From Halostella salina (GTDB lineage Archaea; Halobacteriota; Halobacteria; Halobacteriales; Natronoarchaeaceae): a stretch of 64,000 nucleotides of DNA. The translations under genes and the position numbers were made by a program. The notes under the pieces were generated by a model, which searched no databases, had not been told where the DNA came from, and worked only from the letters and a program-made list of their open reading frames with translations. The DNA lies in contig NZ_RCIH01000001.1 in assembly GCF_003675855.1 (NCBI RefSeq), positions 1 to 64,000 on the forward strand, read 5' to 3'. Every line of letters starts with the position of its first letter. Position 1 is the stretch's first letter. Below, piece by piece: positions 1 through 64,000 of this stretch.

Positions 1-71
1 CGTCGCCGTGCGTGCGCGAACGTGGTACCGAGAATTTCGTGAACTTGTCTTGAAATGTGTTGTTTACAACA

Positions 72-812
72 TCAAGCGAGCAGTGAAATCGTGAAATCAA
101 GCACAGTATGGCGATTCACCAGAGCCGTCTCGACCGAAAGTGTGTGGTCGGTTCCGCGATACGCGTCGAGGTCGGTGTACCGAAGCCGCGGCGTGTGCGT
201 TCCCCGCGTCGTCGTCTCGACAGTCTCGTCGACGAGCAGTCGTGTCTCCGTGATCCCGTGAGAGGAAAGCGACCACTCGCTTTGCCGCTCCGACGAGGCC
301 GTATCGTCCGGAACGTCGACGCGATAATCCGCGGTTGCGAGCACGCTCCCGTTCGGTGCGACGTAGTGGGGTTGGTCCGTCCGTGATATCCGCGCCCGCG
401 TCGACGGCTGGACGGCAAAGACGTCCACGTAGGCGTCGTTCACGAATCTGCCGTCCGACAGCGAGGCGTTCGAGGGATGGATCGAGACACCGGGATCGGT
501 CTCGGGAAACTCACGATGGTCGCCGCTGTTCCACTGCTCGACCGCCTGCGGTGGGGAATTGTACGGGATGTCCGTGAGCCCCGCGAGTTCGGCCATGTCG
601 GAATCGGCGCTGTCGGGGAGCGTCTCTACACCGGCGTCGGTATCACCGGACCAGAGCGTGTGAAACGTCGACTCGTTCACCCCGTGGTCGGTCTCGTTTG
701 GCGGGGCAGTTCCCTGGCCTGCACTCACAGGGGTCCCCATCATCGCAAGTCCGACGACTGCGACGCCGAGGGCAACGAGCGGAAGCACTACTCGCGGGCT
801 TAGAACCCGCAA
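72..812 (-). CDS. Exported protein of a conjugation/pilus-like module, function unknown
   Basis: I do not recognise a named family. The 246-residue product starts with a hydrophobic segment (about residues 8-31, ending at an Ala-Gly-like signal-peptidase site), followed by a hydrophilic acidic ectodomain and a slightly hydrophobic C-terminus. Its start overlaps the end of the upstream two-TM gene by 13 nt on the same strand, so the two are probably translated together. That pairing resembles the small membrane/exported genes found beside conjugation ATPases in haloarchaeal integrative elements. The gene ends close to the window edge and may be a shortened version of a larger surface protein. 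The ORF and coupling are visible; the conjugation link is inference. Confidence 0.6.
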   Translation of the reverse strand: MRVLSPRVVLPLVALGVAVVGLAMMGTPVSAGQGTAPPNETDHGVNESTFHTLWSGDTDAGVETLPDSADSDMAELAGLTDIPYNSPPQAVEQWNSGDHREFPETDPGVSIHPSNASLSDGRFVNDAYVDVFAVQPSTRARISRTDQPHYVAPNGSVLATADYRVDVPDDTASSERQSEWSLSSHGITETRLLVDETVETTTRGTHTPRLRYTDLDAYRGTDHTLSVETALVNRHTVLDFTISLLA

Positions 813-1213
813 CTCGTGCCACCGGCGACGACGTTGTTGAGCAGGAACTGTACGATCGCCGTCCCGAGCGGCGCGACGATGATCCCCCAGACGACTGCCT
901 GATTCCGTGCCTCCTTCAGTTCGAGTTTCTGGTCCGACCGCCTGATCATGGGTGTGACAACTGTCGCCCCGAGGGCAATGACACCGCCAAGCAGTGGCCC
1001 GCCGAACTGAATGAGCGTAAAGAGATTCTTGATCGTCTCCGCCATGTCCGTGTCACAGAACGCGGTGCCTGCGGACTGGGCAAGGACTGGTTCGACGGCG
1101 ACCAGACTGAACGCGACCGTGGCGAGTGCGAGCCGGCGAATGCGTCGGGAACGAGAAAGCGGTCTATCTGAGGATCGATCCGAACTATCGGTGATGGAGT
1201 TTCGGCCTGGCAT
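800..1213 (-). CDS. Small two-TM membrane protein, VirB2/TrbC pilin-like
   Basis: The 137-residue protein has an Arg-rich N-terminus and a signal-like hydrophobic stretch (about 28-46, ending VLAQSAG). It then has two predicted membrane helices (about 68-88 and 107-126) separated by a short charged loop. Cysteines at the mature N-terminus (FCDTDM) and near the C-terminus (TSCGF) could form a disulfide. This layout (signal, two helices, short loop) is that of VirB2/TrbC-type pilins of type IV secretion and conjugation systems, and similar genes occur in haloarchaeal integrative elements. It is the first gene of a two-gene minus-strand operon. The assignment rests on topology only, with no catalytic motif. 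Confidence 0.5.
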   Translation of the reverse strand: MPGRNSITDSSDRSSDRPLSRSRRIRRLALATVAFSLVAVEPVLAQSAGTAFCDTDMAETIKNLFTLIQFGGPLLGGVIALGATVVTPMIRRSDQKLELKEARNQAVVWGIIVAPLGTAIVQFLLNNVVAGGTSCGF

Positions 1214-1484
1214 GTTGTTTCGGAGATATCACTCACGGCAGGTCCAGAGCCGAACTACAGTCGACCGCAGACTTACCGCCGAGCGACGTCGTACACGTTG
1301 GACTGGTGTATCAGGACATAAGCATTACCATTCATTCGATTGTTCACGAATACAGTATCAAGGTCGCCGGAGTCGGGTGTTTTCCCCATCGATGTATACG
1401 GGTGATAGCTAGAGATAGTTACCACCAATTTACCGAGATGTTGTGCAAGTTGTCCCTGTCGATCCCCTTTCTATGTAGTGAAGT

Positions 1485-1504
1485 CCATAGGTTTATGGCT
1501 ATGG
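1485..1504. promoter_or_regulatory. Palindrome spanning the TATA box of the TumE/TumA operon
   Basis: CCATAG and CTATGG form a perfect 6-bp inverted repeat around an 8-nt spacer that contains a TATA-like GTTTATGG. The spacer lies about 28-35 nt before the toxin start at 1527, where a TATA box is expected for a leaderless transcript. A regulator bound here would block TBP, so negative autoregulation by the downstream wHTH protein is likely. The site is visible; its function is inferred. Confidence 0.5.
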
Positions 1505-1526
1505 AGCTAATCACATAGGATAGTGG

Positions 1527-1832
1527 ATGGCGTCCTACACGACGATCGTGGACTGGCAGGATGTCGAAGACGGCTACGTCGTCGATGTGACCATCCGGCA
1601 GACGGAGGATGAACAGTACCCGAGCGGGTGGGACTACAGCCTACACCTCGGAGCAGTCGGCGGCGACACCATCCTCCGCTACGACAACGCCCACGAACTG
1701 ACGAAAGGCCACGAGCGCCACACCCGGGACGATGTCACACTCATCGAATTCCCCGGGATGGTGACGCTCTACGACCGCTTCAAACGCGAGGTCGAGGAGT
1801 TGTCGCCCGTCTCGTGGGGTTGGCCGGAGTAG
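1527..1832 (+). CDS. TumE-family toxin
   Basis: This 101-residue protein matches the TumE-type toxin family (formerly DUF6516) in size and layout. It has an N-terminal beta-rich segment, then an L-RYDNAHE-type motif (about 50-57), a KGHERH histidine cluster (about 60-66) and a FPG-TLYDRF tail. It lies 23 nt upstream of a winged-helix protein on the same strand, the normal toxin-antitoxin pairing for TumE/TumA. An upstream palindrome over the TATA box suggests autoregulation. The molecular target of the toxin is not evident. The family call is from motif and context. Confidence 0.7.
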   Translation: MASYTTIVDWQDVEDGYVVDVTIRQTEDEQYPSGWDYSLHLGAVGGDTILRYDNAHELTKGHERHTRDDVTLIEFPGMVTLYDRFKREVEELSPVSWGWPE

Positions 1833-1855
1833 GACGCCGCCAGGAGGGACACACC

Positions 1856-2260
1856 ATGCCCACGCTCAAAGTCACCGTCGGCGAACGCAACCGGCTCGAC
1901 CAGCGTACGCGCAGCCGCATCAAGGCCGCTCAGGAGGGTGAAGACCTCGACGACGCCCAGCCGGTGCTGAACTTCGGGTCGTATGCTGAACTCAGTCGGC
2001 TCCTCAGTCCGAAGAACCTGGAACTGCTAGAGGCGATCTCCGAGCACGACCCCGAGAGTATCCGTGAAGCCGCGGAACTGGTGGACCGGGACTACAAACA
2101 GGTCCACCGAAATCTCTCCGAACTCGAAGACATCGGCGTTATCGAGTTCGAAGGCGGTGGATCCGGGCAGGCGAAGAAGCCGATACTGGCCTACGACGGC
2201 CTCGAAATCGACATCCCCTTTTCGGGGTCGAACGGGAACGTCGGCGAAGCAGCGCTTTGA
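1856..2260 (+). CDS. TumA-like winged-helix antitoxin/transcriptional regulator (HVO_A0114 type)
   Basis: The 134-residue protein has a central MarR/ArsR-like winged helix (about 45-105). It includes LLSPKNLELLEAI, a helix-turn-helix over the AAELVDRDYKQVHRNLSEL region, and a wing with GVIEFEG. It probably neutralises the TumE-like toxin encoded just upstream and represses the shared promoter. I chose ATG 1856 because it is preceded by a GGAGG-like sequence and gives the family length. The last dozen residues are unusual: they lie over the broken end of an antisense hepT remnant, so the gene's 3' end may have been rebuilt by a deletion. Confidence 0.7.
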   Translation: MPTLKVTVGERNRLDQRTRSRIKAAQEGEDLDDAQPVLNFGSYAELSRLLSPKNLELLEAISEHDPESIREAAELVDRDYKQVHRNLSELEDIGVIEFEGGGSGQAKKPILAYDGLEIDIPFSGSNGNVGEAAL

Positions 2261-2261
2261 C

Positions 2262-2528
2262 ACGCTCCCGATGCAGAACGCGGACCGCCTCCTTCGCGGT
2301 ACTTCCGTCGTACCCGAAATCGCGCGTAGCGACGTGTTTGGCAAGATTTGAACTCGCTTGAATCGCGTTCTCGAACATCCGCTCTACGGCACGCTGTTCG
2401 GTCGTGCTCCGGAGGAAGTCCTCGCGCGAATAACGTTTCCCGTTTCTCAGCTAGTTCGCCGTGGTACTGCTCAATCTGTCCGAGTTTAGTTTGACTGAGA
2501 CAACTCGCTCGTCAGCCACGCAATCCAT
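2262..2528 (-). pseudogene. hepT: hepT (HEPN toxin, DUF86) remnant, frameshifted and 3'-truncated
   Basis: Reading minus from ATG 2528, which overlaps the mntA stop, gives a HepT-like N-terminus. Frame 1 reads MDCVADERVVSVKLNSD, then a second frame continues QIEQYHGELAEKRETL. The first frame resumes with SREDFLRSTTEQRAVERMF and FENAIQASSNLAKH, ending at EAVRVLHRERV. At least two compensating frameshifts and an in-frame TAG are therefore present. Homology stops where the tumA gene begins on the other strand, before the Rx4-6H ribonuclease motif of HEPN toxins. The gene cannot make an active toxin. The order mntA-hepT is the normal one for this toxin-antitoxin family. Confidence 0.75.
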
Positions 2529-2943
2529 CCTCCGCAACTCGGTCGATCACGCTACGCTGCTGGCGGCGAAGGTCATCACGTTGCTCGGCGAATCTCGCTT
2601 CGAGTTCCGTTTTGTACTGCTCGAACATCTCCTCGTCACCACAGACGAACGTTCCGCTGACGGCGTCGTGTGCGACATCGAGCGGAAGCGTATCGATATC
2701 CGAGATATCGATGAAAGGCGAATCGTCCCGCTGGAGGTCCCCCGACAGGAAACACCGCTTGTCGAACCGTTCGCTCTCGGAGAGTTCCTCGGAGAACTTG
2801 ACGGCGAGGTCGATATCGGACGCCCGGGTCGCCTCACCCGTGATCCGGGAACCGAACACGACCGCGAACTCGACATCGGTGTCTGCGCACACCGATGCTT
2901 CGAGGGCGGCGAACAGCTCCGAATCCTCGTCGCCCGAGTTCAT
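2512..2943 (-). CDS. mntA: MntA-type minimal nucleotidyltransferase antitoxin
   Basis: The 143-residue protein contains the pol-beta nucleotidyltransferase signature GSRITGEATRASDIDLAV (about 31-48). GS and the paired DxD (SDIDL) would bind metal and NTP, and a third acidic residue lies in FIDISDID (about 78-84). MntA proteins AMPylate and silence HEPN toxins (HepT). I placed the start at ATG 2943 because the longer upstream frame has no homology. The partner toxin immediately downstream is broken, so this antitoxin appears orphaned. Its active-site residues look intact, so it may still act on another HEPN protein. Confidence 0.85.
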   Translation of the reverse strand: MNSGDEDSELFAALEASVCADTDVEFAVVFGSRITGEATRASDIDLAVKFSEELSESERFDKRCFLSGDLQRDDSPFIDISDIDTLPLDVAHDAVSGTFVCGDEEMFEQYKTELEARFAEQRDDLRRQQRSVIDRVAEDGLRG

Positions 2944-3014
2944 ACGAGAATCGACGGTGTATCGCCACAAAAGAATTCCGCTGCATTGGACTCCCCGGCG
3001 ACCCCGGGTTGACC

Positions 3015-3965
3015 TCATGACAATTCCGATTCGAGTTCGTAGTAGCGCTTCCGGAGCGTGTTTGCACTCACGCCACCCGCTTCGGCCAGTGCCGCCTGCG
3101 TGAGGCCCGCCCCGTATTCGACGCTGGCGTAGTACAGACAGCCTGCGGCGACGCCCGCGGGATGGCGTCCGTTCGCGAGGCCGCACTCTTCCGAACGCGC
3201 CGTCAGTTCGATCGCGCGATGGCGCACGCGTTCGGACACGGGCTCGCGACAGGCCGACGCACACGTCGCGACGAACGCCTGTGGTCTGCGAACCGGTGTT
3301 TCCAGTTCGAGTTCGGTGTTACAGACGCCGTACGCCCGCCAGATGTCCGCGGTCGAACACGGCGAGACTGTTGCGATCGTCCTGACGGTTCGCACGGTAC
3401 CTCGACACCGACACGCTGCGTACACGCTTGCGGCCGCCATCGATTCTATCGACCGGCCGACGAGCAGGCCCTCGTTCTGGACTTCCCTGAACACCTGACT
3501 CGCCTCTTCGCGGCAGGCAAACGAGAGGTCGAGGCTGCTGGTCAGCCGGGCGATCTCCCCGCAGGCGTGTGCAAGGTTTCGGTCCGCCGTGCTGTCGAAC
3601 TGCCCGCGGCGCTGCTGGATCCGCAACCGGTTGAACGTCCGTCGTTTGCGTTGGCTCAGGCTTTTTCCGTGTCCGTCCTGTCGGTACCCGATCGTCGTCA
3701 CGAGCCCGCGGTCGTGTCTCGACGGCGTTAACGGCGCGCCAGTCTGTTCGCGGGCGTCCGTTTCGTCGCGGTTTCGCGGCGTCGCCGCGTGGTCCAGCCG
3801 GTACTCGTCAGTGACGAGTCCACACTCCAGACAGGCCGTTTCGCCGTCCGTTGTGACGAGCGTCCCGGTGCATTCGGGACAGGTCGTCTCGGTCGTTGCG
3901 CTCGGTACTCGTTCCGTTTCCGGGTCCTCGTCGAAGCCACTGTCGTAGGTGTCTCTGAGCGACAT
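3015..3965 (-). CDS. tfb: Transcription initiation factor TFIIB (TFB)
   Basis: The 316-residue protein has the complete TFB layout. It starts with an N-terminal zinc ribbon (CPEC...CLECGLV, about 29-50), then a B-finger/linker region with YRQDGHGKSLS, then two cyclin-like repeats (about 120-205 and 215-310). The C-terminal helix-turn-helix (LTQAALAEAGGVSANTLRKRYYEL) would contact BRE DNA. TFB recruits RNA polymerase to TBP-bound promoters. Haloarchaea carry several TFBs, and this one in accessory DNA is likely an additional rather than the housekeeping copy. Start ATG 3965 (MSLRDTYDS) was preferred over an upstream Arg/Gly-rich extension. Confidence 0.9.
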   Translation of the reverse strand: MSLRDTYDSGFDEDPETERVPSATTETTCPECTGTLVTTDGETACLECGLVTDEYRLDHAATPRNRDETDAREQTGAPLTPSRHDRGLVTTIGYRQDGHGKSLSQRKRRTFNRLRIQQRRGQFDSTADRNLAHACGEIARLTSSLDLSFACREEASQVFREVQNEGLLVGRSIESMAAASVYAACRCRGTVRTVRTIATVSPCSTADIWRAYGVCNTELELETPVRRPQAFVATCASACREPVSERVRHRAIELTARSEECGLANGRHPAGVAAGCLYYASVEYGAGLTQAALAEAGGVSANTLRKRYYELESELS

Positions 3966-4092
3966 TGTTCGTATCGAGACGGACGATTCCGTCCGCCCCG
4001 CACCCCCTCGGGGGCGATAAACAACTGCGGAGAGCGTCATCCGGTTTTGCGTGAGACCGTTCCTCGTTCAACTGAGTACGAACTTGAATCCC

Positions 4093-4142
4093 GTCAACTA
4101 CCCCACGCTACGTGCTTTCGGCGCTTTGCGAGTGGGATTTGT
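4093..4142 (-). repeat. Putative solo end of a TnpB-type element
   Basis: The sequence beginning GTCAACTACCCCACGC and closing with GAGTGGG resembles the structured tnpB-distal end seen at 6911-6965 (GTAAACTACCC ... GGGTAGGG). No tnpB is attached on the expected side. It lies just before the left end of the tnpA/tnpB element and may be a leftover of an earlier insertion. Confidence 0.35.
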
Positions 4143-4331
4143 CTATGAGCCCTACCGTTGTCTTTCTGGGAAAACGGTCACTCCGCTATCTTTTTTCAAG
4201 GCGAGAACCCCATCCTTTAGGGCGGGCGTGAAGCCGACAACTCCTACACGAACTACCGTCGGTTGCAGGCTGAGTACCCTACGACTGCATACCTTTATTA
4301 GAATTGGGTATATAAAAATTAGCACGGCCAA

Positions 4332-4724
4332 GTGAAGTACAACCTCGAAACCGGGTCGCACACGGTCTATGCGCTCCAATATCACTTCGTGACCGTCACG
4401 AAGTACCGCACAGACCTCCTCACCGACGAGATCGCAGAACGCGTCGGGGAGATTGCCAGCGATGTCTCAGAGGACTTCGGCGTGAACATCCAGAACGTCA
4501 ACGGCGGTTCCGACCACGTTCATATCTTGTTCACGGCGAAGCCAACGACCGACCTCACCAAGTTCATCAACTCGCTCAAAGGCGTCACGTCCCGCAAGAT
4601 CCGTGACGAGAATCCCGAGGTTCGGCAGGCGCTCGACAAGGGGTTCTGGCAACCGGGGTACTTCCTCGCCACCACTGGCTAGGTAAGCATCGACGTGCTG
4701 ATGGAGTACGTGGAGGACCAGTAG
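4332..4724 (+). pseudogene. tnpA: IS200-type Y1 HUH transposase TnpA with premature stop
   Basis: The reading frame shows a REP/IS200-type fold. The HUH motif is DHVHIL (about residues 60-65) and the catalytic tyrosine region is GFWQPGYFLATTG (about 103-116). An in-frame TAG at 4680-4682 interrupts the frame. Beyond it the same frame continues VSIDVLMEYVEDQ to a second TAG at 4722-4724, which is the normal C-terminal helix of the family. Loss of that helix would remove part of the trans active site. The start is GTG 4332, with a TATA-like GGTATATAAAA just upstream. Confidence 0.8.
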
Positions 4725-4726
4725 CG

Positions 4727-5987
4727 ATGTCCACGACCGTCACGAAAACGTTGCAGGCGACGTTCGCGCCACCCACCGCACAACAAGCAGTCGAAACTCA
4801 ATGACCTGCTCGAAACCTACCGTGACGGTCTGCAAGAGGCGTTCGACGCCGGGGCGAGTACCATGTCGGCGGTGAGCGACATCGTGACGCCCTACGACCT
4901 GCCGTATCAGGCCAAAGCCGCGCTCTGCAACTACGTCCCCAAACTCCGCAAGACGTACAACGCACAAGAATTGGACGACGACCATCCGATACGGCTCACG
5001 AACCAAGCCGCCAAGTTCGACCACTCCGATGAACGCGACTACGAGTTCACGTGGTGGGTACCACAGCCCGGTCGGGGAACGAACTTCTGGATTCCGCTTC
5101 GTATCAACCCCGAACAGGAAGGCCTCTGGCACGACCTCGTGTCGGAGGACGCGAAGGCAGGCGAGATTCGGCTTCAGAACCACCGGAAGAACTGGGTACT
5201 ACACGTCACCGTCGAGTACCCGGTCGAAGAACCAGCGACGGACGGTGACGCCACGCACATCGGCTTAGACATCGGAGAAACCGTCCTCATCACGGGCTGT
5301 GCCCTCAAGGACGGTTCTCCGGCTGACCCGTTTGTGTGTAGCGGAAGCAGAGCGAAGCATCTCCGCAAAGAGATGCACACCACCCTGAAACGACTCCAAG
5401 AGCGTGAGGCATCCGAGTGGCGGATTGAAGACCGCTTCTCGCACTACCAGAACGCGCTCACTGACATCGTGGAGAAGGCGTCTCGGGAAGCCGTCGAGTA
5501 CGCCAGACAGTTCGAGAACCCGGTGTTGGTGATGGAGGACTTGACGTACATCCGTGAGCGCCTCGACTACGGGACGTACATGAACCGTCGGCTTCACTCG
5601 TGGGCGTTCGCCCGTCTCCAAGGGCGAATCGAGGACAAGGCGACGGAAGCAGGCATCCCGGTCGAGTACGTGAATCCGGCGTACACCTCACAGACGTGCC
5701 ACTCGTGCCACCGTATCGGTCGGCGGAACTCACAAGCCGAGTTCCGGTGTCCGAACGACGACTGCCACGTTTCGACGTTTCAGGCCGACATCAACGCTTC
5801 CGCGAATATCGCACGAGGGGTTGACCCGTGGGGAGAGAGCGTCCCGTTTGACAAGGCGGAACGCGATGACTCGCCTCGGGATGGGAGCGGTTGTGACACC
5901 GCCACGACTCACCGTGAGAAGAGCGTACCAGCGCAGATGACGCTCACGGCGTTCCAAGAGTCGGAACCCTCTGCCAGCGACGACTGA
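4727..5987 (+). pseudogene. tnpB: TnpB RNA-guided nuclease, frameshifted near the N-terminus
   Basis: The gene starts two nt after the tnpA stop. It reads MSTTVTKTLQATFAPPTA, then must shift frame near 4780 to continue NKQSKLNDLLETYRDGL and the rest of the protein. From ATG 4863 a 374-residue frame remains open and keeps the RuvC residues: Asp in GLDIGETV, Glu in VMEDLTYIRE, Asp in ADINASANIA. The CHSCHRIG...CPNDDC zinc ribbon is also present. TnpB is an omega-RNA-guided DNA nuclease that helps retain the element. An N-terminally shortened product could still be made from 4863, but the wedge/REC N-terminus would be incomplete. Confidence 0.8.
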
Positions 5988-6011
5988 CTGGTATTCCCCA
6001 TGCGTGGGAAG

Positions 6012-6031
6012 CCTCGCCGTTTACGGCGAGG
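6012..6031 (+). repeat. Right-end hairpin of the IS200/IS605 element
   Basis: CCTCGCCG-TTTA-CGGCGAGG forms a perfect 8-bp stem 25 nt after the tnpB stop, followed by GAGGATGTCAC. In this family the right-end hairpin is the TnpA binding site, and the transcript across it is the 3' part of the omega RNA. Confidence 0.7.
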
Positions 6032-6142
6032 AGGATGTCACTCGGCGGCACAATCTGAATCAACGCTCTGAGTCAGCCACACGGGGTTCTGCAGGTGGGT
6101 GATCCGTGGTGTTGGAACGCACGGAACTGTTCCCAATCCCTC

Positions 6143-6502
6143 TCAAATCTCGGTGAGGCCGAGACTGTATTCGAGTGCGGTATCGACCTCGTCCATCCGC
6201 TCTTGCGGAATCGAGCCGAGATTCTCGGTGATACGGTGTTCGATAGAGATGGTTCGAATCTGGCTACAGAGCGCGACTGAGTCTTCCCGAAGTGCACATT
6301 CCTCGGCGGGCACGAGCACTTCGAATGGGTAGAGCTGCTCGTCAAACGTGGTAGTGAATGGAACAACGATTGTTGTCGGTGCGTTTGCATTCCCGACATC
6401 GTTCTGCACGACGAGACACGGGCGCGTTCCCCGTTGTTCGGATCCCTGCGTCGGATCGAGTTCGACGATAACGACATCCCCTCGACGGGTAGACAGAGAC
6501 AT
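6143..6502 (-). CDS. mazF: MazF/PemK-type endoribonuclease toxin
   Basis: The 119-residue product has the MazF SH3-like fold signature. This comprises RRGDVVIVELDPTQGSEQRG near the N-terminus, RPCLVVQND (about 27-35), TTIVVPFTT (about 43-51) and a C-terminal CSQIRTISIEHR strand. MazF toxins cleave single-stranded RNA at short motifs and slow growth when unbalanced. It follows the AbrB-type antitoxin gene by 3 nt on the same strand, the standard antitoxin-first order. All recognisable conserved residues are present, so the toxin looks functional. Confidence 0.88.
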   Translation of the reverse strand: MSLSTRRGDVVIVELDPTQGSEQRGTRPCLVVQNDVGNANAPTTIVVPFTTTFDEQLYPFEVLVPAEECALREDSVALCSQIRTISIEHRITENLGSIPQERMDEVDTALEYSLGLTEI

Positions 6503-6505
6503 CCG

Positions 6506-6772
6506 CTACCACTCTGGGGCATCGCCTAGGTGTTCAGTTGCCTCTGCCGAGACGCCCTCCAGTTCCTCAGCGAGTTCGCTGGTCCGTTGGGCACGCTGGC
6601 GGTACCCCTCAGCCAACTCCTCACGGGTGACTGGCCGTTCGATAACGAGCTTCCCCTCCTCTTCGTGAATCACGACGTCGTCCCCTCCCTTTATTCCGAA
6701 CCGTTCTCGGAGCTCTTTGGGGATCGTCACTTGGCCTCGCTCCCCGATTTTCCGGCGTTCACCTTCACTCAT
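6506..6772 (-). CDS. mazE: MazE/AbrB-type antitoxin
   Basis: The 88-residue protein has an N-terminal swapped-hairpin AbrB/SpoVT DNA-binding domain (RKIGERGQVTIPKELRERFGI, then GDDVVIHEEEGKLVIE). Its acidic, flexible C-terminus (about 50-88) would wrap the MazF dimer. It probably represses its own promoter. The start at 6772 matches a leaderless transcript: a TATA-like CTTATAAG sits about 26-33 nt upstream, with CATAT-rich repeats between. Confidence 0.88.
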   Translation of the reverse strand: MSEGERRKIGERGQVTIPKELRERFGIKGGDDVVIHEEEGKLVIERPVTREELAEGYRQRAQRTSELAEELEGVSAEATEHLGDAPEW

Positions 6773-6806
6773 GCATATTCATATCATATTCCTACTTATA
6801 AGCTCT
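6773..6806 (-). promoter_or_regulatory. Promoter/operator of the mazEF pair
   Basis: Reading minus, a CTTATAAG box is followed by the AT-rich repeat GAATATGATATGAATATGC and then the mazE ATG. Spacing fits a leaderless haloarchaeal promoter. The repeated ATATGA/ATATG words are a plausible AbrB-type operator. Confidence 0.45.
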
Positions 6807-6916
6807 TTGCACGGAGCAGCTAGTATGTGCCCTGTCAGGAACAGATCGAACTCGACGAAATCGGTATCGTCGACACGTTGTGTTTTTGCCCGTCCGTTCA
6901 CGGGTAATGTAAACTA

Positions 6917-7021
6917 CCCTACCCTACTCCCTCGGCGCTACGCGCCTCGGTCCTTGAGGGTAGGGCCACCGATAGAGCTTCGCTCTATCGAGGCCTCGAA
7001 AGGCTTCGCCTTTCGGTGGCT
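6917..7021 (-). ncRNA. Multi-hairpin element end, candidate omega-RNA scaffold
   Basis: Five nested palindromes are visible. CCCTACCCT/AGGGTAGGG (6917-6925/6957-6965) encloses GGCGC-TAC-GCGCC (6934-6946). Then GCCACC/GGTGGC (6965-6970/7016-7021) encloses two perfect 8-bp hairpins, 6971-6989 and 6997-7015. The array sits just past the tnpB stop. For TnpB elements this place encodes the guide-scaffold (omega) RNA overlapping the right end. RNA expression is inferred. Confidence 0.5.
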
Positions 7022-7041
7022 TTGATGTGGACTCCTGGCAA

Positions 7042-8289
7042 TCAGTCGCCAGCAACAGGCTGGTGACTCTCACCGTTCAACGTCCCACCATTCACACGCA
7101 CGTCTACTTGTGCGTCTCCGCTCCCCGACTTGGGCGAGGAACGGAGTTTGTGTTGTCGCATCCGAGCGTACCGCACGCCAATATTCTTTGCGGCGTTGTA
7201 ATCCGCGTTCACTTCATACCCACACTTCTGGCACTCGAACTGTTCACCGTGGCGGTTGCCGTCGTGTGTAAAGCCACAGTCCGTCCGAGAACAGCGTTGA
7301 GATGTGTGGTTCGGCTCGACCGTTTCCACGGAGACACCTTCCTCAGGTGCCTTGTAGGAGACGTACTCGTACAGGCGTCGGAACGCCCAGACGTGGTGCC
7401 ACTTCGCGTGTGGAAGCCGCTCTCGAATGTCGCTCAAGTCCTCGAACGCGATTACGTCGCAGTCGTGTTCGACAGCTTCCGAGACGAGTTCGTTGGCGAT
7501 CGTGTGGATGTACTGTTTGCGCTAGGCTTCTTCACGCTTTCCGAGGCGAAGCAGCGCGTTGTGTGCGGCCTGCGTGCCGCGTTGTTGTATACCACCACGC
7601 CGCTTCTCGAACTCACGACACCAGTGGTCGTAGTCGTCCCCCTGCCAAAACGTGCCGGTTGAGGACACAGCGAGGCTGTTAACGCCGAGGTCGATACCGA
7701 GGACCGTTTGGTTGGAGTGCCCGGTATCTTCCGAAACCTCATCGTCACTGTCTGTCCGCCGCGTCGAAATGTTGAGGTAGAACTCGTCAGTGGCCGCGTC
7801 GTACCGAAGCGTACTCTCGCGGAACTCGTAGTTCTCGGAGAGTACGTATTGCTCGTAGGGCGTCGGACTGTCTGCCGGGAGAACGAACGACGGTTCGACT
7901 CGGCCCTCAACAGTTGCCAGCGACACCTTGTTCCGGTAGAACGTCGCGCTTCGCGTGTCGTAGTCCATCGTTTCAGCGGTGAACGTCGGTTGAGAGACGC
8001 GCTGTCCCTTTTTCCACCGTTCGACACACGCTTTGACGGCTTCGACAGCGCGTTTGATAGCGGCTTGGACAAGTTGTGCTTGTAGGTCCGTCTCCTCCCG
8101 AAGTTCGGAATAGAGCGCGTCACGAACCTCTCGCTTGTTGGTCTCACACTCAGTGTAGGAGGTGTCGGACCAACAGTAGTCGGCGGTTCGGTTCGCGCAG
8201 TACAGGTATTGCTCTGCGGTTCGGTGGAGTGCGTCGCGTTGCTCGTCGGAAACAGCGAGTTTCACGACGGCGGTTCGACGCACGCCCAT
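7042..8289 (-). pseudogene. tnpB: TnpB (IS1341 type) interrupted by one amber codon
   Basis: The 5' part (from ATG 8289, MGVRRTAVVKL) runs to a TAG at 7522-7524. The same frame continues at once with [16 protein letters not shown] to the normal end. The RuvC residues fall on both sides of the stop: Asp in LGIDLGVNSLAVS before it, Glu in [12 protein letters not shown] and Asp in [12 protein letters not shown] after it. The zinc ribbon (CSRTDCGF...CQKCGY) also lies after it. A single substitution would restore a full protein of about 415 residues. Without suppression the nuclease is dead. The upstream extension of the frame to 8484 lies over the element end and is not coding. Confidence 0.85.
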
Positions 8290-8854
8290 AGTTTCAGAGA
8301 GTACCCGACGGTACTTATACGCTTGGGAGTCAGTCGGTCGCTGTGTGGCGGTTGTGTCGTCCCATGTCGGTTTCCTCCCCGACCTACTCGCACACTCCGT
8401 TCGCTCCTTGAGGTCGGGGGCTCCACCTCGAAAATGCTGAACAGGACGTACAGGGGTTCTGCATCCGGTGGCATCTCTGACCACTGTACTTCCGCTGTCG
8501 TTCGTTCGAGATCGGAGTGGACGCCCTCACTCACGGGTGCGGAAGTGAAGTTCGAACTTCTGATTATGGAACTCATAATTATGGAAATGCAGATTTCTTT
8601 TTTGAGCCCGCTATGGATAGTATCCTGCCGAGGCGGATAGGGGAGAAGTATTCGTCCTGGGTCATCTCCTGCGCAACCGCTGATGTCACCGACCCCACCC
8701 TACTTCGCTCACCCTGAAAGGTGGGGTCGGTGACCGGGCCAGTTCTTTGTACTGACCACGAGAACTCAATATGTATCAGCTATTGAGGATTTCAACAGAC
8801 TCTGCGAGATACAGAACGTATAGTCAGCAGTCTACCGTGCCGAAATAAGTTTTC
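8290..8854. other. Non-coding gap with element left end and one strong inverted repeat
   Basis: About 8290-8440 is the 5' end of the tnpB element. The rest holds no convincing gene. It contains the AT-rich direct words ATTATGGAACTCATAATTATGG (8563-8584) and a 15-bp inverted repeat at 8685-8734. Confidence 0.5.
8685..8734. repeat. 15-bp perfect inverted repeat
   Basis: GTCACCGACCCCACC (8685-8699) pairs perfectly with GGTGGGGTCGGTGAC (8720-8734) around a 20-nt loop. It lies in a gap downstream of no gene, which makes a simple terminator less likely. The base composition resembles the ends of TnpB elements, so it may be a solo end or a MITE-like relic. Confidence 0.5.
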
Positions 8855-9664
8855 TCACACTACCCCGGTGATAGTGGTCACAAAAGCCGTCACGCCAATA
8901 CTACTGAGTAGTAGCCCAATAATCAGCAGAAAAAGAGCCCGTACACCTGTTTTCAACGTGGTGGTTCCTGGGTCATCATTCATCACTGTCAGATCTTCCA
9001 CTTCAGGTGTCATGACTGCGTCTGCATCTACGGATACACTCTCCGGCGTCGTGTTGGGTTTCCCAACAACAGTTATATTCTCGCCAATGCTGATCGTTCC
9101 TTCCATCAGCTCAATGCGATCCTTGATCACGCCTGAGTCCCCTGTGTGGACCGAAGGCTCCAAATCAAGCTTCTCTTCAGCAACCTGTTCCAGCATTTCC
9201 TCCCCTCCCGTCACTGTCTTCCTTTCGTGTTGCAGTGAAAGACTATCCGCGGTAGGATCAATCAAGATCTCTGCTGTCTCATCAGAAATAATGAATGGGG
9301 TAGACTCGATGCCAGCGTCAATCGAAGGGTCACCGGGACCCTGTACTATCTGATTGATCTTGTAGTCGTATGCTACGCACTCTTTGTCTTGGATTGGTGA
9401 TCTGATGGTATTATTCGGGTGGGACGGACGGACATGTCCTTGAACCTGAACCAGTTCATTGGCTACGACAGCCTCATCCATTGGAACAGAATCCGTGATC
9501 GATAGTCTCCACCAATCGTTCACACCCCTGACCCCGCCAATCGTCGCGGCCAACCCTACCCCAGTCGCAATAATTCCACCGAACAACCCAGGTAGCAGTC
9601 CATCGACAGACAGTATGAAGACTCCCAACAGACTAAGAAACCCGGGAGAATCACAGACAAACAT
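8855..9664 (-). CDS. GIDE-domain membrane protein
   Basis: The 269-residue protein has two N-terminal membrane helices (about 8-23 and 26-45). A cytoplasmic or external domain follows, with the VQVQGHVRP motif and DKECVAYDYKI (about 95-105), and then a C-terminal helix (about 242-265). This is the layout of the GIDE domain found in mitochondrial E3 ligase MULAN and in many archaeal and bacterial membrane proteins. The archaeal forms lack a RING finger, as does this one. The role is unknown, possibly membrane-stress related. No operon partner is obvious. It marks the start of an AT-richer stretch. Confidence 0.65.
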   Translation of the reverse strand: MFVCDSPGFLSLLGVFILSVDGLLPGLFGGIIATGVGLAATIGGVRGVNDWWRLSITDSVPMDEAVVANELVQVQGHVRPSHPNNTIRSPIQDKECVAYDYKINQIVQGPGDPSIDAGIESTPFIISDETAEILIDPTADSLSLQHERKTVTGGEEMLEQVAEEKLDLEPSVHTGDSGVIKDRIELMEGTISIGENITVVGKPNTTPESVSVDADAVMTPEVEDLTVMNDDPGTTTLKTGVRALFLLIIGLLLSSIGVTAFVTTITGVV

Positions 9665-9787
9665 ATCTTCGTCTCGCTACCTCGTTAGTAGATACCGCAG
9701 GCCTAAGTCAGTATTATTATCGATTTCTTCTGCTTTGTTGGATCCGATGACTGCGTCGGATCACTGTTTGAGAGCCTGTTCGAGGTT

Positions 9788-10501
9788 ATGACTGCGACGG
9801 TTAACGCGAGTTCGTGGGACTCACGGTACCAGAGAATGGTTTTTGGCCTCCTAACCAACAAACCATCCCAACACTCCCCTGACTGTTGGTTAAGACTGGG
9901 TGCGCATTCGATCGGTGATCTGGTAAATGGAGAGGCCTTAGTTGACGGAGTGGCAGGCGCTGGCAACTCCGTCGAACATCTATCGGGAGAACAGTTAGCG
10001 CACCGCCCGATTTCCAGCGCCACCTCACAAATCGAGTTTACGGATGCTTTCACGAGCGATTATACCCACTATTGTCTGGTCTGGAGTGCGTTAGACCCAT
10101 CATCCAACTCGGCACTTGAACTCCACGCGTCAGAGGACGGTGGAGACACGTATGCGACGGGCACGGCTGATTATGCATACGTCAACGACTTCTTGGGAGA
10201 GACAGGGAACAGTGAGCGGACTGGGACCGAATCGTCACGAATCCGGTTGGCTGATGAGATTGGGGGGGGGGGGGAGACAGAGCGGACTGGGAGTGGCCAT
10301 CTATTCATCCACGACCCATTAAACACCGAATCAAGGCTCGTCGTCGGTGGCCAATCTCGGTATATCGACAATAACCGGAATTTGTTTGCCGGGGATATTG
10401 GCGGACACTACAAGTCGACAAACGCCGTCGATTCAGTCCGCGTGCGGTTTGCATCAGCAGACATCGAATCAGGTGTCGTCAGTCTCCACGGAGTGATCTG
10501 A
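9788..10501 (+). CDS. Phage tail-fibre-like protein with a 13-G tract
   Basis: The 237-residue product resembles virion tail or adhesin subunits that share a beta-rich module. Visible parts are IEFTDAFTSDYTHYCLVWSA, a solvent-exposed middle, and a C-terminus with SVRVRFASADIESGVVSLHG. The N-terminal 80 residues look unrelated and may be a leader of another origin. Codons 160-163 are encoded by a run of 13 G (10262-10274), which would make the frame prone to slippage. Two small genes follow at once. Family identity is from pattern only. The product may decorate a virus or a cell-surface appendage. Confidence 0.5.
   Translation: MTATVNASSWDSRYQRMVFGLLTNKPSQHSPDCWLRLGAHSIGDLVNGEALVDGVAGAGNSVEHLSGEQLAHRPISSATSQIEFTDAFTSDYTHYCLVWSALDPSSNSALELHASEDGGDTYATGTADYAYVNDFLGETGNSERTGTESSRIRLADEIGGGGETERTGSGHLFIHDPLNTESRLVVGGQSRYIDNNRNLFAGDIGGHYKSTNAVDSVRVRFASADIESGVVSLHGVI
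10262..10274 (+). repeat. Homopolymeric G13 tract inside a coding region
   Basis: Thirteen consecutive G encode Gly-Gly-Gly-Gly plus the first base of Glu. A gain or loss of one base would shift frame for the last 75 codons of the tail-fibre-like gene. Tracts of this length are hot spots for slipped-strand mispairing, and also for sequencing error. Confidence 0.8.
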
Positions 10502-10503
10502 TC

Positions 10504-10701
10504 ATGCCAAAACACAGCATCAGCATCACGGATGGTGGAGGGATTAGCATCACAGTGACAGATGAGGATGATGTGGAACGCGAAATCATCCTTGAACCCA
10601 ACGACGACGGGACCATCGACATTCAGGGGAGAGGACTAAATGGGAAAAGTCAGCGGGGGACCATTGCCCCCGGCAAAGGTGATCACCCACTTGGTAAGTA
10701 A
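10504..10701 (+). CDS. Small acidic beta-rich protein, hypothetical
   Basis: The 65-residue product starts two nt after the stop of the tail-fibre-like gene. It has alternating strands (KHSISITDGGGISITVTDED), an acidic middle and a C-terminal NGKSQRGTIAPGKGDHPLGK tail. The next gene ends in a very similar tail, so the two are paralogues. No known family is recognised. Context suggests an accessory to the tail-like protein, such as a chaperone or minor structural piece, but this is inference. Confidence 0.6.
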   Translation: MPKHSISITDGGGISITVTDEDDVEREIILEPNDDGTIDIQGRGLNGKSQRGTIAPGKGDHPLGK

Positions 10702-10909
10702 GCCGTCTCATTCAACCTCGATTTACCGAGACGATGAGGGCAACGCTGTCGGCGTCAAGATCAACGTCACCGAGGGCGGTGACGAGCGAACCGTGCAGAT
10801 AGCCGCTGACGAGAAGGGAAACCTTCAACTCGGTGGTGTCGGCCCGAACGGCGAGAAACGCGGAAAGGCAGACCCAAGCGGGAACGGCAACAACCCACTC
10901 GGGAAATAG
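10679..10909 (+). CDS. Small acidic paralogue of the preceding gene
   Basis: The product repeats the layout of the upstream gene. It has STSIYRDDEGNAVGVKINVTEG, then ERTVQIAADEKGNLQL, then NGEKRGKADPSGNGNNPLGK. Homology with the neighbour begins at about SHSTSIYRD. The start is uncertain: GTG 10679 overlaps the previous gene by 23 nt, and an ATG at 10640 would overlap by 62 nt. The shared N/D-HPLGK or NNPLGK end is a useful signature. Function is unknown. Confidence 0.5.
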   Translation: MITHLVSKPSHSTSIYRDDEGNAVGVKINVTEGGDERTVQIAADEKGNLQLGGVGPNGEKRGKADPSGNGNNPLGK

Positions 10910-11024
10910 ATTACATCATCTTCACACCCGATTTTGGGTAGAACATTATTGGTGACGAGCTGCCGGGCTATTTTTGTTGTAACTCTGCTCCGTGATCGGG
11001 ATCACCAATTCGGGGGCGAGCTGA

Positions 11025-12116
11025 GTGAACGAAGAGATCTACCGAGTTGACTCATACCGGAGAATCCTCACCGCCAATCTGTTTCACAAAAGCAATTATA
11101 TTGGTGAGGTGAATGAGAACGATGTAACTGTGCTCGAATTTGGTAGCAAGTTGGCTACGAAAACGGGAGAAAGGATCTCTCAGGATGGTTTTGCATCAGC
11201 GATTGCTGGAGGGTTGCATTTTATTGGCAATAGAGTACAACCTGCCCCCGCAAAAAAGCTCGGCGAAAGTATATTTCCCTTCTCCGCACCGGACACTACA
11301 ATCCAGGTACACGCTTACGGTTTGGGTGACTTAATGATCGTTCGTCAATTCGGGCGTGCAGTACAGCGATACTACGCTGAGTGTGGGGACCCAGAACTCG
11401 GCGATGTTGTTCTCGCATGTGGCTCTGGGACCGTGGCTGAGAACCCGGACCGCGGCGACATCAATTTGTGGTGGTGGTGGAGCTTTGGAGATTTCGACGG
11501 TTGTCCCGAACAGTACCTCAATCATTATATAAACGAAACTAAAGTCGAACCAGATGCGATCCTTTGTCCGTCGCAACGGTGCGTCAAAGAGACGGAACAA
11601 GCGGGGTACAATGCCCTCTACTTCCCGTTGGGGACGCAGGCATTCGAGCCGCTTGGATTTGATCGGAGCGGGATGGGATATGCAGGTTCAAAGAACCATA
11701 AACGATCGGAAAAGCGAGACAAAGTACTCGGCCCATATCGAGGTTCGGAGACTTTTGAGTGGGTCTCTCATTTTGTCTACCCGGAGCAGTTAAATCAATG
11801 GTACAATCAAAAAATGGTCACGTTTGGGCTGCACAAAGAAGGACAGCGCCAATATGGGATGGTCAACAATCGAGTCTTCGAAACGCTCGCTTCGGGGACG
11901 CCCTTCGTGTTAGAGAGCCATCCCACCGTCAACGACGTATTAGGGTTTGAGTTCCCCTATCAAACGAGTTCGGTTGAGGAAACCAGATCGCTTGTCGATC
12001 AGATTAGAAATAACCCTGAAGAGACGGTCGCGGAGTTTCAAGACTATGCCGAACTTGTGCGTGAAAACCACTCCTACGATGCTCGCGTGTCGGAGCTCAT
12101 TGAGTTTCTCAGTTGA
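11025..12116 (+). CDS. GT-B-like glycosyltransferase (CgeB/Glyco_trans_1_2 type)
   Basis: The 363-residue protein ends with the donor-binding half of a GT-B glycosyltransferase. NNRVFETLASGTPFVLESHP (about 286-305) is the conserved E-x-(A/L)-SG-P motif. It is followed by DVLGFEFPYQTSSVEE, a helix with VDQIRNNPEE, and a C-terminal ARVSELIEFL helix. The N-terminal half has the DAILCPSQRCVKETEQAGYNA sugar-acceptor side. It probably adds a sugar to a surface glycan or glycoprotein. The start is GTG 11025. Next to it lies a convergent sugar-nucleotide epimerase gene, consistent with a glycosylation cassette. Donor and acceptor are not predictable here. Confidence 0.75.
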   Translation: MNEEIYRVDSYRRILTANLFHKSNYIGEVNENDVTVLEFGSKLATKTGERISQDGFASAIAGGLHFIGNRVQPAPAKKLGESIFPFSAPDTTIQVHAYGLGDLMIVRQFGRAVQRYYAECGDPELGDVVLACGSGTVAENPDRGDINLWWWWSFGDFDGCPEQYLNHYINETKVEPDAILCPSQRCVKETEQAGYNALYFPLGTQAFEPLGFDRSGMGYAGSKNHKRSEKRDKVLGPYRGSETFEWVSHFVYPEQLNQWYNQKMVTFGLHKEGQRQYGMVNNRVFETLASGTPFVLESHPTVNDVLGFEFPYQTSSVEETRSLVDQIRNNPEETVAEFQDYAELVRENHSYDARVSELIEFLS

Positions 12117-12214
12117 GCTTCAGCGGCCGATAGCTCAATACTGTGAGGCAGTTATATTCGGTGAAATTCAGGATAGGAGTAAGATTCTGACTCAATTGGT
12201 GAGAAATACCCGAA

Positions 12215-13270
12215 CTATCGCTGTTTGTACCAGTCGACAAACCGCTCGACGCCTTCCTCAAAGTCGATATCGGGTTCCCAGTCGAGTTCTTCGCGTGCCC
12301 GCGAAATGTCCGTTACGTATACTTTTTGGTCGCTTTCCCGCCACTCGTCAAAGGAGATGTCGGGACGGTTATCGATCTCCTCTTCGAGCAAATCGAGGAA
12401 TTCGAGCAGACTCGTCGTATTTTCGGGGGAGCCACCGATGTTGTATACTGCCGATTTGCCCTCGGGGTCGGAGAGGAACGCGTCGTAGGCTCGAATCAAG
12501 TCCTTCACGTTGAGGACGTCACGGACTTGTTTCCCGTCGCCAAAAATGGTCAGCGGTTCGTCCCGGAGTGTGCTGATGGCAAAGTGCGCCACCCATCCCT
12601 GGTCTTCGTTGCCGAATTGGCGTGTCCCGTAAATGCAACTCATCCGGAACGCCGCCGCGTCCACTTCACCTCGGTCGGCGTAGTCCTGTACATAGAGGTC
12701 CGCTGCCAACTTCGAGACACCGTACGGACTGTGCTCGCAGTCGTCGATAGACAATGATTCCGGGACGCCGTCTTGATACTCGGGGTCATCGTACCAGTAC
12801 CGGGTTTCCTCCTCGCGGACGGGGATCTGGTTGACGTTGTCACCGTACACTTTGTTTGTCGAGGCCAGCACAACTGCAGGGTCGCTGTCTGCCTTCCGTG
12901 CGGCTTCGAGGACGTTGAACGTTCCAAGGGCATTCACTTCGAAGTCCGTCCGCGGGTTCTGAATCGACGCCGTGACCGCGACCTGTCCCGCTGTGTGGAC
13001 GATCGCGTCGTGGCCTTCTACGACTTCCTCCAGAAGCTCCACGTCTCGGACATCACCCTCTATGAGATCGACGCCCGGATACTCTTCAGCGATATATTCC
13101 CAGTTGTACGCCGCCGTGTTGCGAGTCTCGTCAGCCGTCTCGAGCGTATCGACACGGCTGAGGTTATCGAGCGCAGTGACGTTAGCACCTTGTTCGGCGT
13201 AGTACTCGACGGCGTGGCTGCCCACGAATCCGGCTCCTCCAGTAACAAGCACCCGGTCTAACGAAGACAT
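12215..13270 (-). CDS. NAD-dependent sugar-nucleotide epimerase/dehydratase (extended SDR)
   Basis: The 351-residue protein has the Rossmann motif VTGGAGFVGSHAVEYY (about 8-24). It also has an NAD-binding ALDNLSR strand, the VVLASTNKVYG active-site strand, the catalytic YGVSK (about 183-187, a Y-x3-K variant), and GKQVRDVLNVKDLIRAYDAFL. The combination of QVRDVL and WVAHFAI resembles CDP-tyvelose/paratose 2-epimerase-like enzymes, but UDP-glucose or GDP-sugar epimerases are not excluded. It supplies an activated sugar in the cytoplasm, probably for the neighbouring glycosyltransferase. It is transcribed convergently with that gene. Confidence 0.82.
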   Translation of the reverse strand: MSSLDRVLVTGGAGFVGSHAVEYYAEQGANVTALDNLSRVDTLETADETRNTAAYNWEYIAEEYPGVDLIEGDVRDVELLEEVVEGHDAIVHTAGQVAVTASIQNPRTDFEVNALGTFNVLEAARKADSDPAVVLASTNKVYGDNVNQIPVREEETRYWYDDPEYQDGVPESLSIDDCEHSPYGVSKLAADLYVQDYADRGEVDAAAFRMSCIYGTRQFGNEDQGWVAHFAISTLRDEPLTIFGDGKQVRDVLNVKDLIRAYDAFLSDPEGKSAVYNIGGSPENTTSLLEFLDLLEEEIDNRPDISFDEWRESDQKVYVTDISRAREELDWEPDIDFEEGVERFVDWYKQR

Positions 13271-13435
13271 ACGCTCACAGAATTGACAACTGTATTAATT
13301 TGTTATCCTTCTCATCGCATAGAGGCCAGCGAGGGCGGCCGTGACTGCGAGGTACTAACACACAGTTACCACCCAATTCAATCGTAGATCCGTGAAATAA
13401 TCTCATCTATCTAATAGGTGATTCAGCGGTGATAG

Positions 13436-13484
13436 CTTGGAATCTGTCGGAGACTCCGGTCTTCCCCGACACTGGTAGATACAG
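13436..13484 (+). repeat. 49-nt inverted repeat, left copy
   Basis: This sequence matches the reverse complement of 15800-15848 at 42 of 49 positions, including a 21-nt identical core ending in GGTAGATAC. The two copies flank a 2.3-kb segment with a broken tail-like gene, a small gene, a broken sulfatase-like gene and a membrane protein. It could be a recombination site or relics of a shared 5' gene end. Confidence 0.7.
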
Positions 13485-14001
13485 AGGAACTACTGCACAA
13501 ATTTCCGTCGGGCCAAGTCGAATCGCTTGAACCCCTGATTGCAACAAGTGATGACGATGACACGACCTCGCTAAATATGGATATCTCTGTTGGCGACTAT
13601 GACGAGTATTGGGTTGGTTTAACTCTATATCCGACAGAGGACACGGGCAGTCCTCAGGAGATGCACGTTACTATCAACAGCGCTACTGGCGGCAACTACG
13701 AGCAAAATGAGTTAACCAATACGGGGCCCAACTTCCGCCAGTCGGACAATTGGGAATTGGGTACTACGATAGTGCTGGACACCCGTACAGAGTAACCTTC
13801 CGAATCGGAAACGGCGACGGGACGGGCTCGAACTTCCCGAGTATCGCGTCATATCTCGTCCCCGACCCGAGACAGCCCGCTCCGATTAACGGCTACTATA
13901 GCCCCGACAATGACGAAGCAAATGGTATCTCTTCAATCCAGATCACGTCAACCAGCCACGCAACCGCCGAGGTGACGATCAAAGGAGTGACCAAGCCATG
14001 A
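13436..14001 (+). pseudogene. Tail-fibre-like protein, frameshifted and lacking a start
   Basis: The first frame is open from 13436 (LGICRRLRSS, then SPTLVDTEELLHKF) through a Gly/Asn-rich beta module to NWELG near 13755. It then runs into the wrong frame. The next frame continues YYDSAGHPYRVTFRIGNGDG to VTIKGVTKP and stops at 14001. A one-base change therefore splits one gene. No ATG precedes the homologous region, so the 5' end may also be lost. The content is similar in style to the tail-like gene at 9788. A short gene overlaps its stop. Confidence 0.6.
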
Positions 14002-14243
14002 CGTGGGGGCTCGATGAAGAAACGGGGGTGGTCTGGGAGGACGACTCCGAATTTTCTGGTGTCGTGAGAACCATCGATGTGTCAGATGGATACTCTCTCC
14101 CCGATGACGTAAAAACAGTCATGCGGGACACGTGGGAAGAAAACGCCAATCTCGGGAATAGCCCAGTGATGGATGTGCGAGCGGGCTATATCCTCATGGA
14201 TATGGCGACGGAAGACATCGAACTTGGTCCTTCCCCCGAATAG
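13998..14243 (+). CDS. Small acidic hypothetical protein
   Basis: The 81-residue product overlaps the previous stop by 4 nt (ATGA), a translational-coupling arrangement. It has many Asp/Glu and Trp residues (MTWGLDEETGVVWEDDSEF) and no recognised motif. Its place behind a tail-fibre-like gene mirrors the small genes at 10504-10909. It may belong to the same virion or surface module. I see no hydrophobic segment. Confidence 0.55.
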   Translation: MTWGLDEETGVVWEDDSEFSGVVRTIDVSDGYSLPDDVKTVMRDTWEENANLGNSPVMDVRAGYILMDMATEDIELGPSPE

Positions 14244-14322
14244 CTGTTATTCGCAATTTACCCGTTGAATGGTCCGATAATCTCCCTATGGATTTAAGCT
14301 ACACTCACTTATTCATAATACT

Positions 14323-15275
14323 ATGAATATGCGGAATGCTGTGGGTAAGTTTCGGGATAATTGGACTCGTCCTGAATGGTGGTTACACGCTTATAGCTAC
14401 CTTGCCAAGGAAATCAATACGGAAGTACACCAAAATCTCCCACGTTCGTCTTGGGACATTTTTGATGAATCTTGGGACACACTCTGCTTGCTTGACGCAT
14501 GTCGATACGATCTTTGGACCGATGCTGACACGAAGTGGGAAGCTGACCGCCGCCGATCCCCTGCATCAGCTACAAAAGAATTTCTTGAAGAGACGATTGC
14601 CGGCCGAGACTTATCAGACACAGTCTATGTGACGGCAAACCCCAATATAGGCGGTGGTTGTCAGATAACCCATTTCACGATGCAATTGATGTTTGGAAAT
14701 TAGATTGGGATTCCAAGCACAGTACTGTGGTTCCAAGTGCTGTTGCTGATAGAACGATAGAAGCCCACGAGGAATACCCAAACAAGCGGTTACTGGTCCA
14801 CTTCATGCAGCCTCACTATCCGTTCATTGGAGACAGGGGAGAGTCACTGTCTGATCATAGTGGCATCGAATTAACCCGAAGGGCTGTGGAGGGTCAATCC
14901 CCCACCCGCGATGCACCAACTGTTTGGGACCAATTACGGAATGGTGAAGTTGGAAAAAATGCGGTTTGGGGAGCTTATCGAGAAAACTTGGAGATTGCGA
15001 TTGACGAAATCAATCGGGTTCATGAGTCCGTTGATGGTTGGACAGCGATTTCTTCCGATCACGGCAATTATGTCGGGGAAATGCAATACCCTCTACCAGT
15101 CAGGCGATATGGACATACACCAAATTCACGATCCCGTCCCGTAACTGAAGTTCCTTGGACGGTCCTTGGGAAAGATAGAAAACGACGGGAGATCAAAGCA
15201 AGCGAGTCATCATCCGGTGAGAGCCAAACAACGCAGGAGGTAGAGGACCGTCTCAAACAACTCGGATACCGATAG
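14323..15275 (+). pseudogene. Sulfatase-like (alkaline phosphatase superfamily) gene, frameshifted
   Basis: The first frame runs from ATG 14323 through WDTLCLLDACRYD, where Asp and Cys mark the metal/nucleophile region. It reaches VTANPNI near 14648 and is then lost. The next frame resumes RWLSDNPFHDAIDVW and continues through LLVHFMQPHYPFIG and TAISSDHGNYVGE, the second metal site. The two halves together give the family length of about 315 residues. Such proteins occur in haloarchaeal surface-glycan clusters and may transfer or remove sulfate or phosphate. As written the gene cannot make a full protein. Confidence 0.72.
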
Positions 15276-15317
15276 GTTTTGCATAGTGGCTTACTGATCT
15301 GTAGCAGAACTTGAGCT

Positions 15318-15764
15318 TCAATGTTCTGTGAAGTCAGCACCCAAAACAGCTATCATCGCTATCAATACGACAATACCGGCGCGTTGCAGTGCATGGTAGA
15401 CATATGCCCAGGTAGCGGTTCGTGCTCCTGGATGTGTCACGCCCCAGTTAATGAGTGTTACACCGAATCCGAAGAGAAGGCCAGCAACAAGGAGACCAGT
15501 CATGGTCTCCCTGAATGAGGCGTCCGACTGCTTCACAAGGTAAATCGCAACGGCGGCGGCAAGCAGGGGAACTCCGATGATTTCGATTTGGCTGGAAATT
15601 GTTGCCGTCGGTTCCATCCACGTCTCCAAATATGGCTGTCGCTGGTCTGGAGCGAGGACAAACCGGGGAATGAGATAGATAATAGTTGTCGCAAGCAGAC
15701 TGATAGCGATCCCGGTAGCACCGATACCAACCCCGGCTCTGATGGGTTTGGATGAATATGACAT
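15318..15764 (-). CDS. Four-helix membrane protein, hypothetical
   Basis: The 148-residue protein has predicted membrane helices at about 11-34, 58-76, 85-107 and 122-141. The ends are short and charged, and Arg/Asp pairs lie in the external loops. There is no signal peptide or catalytic motif and no recognised family. It is convergent with the sulfatase-like gene and has no partner on its own strand. Confidence 0.6.
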   Translation of the reverse strand: MSYSSKPIRAGVGIGATGIAISLLATTIIYLIPRFVLAPDQRQPYLETWMEPTATISSQIEIIGVPLLAAAVAIYLVKQSDASFRETMTGLLVAGLLFGFGVTLINWGVTHPGARTATWAYVYHALQRAGIVVLIAMIAVLGADFTEH

Positions 15765-15799
15765 AATATATCCTCATCAGGTGAGAACAAATAATTTAT

Positions 15800-15848
15800 C
15801 CGTATCTACCAGTGTCGGGGAACGACGGAGTCCCCGACTGGTTCCAAG
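15800..15848 (-). repeat. 49-nt inverted repeat, right copy
   Basis: Reverse complement partner of 13436-13484, with 42 of 49 positions identical. On the minus strand it lies between the cold-shock gene and the four-helix membrane gene. Confidence 0.7.
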
Positions 15849-15968
15849 TTCTCCCATTCTGAATTCCCTGTTGGATACAACGTGTACGGAGAGCGTCCGC
15901 TCGGCGTGGAACCGTTCGAAAAATCGAGAGTGTTGTCCATCGCTGTGAGCGACAGGCGTGTCGCAGTA

Positions 15969-16175
15969 TTACTGCCGGACGACGTTCGTCGCGCGCGGGC
16001 CCTTGTCGGCCTGCTCGATATCGAACTCGACTTCCTGACCTTCCTCCAGGTCAGGACCGCCGACGTCCTCCATGTGGAAGAACACGTCTTCGTCATCGTC
16101 GAGGTCGCCGTCGTCAGTCGAAATGAAACCGTAGCCGCCCGTGTCGTTGAAGAAATCAACTGTACCGTTTGCCAT
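15969..16175 (-). CDS. Cold-shock (CspA-like) nucleic-acid-binding protein
   Basis: The 68-residue protein is a complete cold-shock domain. RNP1 is GGYGFIST (about 13-20) and RNP2 is DVFFHMEDV (about 30-38), followed by LEEGQEVEFDIEQADKGPRATNV. Such proteins bind single-stranded RNA or DNA and melt structures. The acidic DDGDLDDDED loop is typical of haloarchaeal versions. ATG 16175 gives the canonical MANGTVDFFND start, so the longer upstream frame is discarded. It is monocistronic. Confidence 0.93.
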   Translation of the reverse strand: MANGTVDFFNDTGGYGFISTDDGDLDDDEDVFFHMEDVGGPDLEEGQEVEFDIEQADKGPRATNVVRQ

Positions 16176-16343
16176 TACAACAAAACGGAAGGCCGTCCGG
16201 GAGATAACCCTTCCGAGGGGCAAGGTACCACGACACCCGATACACTGAGAAGTGGTACGCCCGCAGCTCGGTTTCCCGATCCGAGTACGGCAACTCGTTG
16301 GTACCGAGCCGCCAGGTGACCCGCTCGCGCTATCTTTCCCACC

Positions 16344-16793
16344 TCACCGATTTTCGTTCGAAAGCGTACGATACCCCGTTCGCACGCACTCCCAGCACGG
16401 AAACTCGGTGGTGAGTTCGTCACAGTCACAGTCAGTCGGTGGCTCCGTATTCTTCGCTGTCACCGAGGATGTGTCGGCTGCATTCCGCTGTTTTCGTGGC
16501 GTGCCCCCGTCCGCAGCGACCTGCCTGTCTAACGCAGCGTCGAGTACGGGTCTTCGAATCGCGACGGCAACGCGGTGTTTGCACGCGCCGTCGTATGTGG
16601 CATTGGCAGGACACTCACAGTCACTGGGAAGTCCATCCGCCACCGTCACGAGGTACTCGTGATTCTCGGGGTTGGCGTGGCTGCCGTTTCGAACGCGAAC
16701 GCCGGTATCTTCGATCGAAAATTCGAAGGCTTCGTACTGGGCGCGTTTGACGACTCGCTTCGTAACGTCCAATCTGGCTAGTGGGGCTGTCAT
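16344..16793 (-). CDS. SWIM zinc-finger protein
   Basis: The 149-residue protein has a SWIM motif CxCx(n)CxH: C-E-C-PANATYDGAC-K-H (about 58-72). It is preceded by a beta-rich domain with the motif RVRNGSHANPENHEYLVTV. A second Cys cluster (DCDCDELTTEFPCWEC, about 121-136) may bind another zinc. SWIM domains mediate DNA or protein contacts, and archaeal members can be linked to recombination or mobile DNA. Start ATG 16793 was chosen because the upstream extension has no homology-like features. The precise role is unknown. Confidence 0.78.
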   Translation of the reverse strand: MTAPLARLDVTKRVVKRAQYEAFEFSIEDTGVRVRNGSHANPENHEYLVTVADGLPSDCECPANATYDGACKHRVAVAIRRPVLDAALDRQVAADGGTPRKQRNAADTSSVTAKNTEPPTDCDCDELTTEFPCWECVRTGYRTLSNENR

Positions 16794-17036
16794 TGTACTG
16801 TGCAGGCGAGGCGTCGCCCGCACCCCGTAGGGGGCAGAAAACATCGCGTGCTGTCGCGTCCGAAGCCAGCGAGCCAGTTTCTCAGCCGCCTTCCGACTCG
16901 GTGATTGAACCGGTATCGGAACCACTCGAACCCGTTTCCACCGATTCTTGAACCGGCACAGATGTTACCTGGTGTCGGCTCTGTCCGCGAGCGCTTATCC
17001 GATTCGGAACCGAACTTAGAGCAAACACAGGAGAAA

Positions 17037-17057
17037 CCCCACGGCTTCAGCCGTGGG
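17037..17057 (+). repeat. Solo IS200/IS605-type right-end hairpin
   Basis: CCCACGGC-TTCA-GCCGTGGG, preceded by GAGAAAC and followed by ATGAGTCAG, has the same stem as the left end of the element at 31.4-32.9 kb. No tnpB is attached, so it is a relic end. Confidence 0.6.
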
Positions 17058-17111
17058 ATGAGTCAGTAAGCTGCGTGTCACAAACCAAACAATCACTGCC
17101 CATCATCCACC

Positions 17112-18056
17112 GTGCTCACAGATACACCCGGAATCCACCACATCACAGGCATCGTCCGTCGCGCACAGGCGAACGTCGACTTCTACAGAGACGTCCTCGG
17201 GCTCCGCCTCGTCAAGCAGACGGTGAACTTCAACGAGAAGTTCACGCGGCACCTCTTCTACGGTGACGCAACTGGATCGCCGGGCACCGCCCTGACGTTC
17301 TTTCCGTATCCCGCGGAGGACGAGGGCCGTCCCGGGAAGCCACAGATCAGCACCGCTGCGGTGACGATCCCACGTGACTCGGTGCCCTACTGGCAGGATC
17401 GACTCGCCGACCACGACATCTCCGTCGATGGCCCGTTCGACCGATTCGACGAGACGGTCCTCCGGATTTCGGATCCGGACGGGACGCAACTCGAACTCGT
17501 CACTGGCGAGTCGGACGTCGAACCGTGGGTGGATGGCACGGTGCCAACCGAGCACGCGATCCGCGGTATTCACGGGGTGACGCTGCTCTCGACGAGCGTC
17601 TACGTCACTGCGAGCATGCTAGAGACGCTGGGATTCGAACTCGTCGACCAGGCGGGCGACCGGGTTCGATATCGGGCCGCGGGCGACCGTGCAACAGTCG
17701 TCGATCTGCTCGACCGGGACGCCGAGTTCGGCCGTGAGGGTGCTGGATCCATCCATCACGTCGCCGTGCGCGTCCCCGAAAAGGACCAGCTCTTCGAGTG
17801 GCACGACCTGTTTCGGGAGCGCGACTACGACGTCTCGCGAGTGAAAGACCGGCATTTCTTTCACTCGCTGTACGTCCGGGAGCCCGGCGGGATCCTGTTC
17901 GAACTCGCCACGGAGACGCCGGGGCTCGCTGCCGACGAGGACCCCGACGAACTCGGGGAGTCGCTGTTCCTGCCGCCGTGGCTCGAAGAAGACCGGGAGA
18001 TGATAGAGAGCCAACTGCCGCCACTCGACCTCTCGCGTGCTGGCGAGACAGAATGA
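17112..18056 (+). CDS. Ring-cleaving dioxygenase-like VOC protein (MhqO/MhqA type)
   Basis: The 314-residue protein is a tandem VOC (glyoxalase/extradiol dioxygenase) protein. Module 1 starts with GIHHITGIVRRAQANVDFYRDVLGLRL and ends DPDGTQLELV. Module 2 starts with IRGIHGVTLLS and carries SIHHVAVRVP and EPGGILFELATETPG. The His and Glu residues at those places are the usual metal ligands (H9, H219, E273 by approximate count). MhqO-type enzymes act on quinone/catechol compounds. The next gene overlaps by 4 nt and encodes an MhqD-like hydrolase, the same pair as in Bacillus quinone-resistance operons. Start GTG 17112. Confidence 0.85.
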   Translation: MLTDTPGIHHITGIVRRAQANVDFYRDVLGLRLVKQTVNFNEKFTRHLFYGDATGSPGTALTFFPYPAEDEGRPGKPQISTAAVTIPRDSVPYWQDRLADHDISVDGPFDRFDETVLRISDPDGTQLELVTGESDVEPWVDGTVPTEHAIRGIHGVTLLSTSVYVTASMLETLGFELVDQAGDRVRYRAAGDRATVVDLLDRDAEFGREGAGSIHHVAVRVPEKDQLFEWHDLFRERDYDVSRVKDRHFFHSLYVREPGGILFELATETPGLAADEDPDELGESLFLPPWLEEDREMIESQLPPLDLSRAGETE

Positions 18057-18715
18057 ACGGGAACCCGGATTCGTCCGGCCCGAACGAGCGTCCGCATCAC
18101 GGACAGCCGATCGAAACGGCCGGCGCACCGCCACAGGCCGCAGAGACAGCGGTCGTCATGCTACATGGTCGCGGCTCGACCGCCCAGAACATGCTCACGC
18201 TCATCGACGAGTTTCTCCACCACGGCGTGATGTATCTCGCCCCGCAGGCGGCACACAGCTCCTGGTATCCCTGGTCGGGGGAGGCACCGCGTGAAGACAA
18301 CGAACCGTGGGTCTCCTCGGCGCTCGCCAGTATCGAACGCGCGATCACGATCGCCGCCGATGCTGACATTCCACCCGAACGGACGGTGTTTCTCGGCTTC
18401 TCACAGGGCGGCTGTCTCGCCAGCGAGTACGTCGCGCGAAATCCCCGTCGGTACGGTGGTCTCATCGTCCTATCGGGGAGCCTGCTGGGACCGGAAACGA
18501 GCGCCGAGTACGACGGCTCTCTCGATGGGACGCCCGTGTTCTTCGGCTGTAGTTCCGAGGATCCCTACATCGCCGCCGAACGCGTTCGCGAGTCCGCGGA
18601 CGTGTTCGACCGGCTGGGCGGTGACGTGGAGAGCAGACTCTACGACGATCTGGGCCACGCGATCAACGACGACGAGATCCACGAGATCAACGCGATCATC
18701 GAACGACTGGGCTGA
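18053..18715 (+). CDS. Phospholipase/carboxylesterase-family hydrolase (MhqD-like)
   Basis: The 220-residue alpha/beta-hydrolase has the oxyanion segment VVMLHGRGS (about 34-42) and the nucleophile elbow GFSQGGCLA (Ser about 117). The catalytic Asp lies in GCSSEDPYI (about 166) and the His in DLGHAIND (about 200). All three triad residues are visible. MhqD-type enzymes are esterases of the quinone/azo stress response. It is translationally coupled (ATGA) to the VOC gene, so the two probably act on the same aromatic electrophiles. Confidence 0.87.
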   Translation: MNGNPDSSGPNERPHHGQPIETAGAPPQAAETAVVMLHGRGSTAQNMLTLIDEFLHHGVMYLAPQAAHSSWYPWSGEAPREDNEPWVSSALASIERAITIAADADIPPERTVFLGFSQGGCLASEYVARNPRRYGGLIVLSGSLLGPETSAEYDGSLDGTPVFFGCSSEDPYIAAERVRESADVFDRLGGDVESRLYDDLGHAINDDEIHEINAIIERLG

Positions 18716-18885
18716 ACGAGTGACGCTGCCGACGGAGGGAACTCGCCGGGTCTGCTATTTCCGCTGCAATCGCCACCAGAAGCGCGGTTCGACAGCGCTG
18801 CCGGCCTCTATCCCGGACCGTCCGGTAATTCACGTGAGATGGTATCTATGAACACTCTAATCTACAGCCGGCGCGTATCGCGACT

Positions 18886-19308
18886 ATGCCAACCGAAGAC
18901 GCCGACGAACTCCGTCGGATCCTCGAGTACGACCGCGTTGCAGTGATCGGAGCGTCGACGTCACACGAGAAGGCAGCGCACATCGTACCCGCGTATCTCC
19001 AGCGACACGGGTACGAACTCCAGCCCGTCAACCCAACCGCCGAGGAGATCTTCGGCAATCAGGCGTACGACTCGCTGGCTGATGTCCCGGAACCCATCGA
19101 CGTCGTCGAGATCTTCCGGCCGAGCGAGGAGGTCCCCGAGATCGTCGAACAGGCACTAGATCGTGGGGACGTACAGGCGATCTGGATGCAACAGGGGATT
19201 CAACACGACGAGGCAGCCAGAAAGGCCGAAGCAGCCGGCCTGGACGTCGTGCAGGACCACTGTATGAAGGTCGAACACGGCCAACTGATCCGGAACCCCA
19301 TGGACTGA
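18886..19308 (+). CDS. CoA-binding-domain protein (YccU type)
   Basis: The 140-residue protein is a stand-alone CoA-binding Rossmann domain. It shows VAVIGASTSHEKAAH (about 18-32), RHGYELQPVNPTAEEIFG (about 40-57), VVEIFRPSEEVPEIV, and AIWMQQGIQHDEAARKAEAAG. The C-terminal QDHCMKVEHGQL is standard. These domains bind CoA or a nucleotide and may regulate acyl-CoA metabolism, but no reaction has been shown for stand-alone forms. It is monocistronic. Confidence 0.88.
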   Translation: MPTEDADELRRILEYDRVAVIGASTSHEKAAHIVPAYLQRHGYELQPVNPTAEEIFGNQAYDSLADVPEPIDVVEIFRPSEEVPEIVEQALDRGDVQAIWMQQGIQHDEAARKAEAAGLDVVQDHCMKVEHGQLIRNPMD

Positions 19309-19392
19309 TCCGGAAGCGCAGGCAGTCTCCTCGCCCCACGAGTGTCTGGACCCACTCGAATCCCGGCGTGAAGTCGCCCCTTTCGAACTCGG

Positions 19393-19552
19393 ATGGGCGT
19401 CTTCTCAGCGTCCATACGGGAGTCGATGGAGTACGGCGAGTTCATGAACCGGGTCTCAACGGGCGGGGATCGCCAAACTCCACGCGCAGATCCGCTACAA
19501 GGCCGTCGAGAAGGGTATCCCCGTCGAGACGGTGACAGCAGCAATGATGTGA
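19393..19552 (+). pseudogene. TnpB fragment (IS1341 type)
   Basis: Two pieces of a TnpB C-terminal half are visible in different frames. The first is IRESMEYGEFMNR (from about 19414), which follows the RuvC-II motif in intact TnpBs. The second is IAKLHAQIRYKAVEKGIPVET (from 19469). Nothing resembling the zinc ribbon or the third RuvC motif follows. It is a small scar of an old insertion. Confidence 0.7.
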
Positions 19553-19608
19553 AGGTCTCTCACAGGCTGGCAAGCTTGAAATGTTGCGCCTGCGACCAGT
19601 AAGCCGAG

Positions 19609-20442
19609 ATGGATGCCGCACTCGACCATGTGATGTTCGCGTGCGAGGACCTGGACGCGATGCGGGACACGTTCGACCGTATCGGACTCCCGGCCACTTA
19701 CGGAGGCGTTCACGACGAGGTCCCGACGGAGATGGCGATGCTCGGCTTCGATAACGGGACGTATCTCGAACTCATCGCGCCGGTCGAGTCGGACCATCCC
19801 CCGGACGACTGGCCGGACGCGATGTTCACTGCCGGCCCCTGTCGGTGGTGTCTCCGTACGGACGAGATCCACCGCGAACTCGACGGCCTGGAAGCAGCCG
19901 GTGCGACCGTCCACGGGCCGACGGACGCCGCCCGTGAACGTCCGGACGGGACTGTGGTGGAGTACGAGGAGGCCGTCTATGGTGCCGACGAATCGTTCTG
20001 GCAGTTTCCGTTTCTCGTCTCGGATATCACGCCCCGCGACCAGCGGATCGTCCAGTCCGACTGGGCTGCCGAGAGCCCGTTGAGTGGCATCACAGAAGTG
20101 GTGATCGCAGTCGCCGACCTCGACGACGCAATCGACCAGTTCCGCCGCCTCCACGGGTACCAAGCACCGAAACGATCGGAGCACGTCCCGTTAGACGCAA
20201 CGATCGCATCATTCCCCGAGACGCCAGTGACGCTCGCCGAACCGCTCAGCGACGACACACGACTATCGGCTCGGCTTGAGAACTTCGAGGAGGGACCGTG
20301 CGCTGTCCTGCTCGGTGCCCGGGACTTCACTGCAGCGACTGCGACGTTCCCGACGACTCCCGCCGAAGAGTGGAACAACTCACGGATCGCATGGTTCGAT
20401 GTCCCGGAACTCGAACAGCGCGTTGGTATCCTCGAACAGTAA
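19609..20442 (+). CDS. VOC-superfamily (glyoxalase-like domain) protein
   Basis: The 277-residue protein starts with the VOC strand ALDHVMFACEDLDAMRDTFDRIG and contains YLELIAPVESD (about 63-73). A second half-module contains ITEVVIAVADLDDAIDQFRRL (about 158-178). This is the two-module layout of the glyoxalase-like family (PF13468). The substrate is unknown. It is convergent with a TetR gene whose product might respond to the same compound, but nothing in the sequence proves a link. Confidence 0.8.
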   Translation: MDAALDHVMFACEDLDAMRDTFDRIGLPATYGGVHDEVPTEMAMLGFDNGTYLELIAPVESDHPPDDWPDAMFTAGPCRWCLRTDEIHRELDGLEAAGATVHGPTDAARERPDGTVVEYEEAVYGADESFWQFPFLVSDITPRDQRIVQSDWAAESPLSGITEVVIAVADLDDAIDQFRRLHGYQAPKRSEHVPLDATIASFPETPVTLAEPLSDDTRLSARLENFEEGPCAVLLGARDFTAATATFPTTPAEEWNNSRIAWFDVPELEQRVGILEQ

Positions 20443-20463
20443 CTGTAAACGAGATATCCCTCG

Positions 20464-21087
20464 TTATCGGGTCTGGGAATCCTTGGCACTCGGGGCTTCG
20501 ATGAGGCGGTCGAACACTTCCGTTCGGAGGAGGGTTCTCACATCGTCCGTGAGTCCCTCTATCTCTCCGGTCGTCTCGTGTTCGCTTGCTCCCATTACAG
20601 CAAGGAGGATGAACTCCGCGTACGCGTCACTGTCGATGTCCGCTCGGAAGACGCCTTGCTCGATGCCATCGTCGAGGATGCCAGCGAGGAGGGCGAAGTT
20701 CTTGCGGTCGTGGTCAGCTACTTTTCTCCGGAGCTCCTCGTTCCGGAGCGCCATCATCTGCAGTTCGAGGAATGCGACTTGCAGACTCTCCGGGTAGACC
20801 TCAGTCCCGACCGTGAAGTAGTCGAGAAATTCGTCGAGGCGCTCTCGGGGATGAACACCTTCTGTGTCCTCGATAGCGTCATGTAAGAGGCCGATGAGGA
20901 AATCCAGATAGGACTCGATCAGTTCGTCCTTGGTATCGTAGTGATAGGCGAGGAGTGAGTGGCTTTTCGATGACTCCGCGGCGATTTTCCGCATCGTCAG
21001 ATCAGCGTACCCATGTGTGCAGAGTGCCTGGTGGGTCGCCCACATGATCTCCTCGTGGCTCTCTGGACGGTCTGGATCGTCTGTCAT
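20464..21087 (-). CDS. TetR/AcrR-family transcriptional regulator
   Basis: The 207-residue protein has an N-terminal TetR helix-turn-helix (about 12-58): ALCTHGYADLTMRKIAAESSKSHSLLAYHYDTKDEL. It is followed by an all-helical ligand-binding domain. The LLAYHYDTKDEL part is the typical recognition-helix end. It lies 6 nt downstream of a DUF6176 gene on the same strand. The target operator is not visible. Haloarchaeal TetRs often control efflux or lipid enzymes. Confidence 0.88.
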   Translation of the reverse strand: MTDDPDRPESHEEIMWATHQALCTHGYADLTMRKIAAESSKSHSLLAYHYDTKDELIESYLDFLIGLLHDAIEDTEGVHPRERLDEFLDYFTVGTEVYPESLQVAFLELQMMALRNEELRRKVADHDRKNFALLAGILDDGIEQGVFRADIDSDAYAEFILLAVMGASEHETTGEIEGLTDDVRTLLRTEVFDRLIEAPSAKDSQTR

Positions 21088-21093
21088 CTACAC

Positions 21094-21462
21094 TCAGGGC
21101 CGGTCAGGGGTGGTCATGTGATAGAGGAACTCCACGTCGGCGACGAAGGGCTCCCCGGTAACCACGTCCTGGAACTCCGCCAAGAAGTCCTCCATCCCCT
21201 CTGTTTCACCCTGCGGGTCGGCCATGATATCCTGGTAGACGTCGTAGACCTCTTTGCCGTCTTCGGCTTCGATGTAGTAGAGAACGTGATCTCCATCCTC
21301 CGCTCGCTGGAGGAACGCGGATTCAGTGTACACTCCCTCTTTTTCCAACACCTCTACTGCTGCGTCGGTGTTTTTGAACTCTCCAACGGCTCGAAACACG
21401 TCTTTTGCCTGTTCTGTCTTCCCGGGCTCGATCTCCTGTTTCACGAGGATTGTCTCAGCCAT
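21094..21462 (-). CDS. DUF6176 family protein
   Basis: The 122-residue protein begins ETILVKQEIEPGKTEQAKDVF and contains the family's VYTESAFLQRAEDGDHVLYYIE segment (about 64-85). It ends with LYHMT. The fold resembles a dimeric alpha/beta-barrel (monooxygenase-like ferredoxin fold), but no catalytic residues are clear. It heads a two-gene unit with a TetR regulator. Function unknown. Confidence 0.75.
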   Translation of the reverse strand: MAETILVKQEIEPGKTEQAKDVFRAVGEFKNTDAAVEVLEKEGVYTESAFLQRAEDGDHVLYYIEAEDGKEVYDVYQDIMADPQGETEGMEDFLAEFQDVVTGEPFVADVEFLYHMTTPDRP

Positions 21463-21663
21463 ACGACTGAACAGTTGGTTAGTAACAAAATAAATATTTT
21501 GCTTGTAGGTCTCGACGAGGGTGGCGCGGGCCGGGATGCGCTATCACTTCCTGTCTCTATGTAGTACTGAAGGAGCGTCTGAGTACACCTGCCGCCAATC
21601 GGAGAAGAATCACGTTGCGATGGGTAGAGAGGGCGTAAGACCCATCTCGATCTGGTTTTATTA

Positions 21664-22185
21664 ATGACACGTATGGACGTTACTGACCCCCGAGAACAGT
21701 ATGATGACCTCATTCAGGACCACATCGAAGAAGCGGTTGACGCAGAGACGTTCGCGGAACTTGGAGAGAACGAAGCGTTTAGTGCTGGGTGGGTTGTCGC
21801 AGCAGTCGTCTTGGATGCGACTGATCGAGTCCTGCTTGCCTACCATCGTGACGACGGCGCGTGGCTCGTACCTGGTGGGAGCGTTCAACCAGGAGAATCA
21901 CTCCGCGAAGCCGTCATCAGGGAGGTTCATGAAGAAACTGGCGTCTCGGTCACGCCTGACCGACCCTACGCTATTGTGGAGAATATCGTTCAACACAGCG
22001 GGGATTCGCGCTCGTTCCGCTTTGTGATGTTTTCAGCACAGGCAAAATCACCTGAGATCGGAAACAAACTGGGAGAGCCCGGGGAACCGATTGCGGATGC
22101 AGATTGGTTCGACAGCCTTCCCGACGAGATCTTCAAGCGAGAACTCGCAGAACAGGTACTGGAGCGGGTTCGAGAGCGAAACTAA
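21664..22185 (+). CDS. Nudix hydrolase
   Basis: The 173-residue protein has a complete Nudix box, GSVQPGESLREAVIREVHEETGV (about 72-94), matching GX5EX7REUXEEXGU. The two metal-binding Glu residues are present. The N-terminal 40 residues form a helical lead-in typical of haloarchaeal Nudix proteins. It hydrolyses a nucleoside diphosphate linked to another group X; the substrate is not predictable. Another possible start is Met at 21673. Confidence 0.88.
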   Translation: MTRMDVTDPREQYDDLIQDHIEEAVDAETFAELGENEAFSAGWVVAAVVLDATDRVLLAYHRDDGAWLVPGGSVQPGESLREAVIREVHEETGVSVTPDRPYAIVENIVQHSGDSRSFRFVMFSAQAKSPEIGNKLGEPGEPIADADWFDSLPDEIFKRELAEQVLERVRERN

Positions 22186-22289
22186 TCCCCTGAAGTGATG
22201 GTGTTTTCGTCCCGGCAGTCAAAACGAACCCGTCGGAACAGACGACAGGTACCCATCGTGGACAATGTGACGTGCAGAGTACGTCCCTC

Positions 22290-22814
22290 TCAGCGTGGTC
22301 GGTAGTATACGACTTCGGTAAATTCGTCTCCAGCGTGCGTCGTGGTGGTTGTCCCCGTTTGCTCGAATCCTCGGCGCTTGTAGAAGGCCCGTGCCTGCTC
22401 GTTCTCCTTGAGGACACAGAGCGAGAGACCAGTCACATCCGGTGGTAACGTAGCAACCGCTTCGTCAAGGAGTTTCGTGCCGATGCCTTCGTTCCAATCG
22501 GCAGGTCGAACGTGAATGGCTTTCAGCTCCGCATCGGATTCTTCGACGAAGTCATCGGTAGCCTTCGGCTGCCAGATGAGTTCTGCGAAGCCAACGACTG
22601 TGCCATCACTGACGGCGACCAACATGGCTTTCTCCTCGTGGGCGATGGTCGCCTGAATGAACTCGTGGAAGCCTTCAGGAGCTTCGGCCTCCCAGTCGAG
22701 GGCCGGCGGCGGGAGTATTCCACCAAATGCTTCCCCTCGACTCTGACGCATCACCGCATAAACCTGGGTTGCATCGGAAGGGGTAGCACGTCGTATGGTA
22801 CTATCCAGTGGCAC
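22290..22814 (-). CDS. GNAT-family N-acetyltransferase
   Basis: The 174-residue protein has the GNAT fold. The N-terminal strand is IRRATPSDATQVYAVM and the central strand is AMLVAVSDGTVVGFAEL. The pyrophosphate-binding loop lies in RPADWNEGIGTKLLDEAV (Q/R-x-x-G-x-G/A form, about 108-125). The C-terminal motif is KENEQARAFYKRRGFEQTG. It transfers an acetyl group from acetyl-CoA to an unknown amine. It is monocistronic. Confidence 0.87.
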   Translation of the reverse strand: MPLDSTIRRATPSDATQVYAVMRQSRGEAFGGILPPPALDWEAEAPEGFHEFIQATIAHEEKAMLVAVSDGTVVGFAELIWQPKATDDFVEESDAELKAIHVRPADWNEGIGTKLLDEAVATLPPDVTGLSLCVLKENEQARAFYKRRGFEQTGTTTTTHAGDEFTEVVYYRPR

Positions 22815-22956
22815 AAAGTGCGGGTCAGTCGCTGCTCACAAAGAGTTACTGGGATGATCAATCCGAGTACAGACGAAGCAGTCTATAGACCGTGCTATTG
22901 ATGGAGAGTGTTGCCATGTCTGCTTCTCAGTATGGTGCTCCGCGTTGCCAGCACGT

Positions 22957-23745
22957 CTACTCGAGGAGGGGAACGGCTTCATCCCACAGTTCCTGAAACT
23001 GGCGTTCGAATTCGTCAACGATGTCGCTGTCGGTTACCGCAACAACACCGATACGGTCTGTGCCCATCTGTGGATGAGGAATATCGATAGTCGTTACTGT
23101 CTGGTCGATTACGTCAAAAGAAACTGGAATCTCAGGAAGGACTTTGATTCGCACCTCTGCTGCTTGTTCCTCTGGTACTTCAAAGAGCGTCTCGGGATTC
23201 GTTTCAAGAACCTGCTCGCTGACCAGTATCGAGACGGAAATATCCGGCTGCGCGCCAGCAAAAAACGCATCAACCTCCTGTTTGAGGGATTCCCACGAAG
23301 CAGACTCGTAGGGCGGCCCAACTGTGGCACGAACTGACTCTGTTGCGGTCCGTATATGCTCTTCAAGCGCCGTTTGCATCTCCTGACTTCCGAGTGTTCC
23401 CAGCCAGATGCTCCCCTCAGATGGCAATGCTGGGAGGAGATTCGAACGAACAGAGCCAGCTACGTCACGATATCGGGCCAATTCCTGTTGTAGTTCAGCA
23501 ATGCGCTCGGCGAGGAGCCTGTCAACGACGGTATCGGGTTGTTCTGCGACATATCGGGTGGGGTCAGTCGTCTGTGTTCGGATGAGTTGACGAGCGTTGA
23601 GGCTGTTGAGGACATCATAGATTCGGCCTTTAGGGACGCCACTGGCATCGGACAGGTCAGTTGCCGTCGCTGCACCAGTCACCAGGAGCGTCCGGTAGAC
23701 CTGCTCTTCGTAGCTTGAGAGTCCAAGTTCACCGAGGTTGGTCAT
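22957..23745 (-). CDS. TrmB-family transcriptional regulator
   Basis: The 262-residue protein begins with a TrmB winged helix (about 8-68): LGLSSYEEQVYRTLLVTG, ATATDLSDASGVPKGRIYDVL and LNARQLIRTQ. A coiled stretch (about 75-100) follows, then a PLD-like C-terminal effector domain. It is divergent from an SMR efflux gene 170 nt away, so it may control that pump. The ligand is unknown. ATG 23745 gives the family's usual N-terminus. Confidence 0.86.
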   Translation of the reverse strand: MTNLGELGLSSYEEQVYRTLLVTGAATATDLSDASGVPKGRIYDVLNSLNARQLIRTQTTDPTRYVAEQPDTVVDRLLAERIAELQQELARYRDVAGSVRSNLLPALPSEGSIWLGTLGSQEMQTALEEHIRTATESVRATVGPPYESASWESLKQEVDAFFAGAQPDISVSILVSEQVLETNPETLFEVPEEQAAEVRIKVLPEIPVSFDVIDQTVTTIDIPHPQMGTDRIGVVAVTDSDIVDEFERQFQELWDEAVPLLE

Positions 23746-23914
23746 TGTCGACCGCTACTGAGTTCCAACAGTTAGAATGTACGTGAAATCGCCCCGCGAA
23801 ACTGCCGCTACGTGTCCGTTCTCCCTGGCGTGTTGAAATCGGCGGGTGAGAAATGGACCGCAAGTGGCAGTTAGTTTCAGAATCATCATATCCGGTATCG
23901 AAGTAGTGGCACCT

Positions 23915-24247
23915 ATGAATCCGTACGTGTTGCTCGGAGGTGCAATCGTGTCCGAACTCGTCGGAACGACCGCGCTCAAACTTTCAGACGGGTTTTCAAA
24001 CCCGATTCCGAGCCTCGGTGTAGTCATCGGATACGGCGTCGCGTTCTATCTGGTCTCATTGACCCTGGAAGAACTCCCAATCGGTGTTGTGTATGGTACG
24101 TGGGCTGCTCTCGGCATCGTCGGCGTTGCAGCTATCGGTGTCGTTGTATTCGACGAACCCCTCGACCTAGCTGGTGCTCTCGGTATCCTTCTCATCATTG
24201 CCGGCGTGTACTGTGTGAATATCCTCTCTAAGGTATCAGCACATTAG
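23915..24247 (+). CDS. Small multidrug resistance (SMR/EmrE-like) efflux protein
   Basis: The 110-residue protein has four membrane helices. The proton/substrate-coupling glutamate sits in the first helix (GGAIVSELVGTTALKLSDGF, Glu about 14). GVVYGTWAALGIVGVAAIGV carries the conserved Tyr/Gly/Trp of helix 3. SMR proteins work as antiparallel dimers that exchange protons for cationic drugs or guanidinium. ATG 23915 was chosen over upstream starts because it gives the usual MNPYVLL beginning. The divergent TrmB gene is a likely regulator. Confidence 0.9.
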   Translation: MNPYVLLGGAIVSELVGTTALKLSDGFSNPIPSLGVVIGYGVAFYLVSLTLEELPIGVVYGTWAALGIVGVAAIGVVVFDEPLDLAGALGILLIIAGVYCVNILSKVSAH

Positions 24248-24278
24248 ATGGACCCGGTAAAGGGTACTGGTTAGCTGG

Positions 24279-25154
24279 CTACGCTTCCCACCATCGACCC
24301 CGCTCGGGGAAATGCACGGTGCTCCACCCAGTCAAGGCTACGGAGACGCGCCCGTGATACCAGTTCTTCGCAGCCCCGTGAATTCGAACGCGCTCACCGT
24401 CTTCGATCCACGGAGCATCTGATGCTTTCCAGCTAGTGAACTTCGTTTTCCCACTGTCGTCTTCGATGAGGCCGACTTGAGAAATGGCTGGACTCGACGG
24501 CTCCCACAGCACCGTCACGCGACCTTCGATGCTCACCTCCTTGCGGTCGATGTTTTCGAGTTTCCCGATGGGAACCACCTGTCCGGGTGCTTGCGCTAAC
24601 TCCTCGTACACCCCGACGACCGCGCTCATGAGCCCCGTCCCGCCCGCAACCCGCTCGGCCAGCCGCCGACTGATCGCCGCCCGTGACCATCCGTCCAGTC
24701 GCCCATCTAACCGCATCGCCTGCTCGTTCACCGCCCCGAGTTCTTCTTGTGACAGTTCCTCTCTGGGGTCCGGCCGCTCCGGGTCTAACCACGGGTCCAC
24801 GCTCCCTGCTCGCCGTTCGAACGACTCACGCCACCCTGCGCTCTCACGTCCCATCGCCTGCCTGCTCTGCACCTCTCTGTCCGACTCCTGATCCCTGTCG
24901 GCCCGCGTTCTCGTCCGCTCGACCTCCCACTCACGCGCTTCCAGCCGTTCCTGTGCTTCCAACGTCTGTCCGAACAGCCGCCCCTCGACCGCCCGTTCGT
25001 CCGCGTAGTCGACTTTCGCCTGGATGTCCTGCTCGACGCTCGCTCGCAGTTCCAGCCGCACCTCGGTGTCCGCACCGTCTCCAACGCCCGCTTCGTGTTC
25101 ACTCGCCTGTGCCTGATCCGCACGTTCATTACCGCGTAGATTCGTACTTGACAT
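24279..25154 (-). CDS. OB-fold single-stranded-DNA-binding protein (RPA-like)
   Basis: The 291-residue protein starts with a long Glu/Arg/Gln-rich, probably coiled-coil part (about 15-130). A helical segment (about 145-185) follows, and then a C-terminal OB fold with VPIGKLENIDRKEVSIEGRV and SQVGLIEDDSGKTKFTSW. Its last strands run ERVRIHGAAKNWYHGRVSVAL. That OB layout is typical of archaeal RPA and plasmid single-strand binding proteins. It likely protects ssDNA during replication or transfer. ATG 25154 was chosen because the upstream frame runs into a palindromic non-coding region. Typical of haloarchaeal plasmids. Confidence 0.78.
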   Translation of the reverse strand: MSSTNLRGNERADQAQASEHEAGVGDGADTEVRLELRASVEQDIQAKVDYADERAVEGRLFGQTLEAQERLEAREWEVERTRTRADRDQESDREVQSRQAMGRESAGWRESFERRAGSVDPWLDPERPDPREELSQEELGAVNEQAMRLDGRLDGWSRAAISRRLAERVAGGTGLMSAVVGVYEELAQAPGQVVPIGKLENIDRKEVSIEGRVTVLWEPSSPAISQVGLIEDDSGKTKFTSWKASDAPWIEDGERVRIHGAAKNWYHGRVSVALTGWSTVHFPERGRWWEA

Positions 25155-25791
25155 TGGAATCTCACTGATTCCGAAGGCGCTCACCGCGCCGACGACCGCG
25201 ACCCTAATCGCGGTTGTTCGACACGACCCCGACAGACACGTCTTCAGCTCCAACGGCGTGCGCGCCGCTCGCGCCTTCGCGAGCGCCCCTGGGCGCGAGC
25301 GGCGCGCTCCCGGGACAGACCCAACCAGCACCGCGAGCCGGGTGCCCGCCGCGAGCGGCCAGCACACAAGCCGGTTTCCGGTCGAGTCCCGTGGCGTTCT
25401 GCGCCACGGTCAGTTCGAGCGCAGCGAGAACGGACGAGACCGACAGCGCGCTTGGTGCTGGCGTCGAAGCCACACGCCCGGACCGTGGCCGAGCGACGCG
25501 AGGCCGCGAAAGCCCGGACTGGTCGGTCGCGAGCGTCCCGAGTCACGGCGGTCGTGACTCGGCTGCGAACGGCGACTCGTCGCCGTGAGCAGTCGGCGGG
25601 CACAGGAGGCGCGCGGGGCGGGCGAAATACAGAAGCAAACTGTTCACCGAGCACTCGCAGTCGACATTCTCGGTGTCCAGTGAGGGGTCTTCCGACGCTG
25701 GCAATGATATTCCCCCGCCACTGGAAAGCGGGGCAGTCGAATTTCTCGGGAAACTATTCCTTGAGACAAGAACTATATCCTTAGAGCTACA
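25155..25791. other. Palindrome-dense, GC-rich non-coding region
   Basis: Long ORFs in several frames here are by-products of high GC and have no family features. At least five perfect palindromes are present: 25261-25275/25292-25306 (15-bp stem), 25348-25359, 25390-25408, 25538-25562 (10-bp stem, 5-nt loop) and 25569-25586. A CCCCCGC/GCGGGG hairpin lies near 25713-25734. It sits between the OB-fold gene and the wHTH pair. A structured RNA or a replication/transfer origin are possible roles. Confidence 0.5.
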
Positions 25792-26334
25792 ATGTCGAGT
25801 ATGTCCGGGACAGACGCCGCCGGTGGGCCACCCCCCTTCGAGGACGCGTTCGACAGTGACGACGTTGAACAGCGCATCTACGGCACCATCCTCCAGACCC
25901 GTGAGCCGACGACTGCGAGTGCGATCGCCGATGCCGTCGACTGTGATCCAAAGACAGCCCGGAAGTACCTCGGGTGGTTCACAGAGTTGGGCATCGTGTC
26001 CCGGCATGACGGCCATCCGGCCACCTACGAACGGAATGACGCGTATTTCGAGTGGCGACGCATCAATCAACTCGCAGCCGACCACTCCGTCGAGGCACTC
26101 CAGGAACGTGTTCGTGAGCTGACGACGCGCATCGCCGGGTATGAAGACAGGTACGACGCTGCGTCACCGGCCGCCGTCGATGCCGTTGTCGTCGCGGAGG
26201 CCAGCGACGAACGAACTATCGACGACGTGTACAGCGACCTCGCCGACTGGGTGACCGCTCGTGAGGAGCGTGAGCGCTACGAACGGGCTCGCCAGCAGCG
26301 CACAGGTGGCGAACGCGAACAGGCCTCCGGGTAG
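25792..26334 (+). CDS. Winged-helix regulator of a TumA-like pair (DUF7342 type)
   Basis: The 180-residue protein has a winged helix at about 18-75 (RIYGTILQTREPTTASAIAD, AVDCDPKTARKYLGWFTELG and ATYERNDAYFEWRR). A coiled coil (about 95-120) and a charged tail follow. The same layout recurs at 30436. It is followed 8 nt later by a TumE-like gene, so a toxin-antitoxin or regulator-effector pair is likely. A TATA-like ACTATATCC lies 26 nt before a second Met at 25801, so translation may begin there. Confidence 0.72.
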   Translation: MSSMSGTDAAGGPPPFEDAFDSDDVEQRIYGTILQTREPTTASAIADAVDCDPKTARKYLGWFTELGIVSRHDGHPATYERNDAYFEWRRINQLAADHSVEALQERVRELTTRIAGYEDRYDAASPAAVDAVVVAEASDERTIDDVYSDLADWVTAREERERYERARQQRTGGEREQASG

Positions 26335-26342
26335 TCCGCTCG

Positions 26343-26789
26343 ATGGTACCGCCGTCAGGCGATGGTGGGAGCCCTGCCCCCATCGATCGCCCCATCCTCA
26401 AGTTTCTCCAGACGCGGCTCCAAGCGACGAGGCAGGTCTCCCGAGCGACCGTCACGGACGCCAGTGGTCATCTGGAACTTCAAATCGTCTTTGGCCCGTC
26501 GTACTACCCGGCGACCGTCGACGAGGCACAGTTGACGGTTCGCTGGTACACGAACGACGACTTCAAACTCCATTATCGAGAGCAGCATGAGGACCACGCT
26601 TGGGAGTGCCGATGGGACTGTCACCCGAATCCGCACAATACGCGGGAGCATTTCCACCCCCCGCCTACTGCCCCGACACCCGGGGAAGATACATCGTGGC
26701 CAGACGACCACCGTGATGTCGTTGCGCTCGTCCTCGACGAGCTTGAAGAACGGATCGCAGCCCTCTGGGACGAGTCGGAGGTCCGTTGA
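26343..26789 (+). CDS. TumE-superfamily-like partner protein
   Basis: The 148-residue protein has the repeated pattern RWYTNDDFKLHYREQHEDHAWECRWDCHPNPHNTREHFH (about 60-100, in shorter pieces). It shares CRWDxHPNxHNTRxHF with the product at 30964. TumE toxins carry a comparable RWDNxP...H..H core, so I class it as a TumE-like toxin or effector. It is co-transcribed with the winged-helix gene upstream. The toxic activity is unproven. Confidence 0.6.
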   Translation: MVPPSGDGGSPAPIDRPILKFLQTRLQATRQVSRATVTDASGHLELQIVFGPSYYPATVDEAQLTVRWYTNDDFKLHYREQHEDHAWECRWDCHPNPHNTREHFHPPPTAPTPGEDTSWPDDHRDVVALVLDELEERIAALWDESEVR

Positions 26790-26819
26790 GTTTCTGGGAC
26801 TATCGAATACAGGATATAC

Positions 26820-27263
26820 TCATTCAGATCTGGCCACTAGTTCTGGATCGAGGCGTTGGTAAATACCGTCGAAATCGTCGTCGAAGCTCGCGATTCGGTC
26901 AATGGAACGCAACTGGCAATGAGCAACGGACACAGCATCGGTGAAACTCAGTGACTGGTCGGCGTAGGTTTCGAACACATCGAGTGCAGCGTCGAAGACG
27001 TCGGGTTCGACGAACTCAAACTGGAACACGTCCGGAAAGCCATTCCTTCCGAGGATCCGATCACCAACTGTGCGTGCCGCCTCAAACTCACCAGTTCGTT
27101 TTCGGGTGAGTGTGGTGACTTCGTCGAAGACGTAATCGTTCGTGTAGGGCTGGCCGAATTCCCCAGCAAGTAGCCGCTCGAAAAACCCATGTGCTTCGTC
27201 ATGTCGGGCCGCGTCCGCATCGTGGTGTGCATACAACACCCCTGTATCGATGAAAACACTCAT
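26820..27263 (-). CDS. vapC: VapC-type PIN-domain ribonuclease toxin
   Basis: The 147-residue protein has the PIN acidic residues: D6 in VFIDTGVLYA, E about 48 in YVFDEVTTLT, D about 108 in SFTDAVSVAHC and D about 128 in IASFDDDFD. PIN toxins cut RNA, often tRNA or rRNA. It overlaps the VapB gene by 4 nt, antitoxin first. All active-site acids are present. Confidence 0.9.
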   Translation of the reverse strand: MSVFIDTGVLYAHHDADAARHDEAHGFFERLLAGEFGQPYTNDYVFDEVTTLTRKRTGEFEAARTVGDRILGRNGFPDVFQFEFVEPDVFDAALDVFETYADQSLSFTDAVSVAHCQLRSIDRIASFDDDFDGIYQRLDPELVARSE

Positions 27264-27535
27264 TCGTAGAGGATATCGTCGATATCCGATTCGTCAGTTT
27301 CTTTTCCTGACTCGACTGTCCCCTCGTGAAACGTCGCTTTCGCTGCTTCCGAAACCGGCACGCGTTCCTCGCGAAACGACTCGATCAAGTCCGTCTTCGA
27401 GGCGACTGCTTCGTTGACGAGTCGTTCAAGTAATTCCTGCTGGGTGACTTTGGTCCCCGTCTTTACCCGGATCTCCGCCTGTAATCGTTCAAGACGGGAT
27501 TTCGTTTCTTCGTCCATCTTCACGGAGGTCGCCAT
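27260..27535 (-). CDS. vapB: VapB-type antitoxin
   Basis: The 91-residue protein begins with a ribbon-helix-helix-like domain: ATSVKMDEETKSRLERLQAEI, then TGTKVTQQELLERLVNEAV. An acidic C-terminus (about 60-91) follows that should bind VapC. Repeats of GTTCTACC-type words directly upstream are likely its operator. Start ATG 27535. Confidence 0.88.
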   Translation of the reverse strand: MATSVKMDEETKSRLERLQAEIRVKTGTKVTQQELLERLVNEAVASKTDLIESFREERVPVSEAAKATFHEGTVESGKETDESDIDDILYE

Positions 27536-27574
27536 GTTCTACGGTAGTACGTTCTACCAAGTAACGTTTTCTAC
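27536..27574 (-). promoter_or_regulatory. Repeated GTTCTAC(C) words upstream of vapBC
   Basis: The + strand words GTTCTAC (27536-27542), GTTCTACC (27551-27558) and TTTCTACC (27567-27574) form three direct repeats. An interspersed GGTAG makes GGTAG-TACGTT-CTACC an inverted pair. They lie between the vapB start and its expected TATA region. An RHH operator is likely. Confidence 0.45.
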
Positions 27575-27749
27575 CAGCACCTGTTCCGCCGACCGTGGAC
27601 GAGCTCAGGACTAGTTCTTTGTTGACTCCTTCAGGATCGTTGCCTGTCCCTTCTGAGACACTCGTACGACTTTTGGATCCCGGATACTACTAGCCATTCG
27701 TAGTAAGATCTAACCCTCTCTGTATTACTAAAGCTATCACAATCAAAAA

Positions 27750-28427
27750 TCACCAGTCGTCGCCGATGCGCTCCCGAGCGGATTCGTATTCCCCATTCGT
27801 CTCCCAGTACTCGCCCGTTTCGACGTGTTCGACGACGTAGCGTGCTCGGCAGGCACCACACCGCCGTTTCTGGGGTTCGGTCACGGCTTTTGATGCTTGA
27901 TGCCGATCAGCACTCCACGAACACGCTGGATCCGTACACCGAAGCACCACCCTCGCATCGCTGAACGTCCGGCAGTGTCTCGGTACGTCGAGTTCGGCTG
28001 CTTTCGTCCGGAATCGGTCGCCGTGACTCGACTCGCCGTAGTGCTGGAACTCCCAGGCATGGACGAGTTCGTGCCGTATCACGTCGGTGAACTCTGCCCA
28101 GCCGTATTTCTCGTAGGCCGCCCACGTGAGTCGGATCGTCACCGTCTCTGTCTGCCGGTCGTACAGACACACGCCCGCCCGGCGCTTGGCGCGTTCGGAG
28201 AGTTCCCACTGAATCGAGTCAGTGTCGACCTCGATATCTACCGTCTTCGCATACGTCCGGACTCGGTCGAGGAACCGTTCTCGGGTCGCAGGTGCTGTCT
28301 CGTCAGCCTGCATCTCTGAGTCCACAGTATCGGTCGTGTCCGGGTCCATCCGAAATCGGTCACTCGTCAGTGTCGTCTGCGTTGTCCCTGTTAGATCTAT
28401 CGGTCGCCCCGTCGAGGGTCGCGTCAT
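27750..28427 (-). CDS. SprT-like zinc metallopeptidase
   Basis: The 225-residue protein carries the SprT/Spartan-type active site HELVHAWEFQHYGESSHG (about 118-135), with HExxH plus a third His. The C-terminal zinc ribbon is CTDPACSW ... RRCGACRARYV (about 160-200). SprT-like proteases digest DNA-protein crosslinks in eukaryotes; the archaeal role is unproven. GTG/ATG choice: ATG 28427 overlaps the upstream small gene by 4 nt (ATGA), so I prefer it over a later Met at 28349. Similar genes occur repeatedly in haloarchaeal mobile DNA. Confidence 0.85.
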   Translation of the reverse strand: MTRPSTGRPIDLTGTTQTTLTSDRFRMDPDTTDTVDSEMQADETAPATRERFLDRVRTYAKTVDIEVDTDSIQWELSERAKRRAGVCLYDRQTETVTIRLTWAAYEKYGWAEFTDVIRHELVHAWEFQHYGESSHGDRFRTKAAELDVPRHCRTFSDARVVLRCTDPACSWSADRHQASKAVTEPQKRRCGACRARYVVEHVETGEYWETNGEYESARERIGDDW

Positions 28428-28651
28428 TCGTCCGTCCGCCCCGGGTCCGTGAGTTCCGCCGCCCGGCGTGCAAGTTGCTCCAGGACGGCCAGGCGATTCT
28501 CGGTGGCATTCTCGTATGCGACACACGCCCGCAGCGTGGCCATATCGTTGATCGTTTCGATCCCTGCTCTACAAAGCCGCGGGTTCGATGCCAGTCGCTT
28601 CGCGGGTGAGAGTGTCTCGTCCGGCTCCGCCTTGCTCGATGTAGTCGGCAT
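28424..28651 (-). CDS. Small helical protein, partner of SprT
   Basis: The 75-residue product is predicted mostly helical (ETINDMATLRACVAYENAT, then NRLAVLEQLARRAAELTD) with a charged disordered N-terminus. It overlaps the SprT gene by 4 nt, so the two are translated together and probably act together. No family is recognised. A strong palindrome with GAGGCACA half-sites lies just upstream. It might be an adaptor or regulator for the protease, but this is inference from coupling only. Confidence 0.6.
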   Translation of the reverse strand: MPTTSSKAEPDETLSPAKRLASNPRLCRAGIETINDMATLRACVAYENATENRLAVLEQLARRAAELTDPGRTDE

Positions 28652-28657
28652 GTCTGT

Positions 28658-28711
28658 TGTGCCTCGCCACGTGAGGCACAGATAGAATTGGCACGCGAGT
28701 TTCGAGGCACA
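28658..28711 (-). promoter_or_regulatory. Operator with GAGGCACA half-sites upstream of the SprT operon
   Basis: TGTGCCTC (28658-28665) and GAGGCACA (28673-28680) form a perfect 8-bp inverted repeat around 7 nt. A third GAGGCACA occurs at 28704-28711. They flank the AT-rich TATA region (28681-28690) of the minus-strand promoter, whose gene starts at 28651. Such placement fits a repressor. Confidence 0.6.
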
Positions 28712-28879
28712 CTCTGAGATTGTGAGTACAAACCCACGGCGCTGGTTCCAGAGATGCCCAACCGGCGTTGCTTGGGGCTACCTCTTACCTCTGTTGGCCA
28801 ATCGCTAGTGTCTTTTCTCGATGGTTTCGACTGTCTCCTTTGGTAGCTCGGAGAATAGGAACCGTCGGAACGCATAAGT

Positions 28880-28895
28880 CATTACCGCAGTAATG
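28880..28895. promoter_or_regulatory. Small palindrome upstream of the DUF234 ATPase
   Basis: CATTAC-CGCA-GTAATG lies 12 nt before the ATG at 28908. It may be an operator or simply promoter-proximal structure. Confidence 0.35.
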
Positions 28896-28907
28896 ATTAT
28901 CTAAAGA

Positions 28908-30314
28908 ATGACCTTCTACGATAGAACCGACGAACTAGCAGCACTCGAAACAGCATTCGAGTCACACAGCAACGAGTTTTACGTGGTCTATGGACGGCGG
29001 CGGGTTGGCAAGACCGAACTACTCAAGGAATTCTGTGCAGACCGCCCGCATATCTACTTTCTCGCGGCACAGGAGGCGGAATCCCGCCAGCGAGCAAAGT
29101 TCGTCGAACAGATCGCCGATCACTTCAATGATCGCGTTCCGCGTATCGACGGCTGGGACGATGCCTTTGCGTACCTCGGTGAAAAGATCGCGGGCGAGCG
29201 GCTCATAATTACCATTGACGAGTTCCCCTACTTAGTCGACGAAAACGATTCGCTACCATCATACGTCCAGTCGTTCGTCGACGAACGTCTGTCAGACACT
29301 GAATCGATGCTCGTCCTCTGCGGGTCAAGCATCAGTACGATGGAATCAGAGGTCCTCGGCCATGAGAGCCCTCTGTATGGCCGTCGCACTGGACAAATCG
29401 ATCTGCAACCGTTTTCGTTCACCCAGTCTCGTAATGTCATCGAGTACGACCTTGTAGATGCGATCCGGTCGTACGCGGTAACGGGGGGGTCCCCGATGTA
29501 TCTCACACTCTTCGAATATTCCCAGGATCTTGCAAGCAACATCCAGGCGAAGATACTCTCGCCGACGGCTGTCCTCTACAACGAGCCTGAGTTCCTGTTG
29601 CGTACCGAGTTACGGAGCCCCGCTCGATACATGAGTATTCTCGAAGCGATCGCGACGGGCCACACGACCCCGAACGAGATCGCTGGTGCAACTGGGATCG
29701 ATTCGGGCCCGTTGTCGAAGTACCTCCAGACGCTTCGTCGACTGAGGCTCATCGAGCGAACGGTGCCGGTGACTGCATCCGCCAAGCAATCGAAGCGCTC
29801 GCGGTACGGTGTCGCCGACGAATTCCTGCGCTTTTGGTTTCGCTTCGTCGAACCGAACCGATCCAGCATCGAAGAAGCACCAAATATCGTGTACGACGGC
29901 ACGATCGAGCCGAACCTGCCAGACCACGTCGCAGTGACGTTTGAGGATGTCTGCCGCGAAGCTGTGTGGGAAGCGATTAGACGTGGCGACCTCGGTCCCT
30001 ATTCCGAGGTCGGCCACTGGTGGTACGGAGAAGACGAGATCGATATCGTTGGTCTCTCGCCAAATGACGAACGGGTACTGCTCGCGGAATGCAAGTGGAC
30101 GACAGACCCCGTTGGCCACGGACTTGCCGAGTCGCTTCGGGAGAAAGCTGAACGTGTGCAATGGGGGCCTGCAACACGAGACGAGGAGTTCGCCCTGTTT
30201 TCGAAAAGTGGGTTCGTTGACGGTCTCGCTGCGGACCTCGGCGATGACTGGTCATTGTTCGGTCCAGAAGAGCTTGACCAGCTGCTTTCATCCACTGGAA
30301 GCATCGGGGCTTAA
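28908..30314 (+). CDS. Archaeal STAND/AAA ATPase with C-terminal DUF234 (PD-(D/E)XK-like) domain
   Basis: The 468-residue protein has Walker A YGRRRVGKTELL (about 27-38) and Walker B LIITIDEFPYL (about 103-113). The LVLCGSSISTME sensor follows, then a winged-helix region (about 245-290). The C-terminal domain carries the nuclease-like EIDIVGLSPNDERVLLAECKW (about 380-400; Glu-Asp ... Glu-x-Lys). This is the MJ1010-type archaeal ATPase family, often linked to mobile DNA. The role is unknown. It could use ATP to move or cut DNA. Its last codons overlap a TnpB-element end hairpin. Confidence 0.82.
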   Translation: MTFYDRTDELAALETAFESHSNEFYVVYGRRRVGKTELLKEFCADRPHIYFLAAQEAESRQRAKFVEQIADHFNDRVPRIDGWDDAFAYLGEKIAGERLIITIDEFPYLVDENDSLPSYVQSFVDERLSDTESMLVLCGSSISTMESEVLGHESPLYGRRTGQIDLQPFSFTQSRNVIEYDLVDAIRSYAVTGGSPMYLTLFEYSQDLASNIQAKILSPTAVLYNEPEFLLRTELRSPARYMSILEAIATGHTTPNEIAGATGIDSGPLSKYLQTLRRLRLIERTVPVTASAKQSKRSRYGVADEFLRFWFRFVEPNRSSIEEAPNIVYDGTIEPNLPDHVAVTFEDVCREAVWEAIRRGDLGPYSEVGHWWYGEDEIDIVGLSPNDERVLLAECKWTTDPVGHGLAESLREKAERVQWGPATRDEEFALFSKSGFVDGLAADLGDDWSLFGPEELDQLLSSTGSIGA

Positions 30315-30323
30315 CCCCGAGGC
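30304..30323 (+). repeat. TnpB-type right-end hairpin at the ATPase 3' end
   Basis: GGAAGCAT precedes TCGGGG-CTTAA-CCCCGA, which overlaps the ATPase stop codon. The same GGAAGC(hairpin) arrangement marks the right ends at 6008-6031 and 38406-38431. It may be a relic end that now supplies the gene's terminus, or a terminator. Confidence 0.5.
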
Positions 30324-30380
30324 AATTCGTGTTAAAATAATGGATAACCTCCGTTTGCGTGGGCCACTTCGACGCATGCT

Positions 30381-30392
30381 CAAATATATTTG
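30381..30392. promoter_or_regulatory. Palindrome CAAATATATTTG upstream of a wHTH pair
   Basis: A perfect 12-bp AT-rich palindrome lies 44 nt before the start at 30436 and just upstream of the TATA-like AGATATATTG (30403-30412). This is a plausible operator for the downstream winged-helix protein. Confidence 0.45.
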
Positions 30393-30435
30393 ACCGATCC
30401 GAAGATATATTGAGAGTACTCACCTACAGATAGAT

Positions 30436-30963
30436 ATGACCGAGTTCGATCCGGCCCCACCGTCCGACGATACCGAGCGACGGTGGCAGACGGGAACAGA
30501 CACGTTTGGACGCGTCTATGACGTTGTCCTCGGAATCACGTCTCCGACTGCGTACACCGAGATCGCCGAGCTTGCGGACTGTTCGCCAAACAGCGCGAAA
30601 AAGCACCTCGACCGCCTGGCGGAGATGGGGATCGCCCGGGCCGATAGAGACACCCGTCCGGCGACGTACGAACGAAACGAAGGGTATCTCGAATGGCAGG
30701 ACGCCAGTCGAATCGCAACGGAGCTCTCCACCGAATCGATCATCGACCGCGTCGAGGCGCTTGAAGCACAGCGGACCGAATACGAAGCGGAGTTCGGGAC
30801 GACAGATCCGACGGCTGTCAACGTGTTCGAGCACGGCGATCACGAAACCATCCACGAGCGGATGACCGCAGTCAGCGAGTGGCAGGGCGTGATTCGAGAT
30901 ATCAGGCTGTACGAACTTGCCCGCCAGCTCTCCCAGAACGACGGCCATCTGATACCGGTATAG
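30436..30963 (+). CDS. Winged-helix regulator, paralogue of the gene at 25792
   Basis: The 175-residue protein has the same layout as the product at 25792: a winged helix (about 30-90) with TEIAELADCSPNSAKKHLDRLAEMGI and PATYERNEGYLEWQD. A coiled segment with IIDRVEALEAQRTEYEAEFG follows, then a helical tail (ERMTAVSEWQGVIRDIRLYE). It is directly followed by a TumE-like gene. A leaderless start is supported by a TATA-like box at -27. Autoregulation via the palindrome at 30381 is possible. Confidence 0.75.
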   Translation: MTEFDPAPPSDDTERRWQTGTDTFGRVYDVVLGITSPTAYTEIAELADCSPNSAKKHLDRLAEMGIARADRDTRPATYERNEGYLEWQDASRIATELSTESIIDRVEALEAQRTEYEAEFGTTDPTAVNVFEHGDHETIHERMTAVSEWQGVIRDIRLYELARQLSQNDGHLIPV

Positions 30964-31407
30964 ATGAGTCCGCCACCGGAAGATAACGCCGCACATTCGA
31001 CAGGTCCACCGGATCGACAGACGTTGCGCCTGTTAGAGCGACACCTATCGTCGGATTCGCTCATCGCTGAGGCTGCTTTTGACCCGGATTCCTATGAACC
31101 TCGATTGCTTCAAGGATTGCTTGCGGCTGAGCGATACCCGGACTCGGTGACAGCGGCCCGACTCGATATCCGATGGTTCACAACGGGCGATTTCTCGGTC
31201 CACTATGTCGAAGAACACGAGGACGGGGTACGTTGGGAGTGTCGCTGGGACCGACACCCGAACACGCACAACACTCGGTTGCACTTCAATGAGCCACCAT
31301 CTGCTACCGAAATCACCGACCTCGAACTCCCGTCACTTCACCCACTCGAAGTCTATGCAACTGTGCTCACGGCGGTTGAGGAGCGTATCGAGACACTGTG
31401 GTCTTAA
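30964..31407 (+). CDS. TumE-superfamily-like partner, paralogue of the gene at 26343
   Basis: The 147-residue protein shares RWFTTGDFSVHYVEEHEDG and CRWDRHPNTHNTRLHF with the product at 26343. The start codon follows the regulator stop without a gap, so the two are one operon. The core RWD...HPNxHN...HF resembles the TumE catalytic region. The two paralogous operons lie only about 4.6 kb apart, so they may be a duplication or two independent arrivals. Toxic activity is inferred from the TumE resemblance. Confidence 0.62.
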   Translation: MSPPPEDNAAHSTGPPDRQTLRLLERHLSSDSLIAEAAFDPDSYEPRLLQGLLAAERYPDSVTAARLDIRWFTTGDFSVHYVEEHEDGVRWECRWDRHPNTHNTRLHFNEPPSATEITDLELPSLHPLEVYATVLTAVEERIETLWS

Positions 31408-31476
31408 TCCAGCTGTCGGTGCTGCACCAGATTCTCTCGGAGGCAGTAACCGTCGCAGGTTGACGCATTGACCTCC

Positions 31477-31498
31477 TCCCACCCCTGAAGGGGTGGGA
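31477..31498 (-). repeat. Right-end hairpin of the TnpB element
   Basis: A perfect 10-bp stem with a 2-nt loop just beyond the tnpB stop. It probably doubles as TnpA recognition site and 3' part of the omega RNA. Confidence 0.65.
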
Positions 31499-31516
31499 TT
31501 CCCGGGCGTTGGGATA

Positions 31517-32773
31517 TTAGGGTTTGCAGTCTCCCTGTTCTCTCGGTGTGAACCATCCGCTCTCGCGGTCGAACAGGAAGACTCCGGGCTGGGCCAACCA
31601 GCCGTTACTCATATCCTCGGTTGGGGGACTCTGAGTTATCTTTCGTCGGATGTTCACCGCACCGTTCACGTCCGCATTCATCGTCGTCTCGCACGACGAA
31701 CAGACGTACAACCCACGCTCCACGCGGTTACTCTCTCGAATCTGCCCGCAACGCGAACACGTCTTCGAGGTGTTCTCCTCGTCTACACGGTCAACAAGGA
31801 TGCCGTATTTTTCGGCCTTGTATTCAAGCAATCGAGTGAATCGATCGAACTCCCACCCGTGCAACTTCTTGTTCCCCGACCGGCCCCAGTTCCGCGAATC
31901 ACCGTGCTCGTCTTCGCGGATGTCGCTGAGGTCGCCAACCGCGATCTTCTCCACACTTTCTTCGACACACCGTTGTACGATGTGTTTCGAGAGAGTGTGG
32001 AGGAAATGGTCTTTGCGCCGGGAGAGTTTTCGACGAGCCTTCCGCGCACGGTTCGACGGGCCGTTCTCGCCTTCAGTCTGGTACTCCTCACGAGTGAAGT
32101 AGTGCTTGTCCTCTTTCAGTACGTTCCCCGGATACAACTCCGAGGGGCCGTCCTCGTAGTCGATGGCGAGGTAGTTGCTGATCCCGAGGTCAATGCCCGC
32201 CGTCGTGTCGCCGGGCGCATCCTCGACTGGAATTTCTTTCTTGCAGACGAGGTGGAGTTCCCACTCGTCGCCGTTCCGGACGGCACGCACCTGTTGGATG
32301 TTCTCCACCTGCACGTCCGGCCGAGTTTCGTATTCCGCGAGGATGAAGTCCGACCGCCCGTCTTTCAGGTTCCACCCTTTCGAGAGGCGGACACGGTTGT
32401 GTTTGGCGTCGTGTCTGATGCCTTTCTGCTTCCACGTCACGGTGGAGCGCGGGTGTCGGTCGCCACGTTTCCGGTAGCCCGGTGGGTTGTTGCCGTCGTC
32501 GGAGTTGTACCAGCCGGTGAACGCCTCAGCAAGCTCTTCGAGAACTCGCTGACTTGACTGCGAATGCAGGTCACTGTAGCGTTCGTGGTCTTTCAACTCC
32601 GACTTCAGTTCGGCTTCATCGGGTATCTCGCCGTCGTCATCCCACCGCTGTTGGATGTAGTAGCGTCCGACGTTCCACAGCTTGGATGCCGAGAACCCGC
32701 ACTGGTCGAGGTCGTCACGAACCTGCTGGTGGTTCGTGATACGTGCGACGTAGGTGCGGGTCGTCTCCAGCAT
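31517..32773 (-). CDS. tnpB: TnpB RNA-guided nuclease homologue with atypical RuvC-II
   Basis: The 418-residue protein is open from end to end. RuvC-I Asp is in TTAGIDLGISN (about D195), the third motif is TMNADVNGAVNI (about D368), and the zinc ribbon is CSRCGQIR...CSSC (about 339-361). The second motif reads EKIAVGDLSDIRED, with Gly (about 280) where the other three TnpBs in this window have Glu (VMEDL, AFEDL, AVEDL). Either the nuclease is impaired or a nearby Glu (287 or 289) takes over, as in TnpB groups with a rearranged catalytic Glu. It is the only intact stand-alone TnpB here besides that at 37191. Confidence 0.88.
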   Translation of the reverse strand: MLETTRTYVARITNHQQVRDDLDQCGFSASKLWNVGRYYIQQRWDDDGEIPDEAELKSELKDHERYSDLHSQSSQRVLEELAEAFTGWYNSDDGNNPPGYRKRGDRHPRSTVTWKQKGIRHDAKHNRVRLSKGWNLKDGRSDFILAEYETRPDVQVENIQQVRAVRNGDEWELHLVCKKEIPVEDAPGDTTAGIDLGISNYLAIDYEDGPSELYPGNVLKEDKHYFTREEYQTEGENGPSNRARKARRKLSRRKDHFLHTLSKHIVQRCVEESVEKIAVGDLSDIREDEHGDSRNWGRSGNKKLHGWEFDRFTRLLEYKAEKYGILVDRVDEENTSKTCSRCGQIRESNRVERGLYVCSSCETTMNADVNGAVNIRRKITQSPPTEDMSNGWLAQPGVFLFDRESGWFTPREQGDCKP

Positions 32774-33030
32774 CGTACTGCTTCCATAACTAGTTATGAA
32801 TAAGAGAATATTAAAGACTATGTTTGACGTGGAATATCCGGGCGACTGTTTGAGTGTGGTAAATCACCCAGTTGTCGGCTTCATCCCACGGCTAAAGCCG
32901 TGGGTTTTCGCCTCGCACTTTCGATAACACTGTAGAGCGACACATCACCGTTCGGGAGATTTATGCGATACTCCGCGAAGGGAGATGTACTCGCCGCCGT
33001 CCGCCGCGTCGGTAGGTGACCCACGTTGCA

Positions 33031-36000
33031 ATGTCAAAACGGAACTCACCACCCAACTCACCCGAGCAGTATCGAGACGTTCTCCGCGACCCTGACCGAG
33101 TCCCATCGTCCGACCCGTCTGAAGTGACCGACGACGATTCCACAGACGTGTCCGACCAGCCACCAGCCACGGACGAGGCGACGCCGACCGACGCAGAGAC
33201 TGTGGACGACACGGACCAGTACATCCGGGTGATTCCGACGGACGCTGCCGTCTCCCCAAGCACGGTCGTCACACACCTGAAGCGACTGCACGCGCTCGCG
33301 ACGAACGAGACCGACGCCGGCGGCCTTCGTCGGTTCTTCGGCGCTGTTGACCCGGAGACGATAGAATGTCTGCTCGTTGCAGACGGCGCTGCGGACTCGC
33401 CGGTCTCGTATTACTTCGGGATCTCTGATCCTGCTCGGCTTGACGCGCTCGAAGGGATCCTCGCTGGGCTCTTTCCGGACACGTACGAACTGCGCCGTGA
33501 CAACCGCATCGCTACCGCGATTCCTGGCCTTTTGGGCTTCTCTGATGCCGAGGACACCGCAAATCCCGACCCCAGCCCCGCCACTGCGGACGGAAAACAC
33601 GACGGGACGATCGAGCCGCCCGAACGGACACAAACGGCAGTCGAATTCCAGGCTTCGCTCGAACGGCGGGCGGACTGGCAGACGCAGTTAACGTCGTTCG
33701 AGACGGTGGGCGAGACCGAGGAGGGGCGGATTCCGCTCGCGAGCGTCGTCGAGACCATGGCCAGCCATTCGGGGACGATGGTGTATCAGACGCTCCTCCG
33801 GCCGAAGTCGGACTGGACCCCCGCGGCCGAACAGCGCCGCGAGGCACTCCGGACGTTCCGTGACACCTACCGTGATCAGTTGAGTTCTGCCGTGTTCGGG
33901 TCGCCGGACCTTGACGACGAGGACGTTCGTCTCTCCGATACTGACGAAGCCCGGCGCGAGGAGATCGCTGCCCGGGAGACGGCCCATTGCTTCGAACTCA
34001 CCGCTCGCGCGGTTGCAGTCTCTCAGGGTGCTACTTCCCAGTCACTCGATGCCAGTGCCCTTGAAACGGTGCTGTCGCCGGTCAGCGGGCAGCACCACAG
34101 GATTCGATCCCGTGTCTCAACCGACGAGAATGCACGCGCCGTCGCCGAAGCGATCCGGATGCGGACGGTTTCCCCGCACTCGGGGTCACTTCGGTCACGC
34201 CTGCCCGGCATGCGAACTCGGACCGACGCGATCGTCACCGACCCGAGCGAGGTCGGCAACTTCGCGCTTCTCGATGGCAGCAAGCTGACCACGGACGCGA
34301 GACGTGCCCTCGCTGGCCCCCCGACCGAACGCACGGCCATCCCGCGGCCGCCGGGCAGTGAACTCACGCCTTATCGGACGGAGGGGATGACGCTCGGCGT
34401 CCCGCTCTCGGAGAACGGGACTGCGAGTGCCTCGCCCGTTTCGTTGCCCCCGGAACTGCAGGCGTTACATCTCGCGTGGTTCGGCAAAACAGGGTCGGGA
34501 AAGAGCATCGCGCTGGTGAACGCCATACTCGACAATCACGCCGCCTCAGACGGGGCGACAATTCTGGTCGACCGGAAGGGAGACGGCATGCCCGAGACGT
34601 ACATGCGAGCTCACAAGCGCCGCTACGGCTCGCTCGACGACGTGTATTACTTCGACTGTACGAAGCTCCTGCCCGCGATCTCGTTTTTCGACGTTCGGGA
34701 TCAGCTGGCGGCGGGCATCAGCCGGACGACGGCGGTCGCCGACGTGGTCGACCACCACATCGAGGTCTTACAGGCGCTCATGGGTCGCGAACAGTTCGAG
34801 CGGGCGGTCCGCTCGCCCGACATCATCCGCTATCTCGTGAAGGCGCTGTTCGACCCGGTCCACGGCTCGGACGCGTACACGTACGACGACCTGCTGGCTG
34901 CCACGGACCGGATGCGAACCACGCGTGACCCGCCGACGGTGAGCGACCCGAACCTCGACGCGATGCTGGCTGGCGTCACCACGGGTGACCAGCGCTCCTA
35001 CGACGCGGTCATGAAAGGTGTCTCGAACCGCATCGAGAAGGTCCCCGTCGACGACCGCCTGGCACAGCTGTTCAATCACGTCCCTCGCGGTGACGATCCC
35101 AGCTTCGACCTCCGGCGGCTGCTCGATGCGGACGTCGTCATCGTCTTCGACACCGGCGGACTCCGAACCGAGAGCCAGCGGGCGATCACGCTTGTGTTGC
35201 TCTCACAGCTCTTTACGGCGCTCAAGCGGCGGGACACGGAGGCACGCGGACACGACTTCGAACGGGTAGCGGATCTGGAAGGGAGGGACACCGATACGGA
35301 CGGCGACGCGGATCTCTCACTCGTGAACCTCGTCGTCGAGGAAGCCGCGGGCGTCGCCACGACCGGCCTGATGGCCGACCTGCTGGCACAGTCCCGGAGC
35401 TTCGGCCTCTCGGTGACGCTTGCGATGCAGTTCCCCGGGCAGCTCCGAGAGCGCGACCCGCAGGCGTACGCCGAACTGCTGAACAACGTCTCGACGGTCG
35501 TCACGGGCAACGTCGCCGTCGACCGCGACCTGGCCGAACGGCTGGCGACTGCGGACATCGACGCCGCGGAGATGGGCACACGACTGCGAGCGGTCAGACG
35601 CGGCCAGTGGCTCGTGAGCCTGCCCGCGGCCTTCGGCGAACCCGAACCCCGGCCGTTTCTGGTGGAGTCGGTTCCGCTCCCGCCCGGTCATCCGGAGGGT
35701 GCGGATCCCTACTCGTCGGCAGACGAGCGAGCGTTCGAGGCGGCGCTCACCGTCGTCGAGAGCCGGACGAAACTTGAGTGTGGTATCGACGTTACCGGCC
35801 CGACTCGCAACGTGGCGACTGGGTCGGGGACTGAGTCCACCACAGCGACGGCTGGCGACCAGTCCACGGCGCGTGCTCCCGCCGACAGTCGGGTTGACGG
35901 TGCCGATACCGAGCCGCCGGTCGCCGCTCCGAGCAACTCGACGCTGCCGTACACGAAACGCTTCCCCGGCTGTCTCGAATACGACCGGGCGGCCCACGCC

Positions 36001-36891
36001 ATCTGCTGTGGGGCCTGTGAACGGCGATACGACGCGACACTGGAGGGGCTCGTCTGGGCGGTCGAATGCTGTCACTCCCTGGATACCGTCGACCGTGACG
36101 ACATCCCGATCCTCACCTCGAACGTGACGCTCACGCCCGGCGAACGAACCGACCGCGGCCTCACCGGCCGCAAACCGTACTTCTTGCAGGCGGTCTATGC
36201 TGCCCAACACGGCCAGTACGACGCCGATCTGGAGTACGACCTCGTCGCCGACAGCATGGTGCGACTGCAGGAGTACGTCGGCATCGACGACGAGGCAGTC
36301 CAGGAACTCATCGACGACGGCCTGCTCTCACAGGACGGCAACTACCCCCACCGGCTGTACACGGTCACGCCTGAGGGCAGAGACGCGATGGGCATCAGCC
36401 ACCGTGAGGGGATCGCGTACGGCGACGGCAAGGGCGACCTGAGCGAGTCGAGCCTGCACGTCCTGATGGTCGAAGTCGGCCGGCGCTACATCGAGCAGGC
36501 GTTCGCCGAGGACGAGCACTCGGACGTGGTTGAGGCCGTCTCGTACTACGAGGTCGGCGAACACCGCCTCGACGCCGCGGGCATCGACGAGCACGGCAAC
36601 GTGATCGTCACGCTCGAAGCCGAACGCATGAACAACGACCGGGCTCGGGCGGTCCCCGACGACTACGACAAGATGGCCACGCTGGCACCCGAGGAAGCCA
36701 TCTGGATCGTCAGGAACCGCGACGCCGCCCACGATATCCTCGAGGCACTGAACGACCCGCTCGATGGCCCGCCACGCGTCGAGAAGACGTACTCCAGGAA
36801 CAGCCCGCCACAGCGATTTACCATCGACACGCACGGATTGACCGATATTCACACGGTACAGTACGTCCGGGACTCGTTGCTGTCCAAGTAG
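33031..36891 (+). CDS. VirD4/HerA-like conjugation ATPase
   Basis: This 1286-residue protein is the largest in the window. Walker A is WFGKTGSGKSIALVNA (about 484-499) and Walker B is SLVNLVVEEAAG (about 760-771). LSVTLAMQFPGQLRERD and VSTVVTGNVAVD match VirD4/TraG/TraD-type coupling proteins. The N-terminal about 400 residues form a helical lead-in. After residue 930 lies a Pro/Thr linker, then a zinc-finger-like CCGACERRYD ... VECC segment (about 990-1020), a winged-helix-like part and a C-terminal domain. It likely pumps DNA during conjugative transfer. A GTG at 33016 is an alternative start. Confidence 0.82.
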   Translation: MSKRNSPPNSPEQYRDVLRDPDRVPSSDPSEVTDDDSTDVSDQPPATDEATPTDAETVDDTDQYIRVIPTDAAVSPSTVVTHLKRLHALATNETDAGGLRRFFGAVDPETIECLLVADGAADSPVSYYFGISDPARLDALEGILAGLFPDTYELRRDNRIATAIPGLLGFSDAEDTANPDPSPATADGKHDGTIEPPERTQTAVEFQASLERRADWQTQLTSFETVGETEEGRIPLASVVETMASHSGTMVYQTLLRPKSDWTPAAEQRREALRTFRDTYRDQLSSAVFGSPDLDDEDVRLSDTDEARREEIAARETAHCFELTARAVAVSQGATSQSLDASALETVLSPVSGQHHRIRSRVSTDENARAVAEAIRMRTVSPHSGSLRSRLPGMRTRTDAIVTDPSEVGNFALLDGSKLTTDARRALAGPPTERTAIPRPPGSELTPYRTEGMTLGVPLSENGTASASPVSLPPELQALHLAWFGKTGSGKSIALVNAILDNHAASDGATILVDRKGDGMPETYMRAHKRRYGSLDDVYYFDCTKLLPAISFFDVRDQLAAGISRTTAVADVVDHHIEVLQALMGREQFERAVRSPDIIRYLVKALFDPVHGSDAYTYDDLLAATDRMRTTRDPPTVSDPNLDAMLAGVTTGDQRSYDAVMKGVSNRIEKVPVDDRLAQLFNHVPRGDDPSFDLRRLLDADVVIVFDTGGLRTESQRAITLVLLSQLFTALKRRDTEARGHDFERVADLEGRDTDTDGDADLSLVNLVVEEAAGVATTGLMADLLAQSRSFGLSVTLAMQFPGQLRERDPQAYAELLNNVSTVVTGNVAVDRDLAERLATADIDAAEMGTRLRAVRRGQWLVSLPAAFGEPEPRPFLVESVPLPPGHPEGADPYSSADERAFEAALTVVESRTKLECGIDVTGPTRNVATGSGTESTTATAGDQSTARAPADSRVDGADTEPPVAAPSNSTLPYTKRFPGCLEYDRAAHAICCGACERRYDATLEGLVWAVECCHSLDTVDRDDIPILTSNVTLTPGERTDRGLTGRKPYFLQAVYAAQHGQYDADLEYDLVADSMVRLQEYVGIDDEAVQELIDDGLLSQDGNYPHRLYTVTPEGRDAMGISHREGIAYGDGKGDLSESSLHVLMVEVGRRYIEQAFAEDEHSDVVEAVSYYEVGEHRLDAAGIDEHGNVIVTLEAERMNNDRARAVPDDYDKMATLAPEEAIWIVRNRDAAHDILEALNDPLDGPPRVEKTYSRNSPPQRFTIDTHGLTDIHTVQYVRDSLLSK

Positions 36892-37050
36892 AACTACTAT
36901 CGCAATCTACAGGTGGTACGAGGCGAGTGCCTCGGGGCTTGACCCCGAGGGTGAAGCCGACAGTGGCCGACCAGCCGCCGGGTTGTCTCTCCCGGCCCAC
37001 AGGCTCACGGTATCGAAACGTTTACTTCGAGCGGATCAGAATAAGTGTGT

Positions 37051-37185
37051 ATGGATCAGACAGAGATGGAATGTTATCCGACTGTCCGTGACCGGGGACA
37101 GGTCACGATTCCCGAAGATGTGCGCGAACCGCTCGGTATCGAACCGGGCGACCGAATCAAACTCACTGTCGAACGACTGGACTAA
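37051..37185 (+). CDS. Mini AbrB/SpoVT-type DNA-binding protein inside a TnpB element
   Basis: This 44-residue ORF is a near-minimal swapped-hairpin AbrB domain: TVRDRGQVTIPEDVREPLGI, then EPGDRIKLTVERL. The GQVTIP and LGIEPGD motifs match those of the MazE-type antitoxin at 6506. It sits 5 nt upstream of tnpB on the same strand, so it is probably co-transcribed and may repress the element's promoter. It has no acidic C-terminal toxin-binding tail, so it is not a typical antitoxin. It is short enough to be missed by gene callers. Confidence 0.72.
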   Translation: MDQTEMECYPTVRDRGQVTIPEDVREPLGIEPGDRIKLTVERLD

Positions 37186-37190
37186 CTCGC

Positions 37191-38423
37191 ATGGACGTAA
37201 CGCTTCGCTGTCGTGCATATCCCGACGAGGAAACTGCCAGCGAAGCGTGGCGTCACATCGAAATCCCTCGGCAGATGCGGAACCACGCCATCCGCGACTA
37301 CTACTCACACGACTATGGAAACCGGCCAACCGCCTACGACCAGCACCGCAAACTCACCGACTGGAAACAGCGGTGGCCGCTCTTTTCGGAAGTCTCGGCA
37401 CACGCCGCTCAACAGACCGTTTCGGAGATTCACAAGAACGTCGAGACGCAGAAGGGGCGGCGGGAAAACGGCCACAAGACAGGGCAGTTGAAGTGGCAGG
37501 GAAGCGGCGAACGTCGGTCAGTCGCGTATCAGTCCGAAGGCTTCGACGTGAATCACACCACGGGCCAAGACGGATACGCAACACTCCGACTCTCGAAAAT
37601 CGGGTACATCCCGATTCGAGCGCACCGAGAGCTTCCCGCGACAGAGAACATCAAGCGCGTCGTGTTGAAGAAGGAGCGAACCGGCGACTGGTTCGTTTGT
37701 CTCGTCACGGAACGCCCGGACGAGAACCTTCCGAAAAAGCCCGACCCCAGTACGCTCAACCCTGCCGACTGCGTGGGTGTAGACCTCGGGATTCTCTCGT
37801 ACATCCACACCAGCGACGATACGGCGGTGGATATGCTCGACCTGTCCGACGAGTACGACCGCTACGGGCGCGAACAACGGAAACTCGACCGGAAAGAACA
37901 CGGGTCGAACAACTGGGAGAAACAACGACAGACCGTCACCAGGGCGAAGCGGCAAGTCAAACGGAAAGTGCTGGACTATCAGCACAAACTTACGACGTGG
38001 CTGGTCCGAGAGTACGATTTGGTGGCCGTCGAGGATTTGGACGTAAAGCCGATGCTGGAAACCAGCCAGAACGCCAAGAACAAGCAGGACGCCGCATGGT
38101 CACGGTTTCTGGATCTCTTGGAGTACAAAGCCGACCTGCATGGGACTCACGTCGTTCGAGTCGAACCAGCCGGGACAACCAAGGAGTGTTCGGAGTGCGG
38201 TGTGGAAACGTCGAAACCACTCTGGATTCGAGAACATTCCTGTCCGGCGTGCGGTCACACCGAGGACAGGGACCTAAACGCGGCGAAGAACATCCTTTCT
38301 CGCGGTCGCTCACAGATAGGGGCGGGACGCTCCGAATCAACGCCTGTGCAGACTGCGCTCCCTACGGGAACCCGCTCGGTTCCTGCAAAGCGCGTCGTGG
38401 AAGCAGGAAGCCCCGAGGCTTGA
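37191..38423 (+). CDS. tnpB: TnpB RNA-guided nuclease
   Basis: The 410-residue protein keeps all catalytic residues: D198 in CVGVDLGILSY, E281 in LVAVEDLDVKP and D361 in DRDLNAAKNIL. Its zinc ribbon CSECGVET...CPACGH (about 333-355) is complete. It should be an active omega-RNA-guided nuclease if expressed. The stop codon lies inside the right-end hairpin, a compact layout typical of this family. The preceding AbrB-like gene is likely its regulator. Confidence 0.92.
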   Translation: MDVTLRCRAYPDEETASEAWRHIEIPRQMRNHAIRDYYSHDYGNRPTAYDQHRKLTDWKQRWPLFSEVSAHAAQQTVSEIHKNVETQKGRRENGHKTGQLKWQGSGERRSVAYQSEGFDVNHTTGQDGYATLRLSKIGYIPIRAHRELPATENIKRVVLKKERTGDWFVCLVTERPDENLPKKPDPSTLNPADCVGVDLGILSYIHTSDDTAVDMLDLSDEYDRYGREQRKLDRKEHGSNNWEKQRQTVTRAKRQVKRKVLDYQHKLTTWLVREYDLVAVEDLDVKPMLETSQNAKNKQDAAWSRFLDLLEYKADLHGTHVVRVEPAGTTKECSECGVETSKPLWIREHSCPACGHTEDRDLNAAKNILSRGRSQIGAGRSESTPVQTALPTGTRSVPAKRVVEAGSPEA

Positions 38424-38549
38424 CCTCGGGGTGTGTTCACATCTCGAATGTTCTAGGCTCTTCTATTGCTGGGAAACCGATCGACTTCACGGGCCAGTTC
38501 CCCGATAGTCCCATCAGTCGAGCGAATGATCTCGTCGACACCGATGCGA

Positions 38550-40211
38550 TCACCCTGCCTCTACCCAGAGTGGTCCGACCCAGGCGGTCCCGGGATAGCG
38601 ACGGTCACTCGCCTGGCGAACCCGGACTGTGTAGACGTCGCCTTCGGGACCGGAGGCGTCGCCCCCATCCGTCCCCGTCAGTGATGTCTCGTCGGTCCAC
38701 TCGGCAGCGGCGGTATATGCGTCGAGACCGGCATCGGCATCCGTTGTTCCCTCGAGTGTCCGCCACGGTTCGGTATTCTTGACCACGGTGATACGCTCGA
38801 TCGGTTCCGTCCCGGCGACGTGCACCTCGACCGTTCGTGGTGTCTCACGCGAGTCGACCGTGATACCTTCGGACTGGCTTGCGACGTCGACGCCGTCGAT
38901 GCGAAAGTCGACGAGTATCCGATGCGGTTGGGTTGTCGCGTAGACAGACCGGGAACGGAGTGCGTCGAAGATAGCGGATCGCGAGAGTTCGGGCGCGAGA
39001 AACGCCGTGAGGCCACCCGGGTAACTCTGTTCGTCCCAGACGCGCCAGATGTTGCCCCACCCGACGCCGTCCCTGCGCCACTCGTGTATCGACGGGAGGT
39101 GTGGCTCGGTGTGGATGAGCGAGTGGCCCGGGTGTGGACCGTGGTAGTCCGACCCGCCCACCATCCCGACGCGGTACCCTAGTTGATGCGCGTCCTGGAC
39201 GTAGTGGCCGTCCTCTCCGATCTCGCCCTGTCCCATCGCGAGTGGGAACCGGTTGTTCTCGCCGCCAGGTTGTTCGCTGGACCCCCACTGGGAGTACACC
39301 TCGACTAGCGGAGCGAGCTCGTCGTCGTAGTCGACGGCCGCGAAGTCGAACGGATACATCGCCTCGGCGGGGTGATGCGGAATCGTCACGACGCCCGAAT
39401 CGTGACCGTCGTCCCATTCCCGGAGTCGTGACCAGAGTTGCTCGTACGTCCGTGATTCCGAAGCGATGGAGTCGAACAGTTGAGCGTCCTCCGGGTCCTC
39501 GAAGTAGACGTTGATGTGGCCACCCTGGTTTGGCTGTTTGGTCCATTCGTAGCCGGGGAGCGAGACGAACTCATCCTCGTCCGTGAACTCCTGTGAACGC
39601 TCGAGGAGGCGGTCAAAGAAGCCCCCGTGCATCCGGGACCGCTGCCACGACGGCGGGATGAAAAACCCCATCGTGTCGTGGTCAGTGTAGGCCACGACGT
39701 CGAGGTCCATGACATCGCGTCCGTACCGATACCCCCACCCAAGGCTTCCCGTCCCGTCTGAGAGGCGCGAGTGGAGGTGAATATCACCCCAGTAGACCTG
39801 CTGGTCGTGGTCGGAATCGACGCGGATCGGGTTCGAGATGAACTGTTCGCCCGTCCGGTCGACGGTCAACGTGAGGTAGTGGATGCCCGGTGATGCAAAC
39901 TGAATGCCGGTCTGTCGGACGACACCGTCGCTGGCATCGGCGAAGGAGAGCGTATCAGGATGCACCGCTTCCGGGTCAGTCGTCTCGAGCGTCACGGTCC
40001 CATCGAAGTCGCCGTACAGTCGCTCACACTGGTCCCAGACCTGGACAGTCACCGACAGCGATTCTCCCGGTTCGACGGTCGACGGGCAGATGGCGTGGAG
40101 ACGGTCGAACTGCTGTCGCCGGTTGCGGAGAAGCGTTCGCGGTGACGGTGCATTCTTTGCAAACACCTTCACCGTCTCTTTCGCTTTCAGGAGCGGGCCG
40201 AACGATGGCAT
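38550..40211 (-). CDS. DUF3604 (PHP-like metal-dependent hydrolase) protein
   Basis: The 553-residue protein has an N-terminal beta-sandwich (about 35-140). A DUF3604 core follows with the metal motifs VYWGDIHLHSRLSDG, VVAYTDHDTMGFF, VVTIPHHPAEAM and MVGGSDYHGPHPGHSL. These His/Asp sets resemble PHP-type phosphoesterases. The C-terminal domain carries PIERITVVKN. The substrate is unknown. It is likely cytoplasmic, since no signal peptide is seen. ATG 40211 (MPSFGPLLKAK) was preferred over the longer frame. Confidence 0.82.
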   Translation of the reverse strand: MPSFGPLLKAKETVKVFAKNAPSPRTLLRNRRQQFDRLHAICPSTVEPGESLSVTVQVWDQCERLYGDFDGTVTLETTDPEAVHPDTLSFADASDGVVRQTGIQFASPGIHYLTLTVDRTGEQFISNPIRVDSDHDQQVYWGDIHLHSRLSDGTGSLGWGYRYGRDVMDLDVVAYTDHDTMGFFIPPSWQRSRMHGGFFDRLLERSQEFTDEDEFVSLPGYEWTKQPNQGGHINVYFEDPEDAQLFDSIASESRTYEQLWSRLREWDDGHDSGVVTIPHHPAEAMYPFDFAAVDYDDELAPLVEVYSQWGSSEQPGGENNRFPLAMGQGEIGEDGHYVQDAHQLGYRVGMVGGSDYHGPHPGHSLIHTEPHLPSIHEWRRDGVGWGNIWRVWDEQSYPGGLTAFLAPELSRSAIFDALRSRSVYATTQPHRILVDFRIDGVDVASQSEGITVDSRETPRTVEVHVAGTEPIERITVVKNTEPWRTLEGTTDADAGLDAYTAAAEWTDETSLTGTDGGDASGPEGDVYTVRVRQASDRRYPGTAWVGPLWVEAG

Positions 40212-40790
40212 CACTGCCGGCGACCTGGCTCCCACGGACTCTTTGCGGACCCAGTCGGACGGCCATCGTCGAATGCAACGCGTGCCCGGGAGCCGGTATA
40301 CCCATCGTCACACAGGAGTATGTCGGGGGAGACGACCGGGTCCGGCCCGTCCGATACTGACCCGGCGTCCGAAACTACAGTATCCATTCGACAGACAGCA
40401 ATCGCCCGTGACTAATCAGGGTTTCGTCCAATGCTATCACGTCCCATGACCCATGTCAGTGGGCGTTCTCTGTCGGAGTACCCCAGAGAGGTTCGACACT
40501 GCCCCCCAGATACGCCGATCACGTGCGTTCGAGAAGTTTCGTCTCAGAGACTTCGTTGAAATGGGTGATTGTGACGGAGTCAGTCGTAATGTAGATGCTG
40601 TGTCCCCGACGACCCGTCCGAGGAATCCATTCTCGAATGCCGGATCGTGTACTGAAATTCGCTGTGGTCGGACCACCCATACGCCTGTTGCGATTTCAGT
40701 CCCTCTCGCTCGCTGTTGCGGAACGTGAGCGAATCCTCTGCGTTCTAACTTGAATTGCAACAGGCCCAACCATCGTTTCGATTGCGTCCC
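40212..40790. other. Non-coding gap upstream of the DUF3604 gene
   Basis: About 580 nt without a convincing gene. Short ORFs on both strands (for example 40437-40769) lack family features. I see no element end or strong palindrome. Confidence 0.4.
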
Positions 40791-42074
40791 TTACCGGCGG
40801 CTGATCACCCGTCGGAGGACGTTCCACACTCGTGACTGGCGTCGTCCGCTCGACTGGTCGGCTTCGAGTTCGTCACACCGGTCGCGTGCGGCCTGTCGCT
40901 CCCTCGCGAGCCGTTCGTTCTGCCGTTCGAGTTCGGTGAGACGTGCTTCTAATTCCGCTATCGTTTCCAGATGCGCTGCGTTTCGTTCCTGGAGGTCGAT
41001 GAGTGACGCCTCCCCCGCGGTCACATCACCGCCGATACCACTGGACTCGTCCGGTGGCTCACTGGCGTTCGTCGAATCGGGTTGGGGCTCCGACTCAGAC
41101 TGGGATCGACGAGCGTCTGTCTCCGCTCTCTCGCCTTGGGTCCCCGACTTCTGCCGTCCTGCCGGCTGGTAGTACTCGCTGGTGCCCGAGATCGCGCGTT
41201 CGACGGTCTTCTCGCCGTAGGTCGACCCGTCGCTGAAGTGCACGTCGTCCCACTTCGTACGGTGCAGTCCAGAACTCGTGAACAGGCGGTTCATCCGGGT
41301 CGCGTCCCCACCGGTCCAGAAGGCAAGCAACGAACACAGCGCCATGTCGGCCTCGGAGTGGCTGTCGTAGCCGCTCGTGTCGCCGCGCCACAGTCGATCG
41401 AACTTCGCGCCGTTTTTCGCCGCCTGAGCCCGTTCAAGCAGGGCCGCATCGGAGAGAGTCACTGCTGTCGATGGCTGTGGCTGTGCTGGTGACGTCGACT
41501 CGGGGTCGACGTTTGTCTCTTCGTCATCGGGCGCGATATGGTCCGTGTACACCGCCTCGAGTTCGCCGTCTCGCGCCTCGATGGATTCGGGCGTCCCCGC
41601 GACGTGGTCGCCGGTGACGGTGAAAAACCGTGCATCCTCGTATATCTCGACGCCCCCGCGTCGGTTTCGCTCCCCCGGGAGCGTCCCCCGGAGGAGGACG
41701 TGATACCCCGTTCCGGAGGGGCTGACTTCGGTGTAGGACGCAAGCGTCGAAATCACGGTCTTTGCCCACGCCTCGGGCCGACCGGTGTCGGAGTCACGAC
41801 AGCTATCGAGGTCGACGCCGACGAACGGGTCAGCGTCGGTGAACACGAATCCCAGGCCGTCTGCGATATCGGTTTCGAGGGCTGTCCGTGCGCTCTGGTA
41901 TGTCCCCCAGGTTTCGGGGTCAGTTGCCGAGGCGTACTGGCCGGTCGCGGGATCGATCGGAATCTTGGTCTCGGTGCCGTCGCGGGGCTGTGTACGCCAG
42001 CAGAGCCACTGGTCTCGGTCTCGCAGCACTTCGGGAATCGGTTCGGACGGGGAGGCTGGCTGTGTCGAGGTCAT
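40791..42074 (-). CDS. Phage NrS-1-type primase-polymerase (AEP)
   Basis: The 427-residue protein begins with RDRDQWLCWRTQPRDGTETKIP, an archaeo-eukaryotic-primase lead. The catalytic acidic DPFVGVDLDSCRD (about 85-97) and SPSGTGYHVLLRGTLPG with its His (about 119-135) follow. A second region carries FDRLWRGDTSGYDSHSEADM, the helicase-binding-like domain of NrS-1 polymerases. A C-terminal coiled coil (about 375-415: LIDLQERNAAHLETI, ERQNERLARERQ) follows. It probably primes replication of a plasmid or virus. ATG 42074 starts at MTSTQPAS. Confidence 0.78.
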   Translation of the reverse strand: MTSTQPASPSEPIPEVLRDRDQWLCWRTQPRDGTETKIPIDPATGQYASATDPETWGTYQSARTALETDIADGLGFVFTDADPFVGVDLDSCRDSDTGRPEAWAKTVISTLASYTEVSPSGTGYHVLLRGTLPGERNRRGGVEIYEDARFFTVTGDHVAGTPESIEARDGELEAVYTDHIAPDDEETNVDPESTSPAQPQPSTAVTLSDAALLERAQAAKNGAKFDRLWRGDTSGYDSHSEADMALCSLLAFWTGGDATRMNRLFTSSGLHRTKWDDVHFSDGSTYGEKTVERAISGTSEYYQPAGRQKSGTQGERAETDARRSQSESEPQPDSTNASEPPDESSGIGGDVTAGEASLIDLQERNAAHLETIAELEARLTELERQNERLARERQAARDRCDELEADQSSGRRQSRVWNVLRRVISRR

Positions 42075-42125
42075 TGTCGGTGGGCACACTCGCCCGTCGG
42101 GTGGGCGACAAACTGGCTTCTCCAT

Positions 42126-43092
42126 CGACGCCTTCCTGCTGATCTAGTCACGATCGTGGGGGTGTACATCGAGGCGATACGGGTCGATTCGCGCGGTGGC
42201 GCTTGACTGTTTCTACACCCCGCTTCTGTGGCGATAGCGCGGTTGTACGGGCCGTATCAGCTGTCTAGCGTTCGCTCCATCGATGTACATCTCCAGTATT
42301 CTCCGGACAGAAGCCCGCTGTAGGGTGATCGTATGGACTGGGTCGGGTTTGCGTTCGTCTGTCCGATACTGGACGGGATCCAGCCATCCTGAACCGCGCT
42401 GAGACGCCCCTACACTGCCAGTTTCAGGACCCGACCGTTTGTTATCTCGGGATTAGACAGGTTCGAGAGCGGATCCGAAATCGCCAGACAGAATCAGATT
42501 GTACAAGGTTCGAGTGCCGCCAGCTGGGGGTACCTCTCCAGATTAGTACATTTCGGGGGATCGGCGGTGATCCGCTATTCGGACGACAGGGTGGCGAGTG
42601 AGACCGTTTTCGGCTGTGTTGGACGTGCTGTCGGTTCGAATGACATATGGGAGAATCTGCGGATATCGGCCGTCTCAGGCCGATCGTACGGTGCATATTC
42701 GGTTTTTGGGGTGCTGTGTGTTGGTGCTATCGTTCGATAGTAACTGCGTGCTCTGATCGTCGTCTCCTATTCGAAGAGTGAGGTGCTGTTTCGGCGAATT
42801 TAGGGCGTTTCGCGGTTCGCGATCGATTTTGCAATCTGGCCGAGTTGGGATGCGAATACAGTCGAGTACACGGGGTGAGGCGTTAGATTAGTGCGGATGA
42901 GCAGGTTCTGTGTACGATACACACCGCGTCCGCACCTGACCTCGTACTCGGTAACGCCAGCCTGTCCGCAGCACGGACTTGCGTTGCCGATATCGCCACC
43001 CAACCACTTCCACCCCGGTACCCGGAGCTATATGCCGGATGCCGGCGTATCCATCCGTACACACGGACAAGCGACGCTTTCGGTGATCCCCG
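42126..43092. other. Non-coding region upstream of the primase-polymerase
   Basis: Nearly 970 nt with no convincing gene on either strand. It holds a palindrome ATCGGCC-GTCTCA-GGCCGAT (42665-42684) and several inverted words. The frame that appears open from 42891 has no gene-like features before 43093. A replication origin for the adjacent primase is a possible role but has no direct support. Confidence 0.45.
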
Positions 43093-43248
43093 ATGAACAC
43101 GAACACGGATTCGCTCGGCGACTGCCCGCGCTGCGAAACGACGCTGACCAGCCGGCACGTCCTCGTGGAGTACGAGACCGCCGCCGAAACGCGTCACTAC
43201 GCCGAGTGCCCGCAGTGTCGGGATGTTGTCCGGCCACAGACGGGGTAA
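43093..43248 (+). CDS. Small zinc-ribbon protein
   Basis: The 51-residue product has two CxxC knuckles, CPRCETTL (about 11-18) and CPQCRDVV (about 39-46), separated by a short beta hairpin. Such mini zinc ribbons are common in haloarchaea and may bind nucleic acids or proteins. It precedes a second small gene by 5 nt in another frame. The role is unknown. Confidence 0.65.
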   Translation: MNTNTDSLGDCPRCETTLTSRHVLVEYETAAETRHYAECPQCRDVVRPQTG

Positions 43249-43253
43249 CGGAC

Positions 43254-43655
43254 GTGCCTACCTTCGATGTCGACCGCGATCGGATCAACCTGTTTCACGT
43301 CGGTCCCGAGTACATCTTTTCGGAGTACTTCGAGGGGGACGAACTCTTCAGCGACCTCGAACCGTACTACGACGCTGACGAGTATCGATTCGCCGTGCCC
43401 GAGGCGGACATCGACGATGTCACGTCCCGACTCGAGGACGCCTACTACGACCCGGTCCTCGTCGAGGACCTCGAACCATACTGCGTCGTGAAGGAGAAGT
43501 ACACGAAACACGCGGACATCCTCCGGGAGTCGGTCGCAACCTGGGAGCGGCGCGGGAACCTGTTTTTCCTGCTTCCGGACGAACTCACGGTGAAGGAAGC
43601 GCTCGAAGACGGTGCCACACTGCTCGCAGACACGGAGTACGTCGTCGGACTGTAA
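43254..43655 (+). CDS. Hypothetical protein
   Basis: The 133-residue product, probably starting at GTG 43254, begins PTFDVDRDRINLFHVGPEYIF. It contains the acidic FEGDELFSDLEPYYDADEYRF and ends with LADTEYVVGL. It lies 5 nt after the zinc-ribbon gene and is probably co-transcribed. I do not recognise a family. No membrane segment is seen. Confidence 0.55.
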   Translation: MPTFDVDRDRINLFHVGPEYIFSEYFEGDELFSDLEPYYDADEYRFAVPEADIDDVTSRLEDAYYDPVLVEDLEPYCVVKEKYTKHADILRESVATWERRGNLFFLLPDELTVKEALEDGATLLADTEYVVGL

Positions 43656-43700
43656 CTGTGCTGATGAGCTGACACGCGAAGAGTTCCCTGTACGCACTGC

Positions 43701-43745
43701 TACCAGTCGTCGCCGATGCGTTCCGATGGATTCGATTCCTCGCTC
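43701..43745 (-). pseudogene. Possible 3' scrap of a sprT-like gene
   Basis: Minus-strand reading gives EESNPSERIGDDW and a stop. Nucleotides 43702-43720 are identical to the last bases of the SprT gene at 27750, where the C-terminus reads RERIGDDW. No start or active-site region precedes it. It is probably a recombination scar. Confidence 0.4.
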
Positions 43746-43804
43746 GTTTACCCGGCTGAACGGCGCTAGAACGGCTTTACTCGGTGCGGACCGTACCCAG
43801 TCCA

Positions 43805-44809
43805 ATGCCGATCAGGCCGAACGTCGTCGAACGACTGGTCTTGCTCCGCCTCAACCGGGGCCCGGCACCGATGCTCGACCTGTTCGGCGCGGCGGCCTTC
43901 GAATCGGTGTCCCTCGCGCTGGACCTGAACCGCTTCGAAGCGCTCGCGGCCGCCGAGGGTCCACTCGCCGCCGAAGCCCTCGCCGACCGCATCGACGCCC
44001 ACCCCGAGGGGACCACGGTACTGTGTGAGTTCCTGGTGGCCGAAGGATATCTGGCCACAGCGGGTGATGGCTACCGGCTCACCGGGATGACCGAAAAGTG
44101 GCTCCTCGACGACGTCAGGACGAACATGGGTCCGTGGCTCGCCTTCTGGAACGAACTCGTCTTCCCGTTCTGGGAGCGCGAACTCGAACCCGCGGTCAGA
44201 ACCGGCGAGCCCAGCCTGTCGATCTACGACTGGTTCGACGAGGAACCGGGTCGCTGGGCGGTCGCACAGGCGGGGTTCCGGGCGAGCGCGTCCCTGCTCG
44301 TCGAGGACGTAACGGAGGCGGTAACCGTTCCCGACGGGGCGACGCGGGTCCTCGATGTCGGGGGTGGCCACGGGCTGTACGCGATGGAGCACTGCCGACG
44401 CCATCCGGTGCTCTCGGCGACGATATGCGACCTGCAGGGGGCCGTCGATGCCGTCCGCGACGAGATCCCCGCGGATATCTCGGACCGCGTTCGGACGCGA
44501 GTGGGGGACTACCGAACCGACGACCTCGGTGACGGCTACGACCTCGCGCTGGTGTTCATTTTCATTCACGGGATGGCGATGAACGTTCCCCATATTCCCG
44601 GTTCGATATCCGATCGCTTCGGGGTGAACATCCGCGCTCTCCTACCCTGCCCGCCGGTGGAGCCACGCGGCACAGACGAGCGCGACGAGTCCGCTCACGG
44701 CGGCGACGGCGAACGCGACGCGATAGCCAAGCAGCGTGTACACGCGACTGCCAGCGACCGTCTCGCCCGTCCAGAAGACGTCAAGTGTCCATCCCATGAC
44801 GCCCGGTAG
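43805..44809 (+). pseudogene. Truncated SAM-dependent methyltransferase (O-methyltransferase type)
   Basis: The N-terminal dimerisation helices and winged helix (about 1-130) lead to the SAM motif TRVLDVGGGHGLYAMEHC (about 178-195), with Asp in motif II ATICDLQGAVDAV. YDLALVFIFIHGMAMN is the usual start of motif post-I. After about 44585 the family sequence stops, and the frame then runs antisense through the end of the MFS gene. The substrate-binding and C-terminal half is missing, so the gene is probably broken by a deletion. Start ATG 43805, with a TATA-like CTTTACT 27 nt upstream. Confidence 0.72.
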
Positions 44810-45934
44810 GACGGCCGCGCCGAGGAAGCTCATCCCGTTTATCGTCCCCGTCGCGGTCCCGGACCGCGCCGCCGTGTGGCGCTCCTTGATCACGGTGTAG
44901 GAGAGCGTGAACCCGCCCAGCAGGAACATGACGGCGAAAAAGACCACGCCGACGTACCACAGCGGCGGCGTCCCGAGGACGACGATGCTCGTGTACGCGA
45001 CGAAGTAGATCACGGCGGCGACGAGGATGATCCCGGTTCGCTCCTCCAGTCGGTCGGAGAGCCATCCGAGGATCGGCGACCCGAAGACGAGGCCGGCGTT
45101 GCCGACGAGCGTGTACAGCGACGCCGTCTGGACGGACACGTCGTAGGCCTGGACGACGTAGGGGACGCCCCACAGGCCCATGACGGTGAAGTTCATCCCC
45201 GCGGCGAAAAACAGCATCGCGCCCATGATCCAGGTGTCCCGTCTGTCGAACACCGCTTTGACGCCCTCAAACACCTCCGAGAAGGTCTGCTCGGCGGACT
45301 CGGGCGTTCCCTCGACGGCCGATAGCCCGGCGTCGGACGGCGTGTCCCGCACGAGGACAAACACCGCCGCGGTGAGCGCGAACCCGGTCACACCGACGCC
45401 CAGTAGTCCGTCGCGCCAGCCGACGGCCGCGACGAGGATGGCCAGCGGCGTCGCCGCGAGAAGCCCGCCGACCGCCGACGCCGAGAGCGTCAGCCCAGTC
45501 ACGGTCGCGAACTCGTCGCGCCGGTACCAGTTCGCGCAGTAGCGCAGCGTCGCGATGTAGATGACGCCGCCGCCGAGTCCGATGAGCAAGCGGGCGAGAA
45601 ATCCGGTGGCGTACGTGCCGGCGAACGAGAACCAGACGACGCCAAGCCCCATCACGGCCGAGCCGACCGTCGCGACACGACGCGTGCCCCATCGGTCGGC
45701 GAGGATCCCTGCAAACAGCTGCATCGGCGCGTAAACGTAGAAGAACGCCGAGTGGAGCAACCCGAGCTCCGCGCCCGTGGTGTCGAACACCCGGCTGAGG
45801 GTGTCCGCGAGGACGGCCGTCGAGACGCGGTGGAAGTTGACGAGGACGAACGCGCCGGCGAGCGCCGCCCAGCCGATCCACCGGCGCTTGGTCGGGTCGC
45901 TCCAGATGCCACGGACCATGTTATCGCGATTCAT
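44642..45934 (-). CDS. Major facilitator superfamily transporter
   Basis: The 430-residue protein has 12 predicted membrane helices. The loop 2-3 signature is GILADRWGTRRVATVG (about 67-82), and a related loop 8-9 motif is GWLSDRLEERTGIIL. MFS proteins move solutes by proton or ion coupling. The substrate is not predictable, though the layout resembles anion/carboxylate (phthalate- or glycerol-3-phosphate-type) transporters. ATG 45934 (MNRDNMVRG) was chosen; the longer upstream frame is not hydrophobic. Confidence 0.87.
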   Translation of the reverse strand: MNRDNMVRGIWSDPTKRRWIGWAALAGAFVLVNFHRVSTAVLADTLSRVFDTTGAELGLLHSAFFYVYAPMQLFAGILADRWGTRRVATVGSAVMGLGVVWFSFAGTYATGFLARLLIGLGGGVIYIATLRYCANWYRRDEFATVTGLTLSASAVGGLLAATPLAILVAAVGWRDGLLGVGVTGFALTAAVFVLVRDTPSDAGLSAVEGTPESAEQTFSEVFEGVKAVFDRRDTWIMGAMLFFAAGMNFTVMGLWGVPYVVQAYDVSVQTASLYTLVGNAGLVFGSPILGWLSDRLEERTGIILVAAVIYFVAYTSIVVLGTPPLWYVGVVFFAVMFLLGGFTLSYTVIKERHTAARSGTATGTINGMSFLGAAVLPGVMGWTLDVFWTGETVAGSRVYTLLGYRVAFAVAAVSGLVALVCAAWLHRRAG

Positions 45935-46141
45935 AATCACACTGTCGAATATAGATATCGGACAACTGGCGGGCCCCACCGCCCCCGACCGTGGAGTCCC
46001 TGCCTGTCGGCGGGTTGCTCTCGACCGTCGAACCGGCGGTATGCACCTCGTCACGACTGCCGCTATCGGGTCACAGCGGAGGTCTCTCGAAGAAATCCCC
46101 TTCTCCGCTCGGTGTTAGCTCGACGAGCTAGCCGGGGGCCG

Positions 46142-46696
46142 TCACCCGAGGAGGTATCGGGTCCAGGGGTACCGTTCGACCAGCGGCTGTCCGCCGACCT
46201 CGTACTGTTCGATGTACTGGTCGAGGCCGAGGATCCGGCCGGCACCGAACGCGGCGACGGCGAGGAACACGAGCATGTACGCGAAGTCCCCGTTGATGTA
46301 CCCGTGAGAGATCTCCCAGTTCCCGAGGTAGAACAGCAACATCATGAACGCGCCCCAGAACGCCGCCAGTCGGGTCAGCGCGCCCACGAGCAGGCCGAGG
46401 CCGATGAGTATCTCCCCCCACGGGACGGCGACGTTGACGAAGTCCACGAACCACGGCGTGTTCCCCATCGACACGAAGAGGTCGGCGACGGGGCTGTTGT
46501 TGGCCGGCGGCGCGTTCTGCAGGTAACCGGCCGCACCGAAACTCCCGGACAGCACCTTGTCGAACCCGCTCTGGAAGAACGCCAGCCCCATCATGAGACG
46601 GAGCGCGAGGATGAACCACACGCTCAGCGTGTGGAGCTTCCCTTCCGCCGTGAACCCCGCAACGGTGCTCCGTATCGTCACTTCTCGTGTGCTCAT
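46142..46696 (-). CDS. DoxX-family membrane protein
   Basis: The 184-residue protein has four membrane helices (about 27-48, 86-107, 112-133 and 140-160). It contains the DoxX motifs LRLMMGLAFFQSGFDKVL and VNVAVPWGEILIGLGLLVGALT. DoxX proteins are quinone-linked or thiosulfate-oxidation-related membrane proteins in some archaea; others have unknown roles. No catalytic partner such as DoxD is beside it. Its long loop (about 50-80) is external. Confidence 0.87.
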   Translation of the reverse strand: MSTREVTIRSTVAGFTAEGKLHTLSVWFILALRLMMGLAFFQSGFDKVLSGSFGAAGYLQNAPPANNSPVADLFVSMGNTPWFVDFVNVAVPWGEILIGLGLLVGALTRLAAFWGAFMMLLFYLGNWEISHGYINGDFAYMLVFLAVAAFGAGRILGLDQYIEQYEVGGQPLVERYPWTRYLLG

Positions 46697-47057
46697 GGTT
46701 CACCCATCGATGTCACATGGTAAATAGTATCCCCCTATCTGGCAGGTCGACCCTGTGGTCCCCAGCAGTGCGTTCTGTCCGGGGTCGGCGGGTTCGACTC
46801 CGACGGCGACCACCACGGACACCGCGACTGGACGGCGCTCGCGCTCGCCGGCCTCGCGCTGACGTGTATCGCCGCCGGTGCCGGGATCGCGCTGGTGTAG
46901 GCGACGCCCACTGCCCCGCGTCCGACCCGTCTCGGATACCCCTCACGTGTGTCGAGCAGGTGCCCCGGAGTGTCTATCAGCGCCGCGAATCGCTTCGCTG
47001 CCGGTCGGGGCACTCGACGGCGCGCGCCACCGCAGTCGCTCGGCGGTAAAAGAAGCG
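46697..47057. other. Gap with a possible small membrane-protein remnant
   Basis: On the + strand, 46783-46900 reads GVGGFDSDGDHHGHRDW, then an Ala/Leu-rich membrane helix, then a stop. No start precedes it. It looks like the C-terminal fragment of a small membrane protein. The rest is featureless. Confidence 0.35.
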
Positions 47058-47459
47058 CTAACACTCCGGGACCGGCTCGAACTGGAACCCCGTCGTTCCT
47101 GCTTCGTGAAGCGTGTACTCGATCCCGACACAGGGTTCACTAATATCGAGATCGGCGAACTCCGACGGATGAAGGTGCGCCACCTGGGTGCCGGTGTCGA
47201 TGTCGACCGAGTAGCGTCCCCGGGTTTCTACCGGATCGTCGACTCGGACCGTCGCCTGGTCGGCTGTCGTCCCGAGCCGGTAGGTCTCTCCGAACACCTC
47301 CTCGTCGTTTCGTTCGATGGCCACGTCGAGGGTGTGGGGTTCGTCTCGGTTGTTCCGGAGACGCAGCCAGGCGATCGTCTTTTTCGGTGGCCCGATGCGT
47401 CCGAGACACCCACTCGTAAGGGTGGCCACGCAGAGACCGAGCCAGATTCGCCGCCGCAT
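47058..47459 (-). CDS. Putative lipoprotein
   Basis: The 133-residue protein has an Arg-rich start (MRRRIW), a hydrophobic core and a lipobox TSGC (Cys about 18), as in exported haloarchaeal lipoproteins. The mature part is beta-rich (TIAWLRLRNNRDEPHTLDVAI). It is anchored outside the cell by lipid. The role is unknown. I rejected the longer start at 47546 because the upstream segment is not signal-like. It is monocistronic. Confidence 0.72.
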   Translation of the reverse strand: MRRRIWLGLCVATLTSGCLGRIGPPKKTIAWLRLRNNRDEPHTLDVAIERNDEEVFGETYRLGTTADQATVRVDDPVETRGRYSVDIDTGTQVAHLHPSEFADLDISEPCVGIEYTLHEAGTTGFQFEPVPEC

Positions 47460-47654
47460 ATGCGATCGGGCTTCCCGTAGACGTAAAAACGACAGGAAGA
47501 TTAAAACTATAGTTTGTGCTACGCTCCCTCCACGTAGCAGAACCACAATCTCGCCATCGGCGTCCCCCTTCGGGATGGGAATACACTCGACCGTACATCT
47601 CTCGGCGTGTTCGACGAGTGTCTGGCCGGTCCGGTGTTCAGTAGCGATTCAGTA

Positions 47655-48527
47655 CTACAGGTCGGCCCCGGCGAAGCGGTAGTATCCGACGGCAAACGGC
47701 ACGACGAGCCACGCTGCGAGGATCACGATACCGACCTCCGGGGAGAGGTAAAACGGGTCAGCGCCAGCGGCCGTGACATCGACGCCAGCGTCGGCCCCCA
47801 CGGGCTCGGTTCCGACCCCGCCCGTCAGGTCGGGCAACAGCGCGGTGACCGTCGAAAAGTACGCCGAAGAGGGAGATACCTGCATCACTGGGTACATCCA
47901 GTCTGGGAGTTCCGTGGGGAGAGTAAACCCCTCGACGACGTACACTACCCCCATCGGAACGACGTCCCAGAACAGCTCGAACACGACGAAAAAGCCGAGC
48001 GCGAGGGTCGTCGCACGCGAGGTCGACCCGGTCGTCGCCGAGAGGCCGACCATGATCCCGGCGTAGACGGCGACGAAGACCAGCGTAACGAGAACGAACA
48101 CGGTCGCACTGACGGCGTCGACGCTCCCGAGCAGCGCAGCCCCGACCCCGAGCCCGACGACGAGGCCGACACCTAGGCCGAACATCAGCACCGTCGCGCG
48201 CCCGAGAACCTTCCCGGCGAAGACGTTTGCCCGGTCGGTCGGCAGGGAGAGCAGCAGTTTGATGCTCCCGAGCTCACGCTCGCCTGCGAGGGACTTGTAA
48301 CAGACCACGATCGCGGCGATGGGAACGAACAGCCCCGTGATCCCGACGGTGAACAGCAGGAGTCCGTCGAACGTTGCGCCGCCCGACCCGCCGAAGAGCT
48401 CCGGAACCTCGACGTACGCGTACGTCGAAACGACCGAGAGCATGACGAACGTGCCGACGAGCGCCCAGAGGGCCCGCGACTGCACGGCGTCCCGGAAGTC
48501 CTTCTTCGCGACGACCAGCCAGGTCAT
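47655..48527 (-). CDS. ABC-2-type permease (NosY-like)
   Basis: The 290-residue protein has six membrane helices. It begins TWLVVAKKDFRDAVQSRALW, a typical start for NosY/ABC-2 permeases, and contains AGERELGSIKLLLSLP before helix 3. Its start overlaps the end of the ATPase gene by 4 nt, so the two form a transporter. Such systems export unknown substrates or insert copper. The gene has a close paralogue pair at 57-58 kb. Confidence 0.85.
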   Translation of the reverse strand: MTWLVVAKKDFRDAVQSRALWALVGTFVMLSVVSTYAYVEVPELFGGSGGATFDGLLLFTVGITGLFVPIAAIVVCYKSLAGERELGSIKLLLSLPTDRANVFAGKVLGRATVLMFGLGVGLVVGLGVGAALLGSVDAVSATVFVLVTLVFVAVYAGIMVGLSATTGSTSRATTLALGFFVVFELFWDVVPMGVVYVVEGFTLPTELPDWMYPVMQVSPSSAYFSTVTALLPDLTGGVGTEPVGADAGVDVTAAGADPFYLSPEVGIVILAAWLVVPFAVGYYRFAGADL

Positions 48528-49444
48528 GTCCGGACCTCCTGTTCGTCGTTGGTGTAGCGACCGAACAGGTCTTCGAGCGACGACTCGACAACTGAGAAGT
48601 CCTGAACGGGCGAAACGTCGGCATCGATCGCGTGTAGAACGGCGAACTTCGAGACGCCGTCGACGGTAACACGGAGCCTGTCACCGTCGATGGAGACGCT
48701 CCCGACCCCGTCGAGGGAAGCGACTTGCTCGACGACGGCCTCGCTGTGGTCGGCCACGTAGACGAACAGTGTTTCACCCGTCTCGGTCGAATCACGGAGG
48801 CCGTCGATCGTGTCGACGGCGACGAGCTGGCCGCGGTCGATGATAGCGACGCGGTCACACACCGCTTCGACCTGTTCCATCACGTGGCTGGAGAAGAACA
48901 CCGTCGTTCCGCGACTGTTCTCCTCGCGGATGATCTCGCGCATCTCCCGTGCGCCGTTGGGGTCCAGCCCGGTCGACGGCTCGTCGAGCACCAGCAGGTC
49001 GGGGTCGCCGGTCAGCGCCATCGCGAGCACGAGCCGCTGACGCATGCCCTTCGAGTAGCCGCCGGCCTTCCGGTCCGCAGCGTCGGCGATCCGAACCCGC
49101 TCGAGGAGCGCCGAGAGGTCCTCGTCCACCCCCTTCAACTCGCGCACGAACTCCAGGTGTTGACGGCCCGTGAGGCGGTCGTACACGTGGTAGGCGTCAG
49201 GGAGGACGCCGGTCCGTCGGCGGACCGCCCGGCCGTCCGCCTGTGCGTCGTGGCCGAGGACGCGTACGCTCCCGTCGGTGGGGCGGATGAAGTCCAGCAG
49301 GATGTCGATCGTCGTCGACTTCCCCGCGCCGTTCGGGCCGAGGAAGCCGAATATCTCGCCGTCCTCCACGCGGAGGTCCAGCCCATCGACGGCGCGGACG
49401 TCGCCGAACCGCTTCGTCAACCCCTCGATCTCAATCGCCGCCAT
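48524..49444 (-). CDS. ABC transporter ATP-binding protein (NosF-like)
   Basis: The 306-residue protein has Walker A GFLGPNGAGKSTT (about 34-46) and Q-loop GVLPDAYHVYDRLTG. The signature motif is GGYSKGMRQRLVLAMAL (about 130-146), Walker B is LLVLDEPSTGLDP and the switch His is in FFSSHVMEQ. The C-terminal about 80 residues form the accessory domain. It is followed by its permease with 4-nt overlap. It is strongly similar to the ATPase at 56270, so the two operons are paralogous. ATG 49444. Confidence 0.92.
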   Translation of the reverse strand: MAAIEIEGLTKRFGDVRAVDGLDLRVEDGEIFGFLGPNGAGKSTTIDILLDFIRPTDGSVRVLGHDAQADGRAVRRRTGVLPDAYHVYDRLTGRQHLEFVRELKGVDEDLSALLERVRIADAADRKAGGYSKGMRQRLVLAMALTGDPDLLVLDEPSTGLDPNGAREMREIIREENSRGTTVFFSSHVMEQVEAVCDRVAIIDRGQLVAVDTIDGLRDSTETGETLFVYVADHSEAVVEQVASLDGVGSVSIDGDRLRVTVDGVSKFAVLHAIDADVSPVQDFSVVESSLEDLFGRYTNDEQEVRT

Positions 49445-49656
49445 AGAGGGCACCTCGATAGCTCTCGGGGTCGGTCCAGCCGACTGTCGCAGTGGCGTCT
49501 CCCATAGCCTGCGTTGTGCATCCGCCGAGATAAGTATTGTTGTCTGATTGATATTTTGACAACGAGGCAACTCAAAGATGTTTGAGAGAGCAGTCCGTCA
49601 GATCGGATTCGGTCGGCAGGTATCGCTGTCGGGGTCTACCTCTCGCGGTGGGACCG

Positions 49657-50559
49657 CTACTCGGCAGTACGGAGCACAGGTGCGCTCCCGTTGGCCCCGT
49701 CGATAGAGAATCGCAGAGTGATATCGTCCAGCGTGACGGTGACTTCGAGTTCGATCGGGTCCGAAGCGACAGTTTCGGTCGTTATCACGTCGCCGACCGT
49801 GTACTCCCAGAGTTCCCACAGTGGGGTCGTCGGGAGCGCGACTCCCGCGTCCCAGAACGCCCCCATCGCTGCCGGGTGGAACGCGACCGCCGCCTCGACC
49901 GGGATGTGGACCGTGAACCAGCACTGCGGGCAGGCGCTCGTGTACGTATGAAGGGTTTTGTCACCGCGTTCGTGCGTCTCGATCCCCGTCTCGACGGGCC
50001 CGAAACACTCCGGGCAGACGTTTCCTCGAACCTGGACGTAGGTGCCCCAGATACGGTGGCCGAAGCTGTCGACGATCTCCCCCGGACTGCGGTTTCGTGC
50101 CTGACTCCGCGGGAAGTAGTCGGTGATCAGCGTCGAGTCACACGCAGTGCAACGGATCGTGAACTGTTCGGATTCGAGCGTCGCGACCAGTGAGGCCGCC
50201 TCGCAGAGTACGCAGACGCCGTCGACCTCCTGCCTCTCGAAGCTCGGCGAACTCTCGTACACGCCCGAGCGGACCGCACGCACGATCTTCCGACCGCTGT
50301 ACGTCAGCTGGTACCCCTCGGGCGTCTCGGTGACGAACTGGCCGACGAGCTTCCGGAGGTGGTAGGAGAACTGCGAGGTGCTCCCGATGTCGACCGCTTC
50401 GTAGAGTTCGGTAAACGATCGCGTCAGCCACTGCTCCCGCTGTGTCCGTTCGGCCTCGGCCAGAGTGAGGAGTATCTGGAGCCGGTTGTCGTTCCCGAGT
50501 GACCCGAGCGCGGCACCGATATCGGTATCGGCTCCGAGTTGATCGTCTGTTAAACCCAT
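49657..50559 (-). CDS. ArsR-like winged-helix regulator with zinc-binding C-terminal domain
   Basis: The 300-residue protein has an ArsR-type winged helix (about 15-95): IGAALGSLGNDNRLQILLTL, FTELYEAVDIGSTSQFSYHLRKL and LTYSGRKIVRAV. Cys pairs follow: VCVLCEAA (about 113-120), CTACDSTLI, VCPECFGP and CPQCWFTV, which likely bind zinc. The role is regulatory; it may control the adjacent NosFY-like operon. ATG 50559 is preferred because the upstream frame lies over a decayed, antisense fragment of a conjugation ATPase. Confidence 0.8.
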   Translation of the reverse strand: MGLTDDQLGADTDIGAALGSLGNDNRLQILLTLAEAERTQREQWLTRSFTELYEAVDIGSTSQFSYHLRKLVGQFVTETPEGYQLTYSGRKIVRAVRSGVYESSPSFERQEVDGVCVLCEAASLVATLESEQFTIRCTACDSTLITDYFPRSQARNRSPGEIVDSFGHRIWGTYVQVRGNVCPECFGPVETGIETHERGDKTLHTYTSACPQCWFTVHIPVEAAVAFHPAAMGAFWDAGVALPTTPLWELWEYTVGDVITTETVASDPIELEVTVTLDDITLRFSIDGANGSAPVLRTAE

Positions 50560-50613
50560 CTCGATCCCTCGTAGGATCCCGTCCGAGAAGAAGGGGACGG
50601 GCACGGTGCAGGG

Positions 50614-50680
50614 GCCCCCGGCATTGCAGCCGCTGCATCCCGCGTGGTTCGGCAAGACCGGGCCCGGCGAGCATCGCGAT
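50614..50680 (+). pseudogene. Decayed Walker-A fragment of the VirD4/HerA-like ATPase
   Basis: The + strand reads PALQPLHPAWFGKTGPGEHR. It matches LQALHLAWFGKTGSGKS of the ATPase at 33031 at both nucleotide and protein level. The catalytic Lys of the P-loop is replaced by Glu, and no long ORF surrounds it. It is a relic of an element similar to that at 33-37 kb. Confidence 0.6.
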
Positions 50681-50799
50681 GGGCCCACAGGCGTTGCTAT
50701 GGCTCACTCGACTGTCCGAGCCGTCCGCAGGCTATGGTTTTCGATCCCGGAGCACAGCACGCGGGCATCGGTCGCACCCGTCGGTCGCCGGCGCACTGG

Positions 50800-51447
50800 T
50801 CACTTCAGGAACCCCGAGAACACGCGGGACTCGATGGCCCGGAGGTGGTCGCCCACGGTGCTCGACGTGATCCCGAGTTCGTCTGCGATGTCCCCGTGGG
50901 TCGCCTTCCGGGGGTTCTCGTAGTATCCGGCCCGGAGCGCGGCCTCAAGTACCGTCCGCTGGCGGTCGGTCAGTCCCGCAAAGACCCCCTCCGCGTCGGG
51001 AGCGTAGGACCCGGTCGACACCAGCTCGATATCGACTGACTCGGGCAGGTCGAACGGCCCGCCGGCGAAGTCCGTCTCGCGGCCGATCATCGTGACCCGC
51101 TGGCCGCCGTCGTCCGTGTACTCGATCGGCATGTCGACGACGAACTCCGCGGTCCGCTGCTGGTCCAGTAGCTCGGACAGAAGCGGCGTCGCGTCGACGC
51201 GGCTGTAGCAGTACCCCGACGAGTCGCCCGATACGGCGTACTCGTACACGGCCGGTGACGACTCGGCGATGTCGTGATAGCGGGCCAGGTCCCCCTCCAC
51301 CTCGGCGAGCATGGCGACGGTCCCGTCCGCCAGTTCCTCGAACGCGTGGATCGCCTGCCGTTCGAGCGCGGAGGACTCGGCGAGCTGTTGCTCGACCGGA
51401 TGCAGTGCCTCCGGGTCGGGGTACAGCACGACGGTGACGTACCGCAT
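50800..51447 (-). CDS. HTH_10 (bacterio-opsin activator-type) regulator
   Basis: The 215-residue protein has an N-terminal sensor-like domain (about 1-150). It ends with the haloarchaeal HTH_10 domain: LTDRQRTVLEAALRAGYYENPRKATHGDIADELGITSSTVGDHLRAIESRV (about 160-210, cited in parts). The N-terminal ligand is unknown. It is divergent from a cytochrome P450 gene 86 nt away, and may regulate it. ATG 51447 (MRYVTVVLYP) gives the family's usual beginning. Confidence 0.85.
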   Translation of the reverse strand: MRYVTVVLYPDPEALHPVEQQLAESSALERQAIHAFEELADGTVAMLAEVEGDLARYHDIAESSPAVYEYAVSGDSSGYCYSRVDATPLLSELLDQQRTAEFVVDMPIEYTDDGGQRVTMIGRETDFAGGPFDLPESVDIELVSTGSYAPDAEGVFAGLTDRQRTVLEAALRAGYYENPRKATHGDIADELGITSSTVGDHLRAIESRVFSGFLK

Positions 51448-51533
51448 TGCCCACGACCTGCGCGGGGACGGATATAAATCCATCCCGAATACGGGCGGCC
51501 AGCACTAACCCGCCGTCGACCGAACACCGACGC

Positions 51534-52850
51534 ATGAGCGACGCGTCGACGCTCCCGTCACCCGAGGGCCTCCCGGTGCTCGGGCACGGCATGGCGTTCT
51601 CACGCAACCCCGTCGAGGCGATGGAGCGATGGGCGGCCCACGGCGACATCGTCCGGCTACAGTTCGTGGGCGAACCGATGTACATGGTGACCGGTCCCGA
51701 ACACATCGAGCGGATCCTCGTCGACGAGCAGGAGGCGTTCACCATCGGCCCACGACAGCGGACGACGTTCCAGGGGGTCGAGGACGACGCGATGACGACG
51801 GCGACGGGCGACCGGTGGAAGCGCCTGCGCCGCGCGGCCCACCCCGCGTTCACTCGCGACCGGATCCACCAGTACGGCGACCGCATGGCGGCCGTGACCG
51901 CCCGGTTCGTCGACGAGTGGGCCGACGGCGAGGCGGTCGACCTGCACGACGAGATGCGGCGGCTGACCGTGCAAATCCTCGGCGAGACGCTGCTTGACGC
52001 GGACCTGCGCGGTCGGGAGGACGTGGTCATGGACGCGGCCGACGCGCTCGTCGCCCGGACGAACTTCCGGCGGCCCGGCCTGCTGCTTCCGGACTGGGTG
52101 CCGACCCCCACCGACTACCGCTTCCGTCGCGCCGTCGAGCGGCTCGACGCGTTCGTCGACGACCTCCTCGCCGAGCGGCGGGCGTCGGCCCCCGAGCGCG
52201 AGGACGTGTGCTCGGTCCTGCTCGACGCGCACCAGCGGGGCGACCTGTCGATGGACGAGGTCCGGGAGAACGTCGTCGCGTTCCTGCTGGCGGGCCACGA
52301 GTCGCCCGCTGGCGCGCTCACCCGGGTCTGGTACCTGCTCGACGACCACCCCGACGCGGCCGCCGCGGTCCGCCGGGAGGCCGAGCGCGTGGTCGACGGC
52401 GGCCGGCCGACTGCGGCGGACGCCGACGACCTCGAACGCACGCGCCACGCCGTACAGGAGGCCCTCCGGCTGTACCCCCCAACGACCGGCGTGAACCGGC
52501 AGGCGACCGAGCCGGTGACGGTCGGCGGCCACGAGTTCGACGCCGGCGCGCAGTTCATGATCCCACAGTGGGTCCCCCACCGAGACGAGCGCTACTGGGA
52601 CGACCCCGAGACGTTCGACCCGTCCCGGTGGACGCGCGACGCCGACCGCCCGGAGTACGCCTACTTCCCGTTCAGCGGCGGCCCGCGGCGTTGCATCGGC
52701 GCGGACTTCGCCCGGCAGGAACTGACGCTCGCGCTGGCGACGATGGCCGGCCGCGTCGAGCTGGACGTGACGGCGTCCGGCCCGCTGACGTTCGTCCCCT
52801 CGGTCCAGCTCCGGCCCGAACCGGACATCACCGCGACCGTCCGTCGGTGA
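51534..52850 (+). CDS. Cytochrome P450
   Basis: The 438-residue protein carries the heme-thiolate signature FSGGPRRCIGADFARQEL (about 382-399, Cys proximal). The I-helix oxygen-activation motif is LLAGHESPAGAL (about 253-264, Ser where most have Thr), and the K-helix ExxR is in AVQEALRLYPP. It hydroxylates or epoxidises an unknown substrate using electrons from a ferredoxin. It resembles CYP109/CYP147-like soluble enzymes. It is divergent from an HTH_10 regulator. ATG 51534 is preferred over an upstream extension. Confidence 0.9.
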   Translation: MSDASTLPSPEGLPVLGHGMAFSRNPVEAMERWAAHGDIVRLQFVGEPMYMVTGPEHIERILVDEQEAFTIGPRQRTTFQGVEDDAMTTATGDRWKRLRRAAHPAFTRDRIHQYGDRMAAVTARFVDEWADGEAVDLHDEMRRLTVQILGETLLDADLRGREDVVMDAADALVARTNFRRPGLLLPDWVPTPTDYRFRRAVERLDAFVDDLLAERRASAPEREDVCSVLLDAHQRGDLSMDEVRENVVAFLLAGHESPAGALTRVWYLLDDHPDAAAAVRREAERVVDGGRPTAADADDLERTRHAVQEALRLYPPTTGVNRQATEPVTVGGHEFDAGAQFMIPQWVPHRDERYWDDPETFDPSRWTRDADRPEYAYFPFSGGPRRCIGADFARQELTLALATMAGRVELDVTASGPLTFVPSVQLRPEPDITATVRR

Positions 52851-52959
52851 GGCGGCTGGACGTGGTAGCCGCTCGCGTCGCCCGCGGCGACCGCCGGCGC
52901 TGTTTCTCTTTCGGAAACACTGCTGTACCGCTCTTGTATTCCCGGGCCCATCTCGGGGT

Positions 52960-53418
52960 ATGGACGACTCCGCGGACGCGCGGCCGTGTGGTGTCGGCAT
53001 CAGAGGCGTCGCGATGACGATCGACTCGGCGGTGTGGCTGCTCCTGTTCGTCGTCGCCGTGTCGGCCGTCGGCGCGCTCACCGGGCAGATGGAGACCACC
53101 GCGACCGGCGTCGAGACGGACCTCAGCGGACCTCCCGCGGCGCTGGGGCTGCTCCTCTGGCTCGGGCTGTCGGTCGGCTACCACACGCTGTTCGAGTGGC
53201 GCTTCGGGAAGACCGCCGGCAAACACCTCGTGGGGATCCGCGTCACCGGCGACGACGGGTCGCCGCCGTCGTTGCGGGCGGCGTCCGTTCGGAACGTCCT
53301 CCGGATCGTCGACTGGCTCCCGCTGTTCTACGCCGTCGGTATCGCGGCGCTGCTGACCTCCGACCGACATCGGCGGCTCGGCGACCGACTGGGGGAGACG
53401 CTCGTCGTGCGAGTGTAG
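52960..53418 (+). CDS. RDD-family membrane protein
   Basis: The 152-residue protein has three membrane helices. The RDD arginine/aspartate pattern is RPCGVGIRGVAMTIDSAVW (about 9-27), and FGKTAGKHLVGIRVTGDDG (about 83-101) is the second signature. The C-terminal DRHRRLGDRLGETLVV is standard. RDD proteins may be Na+/H+ or solute transporters; the role is not known. It is monocistronic. Confidence 0.88.
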   Translation: MDDSADARPCGVGIRGVAMTIDSAVWLLLFVVAVSAVGALTGQMETTATGVETDLSGPPAALGLLLWLGLSVGYHTLFEWRFGKTAGKHLVGIRVTGDDGSPPSLRAASVRNVLRIVDWLPLFYAVGIAALLTSDRHRRLGDRLGETLVVRV

Positions 53419-53539
53419 CTACGGACGTGGCTTCGTCCCGGAAGGTCGGTGGTAGACTCCAGCACCGCTGCCCCGGTTTTCGGGACCCGAGCGACCGGCC
53501 GACCGTCCGCTCGGGGCTGGCGTTCACCCGGGCGAACGG

Positions 53540-53944
53540 CTACCCGTCCCCGCTCGCCGACCCGTCGTCCGACCCCTGTACGACCAGTTCGACCCCATCC
53601 CCGCTGAACTCGACCACGATCTCCTCACACACCGCCCAGTACTCGGCGTGGTGGTGGCCGTTCGAGTCGTACACCGTCGCCGAGTCCACGAGCCCGGCCC
53701 CTTCGAGCCGGTCGAGATGGCGGTACGCGGTCACCCGCGACACGTCGGCCAGTTCGACGACCTCCCGGGCGCTTCGCGGCTGGTCCGCAACCGCCTCCAG
53801 CACCCGGCGGGTCGTCCCGTCGCCGAGCAGCGACAGGAGATCCGCCGGATCCGCTCCGTCCGTCGTCGCTGCTCCGTCCGCGTCCTCGTCGTTCGCCGTC
53901 TCGTCGTCCGGTGACCGATCGATGGAGGGCTGATGCGTAGTCAT
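53540..53944 (-). CDS. ArsR-like winged-helix regulator
   Basis: The 134-residue protein has an acidic disordered N-terminus (about 1-35) and a winged helix at about 36-90 (DLLSLLGDGTTRRVLEAVADQ, SAREVVELADVSRVTAYRHL and RLEGAGLVDS). It is divergent from the CARF-like HTH gene, with two palindromic GTATCnGTAC sites between them. It may be the repressor that binds them. The start ATG 53944 gives MTTHQPSID. Confidence 0.85.
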   Translation of the reverse strand: MTTHQPSIDRSPDDETANDEDADGAATTDGADPADLLSLLGDGTTRRVLEAVADQPRSAREVVELADVSRVTAYRHLDRLEGAGLVDSATVYDSNGHHHAEYWAVCEEIVVEFSGDGVELVVQGSDDGSASGDG

Positions 53945-53977
53945 CTGCTGTGTCCGACGGTCGTACGTTACACTGGG

Positions 53978-54040
53978 GAGTATCTGTACTCTATCGAGAT
54001 ACTCTCTACACAACCCGAACTACTATAGTATCAGTACTAT
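53978..54040. promoter_or_regulatory. Two palindromic sites between divergent regulators
   Basis: GAGTA-TCTG-TACTC (53978-53991) and AGTA-TCAG-TACT (54029-54040) are perfect palindromes sharing GTATC(T/A)GTAC. They lie in the 110-nt interval between the ArsR-like gene and the CARF-like gene, and are likely operators for one or both. Confidence 0.6.
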
Positions 54041-54054
54041 CTATACTATCGACA

Positions 54055-54807
54055 ATGGCGACCGAGTCCGCCCTCCACTCGATCGACGAGGTCCACATCG
54101 CACCGCTTGGCTACGAGTTCGACCGGATCAAGGTCCCCGTCCTCGAATACGGCGCTGACGTGCTGTACCTGCTCGGCGACCGGGAACTGCACCGCACGTC
54201 GTACCACGAACGCCTCGAAGCGGAACTCACCGACTGCGGCGTCACCGTCCACCGTGATAAGGTCGACCTGGACGACGTGTACGACGTGCTGGGGAAGATC
54301 ACCACCATCGTCGACGGGTACGACGACGACATCGTCAGGGTCAACGTGTCGAGCGGCCCGAAGCTGACGGCGGTGGGTGCCGCGCTCGCCTGCATGGCGA
54401 CCGACGCGAGCGGCTACCACGTCCACCCCGAGTCGCGGTCGCATCCGATCGCGGAGACGCCCCGCACCGAGGGCATGGAAGTCGCCGAGCCGCTCCCCTC
54501 CTACCCGCTGGAGACGCCGACGGCCGACCAGGTGCTGGTGCTCGACTACGTCGACCGCGAGAGCGACGAGACGTACACGCCGAAGAAGAGCGACCTGATC
54601 GCCTTCGCCGAGGACCACGACCTCGAGTTCATGCGCCGGGCCGACCCGGCAAACGAGAAGGCGAAGTTCGCGCTGCTGAACAACCGGATCGTCGACCCGC
54701 TCGTCGAGCAGGGGTACGTCCGGATCGAGTCCGTCGGCCGGACGAAGCAGGTAACGCTGACCGACACTGGTCGGAAGGCGCTGCGCGCGTTCCGGCACAA
54801 ACTCTGA
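54055..54807 (+). CDS. HFX_2341/DUF6293-type regulator with CARF-like domain
   Basis: The 250-residue protein has an N-terminal Rossmann-like part: EVHIAPLGYEFDRIKVPVLEY, then DVLYLLGDREL. A GPKLTAVGAALACMATDA segment follows (about 103-120), reminiscent of CARF ligand sensors. The C-terminal winged helix (about 150-245) includes ADQVLVLDYVDRES and VTLTDTGRKALRAF. Such CARF-HTH proteins can sense cyclic oligonucleotides, but no CRISPR genes are nearby. ATG 54055 is preferred. Two palindromes separate it from the divergent ArsR-like gene. Confidence 0.82.
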   Translation: MATESALHSIDEVHIAPLGYEFDRIKVPVLEYGADVLYLLGDRELHRTSYHERLEAELTDCGVTVHRDKVDLDDVYDVLGKITTIVDGYDDDIVRVNVSSGPKLTAVGAALACMATDASGYHVHPESRSHPIAETPRTEGMEVAEPLPSYPLETPTADQVLVLDYVDRESDETYTPKKSDLIAFAEDHDLEFMRRADPANEKAKFALLNNRIVDPLVEQGYVRIESVGRTKQVTLTDTGRKALRAFRHKL

Positions 54808-54840
54808 GTACGTCCGGAAGCCCAGGTAGGCTACGCTCCC

Positions 54841-55440
54841 TCAGCCGCCGAGGTAGCCCCCGATGGCTCCGAACCCGGCCGAGAACAGCAGTCCCCACAG
54901 CACCAGCGAGAGGCCGAGTTCCGGTCCAATGCTCACCCCGGCCTCCTCGACGGTGAACGCGACCGTTCCGGCGGCGAGCACCGGCACGTAGCCGACGGCG
55001 ACGCTCGCCCCCGCGACCGCGTTCGCCTCGTCGGAGAGCGGTTCCTGCACCCGTCTCGCGACCGCGAACCCTGCGAGGAACAGGATGACGGCCGGGATGG
55101 CGTTGAACACGAGCGGGTCGAGCTGGGGGATCTCCTCCAGGTAGTTTATCGAGGTCGACCCGACCGACGTCGTGATGTCGACCTTGTGGGCGTTGTAGAA
55201 CGGCCAGCCCAGGGCGACCGGATCGTCCGGCAGCACCGAGTCGACGGTCCCGCCGGTGATCTCGTCGATGCGGTAGAAGAAGTAGACGACGGTCACGACG
55301 AACGCGGCGACGAAGCCGATGACGCCGTAGATAAGCCCCCCGACGGGCCGGAATCCGTCTGTGGGAGACTGCGTCGTCTGTCCCGCCTGTCTCGCCTGCC
55401 CCGTCTGTCTCGGCTGTTGTTGTTGTCCTCGTGAGGACAT
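54841..55440 (-). CDS. Multi-pass membrane protein, hypothetical
   Basis: The 199-residue protein begins with a Gln/Arg-rich tail (about 1-30) and has four membrane helices (about 31-56, 107-128, 139-162 and 173-198). It ends Gly-rich (GFGAIGGYLGG). No family signature is visible. The short Gln-rich N-terminus is likely disordered. It is convergent with the CARF-like gene. Confidence 0.62.
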   Translation of the reverse strand: MSSRGQQQQPRQTGQARQAGQTTQSPTDGFRPVGGLIYGVIGFVAAFVVTVVYFFYRIDEITGGTVDSVLPDDPVALGWPFYNAHKVDITTSVGSTSINYLEEIPQLDPLVFNAIPAVILFLAGFAVARRVQEPLSDEANAVAGASVAVGYVPVLAAGTVAFTVEEAGVSIGPELGLSLVLWGLLFSAGFGAIGGYLGG

Positions 55441-55525
55441 ACAGCTGTCCTGACAGCGTGCCGGCATAAAACCTCGCGAGGAAGCAATATCTCAAATGAA
55501 ACGTTGGTCGTACAACACCCAGGAC

Positions 55526-55927
55526 TCACCTGGTCTCCGGATCGGGGAGAACGTGAATCGAACTCCCCAGATACTTCGAGAGGGCGTCGTCGACGGTGTC
55601 AGCGTTGAACTCGTCGAGCGACGCCCCGACCTCGTCCCGGAGCGCGTCCAGATACGCCTCGTCGGTCCGCAACTCGCTGAACGAGACCTCGGCGACCGTG
55701 ACGCCGAGGGCGTCTTCGGTCAGGGCGCGGAAGTGTTCGGGGTCGCTCAGTTCGCCGCGCCAGAGGTTGTCCCGGAAGAACAGCCAGCCGTCATCGCCGG
55801 GCGGCGCGGCCTCGCGGGACAGGGTCGTCTCGAACGTCGCCGGGTCGACCGTCGTCCCGGGCGGCGACGGGTCGAGGCGAAACGCGACGCGGAACACGTA
55901 TCGGGCGGTCCCGACGTGACCGGACAT
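55526..55927 (-). CDS. LWR-salt protein
   Basis: The 133-residue protein carries the family's eponymous DNLWRGEL segment (about 53-60), with the surrounding DGWLFFR and SDPEHFRALTEDALGV. This haloarchaeal family has no known role. The protein is highly acidic. ATG 55927 gives MSGHVGTARYVFRVAFRL. It is monocistronic. Confidence 0.85.
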   Translation of the reverse strand: MSGHVGTARYVFRVAFRLDPSPPGTTVDPATFETTLSREAAPPGDDGWLFFRDNLWRGELSDPEHFRALTEDALGVTVAEVSFSELRTDEAYLDALRDEVGASLDEFNADTVDDALSKYLGSSIHVLPDPETR

Positions 55928-56015
55928 AGTCGGCGGTACGCTCGCTCCGATGAAAAGCGCTCGTCCGGCCACAATGGTTATCTATCCGATCCGAGTTGGG
56001 TGTGAACGGACAGCA

Positions 56016-56171
56016 ATGGTCGATCTCCCCGGCATCCTCGCGACCGTGTTCGGCGACCGCTCCGCGACCGTCAGGGAGTGTCGCCGCTGTGGGGCCACGG
56101 CGGCGGCCGACGAGGACGTCTGCTCGAACTGCGACGCCGGGGAGATCGTCGAATACAGGCTCGACTCGTGA
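56016..56171 (+). CDS. Small zinc-ribbon protein
   Basis: The 51-residue protein has CRRCGATA (about 22-29) and CSNCDAGE (about 36-43), a typical two-knuckle zinc ribbon. ATG 56016 gives MVDLPGILATVFGD. It lies about 100 nt before an ABC operon on the same strand. The role is unknown. Confidence 0.7.
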   Translation: MVDLPGILATVFGDRSATVRECRRCGATAAADEDVCSNCDAGEIVEYRLDS

Positions 56172-56269
56172 CGGCCCCCGATCTGCGATCGCTTATAACC
56201 CTTTGGCAGGCTTGCGCCGCCTGATACCGGTCTGCTCGATTCATTACCGTTTGGTTGTTCGTGGGTGGT

Positions 56270-57181
56270 ATGGCAGCCATCGAAGCGACCGACGTGTCGA
56301 AACGGTACGGCAGCGTGCACGCGCTGGACCGAGTCAACCTGACCGTCGAGGAGGGGGAGACGTTCGGCTTCCTCGGACCGAACGGGGCCGGCAAGTCGAC
56401 GTTTCTCAACACGCTGCTCGATTTCATCAAGCCGACGGCCGGGTCGGTCGAGATATTCGGCCACGACTGCCAGACCGAGACCGTCGCGGTCCGCGAACGG
56501 GTCGGCGTCCTCCCGGAGGGCTACTCGGTGTTCGACCGGCTGACGGGCCGCCAGCACATCGAGTACGCCATCGAGTCGAAGGACAGCGACGCCGACCCGA
56601 TGGACATCCTCGACCGCGTCGGGCTCAGTCCCGAGGCCGACCGCAAGGCCGGGGGCTACTCCAAGGGGATGGCACAGCGACTGGTGTTCGGGATGGCGCT
56701 CGCCGGCGAACCGGACCTCCTGTTGCTGGACGAGCCGACGACGGGGCTGGACCCGAACGGCGCGAAGGAGATGCGCGAGATCCTCCGCGAGGAGAACGAG
56801 CGCGGGGCGACGATCTTCTTCTCGTCGCACATCCTCGAACAGGTCGAGGCGGTCTGTGACCGCGTCGGGATCCTGCAGGGGGGCCAGCTCGTCGCCGTCG
56901 ACACGATAGAGGGACTCCGGAGTTCGCTCGGTGGCGGCACCAAGCTCGTCATCACGCCGGACGAACTCCGCGACGGGACCGTCGAGACTATCCGGGCGGT
57001 CGAGGGCGTCGAGACGGCCGTCGCCGAGGAGGGGCCGACCATCGAGGTGACCTGCACGAACGACGCGAAGATGGACATCCTCGTCGAACTGCGCAACGCG
57101 GGCGTCGATATCATCAACTTTCGGACCGAGGAGGCGTCGCTCGAGGACATGTTCGTCGAGTACACCGGTGGCGGGCGATGA
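56270..57181 (+). CDS. ABC transporter ATP-binding protein (NosF-like), paralogue
   Basis: The 303-residue protein has Walker A FGFLGPNGAGKSTF (about 36-49) and signature GGYSKGMAQRLVFGMAL (about 131-147). Walker B is LLLLDEPTTGLDP and the H-loop is FFSSHILEQ. It matches the ATPase at 48524 closely, including the AIE(I/A)xxLTKRF/VSKRY start and the EMREI(I/L)REEN stretch. It leads an operon with two permease genes. ATG 56270. Confidence 0.92.
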   Translation: MAAIEATDVSKRYGSVHALDRVNLTVEEGETFGFLGPNGAGKSTFLNTLLDFIKPTAGSVEIFGHDCQTETVAVRERVGVLPEGYSVFDRLTGRQHIEYAIESKDSDADPMDILDRVGLSPEADRKAGGYSKGMAQRLVFGMALAGEPDLLLLDEPTTGLDPNGAKEMREILREENERGATIFFSSHILEQVEAVCDRVGILQGGQLVAVDTIEGLRSSLGGGTKLVITPDELRDGTVETIRAVEGVETAVAEEGPTIEVTCTNDAKMDILVELRNAGVDIINFRTEEASLEDMFVEYTGGGR

Positions 57182-57987
57182 CGTGGGAGGACGTGGTCCG
57201 GCACGACGGCCGGCTGTGTCTCGGCGAGCGGTCGGTCAGGCTCGTCCTCGCGGCGGTCGTGTTCGCGGTTCTCGTGCCGGCGTACTTCTATCCGATCAAC
57301 GGCACGCCCCCGTTCACGACGGCCCGGTTCGGCGGGTACGCCAGCGGCTGGGTCACCCTTCTCGTCCCGCTGGCCGGACTCGTGCTCGGCTACAACGCGA
57401 TCGCCGAGGACCGGGAGTCCGGGGCGGTCCGGCTCTCGCTGTCGCTCCCGAACAGCCGACAGGACCTGCTGTTCGGGACGTTCCTGAGCCGCACCGGGCT
57501 GCTGACGGCCGCGATCCTGACGGGGATGGCCCTCGGCGGCGCGCTGGTCGTCTACCCCTTCGGCGAACTCGTCCTCCTGCCGTTCCTGGGGTACGTCCTC
57601 CTGACGGTCCTGTTCGGGGCCGTCTGGACCGGCCTCGGCGTCGCGGTGTCGTCGGCCGTCACGACCCAGCGCCGGGCCAAGGCCCTCGGGTTCGTCCTCT
57701 TCGCCGCCTTCGTGCTCCTCTGGGACACCGGCGTGAACGCCGTGCGGATCGGGCTGGAGCGGGTCGGCCTGACCGACGGGACGCTTCCCGACCCGGTCCA
57801 GTTCCTCGTCGGCAGCACGCCGGGCAACGTGTACGGACGGCTGGTCCGCGGGTTCGTCGAGCCGACCGGCGGCGTCGGCGGCCCCTGGTACCTGAGCGAA
57901 TGGGTCGCCGTCCCCCTGCTAGTGCTGTGGCTAGTGGTGCCGCTCGGGATCGCAAATCGCCGGTTCGACCGGAGTGATCTGGCATGA
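57178..57987 (+). CDS. ABC-2-type permease, first of two
   Basis: The 269-residue protein has six membrane helices. It overlaps the ATPase stop by 4 nt. The start MTWEDVVRHDGRLCLGER and EDRESGAVRLSLSLPNSRQDLL (before helix 3) are NosY-type features. Together with the next gene it probably forms a heterodimeric transport pore. The substrate is unknown. Confidence 0.86.
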   Translation: MTWEDVVRHDGRLCLGERSVRLVLAAVVFAVLVPAYFYPINGTPPFTTARFGGYASGWVTLLVPLAGLVLGYNAIAEDRESGAVRLSLSLPNSRQDLLFGTFLSRTGLLTAAILTGMALGGALVVYPFGELVLLPFLGYVLLTVLFGAVWTGLGVAVSSAVTTQRRAKALGFVLFAAFVLLWDTGVNAVRIGLERVGLTDGTLPDPVQFLVGSTPGNVYGRLVRGFVEPTGGVGGPWYLSEWVAVPLLVLWLVVPLGIANRRFDRSDLA

Positions 57988-58802
57988 GCTGGCGGGCCCT
58001 CGCCGGAAAGGACGTTCGCGACGCCGCGCGGTCGCGGACCGCGTGGCTGCTGACGGCGCTGTCGCTGCTGGTCTACGGCGGCATCGCCGTCTATCAGGGC
58101 TCCGTCGGTGAGCCGACGCTGGCGTCGCTGGTCGGCACCCTCTCGGCCGCCGTGGTTCGGGTCGTCCCGGCGCTCGGCCTGCTGGTCGGCTACAAGTCGA
58201 TCGCCGACGAGCGGGCGGACGGCAGCCTGCTCCTGACCCTGTCGATGCCCCACAGCCGCCGGGACCTGGCGGTCGGGAAGTTCGTCGGCCGGACCGTCGT
58301 GTTGCTCGCGCCGACGCTCGGCGCGCTGCTCGTCGCCGGCGCGATCGGCGTCGGCAAGTTCGGCACCGACGGGCTCGCGAGCTTCCCGTGGTTCCTGCTG
58401 GTGGCAGCCCTCTACGGGACCGTGTTCGTGGCGGTCGGCGTCGGTATCTCGATGACGACGACCGACGACCGCCGGCTCACGCTCGGCGCGATCGGCGCGT
58501 ACGTGTTCCTCGTGAACCTCTACGGCGGCGTCCACTCGGCGGTGCTGGTGTTCCTCCATCGCGGGCGGTTCCAGGTGCTTTCGAACCTGCCCGACTGGGC
58601 GCTCCTCTACCGCCTCTTCCAGCCCAGCGAGGCCTACTACCGGCTGCTCCATCTCGGCTTCGACGCCGCCCCCGCGGCCCGCTATCTGGCGGGCGGCGCG
58701 CCGTTCTACGTCGACTGGTGGATGGCGCTCGTCGTGCTCGCCGTCTACTGTGTGGGGGCGCTCGGGATCGGCTACCGGCGGTTCAGCGCCGGCGACCTGT
58801 AG
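57984..58802 (+). CDS. ABC-2-type permease, second of two
   Basis: The 272-residue protein overlaps the first permease by 4 nt. It has six membrane helices, the start MSWRALAGKDVRDAARSRTA and DERADGSLLLTLSMPHSRRDL. It resembles the first permease and the one at 47655, so the operon here is ATPase-permease-permease while that at 48 kb has one permease. The substrate is unknown. Confidence 0.86.
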   Translation: MSWRALAGKDVRDAARSRTAWLLTALSLLVYGGIAVYQGSVGEPTLASLVGTLSAAVVRVVPALGLLVGYKSIADERADGSLLLTLSMPHSRRDLAVGKFVGRTVVLLAPTLGALLVAGAIGVGKFGTDGLASFPWFLLVAALYGTVFVAVGVGISMTTTDDRRLTLGAIGAYVFLVNLYGGVHSAVLVFLHRGRFQVLSNLPDWALLYRLFQPSEAYYRLLHLGFDAAPAARYLAGGAPFYVDWWMALVVLAVYCVGALGIGYRRFSAGDL

Positions 58803-58836
58803 CCCGGGCCGGTGCCGGGTACGGTCGCCGCGGCGC

Positions 58837-59226
58837 TCACGCGTCGTAGGCGTGTGCTTCGAGCGTCGCCAGCTCGACCGAATCCAGCACCGCCTCGTTC
58901 GTCGCTTCGAGCACGACGGGCGGGACGGTCGTCTCCGGGAGGCGCTGGGTACGCGTGGCTTCGAGCGCCTCGACCCACCGCCCGAGGCAGAGACACCAGC
59001 GGTCGCCCGGGTCGAGCCCGGGGAACTGGAGCTCCGGGCGCGGCGTCACGAGGTCGTTGGCCCGCTCCTTGCTGAAGCTCAGGAACTCCTCGGTCATCAC
59101 CGCACAGAGTTCGTGTCTGCCCCGGTCGTCGGGGTGGGTGCCACAGCAGCCGTCGCGCTCGAAGCCGGTCGTCGGGTCGGTGCTGCAGGCCGCGAGTTCC
59201 TCGCCGAGAACGTTCCGTTCGGACAT
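58837..59226 (-). CDS. DUF2237 family protein
   Basis: The 129-residue protein has the DUF2237 features NVLGEELAACSTDPTTGFERDGCC, THPDDRGRHELCAVMTEEFLSF and PGDRWCLCLGRWVEA. Cys residues at about 14, 27, 28, 41 and 78-80 could bind metal. The role is unknown. The start ATG 59226 gives the conserved MSERNVLG; the longer frame is not used. It is convergent with the permease. Confidence 0.88.
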   Translation of the reverse strand: MSERNVLGEELAACSTDPTTGFERDGCCGTHPDDRGRHELCAVMTEEFLSFSKERANDLVTPRPELQFPGLDPGDRWCLCLGRWVEALEATRTQRLPETTVPPVVLEATNEAVLDSVELATLEAHAYDA

Positions 59227-59487
59227 ACGGGCGGATCGTGTCGTGGGGGTAAAATTCCCCGTGCGTGACGGTCCCCTGGCCTCCCAGTAGTCGCCATCGG
59301 CGGTCATCCGGCGTAACTCGGCGACCGAATCGCGACGAGCGTCGTCGCGGGGCCCCCGACAACCAGTTGACGCATACGTCCTATGGACTACATCGGATAG
59401 TTTGCACACCGTCGGGTGTCTGCACGAGCGTCACGACGGGATTCCCCCGACCGGACAGGCTTTGCAGCAGCAACACAACCCGTACGT

Positions 59488-60717
59488 ATGCCAGACCTGA
59501 TCGTCCGGGACGCGTATCTCGCCGACCGGGACGCGGTGGTCGACATCGCCGTCGAGTCGGGCCGGATAGCCGCGATCGCGCCGGCGGTCGACGCGACCGC
59601 GCCGACGGAGGTCGACGCCGACGGCGGCCTCGTGTCGCCCGGACTCGTCGACAGTCACGTCCACCTCGACATGGCCGAGTCCGCGTCCGACGGGCGGCGG
59701 CCGCGCAACAACGACGGCGGGTTCGACCGCGACGACGTGATCCGGAAGACCGCGTCGTACTTCGAGGCGACGGACCCGGCGACGATCCGGTCGACGGTCC
59801 GGTCGGTCGGTGCCGAGGCCGTCGCCAACGGCGTCCTGCACGTCCGCACCCACGCGTACGTCGACGGAACGGTCGGCTCGGACGTCGTTCGAGCCGTACT
59901 GGACGCCCGCGAGGAACTCGCGGATCTGCTGGACATCGAGGTCGTCGCGTTCCCACAGCGGGGGATCGGCCGGGACGCGGGGTCCGAAGCCGCAGTCCGA
60001 GCGGCACTCGACGCGGGCGCTGACATCGTCGGCGGGCTCGACCCGGTGACGCGCAACGACGACCGGGCGGGCACCGTCCGGCGGTGGTTCGACATCGCCC
60101 GGGACCACGACGCCGACCTCGACGTCCACGTCCACGAGCCCGGGGAGACGGGCCTCCGGACGCTCGAACACGTCGCGAAGCAGGCGGTCGAACGCGACCA
60201 CCGGGACAGGGTGACCGCCAGCCACGCCTACGCGCTGGCGGATTCCGAGCCGGACCGGCTCGAAGCGCTGTTCGATACCTTCGATGAGGCGGGGCTGAGT
60301 CTGGTCACGTGTTATCAGAGCACGCCGGATGGAATGCCCCTGCGGGAGGCCCACGAGGCCGGCCTCACACTCGCACACGGGACGGACCAGGTCCACGACC
60401 TGTGGGGCGCACACGGGAACGTCGACGCGCTCGAGGCGATGCTGGTCGAGTCATTAAAGCTGCCGGCGTACTCGACGAACTCCGGCCTCGAAACGCTCTG
60501 GGCGCTGATCACGGCCCACGGCGGCGACCTCCTCGGCGTCGACGGCTACGGCGTCGCCACGGGAACGCCGGCGGACCTGGTCGTCCACGACGCCGCGTCC
60601 CCGCAGTGGGCGATCCTCGAAAACAGGCCGCCTGCGTACGTGCTCAAGGACGGCGTCGTCGTCGCGGCGGACGGCGAACTCTCCGACTCACACGACTGGA
60701 CATTCGGGCCGCGCTAA
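59488..60717 (+). CDS. Amidohydrolase family protein (cytosine-deaminase-like)
   Basis: The 409-residue protein has the metal motif GLVDSHVHLDMAES (about 53-66; HxH). LHVRTHAYVD and DVHVHEPGE supply further His ligands, and TASHAYAL and AHGTDQVHD contain the catalytic His/Asp. This is the amidohydrolase fold with a cytosine-deaminase-like order of motifs. It probably hydrolyses a cyclic amide or deaminates a pyrimidine-like base. It is monocistronic. ATG 59488. Confidence 0.88.
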   Translation: MPDLIVRDAYLADRDAVVDIAVESGRIAAIAPAVDATAPTEVDADGGLVSPGLVDSHVHLDMAESASDGRRPRNNDGGFDRDDVIRKTASYFEATDPATIRSTVRSVGAEAVANGVLHVRTHAYVDGTVGSDVVRAVLDAREELADLLDIEVVAFPQRGIGRDAGSEAAVRAALDAGADIVGGLDPVTRNDDRAGTVRRWFDIARDHDADLDVHVHEPGETGLRTLEHVAKQAVERDHRDRVTASHAYALADSEPDRLEALFDTFDEAGLSLVTCYQSTPDGMPLREAHEAGLTLAHGTDQVHDLWGAHGNVDALEAMLVESLKLPAYSTNSGLETLWALITAHGGDLLGVDGYGVATGTPADLVVHDAASPQWAILENRPPAYVLKDGVVVAADGELSDSHDWTFGPR

Positions 60718-61106
60718 TTCAGGTCCGCCCCGTCAGCCGTTGGGGTTCCTTCGAGGGCGGCCGTCCGTGGGACGACTTCGATGGCCGTCTCGGCCGCGAT
60801 GGCGGCCCCGCCGTCGACGCGCTCGACGCGCAGGACCACGTCCTCCGGGGTGGCACAGCCGCAACTCACGAACTCGTCCCACTCGTCGCCGACCGAGACG
60901 GGTCCCGCGTGGGCCCGTCGGAGGTACTGTCGGTACGTCCGCTCGGTCAGGTTCTCGCGGAGCCACTCGCCGTCGGCGACCCACCAGTCGCCGTCTGCAT
61001 CCGGGTCCGTCTCCGGGGGGCGAAAGGAGACCACGATCCGGTCGGCACCGTTCTCCACGGTCTCGGGGTCGGCCGTATTGACGCCGGGCGAGTCGCTCGT
61101 CCCCAT
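60714..61106 (-). CDS. Hypothetical protein of the sulfur cluster
   Basis: The 130-residue protein is acidic, with a central WWVADGEWLRENLTERTYRQYL and a possible metal/thiol site SCGCATPEDV (about 81-90). It overlaps the preceding 45-codon gene by 1 nt (TGATG), so it is translationally coupled. I recognise no family. The shared upstream motif at 61278 suggests common control with the regulator at 61369. Confidence 0.6.
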   Translation of the reverse strand: MGTSDSPGVNTADPETVENGADRIVVSFRPPETDPDADGDWWVADGEWLRENLTERTYRQYLRRAHAGPVSVGDEWDEFVSCGCATPEDVVLRVERVDGGAAIAAETAIEVVPRTAALEGTPTADGADLN

Positions 61107-61243
61107 CAGTCGTCCGCCCCCGTGTCGATCGATCCGGCCGGTTCCGGGCCGGACGCGTTCGGTTCGGGGTACGCCTCCACGTCGAGGACGGTCGTACTCC
61201 CCACGCCGGCGGCGGTGACCGCCTGCTGGTAGTCGCGGTCCAT
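61106..61243 (-). CDS. Short hypothetical protein
   Basis: The 45-residue product has MDRDYQQAVTAAGVGSTTVL followed by a Pro/Glu-rich tail. A TATA-like GTTATTTACG lies about 26 nt upstream of ATG 61243, matching a leaderless start. The TTTGGATAGA motif (61278-61296) lies just above it. It may be a real small protein or only the leader of the downstream gene. Confidence 0.5.
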   Translation of the reverse strand: MDRDYQQAVTAAGVGSTTVLDVEAYPEPNASGPEPAGSIDTGADD

Positions 61244-61277
61244 CACCGAGAGGTACGCGGCGTTCGTAAATAACACC

Positions 61278-61296
61278 TTTGGATAGAATATACAAT
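61278..61296 (-). promoter_or_regulatory. Shared upstream motif, copy 1
   Basis: TTTGGATAGAATATACAAT on the + strand lies 35 nt before the minus-strand start at 61243. It matches copies at 61812 and 62243 in the pattern TTTGnnTAGA...TACA. Confidence 0.5.
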
Positions 61297-61368
61297 ACTG
61301 CCGGGGCAGTCCCGTTGCGTCGGAACCCCGAACGGCGGAGGGAGCGAACCGGGGAGCAAGGCGGCCGG

Positions 61369-61773
61369 TTAGCCTTCGACCTGCGGTGTCCCCGCCTCCT
61401 CCTCCTCGTACTTCGTCTCGAACTCCTGAATGAGCTGGCCCATCTTGGCGTACCAGTCGTTGAGCAGCCGCTGCATGTTGTCCGCGATGTTGGCCGGGTC
61501 GGTCGGCTTGTACACGTGGTAGTAGCCGCCCTGTTCGTAGTTGACCTGCTCCTTCTGGATGAAGCCGGCCTGCAGAAGCCGCTGGACGGCGCGGTACGCG
61601 GTCGACCGCTCGCGGTCGACGGCCTCCCCGATCTCGTCGACGGTGAGCGGCTCGTCGGTGTCGACGAGCGCCTGAAACACCTCCCTGTCGAGTTGCTTGA
61701 GCCCGTGGAAGCATTCGAGCAGCCCCTCACACTCCATGTCACGCTGGAGCTGTTCGGACATCGAATCTGGCAT
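61369..61773 (-). CDS. TrmB/MarR-like HTH transcriptional regulator
   Basis: The protein (134 residues from Met 61773) has a winged helix at about 20-85 (FHGLKQLDREVFQALVDT, LTVDEIGEAVDRERSTAYRAV and RLLQAGFIQKEQ). A C-terminal helix with LLNDWYAKMGQLIQEFETKYEEE follows. The latter resembles dimerisation helices of TrmB-like proteins. It has its own copy of the shared upstream motif, so autoregulation is likely. It probably controls the TusA/DsrE cluster. An upstream Met at 61782 is possible. Confidence 0.82.
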   Translation of the reverse strand: MPDSMSEQLQRDMECEGLLECFHGLKQLDREVFQALVDTDEPLTVDEIGEAVDRERSTAYRAVQRLLQAGFIQKEQVNYEQGGYYHVYKPTDPANIADNMQRLLNDWYAKMGQLIQEFETKYEEEEAGTPQVEG

Positions 61774-61811
61774 TGTTCTCACCTCTCCGTTGACGCTACG
61801 CGGTTAAAAGA

Positions 61812-61832
61812 TTTGTGTAGAGAACGTACAAT
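61812..61832 (-). promoter_or_regulatory. Shared upstream motif, copy 2
   Basis: A TTTGTGTAGAGAACG-TACAAT element lies 39 nt before the regulator start at 61773 and above a TATA-like CTTTTAACC. Same pattern as 61278 and 62243. Confidence 0.5.
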
Positions 61833-61889
61833 CCTCTGCGAAGGCGCGGGCACGTGACGGAAAACGCTGCTGTGCGAAAGCGGCGGTCG

Positions 61890-62204
61890 TCACCCCACGG
61901 GAAGCAGCCGGACTGCGAGAAACCCGAGCGCGAGCAGCACACGCCGCAGGCCACCGGTCAGGTCGCGGCGGACGTCGAGCGCGACGACTCCGGCGACGAG
62001 TAGCGACGCCGCGACCGGGAACCACAGCCCGTCGACTCCGAGCGCCCGCTGCTCGACTCCGACGACGGATCCTGCCGTCCCATTTGGGCCGAGCGTCGCG
62101 AACTCGACGTTCGCGAGAACCGCGCCGACAGCCCCCGCCAGAAGCCGGACGCTGTGTCGCTCCGCCACGTCGGCGGCCGGCGTCGGAAAGTCGTCAGCGT
62201 TCAT
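61890..62204 (-). CDS. Small membrane protein of the sulfur cluster
   Basis: The 104-residue protein (from Met 62204) has about three hydrophobic stretches: RLLAGAVGAVLANVEF, WFPVAASLLVAGVVAL and VLLALGFLAVRLL. There is no signal for export and no family match. The third copy of the shared motif lies 39 nt upstream of this start, supporting 62204 over an earlier GTG at 62213. It may be a membrane partner for TusA/DsrE sulfur relay, by context only. Confidence 0.6.
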   Translation of the reverse strand: MNADDFPTPAADVAERHSVRLLAGAVGAVLANVEFATLGPNGTAGSVVGVEQRALGVDGLWFPVAASLLVAGVVALDVRRDLTGGLRRVLLALGFLAVRLLPVG

Positions 62205-62242
62205 GTCGTACACCCCCAGCTACCCGACGGATGTACAAAAGG

Positions 62243-62262
62243 TTTGTATAGAAATACATTTA
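62243..62262 (-). promoter_or_regulatory. Shared upstream motif, copy 3
   Basis: TTTGTATAGAAATACATTTA lies 39 nt above the membrane-protein start at 62204. The inner TTGTA...TACA halves are inverted. Confidence 0.5.
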
Positions 62263-62451
62263 CTACACAATATAGAAACGACAACCAGATCCGGGAAAGC
62301 GTCTTAAAGGCTCAAAAGCCGACTATGGCTCGAAAAATGGACTATCTGGCTGTCTGAATGTTCGCAGCACTCACAATAACCAACATTCTTTTGACCGCGG
62401 ATGCAATATTGTGCGATAGCTCCAATACGAATCAACGGAGCGGATCAACCA

Positions 62452-62697
62452 ATGAGTGCAGAATTCGACATCGCGGAGACGCTCGACGTGAAAGGTGCAT
62501 CGTGTCCCATGCCGGTCGTGCAGACGAAGACGGCGGTCGACGACATGGACGCCGGGGACGTGCTGGAAGTGCTGGCCACCGACCCCGGAAGTATGAGCGA
62601 CATCGACGGGTGGGCCGACGGTACTGACGGCGTCGAACTCGTTGACCAGGCGGAGGGCGACGACGTGTACAGATACTACGTGCGCAAGACGGAGTGA
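62452..62697 (+). CDS. tusA: TusA-like sulfur carrier protein
   Basis: The 81-residue protein begins with an acidic lead and has LDVKGASCPMPVVQTKTAV (about 11-29), which includes the TusA CPxP motif whose Cys carries persulfide. GDVLEVLATDPGSMSDIDGW is the typical beta-alpha core. It hands sulfur to a DsrE-type partner, encoded 2 nt downstream. ATG 62452 was chosen for the usual short acidic start. Confidence 0.9.
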   Translation: MSAEFDIAETLDVKGASCPMPVVQTKTAVDDMDAGDVLEVLATDPGSMSDIDGWADGTDGVELVDQAEGDDVYRYYVRKTE

Positions 62698-62699
62698 CG

Positions 62700-63278
62700 A
62701 TGAGCACGGAGACACCAGACGCGTCGGCCGAGGGCCCCCCCTCGCGCGCCGAACTCGCCGCACGCGTCGACGAACTGGAGGACGCACTCGCGGCGACCAC
62801 CGTGGAGAGCGAGGACGACAGCAGGAAGATGAGTATCATCGCCACGAAGGGGACCCTCGACATGGCGTACCCGCCGCTCATCCTTGCGAGCACCGCGGCC
62901 GCCTTCGGCTACGAGGTTACGGTCTTTCACACGTTCTGGGGGCTTGACATCCTCCACGAGGAGCGCTCGAAGGACCTCAAGCTGAGTTCGGTCGGAAACC
63001 CGAACATGCCCGTGCCGAACGCGGTCGCCGCGCTGCCGGGCATGGACCGCGTGACGACCAAGCTGATGGAAAAGCGGATCGCCGACAACGACACCGCCAC
63101 CATCGCGGAACTCATCGAGACGAGCCTCGACATGGGCGTGGAGTTCCAGGCCTGTCAGATGACTATCGACCTGCTGGACTACGACGAGGACGACTTCTAC
63201 GACGGCGTCACGACCGGTGTCGGCGCGGCGACGGCGCTGCAGGACATGGCCGAGGCCGATATCCAACTTCTCGTCTGA
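62700..63278 (+). CDS. DsrE/DsrF-like protein (DrsE_2 family)
   Basis: The 192-residue protein starts with an acidic coiled lead (about 1-35), then MSIIATKGTLDMAYPPLILASTAAAFGYEVTVFHTFWG (about 44-80, cited in parts). GMDRVTTKLMEKRIADND and FQACQMTIDLLDYDEDDFYDG (Cys about 145) match the DrsE_2 family. Such proteins relay sulfane sulfur, with Cys in the later helix as the likely persulfide site. It is directly co-transcribed with TusA, which supports a sulfur-transfer pair. Confidence 0.88.
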   Translation: MSTETPDASAEGPPSRAELAARVDELEDALAATTVESEDDSRKMSIIATKGTLDMAYPPLILASTAAAFGYEVTVFHTFWGLDILHEERSKDLKLSSVGNPNMPVPNAVAALPGMDRVTTKLMEKRIADNDTATIAELIETSLDMGVEFQACQMTIDLLDYDEDDFYDGVTTGVGAATALQDMAEADIQLLV

Positions 63279-63321
63279 ACGGACGATCCCGACGCGGCCA
63301 TATCGGACGAACTCGGCCGGG

Positions 63322-63489
63322 CTACCCGTCGACCGCAGCGTCGTAGTCGTCCGGAGCACCCGAGAAGAGCGTGATCGTGTCGTAGCCCAGCCAGACGATG
63401 ACGACGACCAGCACCGTCCGATCCCAGGGCTTACTCGTGCTGATCGCCCCCGACGCTCGCGGAGAACTCGTCGTCGGGGTGCCGTTCAC
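63322..63489 (-). CDS. Possible small single-helix membrane protein
   Basis: If started at GTG 63489 the product is 55 residues with a Ser/Thr-rich N-terminus and one membrane helix (DRTVLVVVIVWLGYDTITLFS). It ends DDYDAAVDG. It lies just after the truncated DUF389 frame and could also be the tail of a broken gene. I cannot assign a family. Confidence 0.35.
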   Translation of the reverse strand: MNGTPTTSSPRASGAISTSKPWDRTVLVVVIVWLGYDTITLFSGAPDDYDAAVDG

Positions 63490-63587
63490 CCACCAGCGGC
63501 GTCGTCTACATCCGCGAGGAACTCGTCGAGCGCTGTGAGGTCGCTTTCACGCTGTCCCTCGGGGATCAGTACCTGTACCAGACGCAT
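63486..63587 (-). pseudogene. TIGR00341/DUF389 protein, N-terminal fragment
   Basis: ATG 63587 reads MRLVQVLIPEGQRESDLTAL, then DEFLADVDDAAGG and a stop. The start matches the conserved N-terminus of haloarchaeal TIGR00341 (DUF389) membrane proteins, which run to several hundred residues. Only 33 codons remain, so the gene was truncated by a deletion. Sequence after it has no DUF389 features. Confidence 0.6.
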
Positions 63588-63733
63588 GGACGGCGTAGAT
63601 CGGAAGCGGGAATAAAGCCGACTGTGGCCGAGTAGCACCGTCCGCTCCGTCCGGACGAACGAAAAAAGCCCTCGGAGCGGAAACGGATCTGAATGGCCGT
63701 GGGGCCGCTTCGGGGTCCACTCCCGCTACTCGA

Positions 63734-64000
63734 TCAGGCAGCCATTTTCTCCGCGGCGAACTGCTCGCGGAGTTTCTCCTCGTCCTCGGCCGAGAGGTTC
63801 GTCTCCAGGATCTCGGGGCCGAACGGTTCGAGCGCATCGACGACGCGGTCGCGCTGGACGCTGCTCACGAGCATGAAAAGCGCGGACTCGCCGGGGTCTA
63901 TCTGTTCGCCAACCGCCTCGATGAACGAGTCGTCGATCCCGATGTCCGAAAACCGTCCGCCCAGCGCGCCACTCACCGCACCGACCGCCATCCCCAGCAC
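63734..64000 (-). CDS. DUF1269-family protein, C-terminal part (runs off the window)
   Basis: The last 88 residues of a DUF1269 protein are inside the window. A Gly-rich, membrane-inserted loop (MLGMAVGAVSGALGGRFSDI) leads to IDDSFIEAVGEQIDPGESALF and RDRVVDALEPFG. An amphipathic end with EEKLREQFAAEK follows. DUF1269 proteins have a glycine-zipper-like membrane part; the role is unknown. The real start is to the right of the window. Confidence 0.85.
   Translation of the reverse strand: MLGMAVGAVSGALGGRFSDIGIDDSFIEAVGEQIDPGESALFMLVSSVQRDRVVDALEPFGPEILETNLSAEDEEKLREQFAAEKMAA

Follow-up and report, generated by a model that had tools for sequence, protein, structure and literature searches.

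TnpB is the ancestor-type nuclease from which the Cas12 lineage is derived. Here, we describe a TnpB element of about 1530 bp (1.53 kb; approximately 36911-38440) in the first 64,000 nucleotides of Halostella salina contig NZ_RCIH01000001.1 (assembly GCF_003675855.1), a stretch referred to below as the window. On sequence grounds, it is an IS1341-type (tnpA-less IS200/IS605) TnpB element in which the gene for a small, dimer-type DNA-binding protein (the mini-gene) comes first, and it is bigger than the interval 37051-38423 of the original prediction, which had been read from the letters of the window alone. The ends of the element were placed by comparing related elements at differing sites. 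Its features are the following:

36906..36910, + strand: TCTAC pentanucleotide adjoining the left end, the putative insertion target or TAM side
36911..36962, + strand: left end (LE) with a subterminal hairpin, arms 36930-36937 and 36943-36950
36994..37009, + strand: LE motif GGCCCACAGGCTCACG, also found in elements with D, E or TnpA as first gene (occupant types given below)
37014..37027, + strand: likely archaeal core promoter, CGAAAC plus GTTTACTT, a promoter function suggested by its sequence
37026..37042, + strand: candidate operator, half-sites TTCGAGC (37026-37032) and TCAGAAT (37036-37042), 10 bp apart
37051..37185, + strand: mini-gene, type A, encoding a 44-aa AbrB/SpoVT DNA-binding domain protein (ATG 37051, TAA 37185)
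37186..37190, + strand: spacer of 5 nt from the mini-gene stop to the tnpB start, from the sequence and the distribution of gaps
37191..38423, + strand: tnpB, RNA-guided endonuclease of 410 aa (ATG 37191; catalytic D198, E281 and D361)
38411..38440, + strand: right end (RE), hairpin arms 38411-38418 and 38424-38431, terminus ...GTTCAC at 38440

The TnpB is full-length (NF040570, E 1.1e-73); its four zinc-finger cysteines, D198 and E281 recur in all 173 related TnpBs, and D361 in 172 of 173. Both ends have a subterminal imperfect palindrome, which together with the fixed short flank places the element with IS200/IS605. Upstream of the pentanucleotide, host flanks vary among the roughly 45 elements whose left ends were compared, and the LE hairpin is kept among elements at differing insertion sites. 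No tnpA was found within 36911-38440, and the genome has three TnpA elsewhere, one of them uninterrupted. A search for a complete empty site found none, with relatives partly matching the left flank; a plasmid search gave no match, and the viral contigs searched held only distant TnpBs. An omega-RNA presumably spans the 3' end of tnpB and continues through the RE; for this RNA the Rfam search gave no match and the fold z score was -2.05. The likely core promoter lies about 24-30 nt upstream of the mini-gene ATG, which implies a leaderless transcript.

The original prediction had put a 44-residue AbrB-like gene 5 nt upstream of tnpB, and both genes (37051-37185 and 37191-38423) are confirmed where it placed them. 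The mini-protein matches PF04014 over residues 11-41 of 44 (E 8.7e-9; 35.6 bits, curated cut-off 24.7) and the AbrB model TIGR01439 (E 1.4e-9; 37.5 bits, curated cut-off 28.3), and the solved structures closest to it are those of AbrB-family regulators, the archaeal 2l66/5itm and SpoVT. It stops 3 residues past the AbrB domain, the C-terminal toxin-binding segment of MazE/PrlF being absent; no equivalog cut-off was reached in the profile search used as a test for MazE/PrlF antitoxins, and NF033496 (DUF2080) gave no match. The description of the protein as an AbrB domain lacking a toxin-binding tail is borne out by these matches. Its family, type A, has an invariant CYP motif ahead of the AbrB domain.

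The same ORF stands directly before tnpB in dozens of other haloarchaeal TnpB elements, including about 30 of the 80 named tnpB loci searched. An even sampling of the class gave 146 haloarchaeal genomes with 11 strong matches to the mini-protein, every one directly upstream of tnpB; the next-best AbrB proteins scored far lower (<=35 bits). In 394 genomes, type A homologues were found directly before tnpB at 28 of 30 fetched loci; at the two exceptions, L291 and L295, which are contigs of the same genome, the A-type homologue is weaker, has the CYP motif and precedes a phage-related-looking gene. In the same 394 genomes, 6 of 7 loci of the type B mini-gene (the seventh at a contig edge) and all loci of type C lie directly before tnpB. 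The stop codon of most A-type copies is 3-6 nt from tnpB. Median dN/dS for type A is 0.15 in the true frame versus about 1.8 in both wrong frames, close to the value for TnpB in the same pairs (0.14); the other mini-gene types gave 0.10 (B), 0.105 (C), 0.22 (D) and 0.12 (E). The non-conservation that would have spoken against the original prediction is thus clearly not what related elements display. The mini-gene is almost certainly real and conserved, and the comparison of homologous sequences shows a protein gene under purifying selection that is almost exclusive to the slot before this kind of tnpB.

At tnpB loci that do not carry the AbrB ORF, another small ORF usually occupies the same position. 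Five small-protein types, A to E, use this slot, and TnpA is its sixth occupant. Type A is AbrB; type B is marked by 'RYTVTVPDE..EWLD'; type C is marked by 'RHLRVDLTDED' and has no clear family; type D is DUF2080 (NF033496, E 1e-18); and type E has a weak CcdA match. Profile comparison showed types B and E to be related, gave no relation of A to D or of A to E, and detected none of C to B. From their sequences, types B and E look like ribbon-helix-helix (RHH) proteins, and type C is probably RHH-like. AlphaFold models of types B and D were set aside for low confidence (pLDDT 74 and 64). The AbrB gene is therefore only one of several exchangeable slot occupants, a point overlooked in the original prediction, and the idea that this gene alone is the oddity of the element was dropped after the other occupants were found.

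A tree of 173 distinct related TnpBs has three main clades. The slot is filled in 46 of the 49 TnpBs of clade I, which includes that of the window (A 30, B 11, C 4, D 1, none 3), and in 57 of the 58 of clade III (D 22, E 22, TnpA 13, none 1), or 103 of 107 for these two clades together; clade II has a slot gene in 0 of 61. One of the three empty clade I slots belongs to a 5'-truncated element, and the other two elements (L035 and L147) have a short TATA-like promoter region after the left end. Changes of occupant state on the TnpB tree number 28, compared with 94 when labels are shuffled. TnpBs with different occupants reach identities of 93.7% (E/TnpA), 92.4% (D/E), 92.2% (B/C), 91.0% (A/B) and 90.5% (D/TnpA), and in such pairs, 90-94% identical, homology restarts at the tnpB ATG. 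Slot occupants are shown by these sequence comparisons to have been exchanged many times, replacing each other and TnpA. With few exceptions, clade Ia elements have TCTAC as their left-end pentanucleotide and clade Ib elements TGTAC, irrespective of mini-gene type; target choice therefore tracks TnpB rather than the mini-protein.

Some further observations concern elements with these occupants. The motif GGCCCACAGGC(C/T)CACG, at window positions 36994-37009 between the left end and the promoter, is common to clade III elements with D, E or TnpA and clade Ia elements with A or D, whose TnpBs are only about 50% identical; it is an element-level signal. Distant DUF2080 homologues in archaea other than haloarchaea (L304, L306, L307, L312, L313, L315-L318, L320, L322 and L323) do not have tnpB as the gene immediately after them, so strict pairing with tnpB looks haloarchaeal. 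On a Halococcus dombrowskii plasmid (L327, 1881-2078), a predicted streptogramin resistance gene listed in PLSDB (vatB, 100%) overlaps an HNH ORF just past a C-type tnpB; this listing is probably a prediction artefact.

Promoters were compared over the 46 nt before the mini-gene start (-46 to -1), after removal of sequences more than 75% identical, with z scores calculated against dinucleotide-preserving shuffles; the segment, periods and tests were chosen post hoc, on sequences already inspected. A motif search over 75 nt upstream had caught the LE hairpin and the GGCCCACA motif and no promoter signal, hence the shorter segment. Direct repeats were found at periods of 10 bp for type A (z 7.8), 10 bp for type B (z 7.5), 12 bp for type C (z 5.6) and 9 bp for type E (z 6.6), and periodicity was weaker for type D, with z about 3.5 at 6 and 11 bp. 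There was no comparable signal in comparison promoters, from clade II elements (no mini-gene; z <=2.2) and TnpA elements (z 3.6 at period 5); in the segment farther upstream, the highest z was 4.7, for type B at period 13, where there is overlap with the LE hairpin. A rank test over 16 periods per sequence gave p values of 3e-6 (A), 1.4e-5 (B), 2e-4 (C) and about 0.01 (D and E). Palindrome scores in the promoters were weak for every type.

Promoter motifs trained in one TnpB clade also recognised the same mini-gene type in another, for A with an AUC of 0.91 (p 4e-5) and for B, in one direction, with an AUC of 0.99 (p 1e-5); the type B motif trained in clade Ib failed to recognise B in clade Ia (AUC 0.6-0.7). 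A type D motif trained on clade III ranked L014, the sole D-carrying element of clade I, first. A held-out test of the type A period, on two new promoters only, left it unconfirmed (p 0.25), and that of type C had L254 as its only new promoter, the other two of three being discovery loci with a shifted start. The window's own promoter has a weak repeat, its 10-bp period ranking 9 of 16; the operator candidate matches 8 of 10 positions of the post hoc consensus TNNGAWT N3 TNNGAWT and continues more weakly at 37046 and 37056. Across the family, the comparison of promoter sequences shows type-specific tandem repeats over the promoter that accompany the mini-gene type.

From the arrangement of genes and repeats, we consider the mini-protein rather likely to be an autorepressor of the mini-gene-tnpB operon. 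As a dimeric DNA-binder, it would occupy the tandem sites over its own left-end promoter and repress the shared transcript. The mini-gene would be read from leaderless mRNA, and ribosomes terminating on it would reinitiate 5 nt downstream to translate tnpB. In a new or unrepressed copy, TnpB would be made until the mini-protein builds up, after which output of the nuclease, and possibly of the omega-RNA, would be kept low. Each mini-gene module would bring its operator along, and unrelated DNA-binders could thus be swapped without change in TnpB or target site. Clade II and the two clade I elements with no mini-gene indicate that the gene is dispensable for TnpB as such. Of the suggestions in the original prediction, repression of the element or tuning of nuclease dosage gains indirect support, as type-specific repeats over the core promoter track the mini-gene type and point to repression, and coupling to an intact tnpB gains support from the spacing and conservation, from which we infer translational coupling. 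Of the 106 small-gene cases, 98 have a stop-to-start gap of -1 to +8 nt. In Haloferax volcanii, termination-reinitiation is efficient at short gaps, less so at 13 nt, and no longer occurs at 22 nt (PMC10666635). Five A-type copies (L146, L171, L172, L173 and L034) have a gap of 22 nt, versus the usual 5, which is too long for efficient reinitiation and does not fit the coupling step.

The broader proposal is an interchangeable regulatory cassette in haloarchaeal TnpB elements, in which at least five types of small DNA-binder, each with its own predicted tandem-repeat operator, are exchanged as units at the tnpA position and self-limit nuclease expression; judging from the families compared, we regard this as evenly poised between right and wrong. 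If true, TnpB elements would have on-board dosage control, possibly part of how tnpA-less elements persist and spread.

Because mini-genes and TnpA have the slot in common, a role in transposition is the main rival to autorepression, and we consider it unlikely. The small DNA-binder would here replace TnpA and aid mobilisation, for instance by flagging the left end to a TnpA acting in trans or to a host replication factor. TnpA and the small genes do share one slot and its spacing, and replace each other among TnpBs of 90-94% identity; most haloarchaeal tnpB genes are without tnpA, yet strain-specific copies occur where all tnpA are broken (PMC3119063), and the window genome itself has only its one uninterrupted TnpA. 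However, the target flank (TCTAC or TGTAC) follows the TnpB clade rather than the mini-gene type, clade II spreads without any slot gene, and the repeats sit over the core promoter, not at the cleavage ends, and are absent from TnpA elements.

The mini-gene might instead be a leader ORF only, loading ribosomes onto tnpB by termination-reinitiation while its protein has no specific role. The positions of tnpB, either right behind its own promoter (clade II, L035 and L147) or a few nt past an upstream stop codon, agree with this, but strong purifying selection on the amino-acid sequence and a slot that holds DNA-binding-type proteins or TnpA, and no arbitrary ORFs, make it quite improbable. We give just as little weight to an antitoxin-like inhibitor that binds TnpB and blocks the nuclease, as in type II toxin-antitoxin pairs. 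Although the operon order and the DNA-binding halves are antitoxin-like (MazE, CcdA and PrlF matches), and in other systems members of the DUF2080 and RHH families have been validated as antitoxins of nuclease toxins (PMC10440598), the slot proteins terminate at the DNA-binding domain and have no tail for a partner. Unrelated families stand alongside TnpBs more than 90% identical, and such swapping at nearly constant TnpB argues against a specific TnpB-binding interface. With only 44 codons, the ORF could be a chance or annotation artefact, a reading of negligible probability that is refuted by the domain match, exclusivity, spacing and dN/dS.

The element resembles several known systems and differs from each. 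Earlier work has described IS1341-type elements of haloarchaea and the puzzling lack of tnpA beside tnpB (PMC3119063); such elements likewise have an intact tnpB, subterminal hairpins at both ends, a fixed short target at the left end and no tnpA, and to these the window element adds, where tnpA would be, a gene for a small DNA-binding protein with operator-like repeats of its own. The DUF2080 transposase-associated protein (NF033496/PF09853), also a small transposase-associated gene, is type D of the same slot, and the AbrB gene of the window is unrelated to it in sequence as far as profile comparison shows. Sso7c4-type and SpoVT/AbrB proteins (2l66, 5itm and 2ro5) have the same AbrB swapped-hairpin domain of about 45 residues, but lie outside transposon operons, and the CYP motif belongs to the window's family. 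Type II toxin-antitoxin operons (MazE, CcdA and PrlF) share a small DNA-binding first gene, a nuclease second, short spacing, promoter repeats and exchangeable DNA-binding domains; in contrast, the window protein has no toxin-binding tail and the second gene encodes a TnpB-family RNA-guided DNA nuclease. TldR proteins, which are TnpB-like nuclease-dead repressors, also tie the TnpB lineage to transcription control, whereas here TnpB keeps its catalytic residues and the putative repressor is a small polypeptide encoded by its own gene. A search of open-access full text turned up no account of exchangeable genes for small DNA-binders upstream of tnpB.

The original prediction held that such genes are easily missed by annotation, which is half right: NCBI names close relatives of type A as AbrB/MazE/SpoVT family and type D as DUF2080 family transposase-associated protein, but B and C are listed as hypothetical proteins, and the plasmid gene tables, which are known to be incomplete, lack three E-type genes. 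What keeps haloarchaeal tnpA-less elements alive and their nuclease harmless is a question raised in PMC3119063, to which a swappable regulator in the tnpA slot would be a concrete and cheaply testable answer. Near-identical TnpBs under different putative regulators form a natural series, and operators are predicted for the functionally uncharacterised proteins of types B, C, D and E, some of them entirely unannotated.

The window holds other IS200/IS605 remnants, namely a TnpA with an in-frame TAG (4362-4721, +), a distant tnpB with a TAG (7171-7794, -) and a third, distant tnpB ORF (31517-32773, -); no mini-gene was found directly upstream of these three. Neighbours of the element are a VirD4/TraD/HerA-like ORF of 1291 aa (33016-36891) and an ORF with an NrS-1 polymerase HBD domain (40791-42125), which suggest an integrated plasmid or conjugative region.
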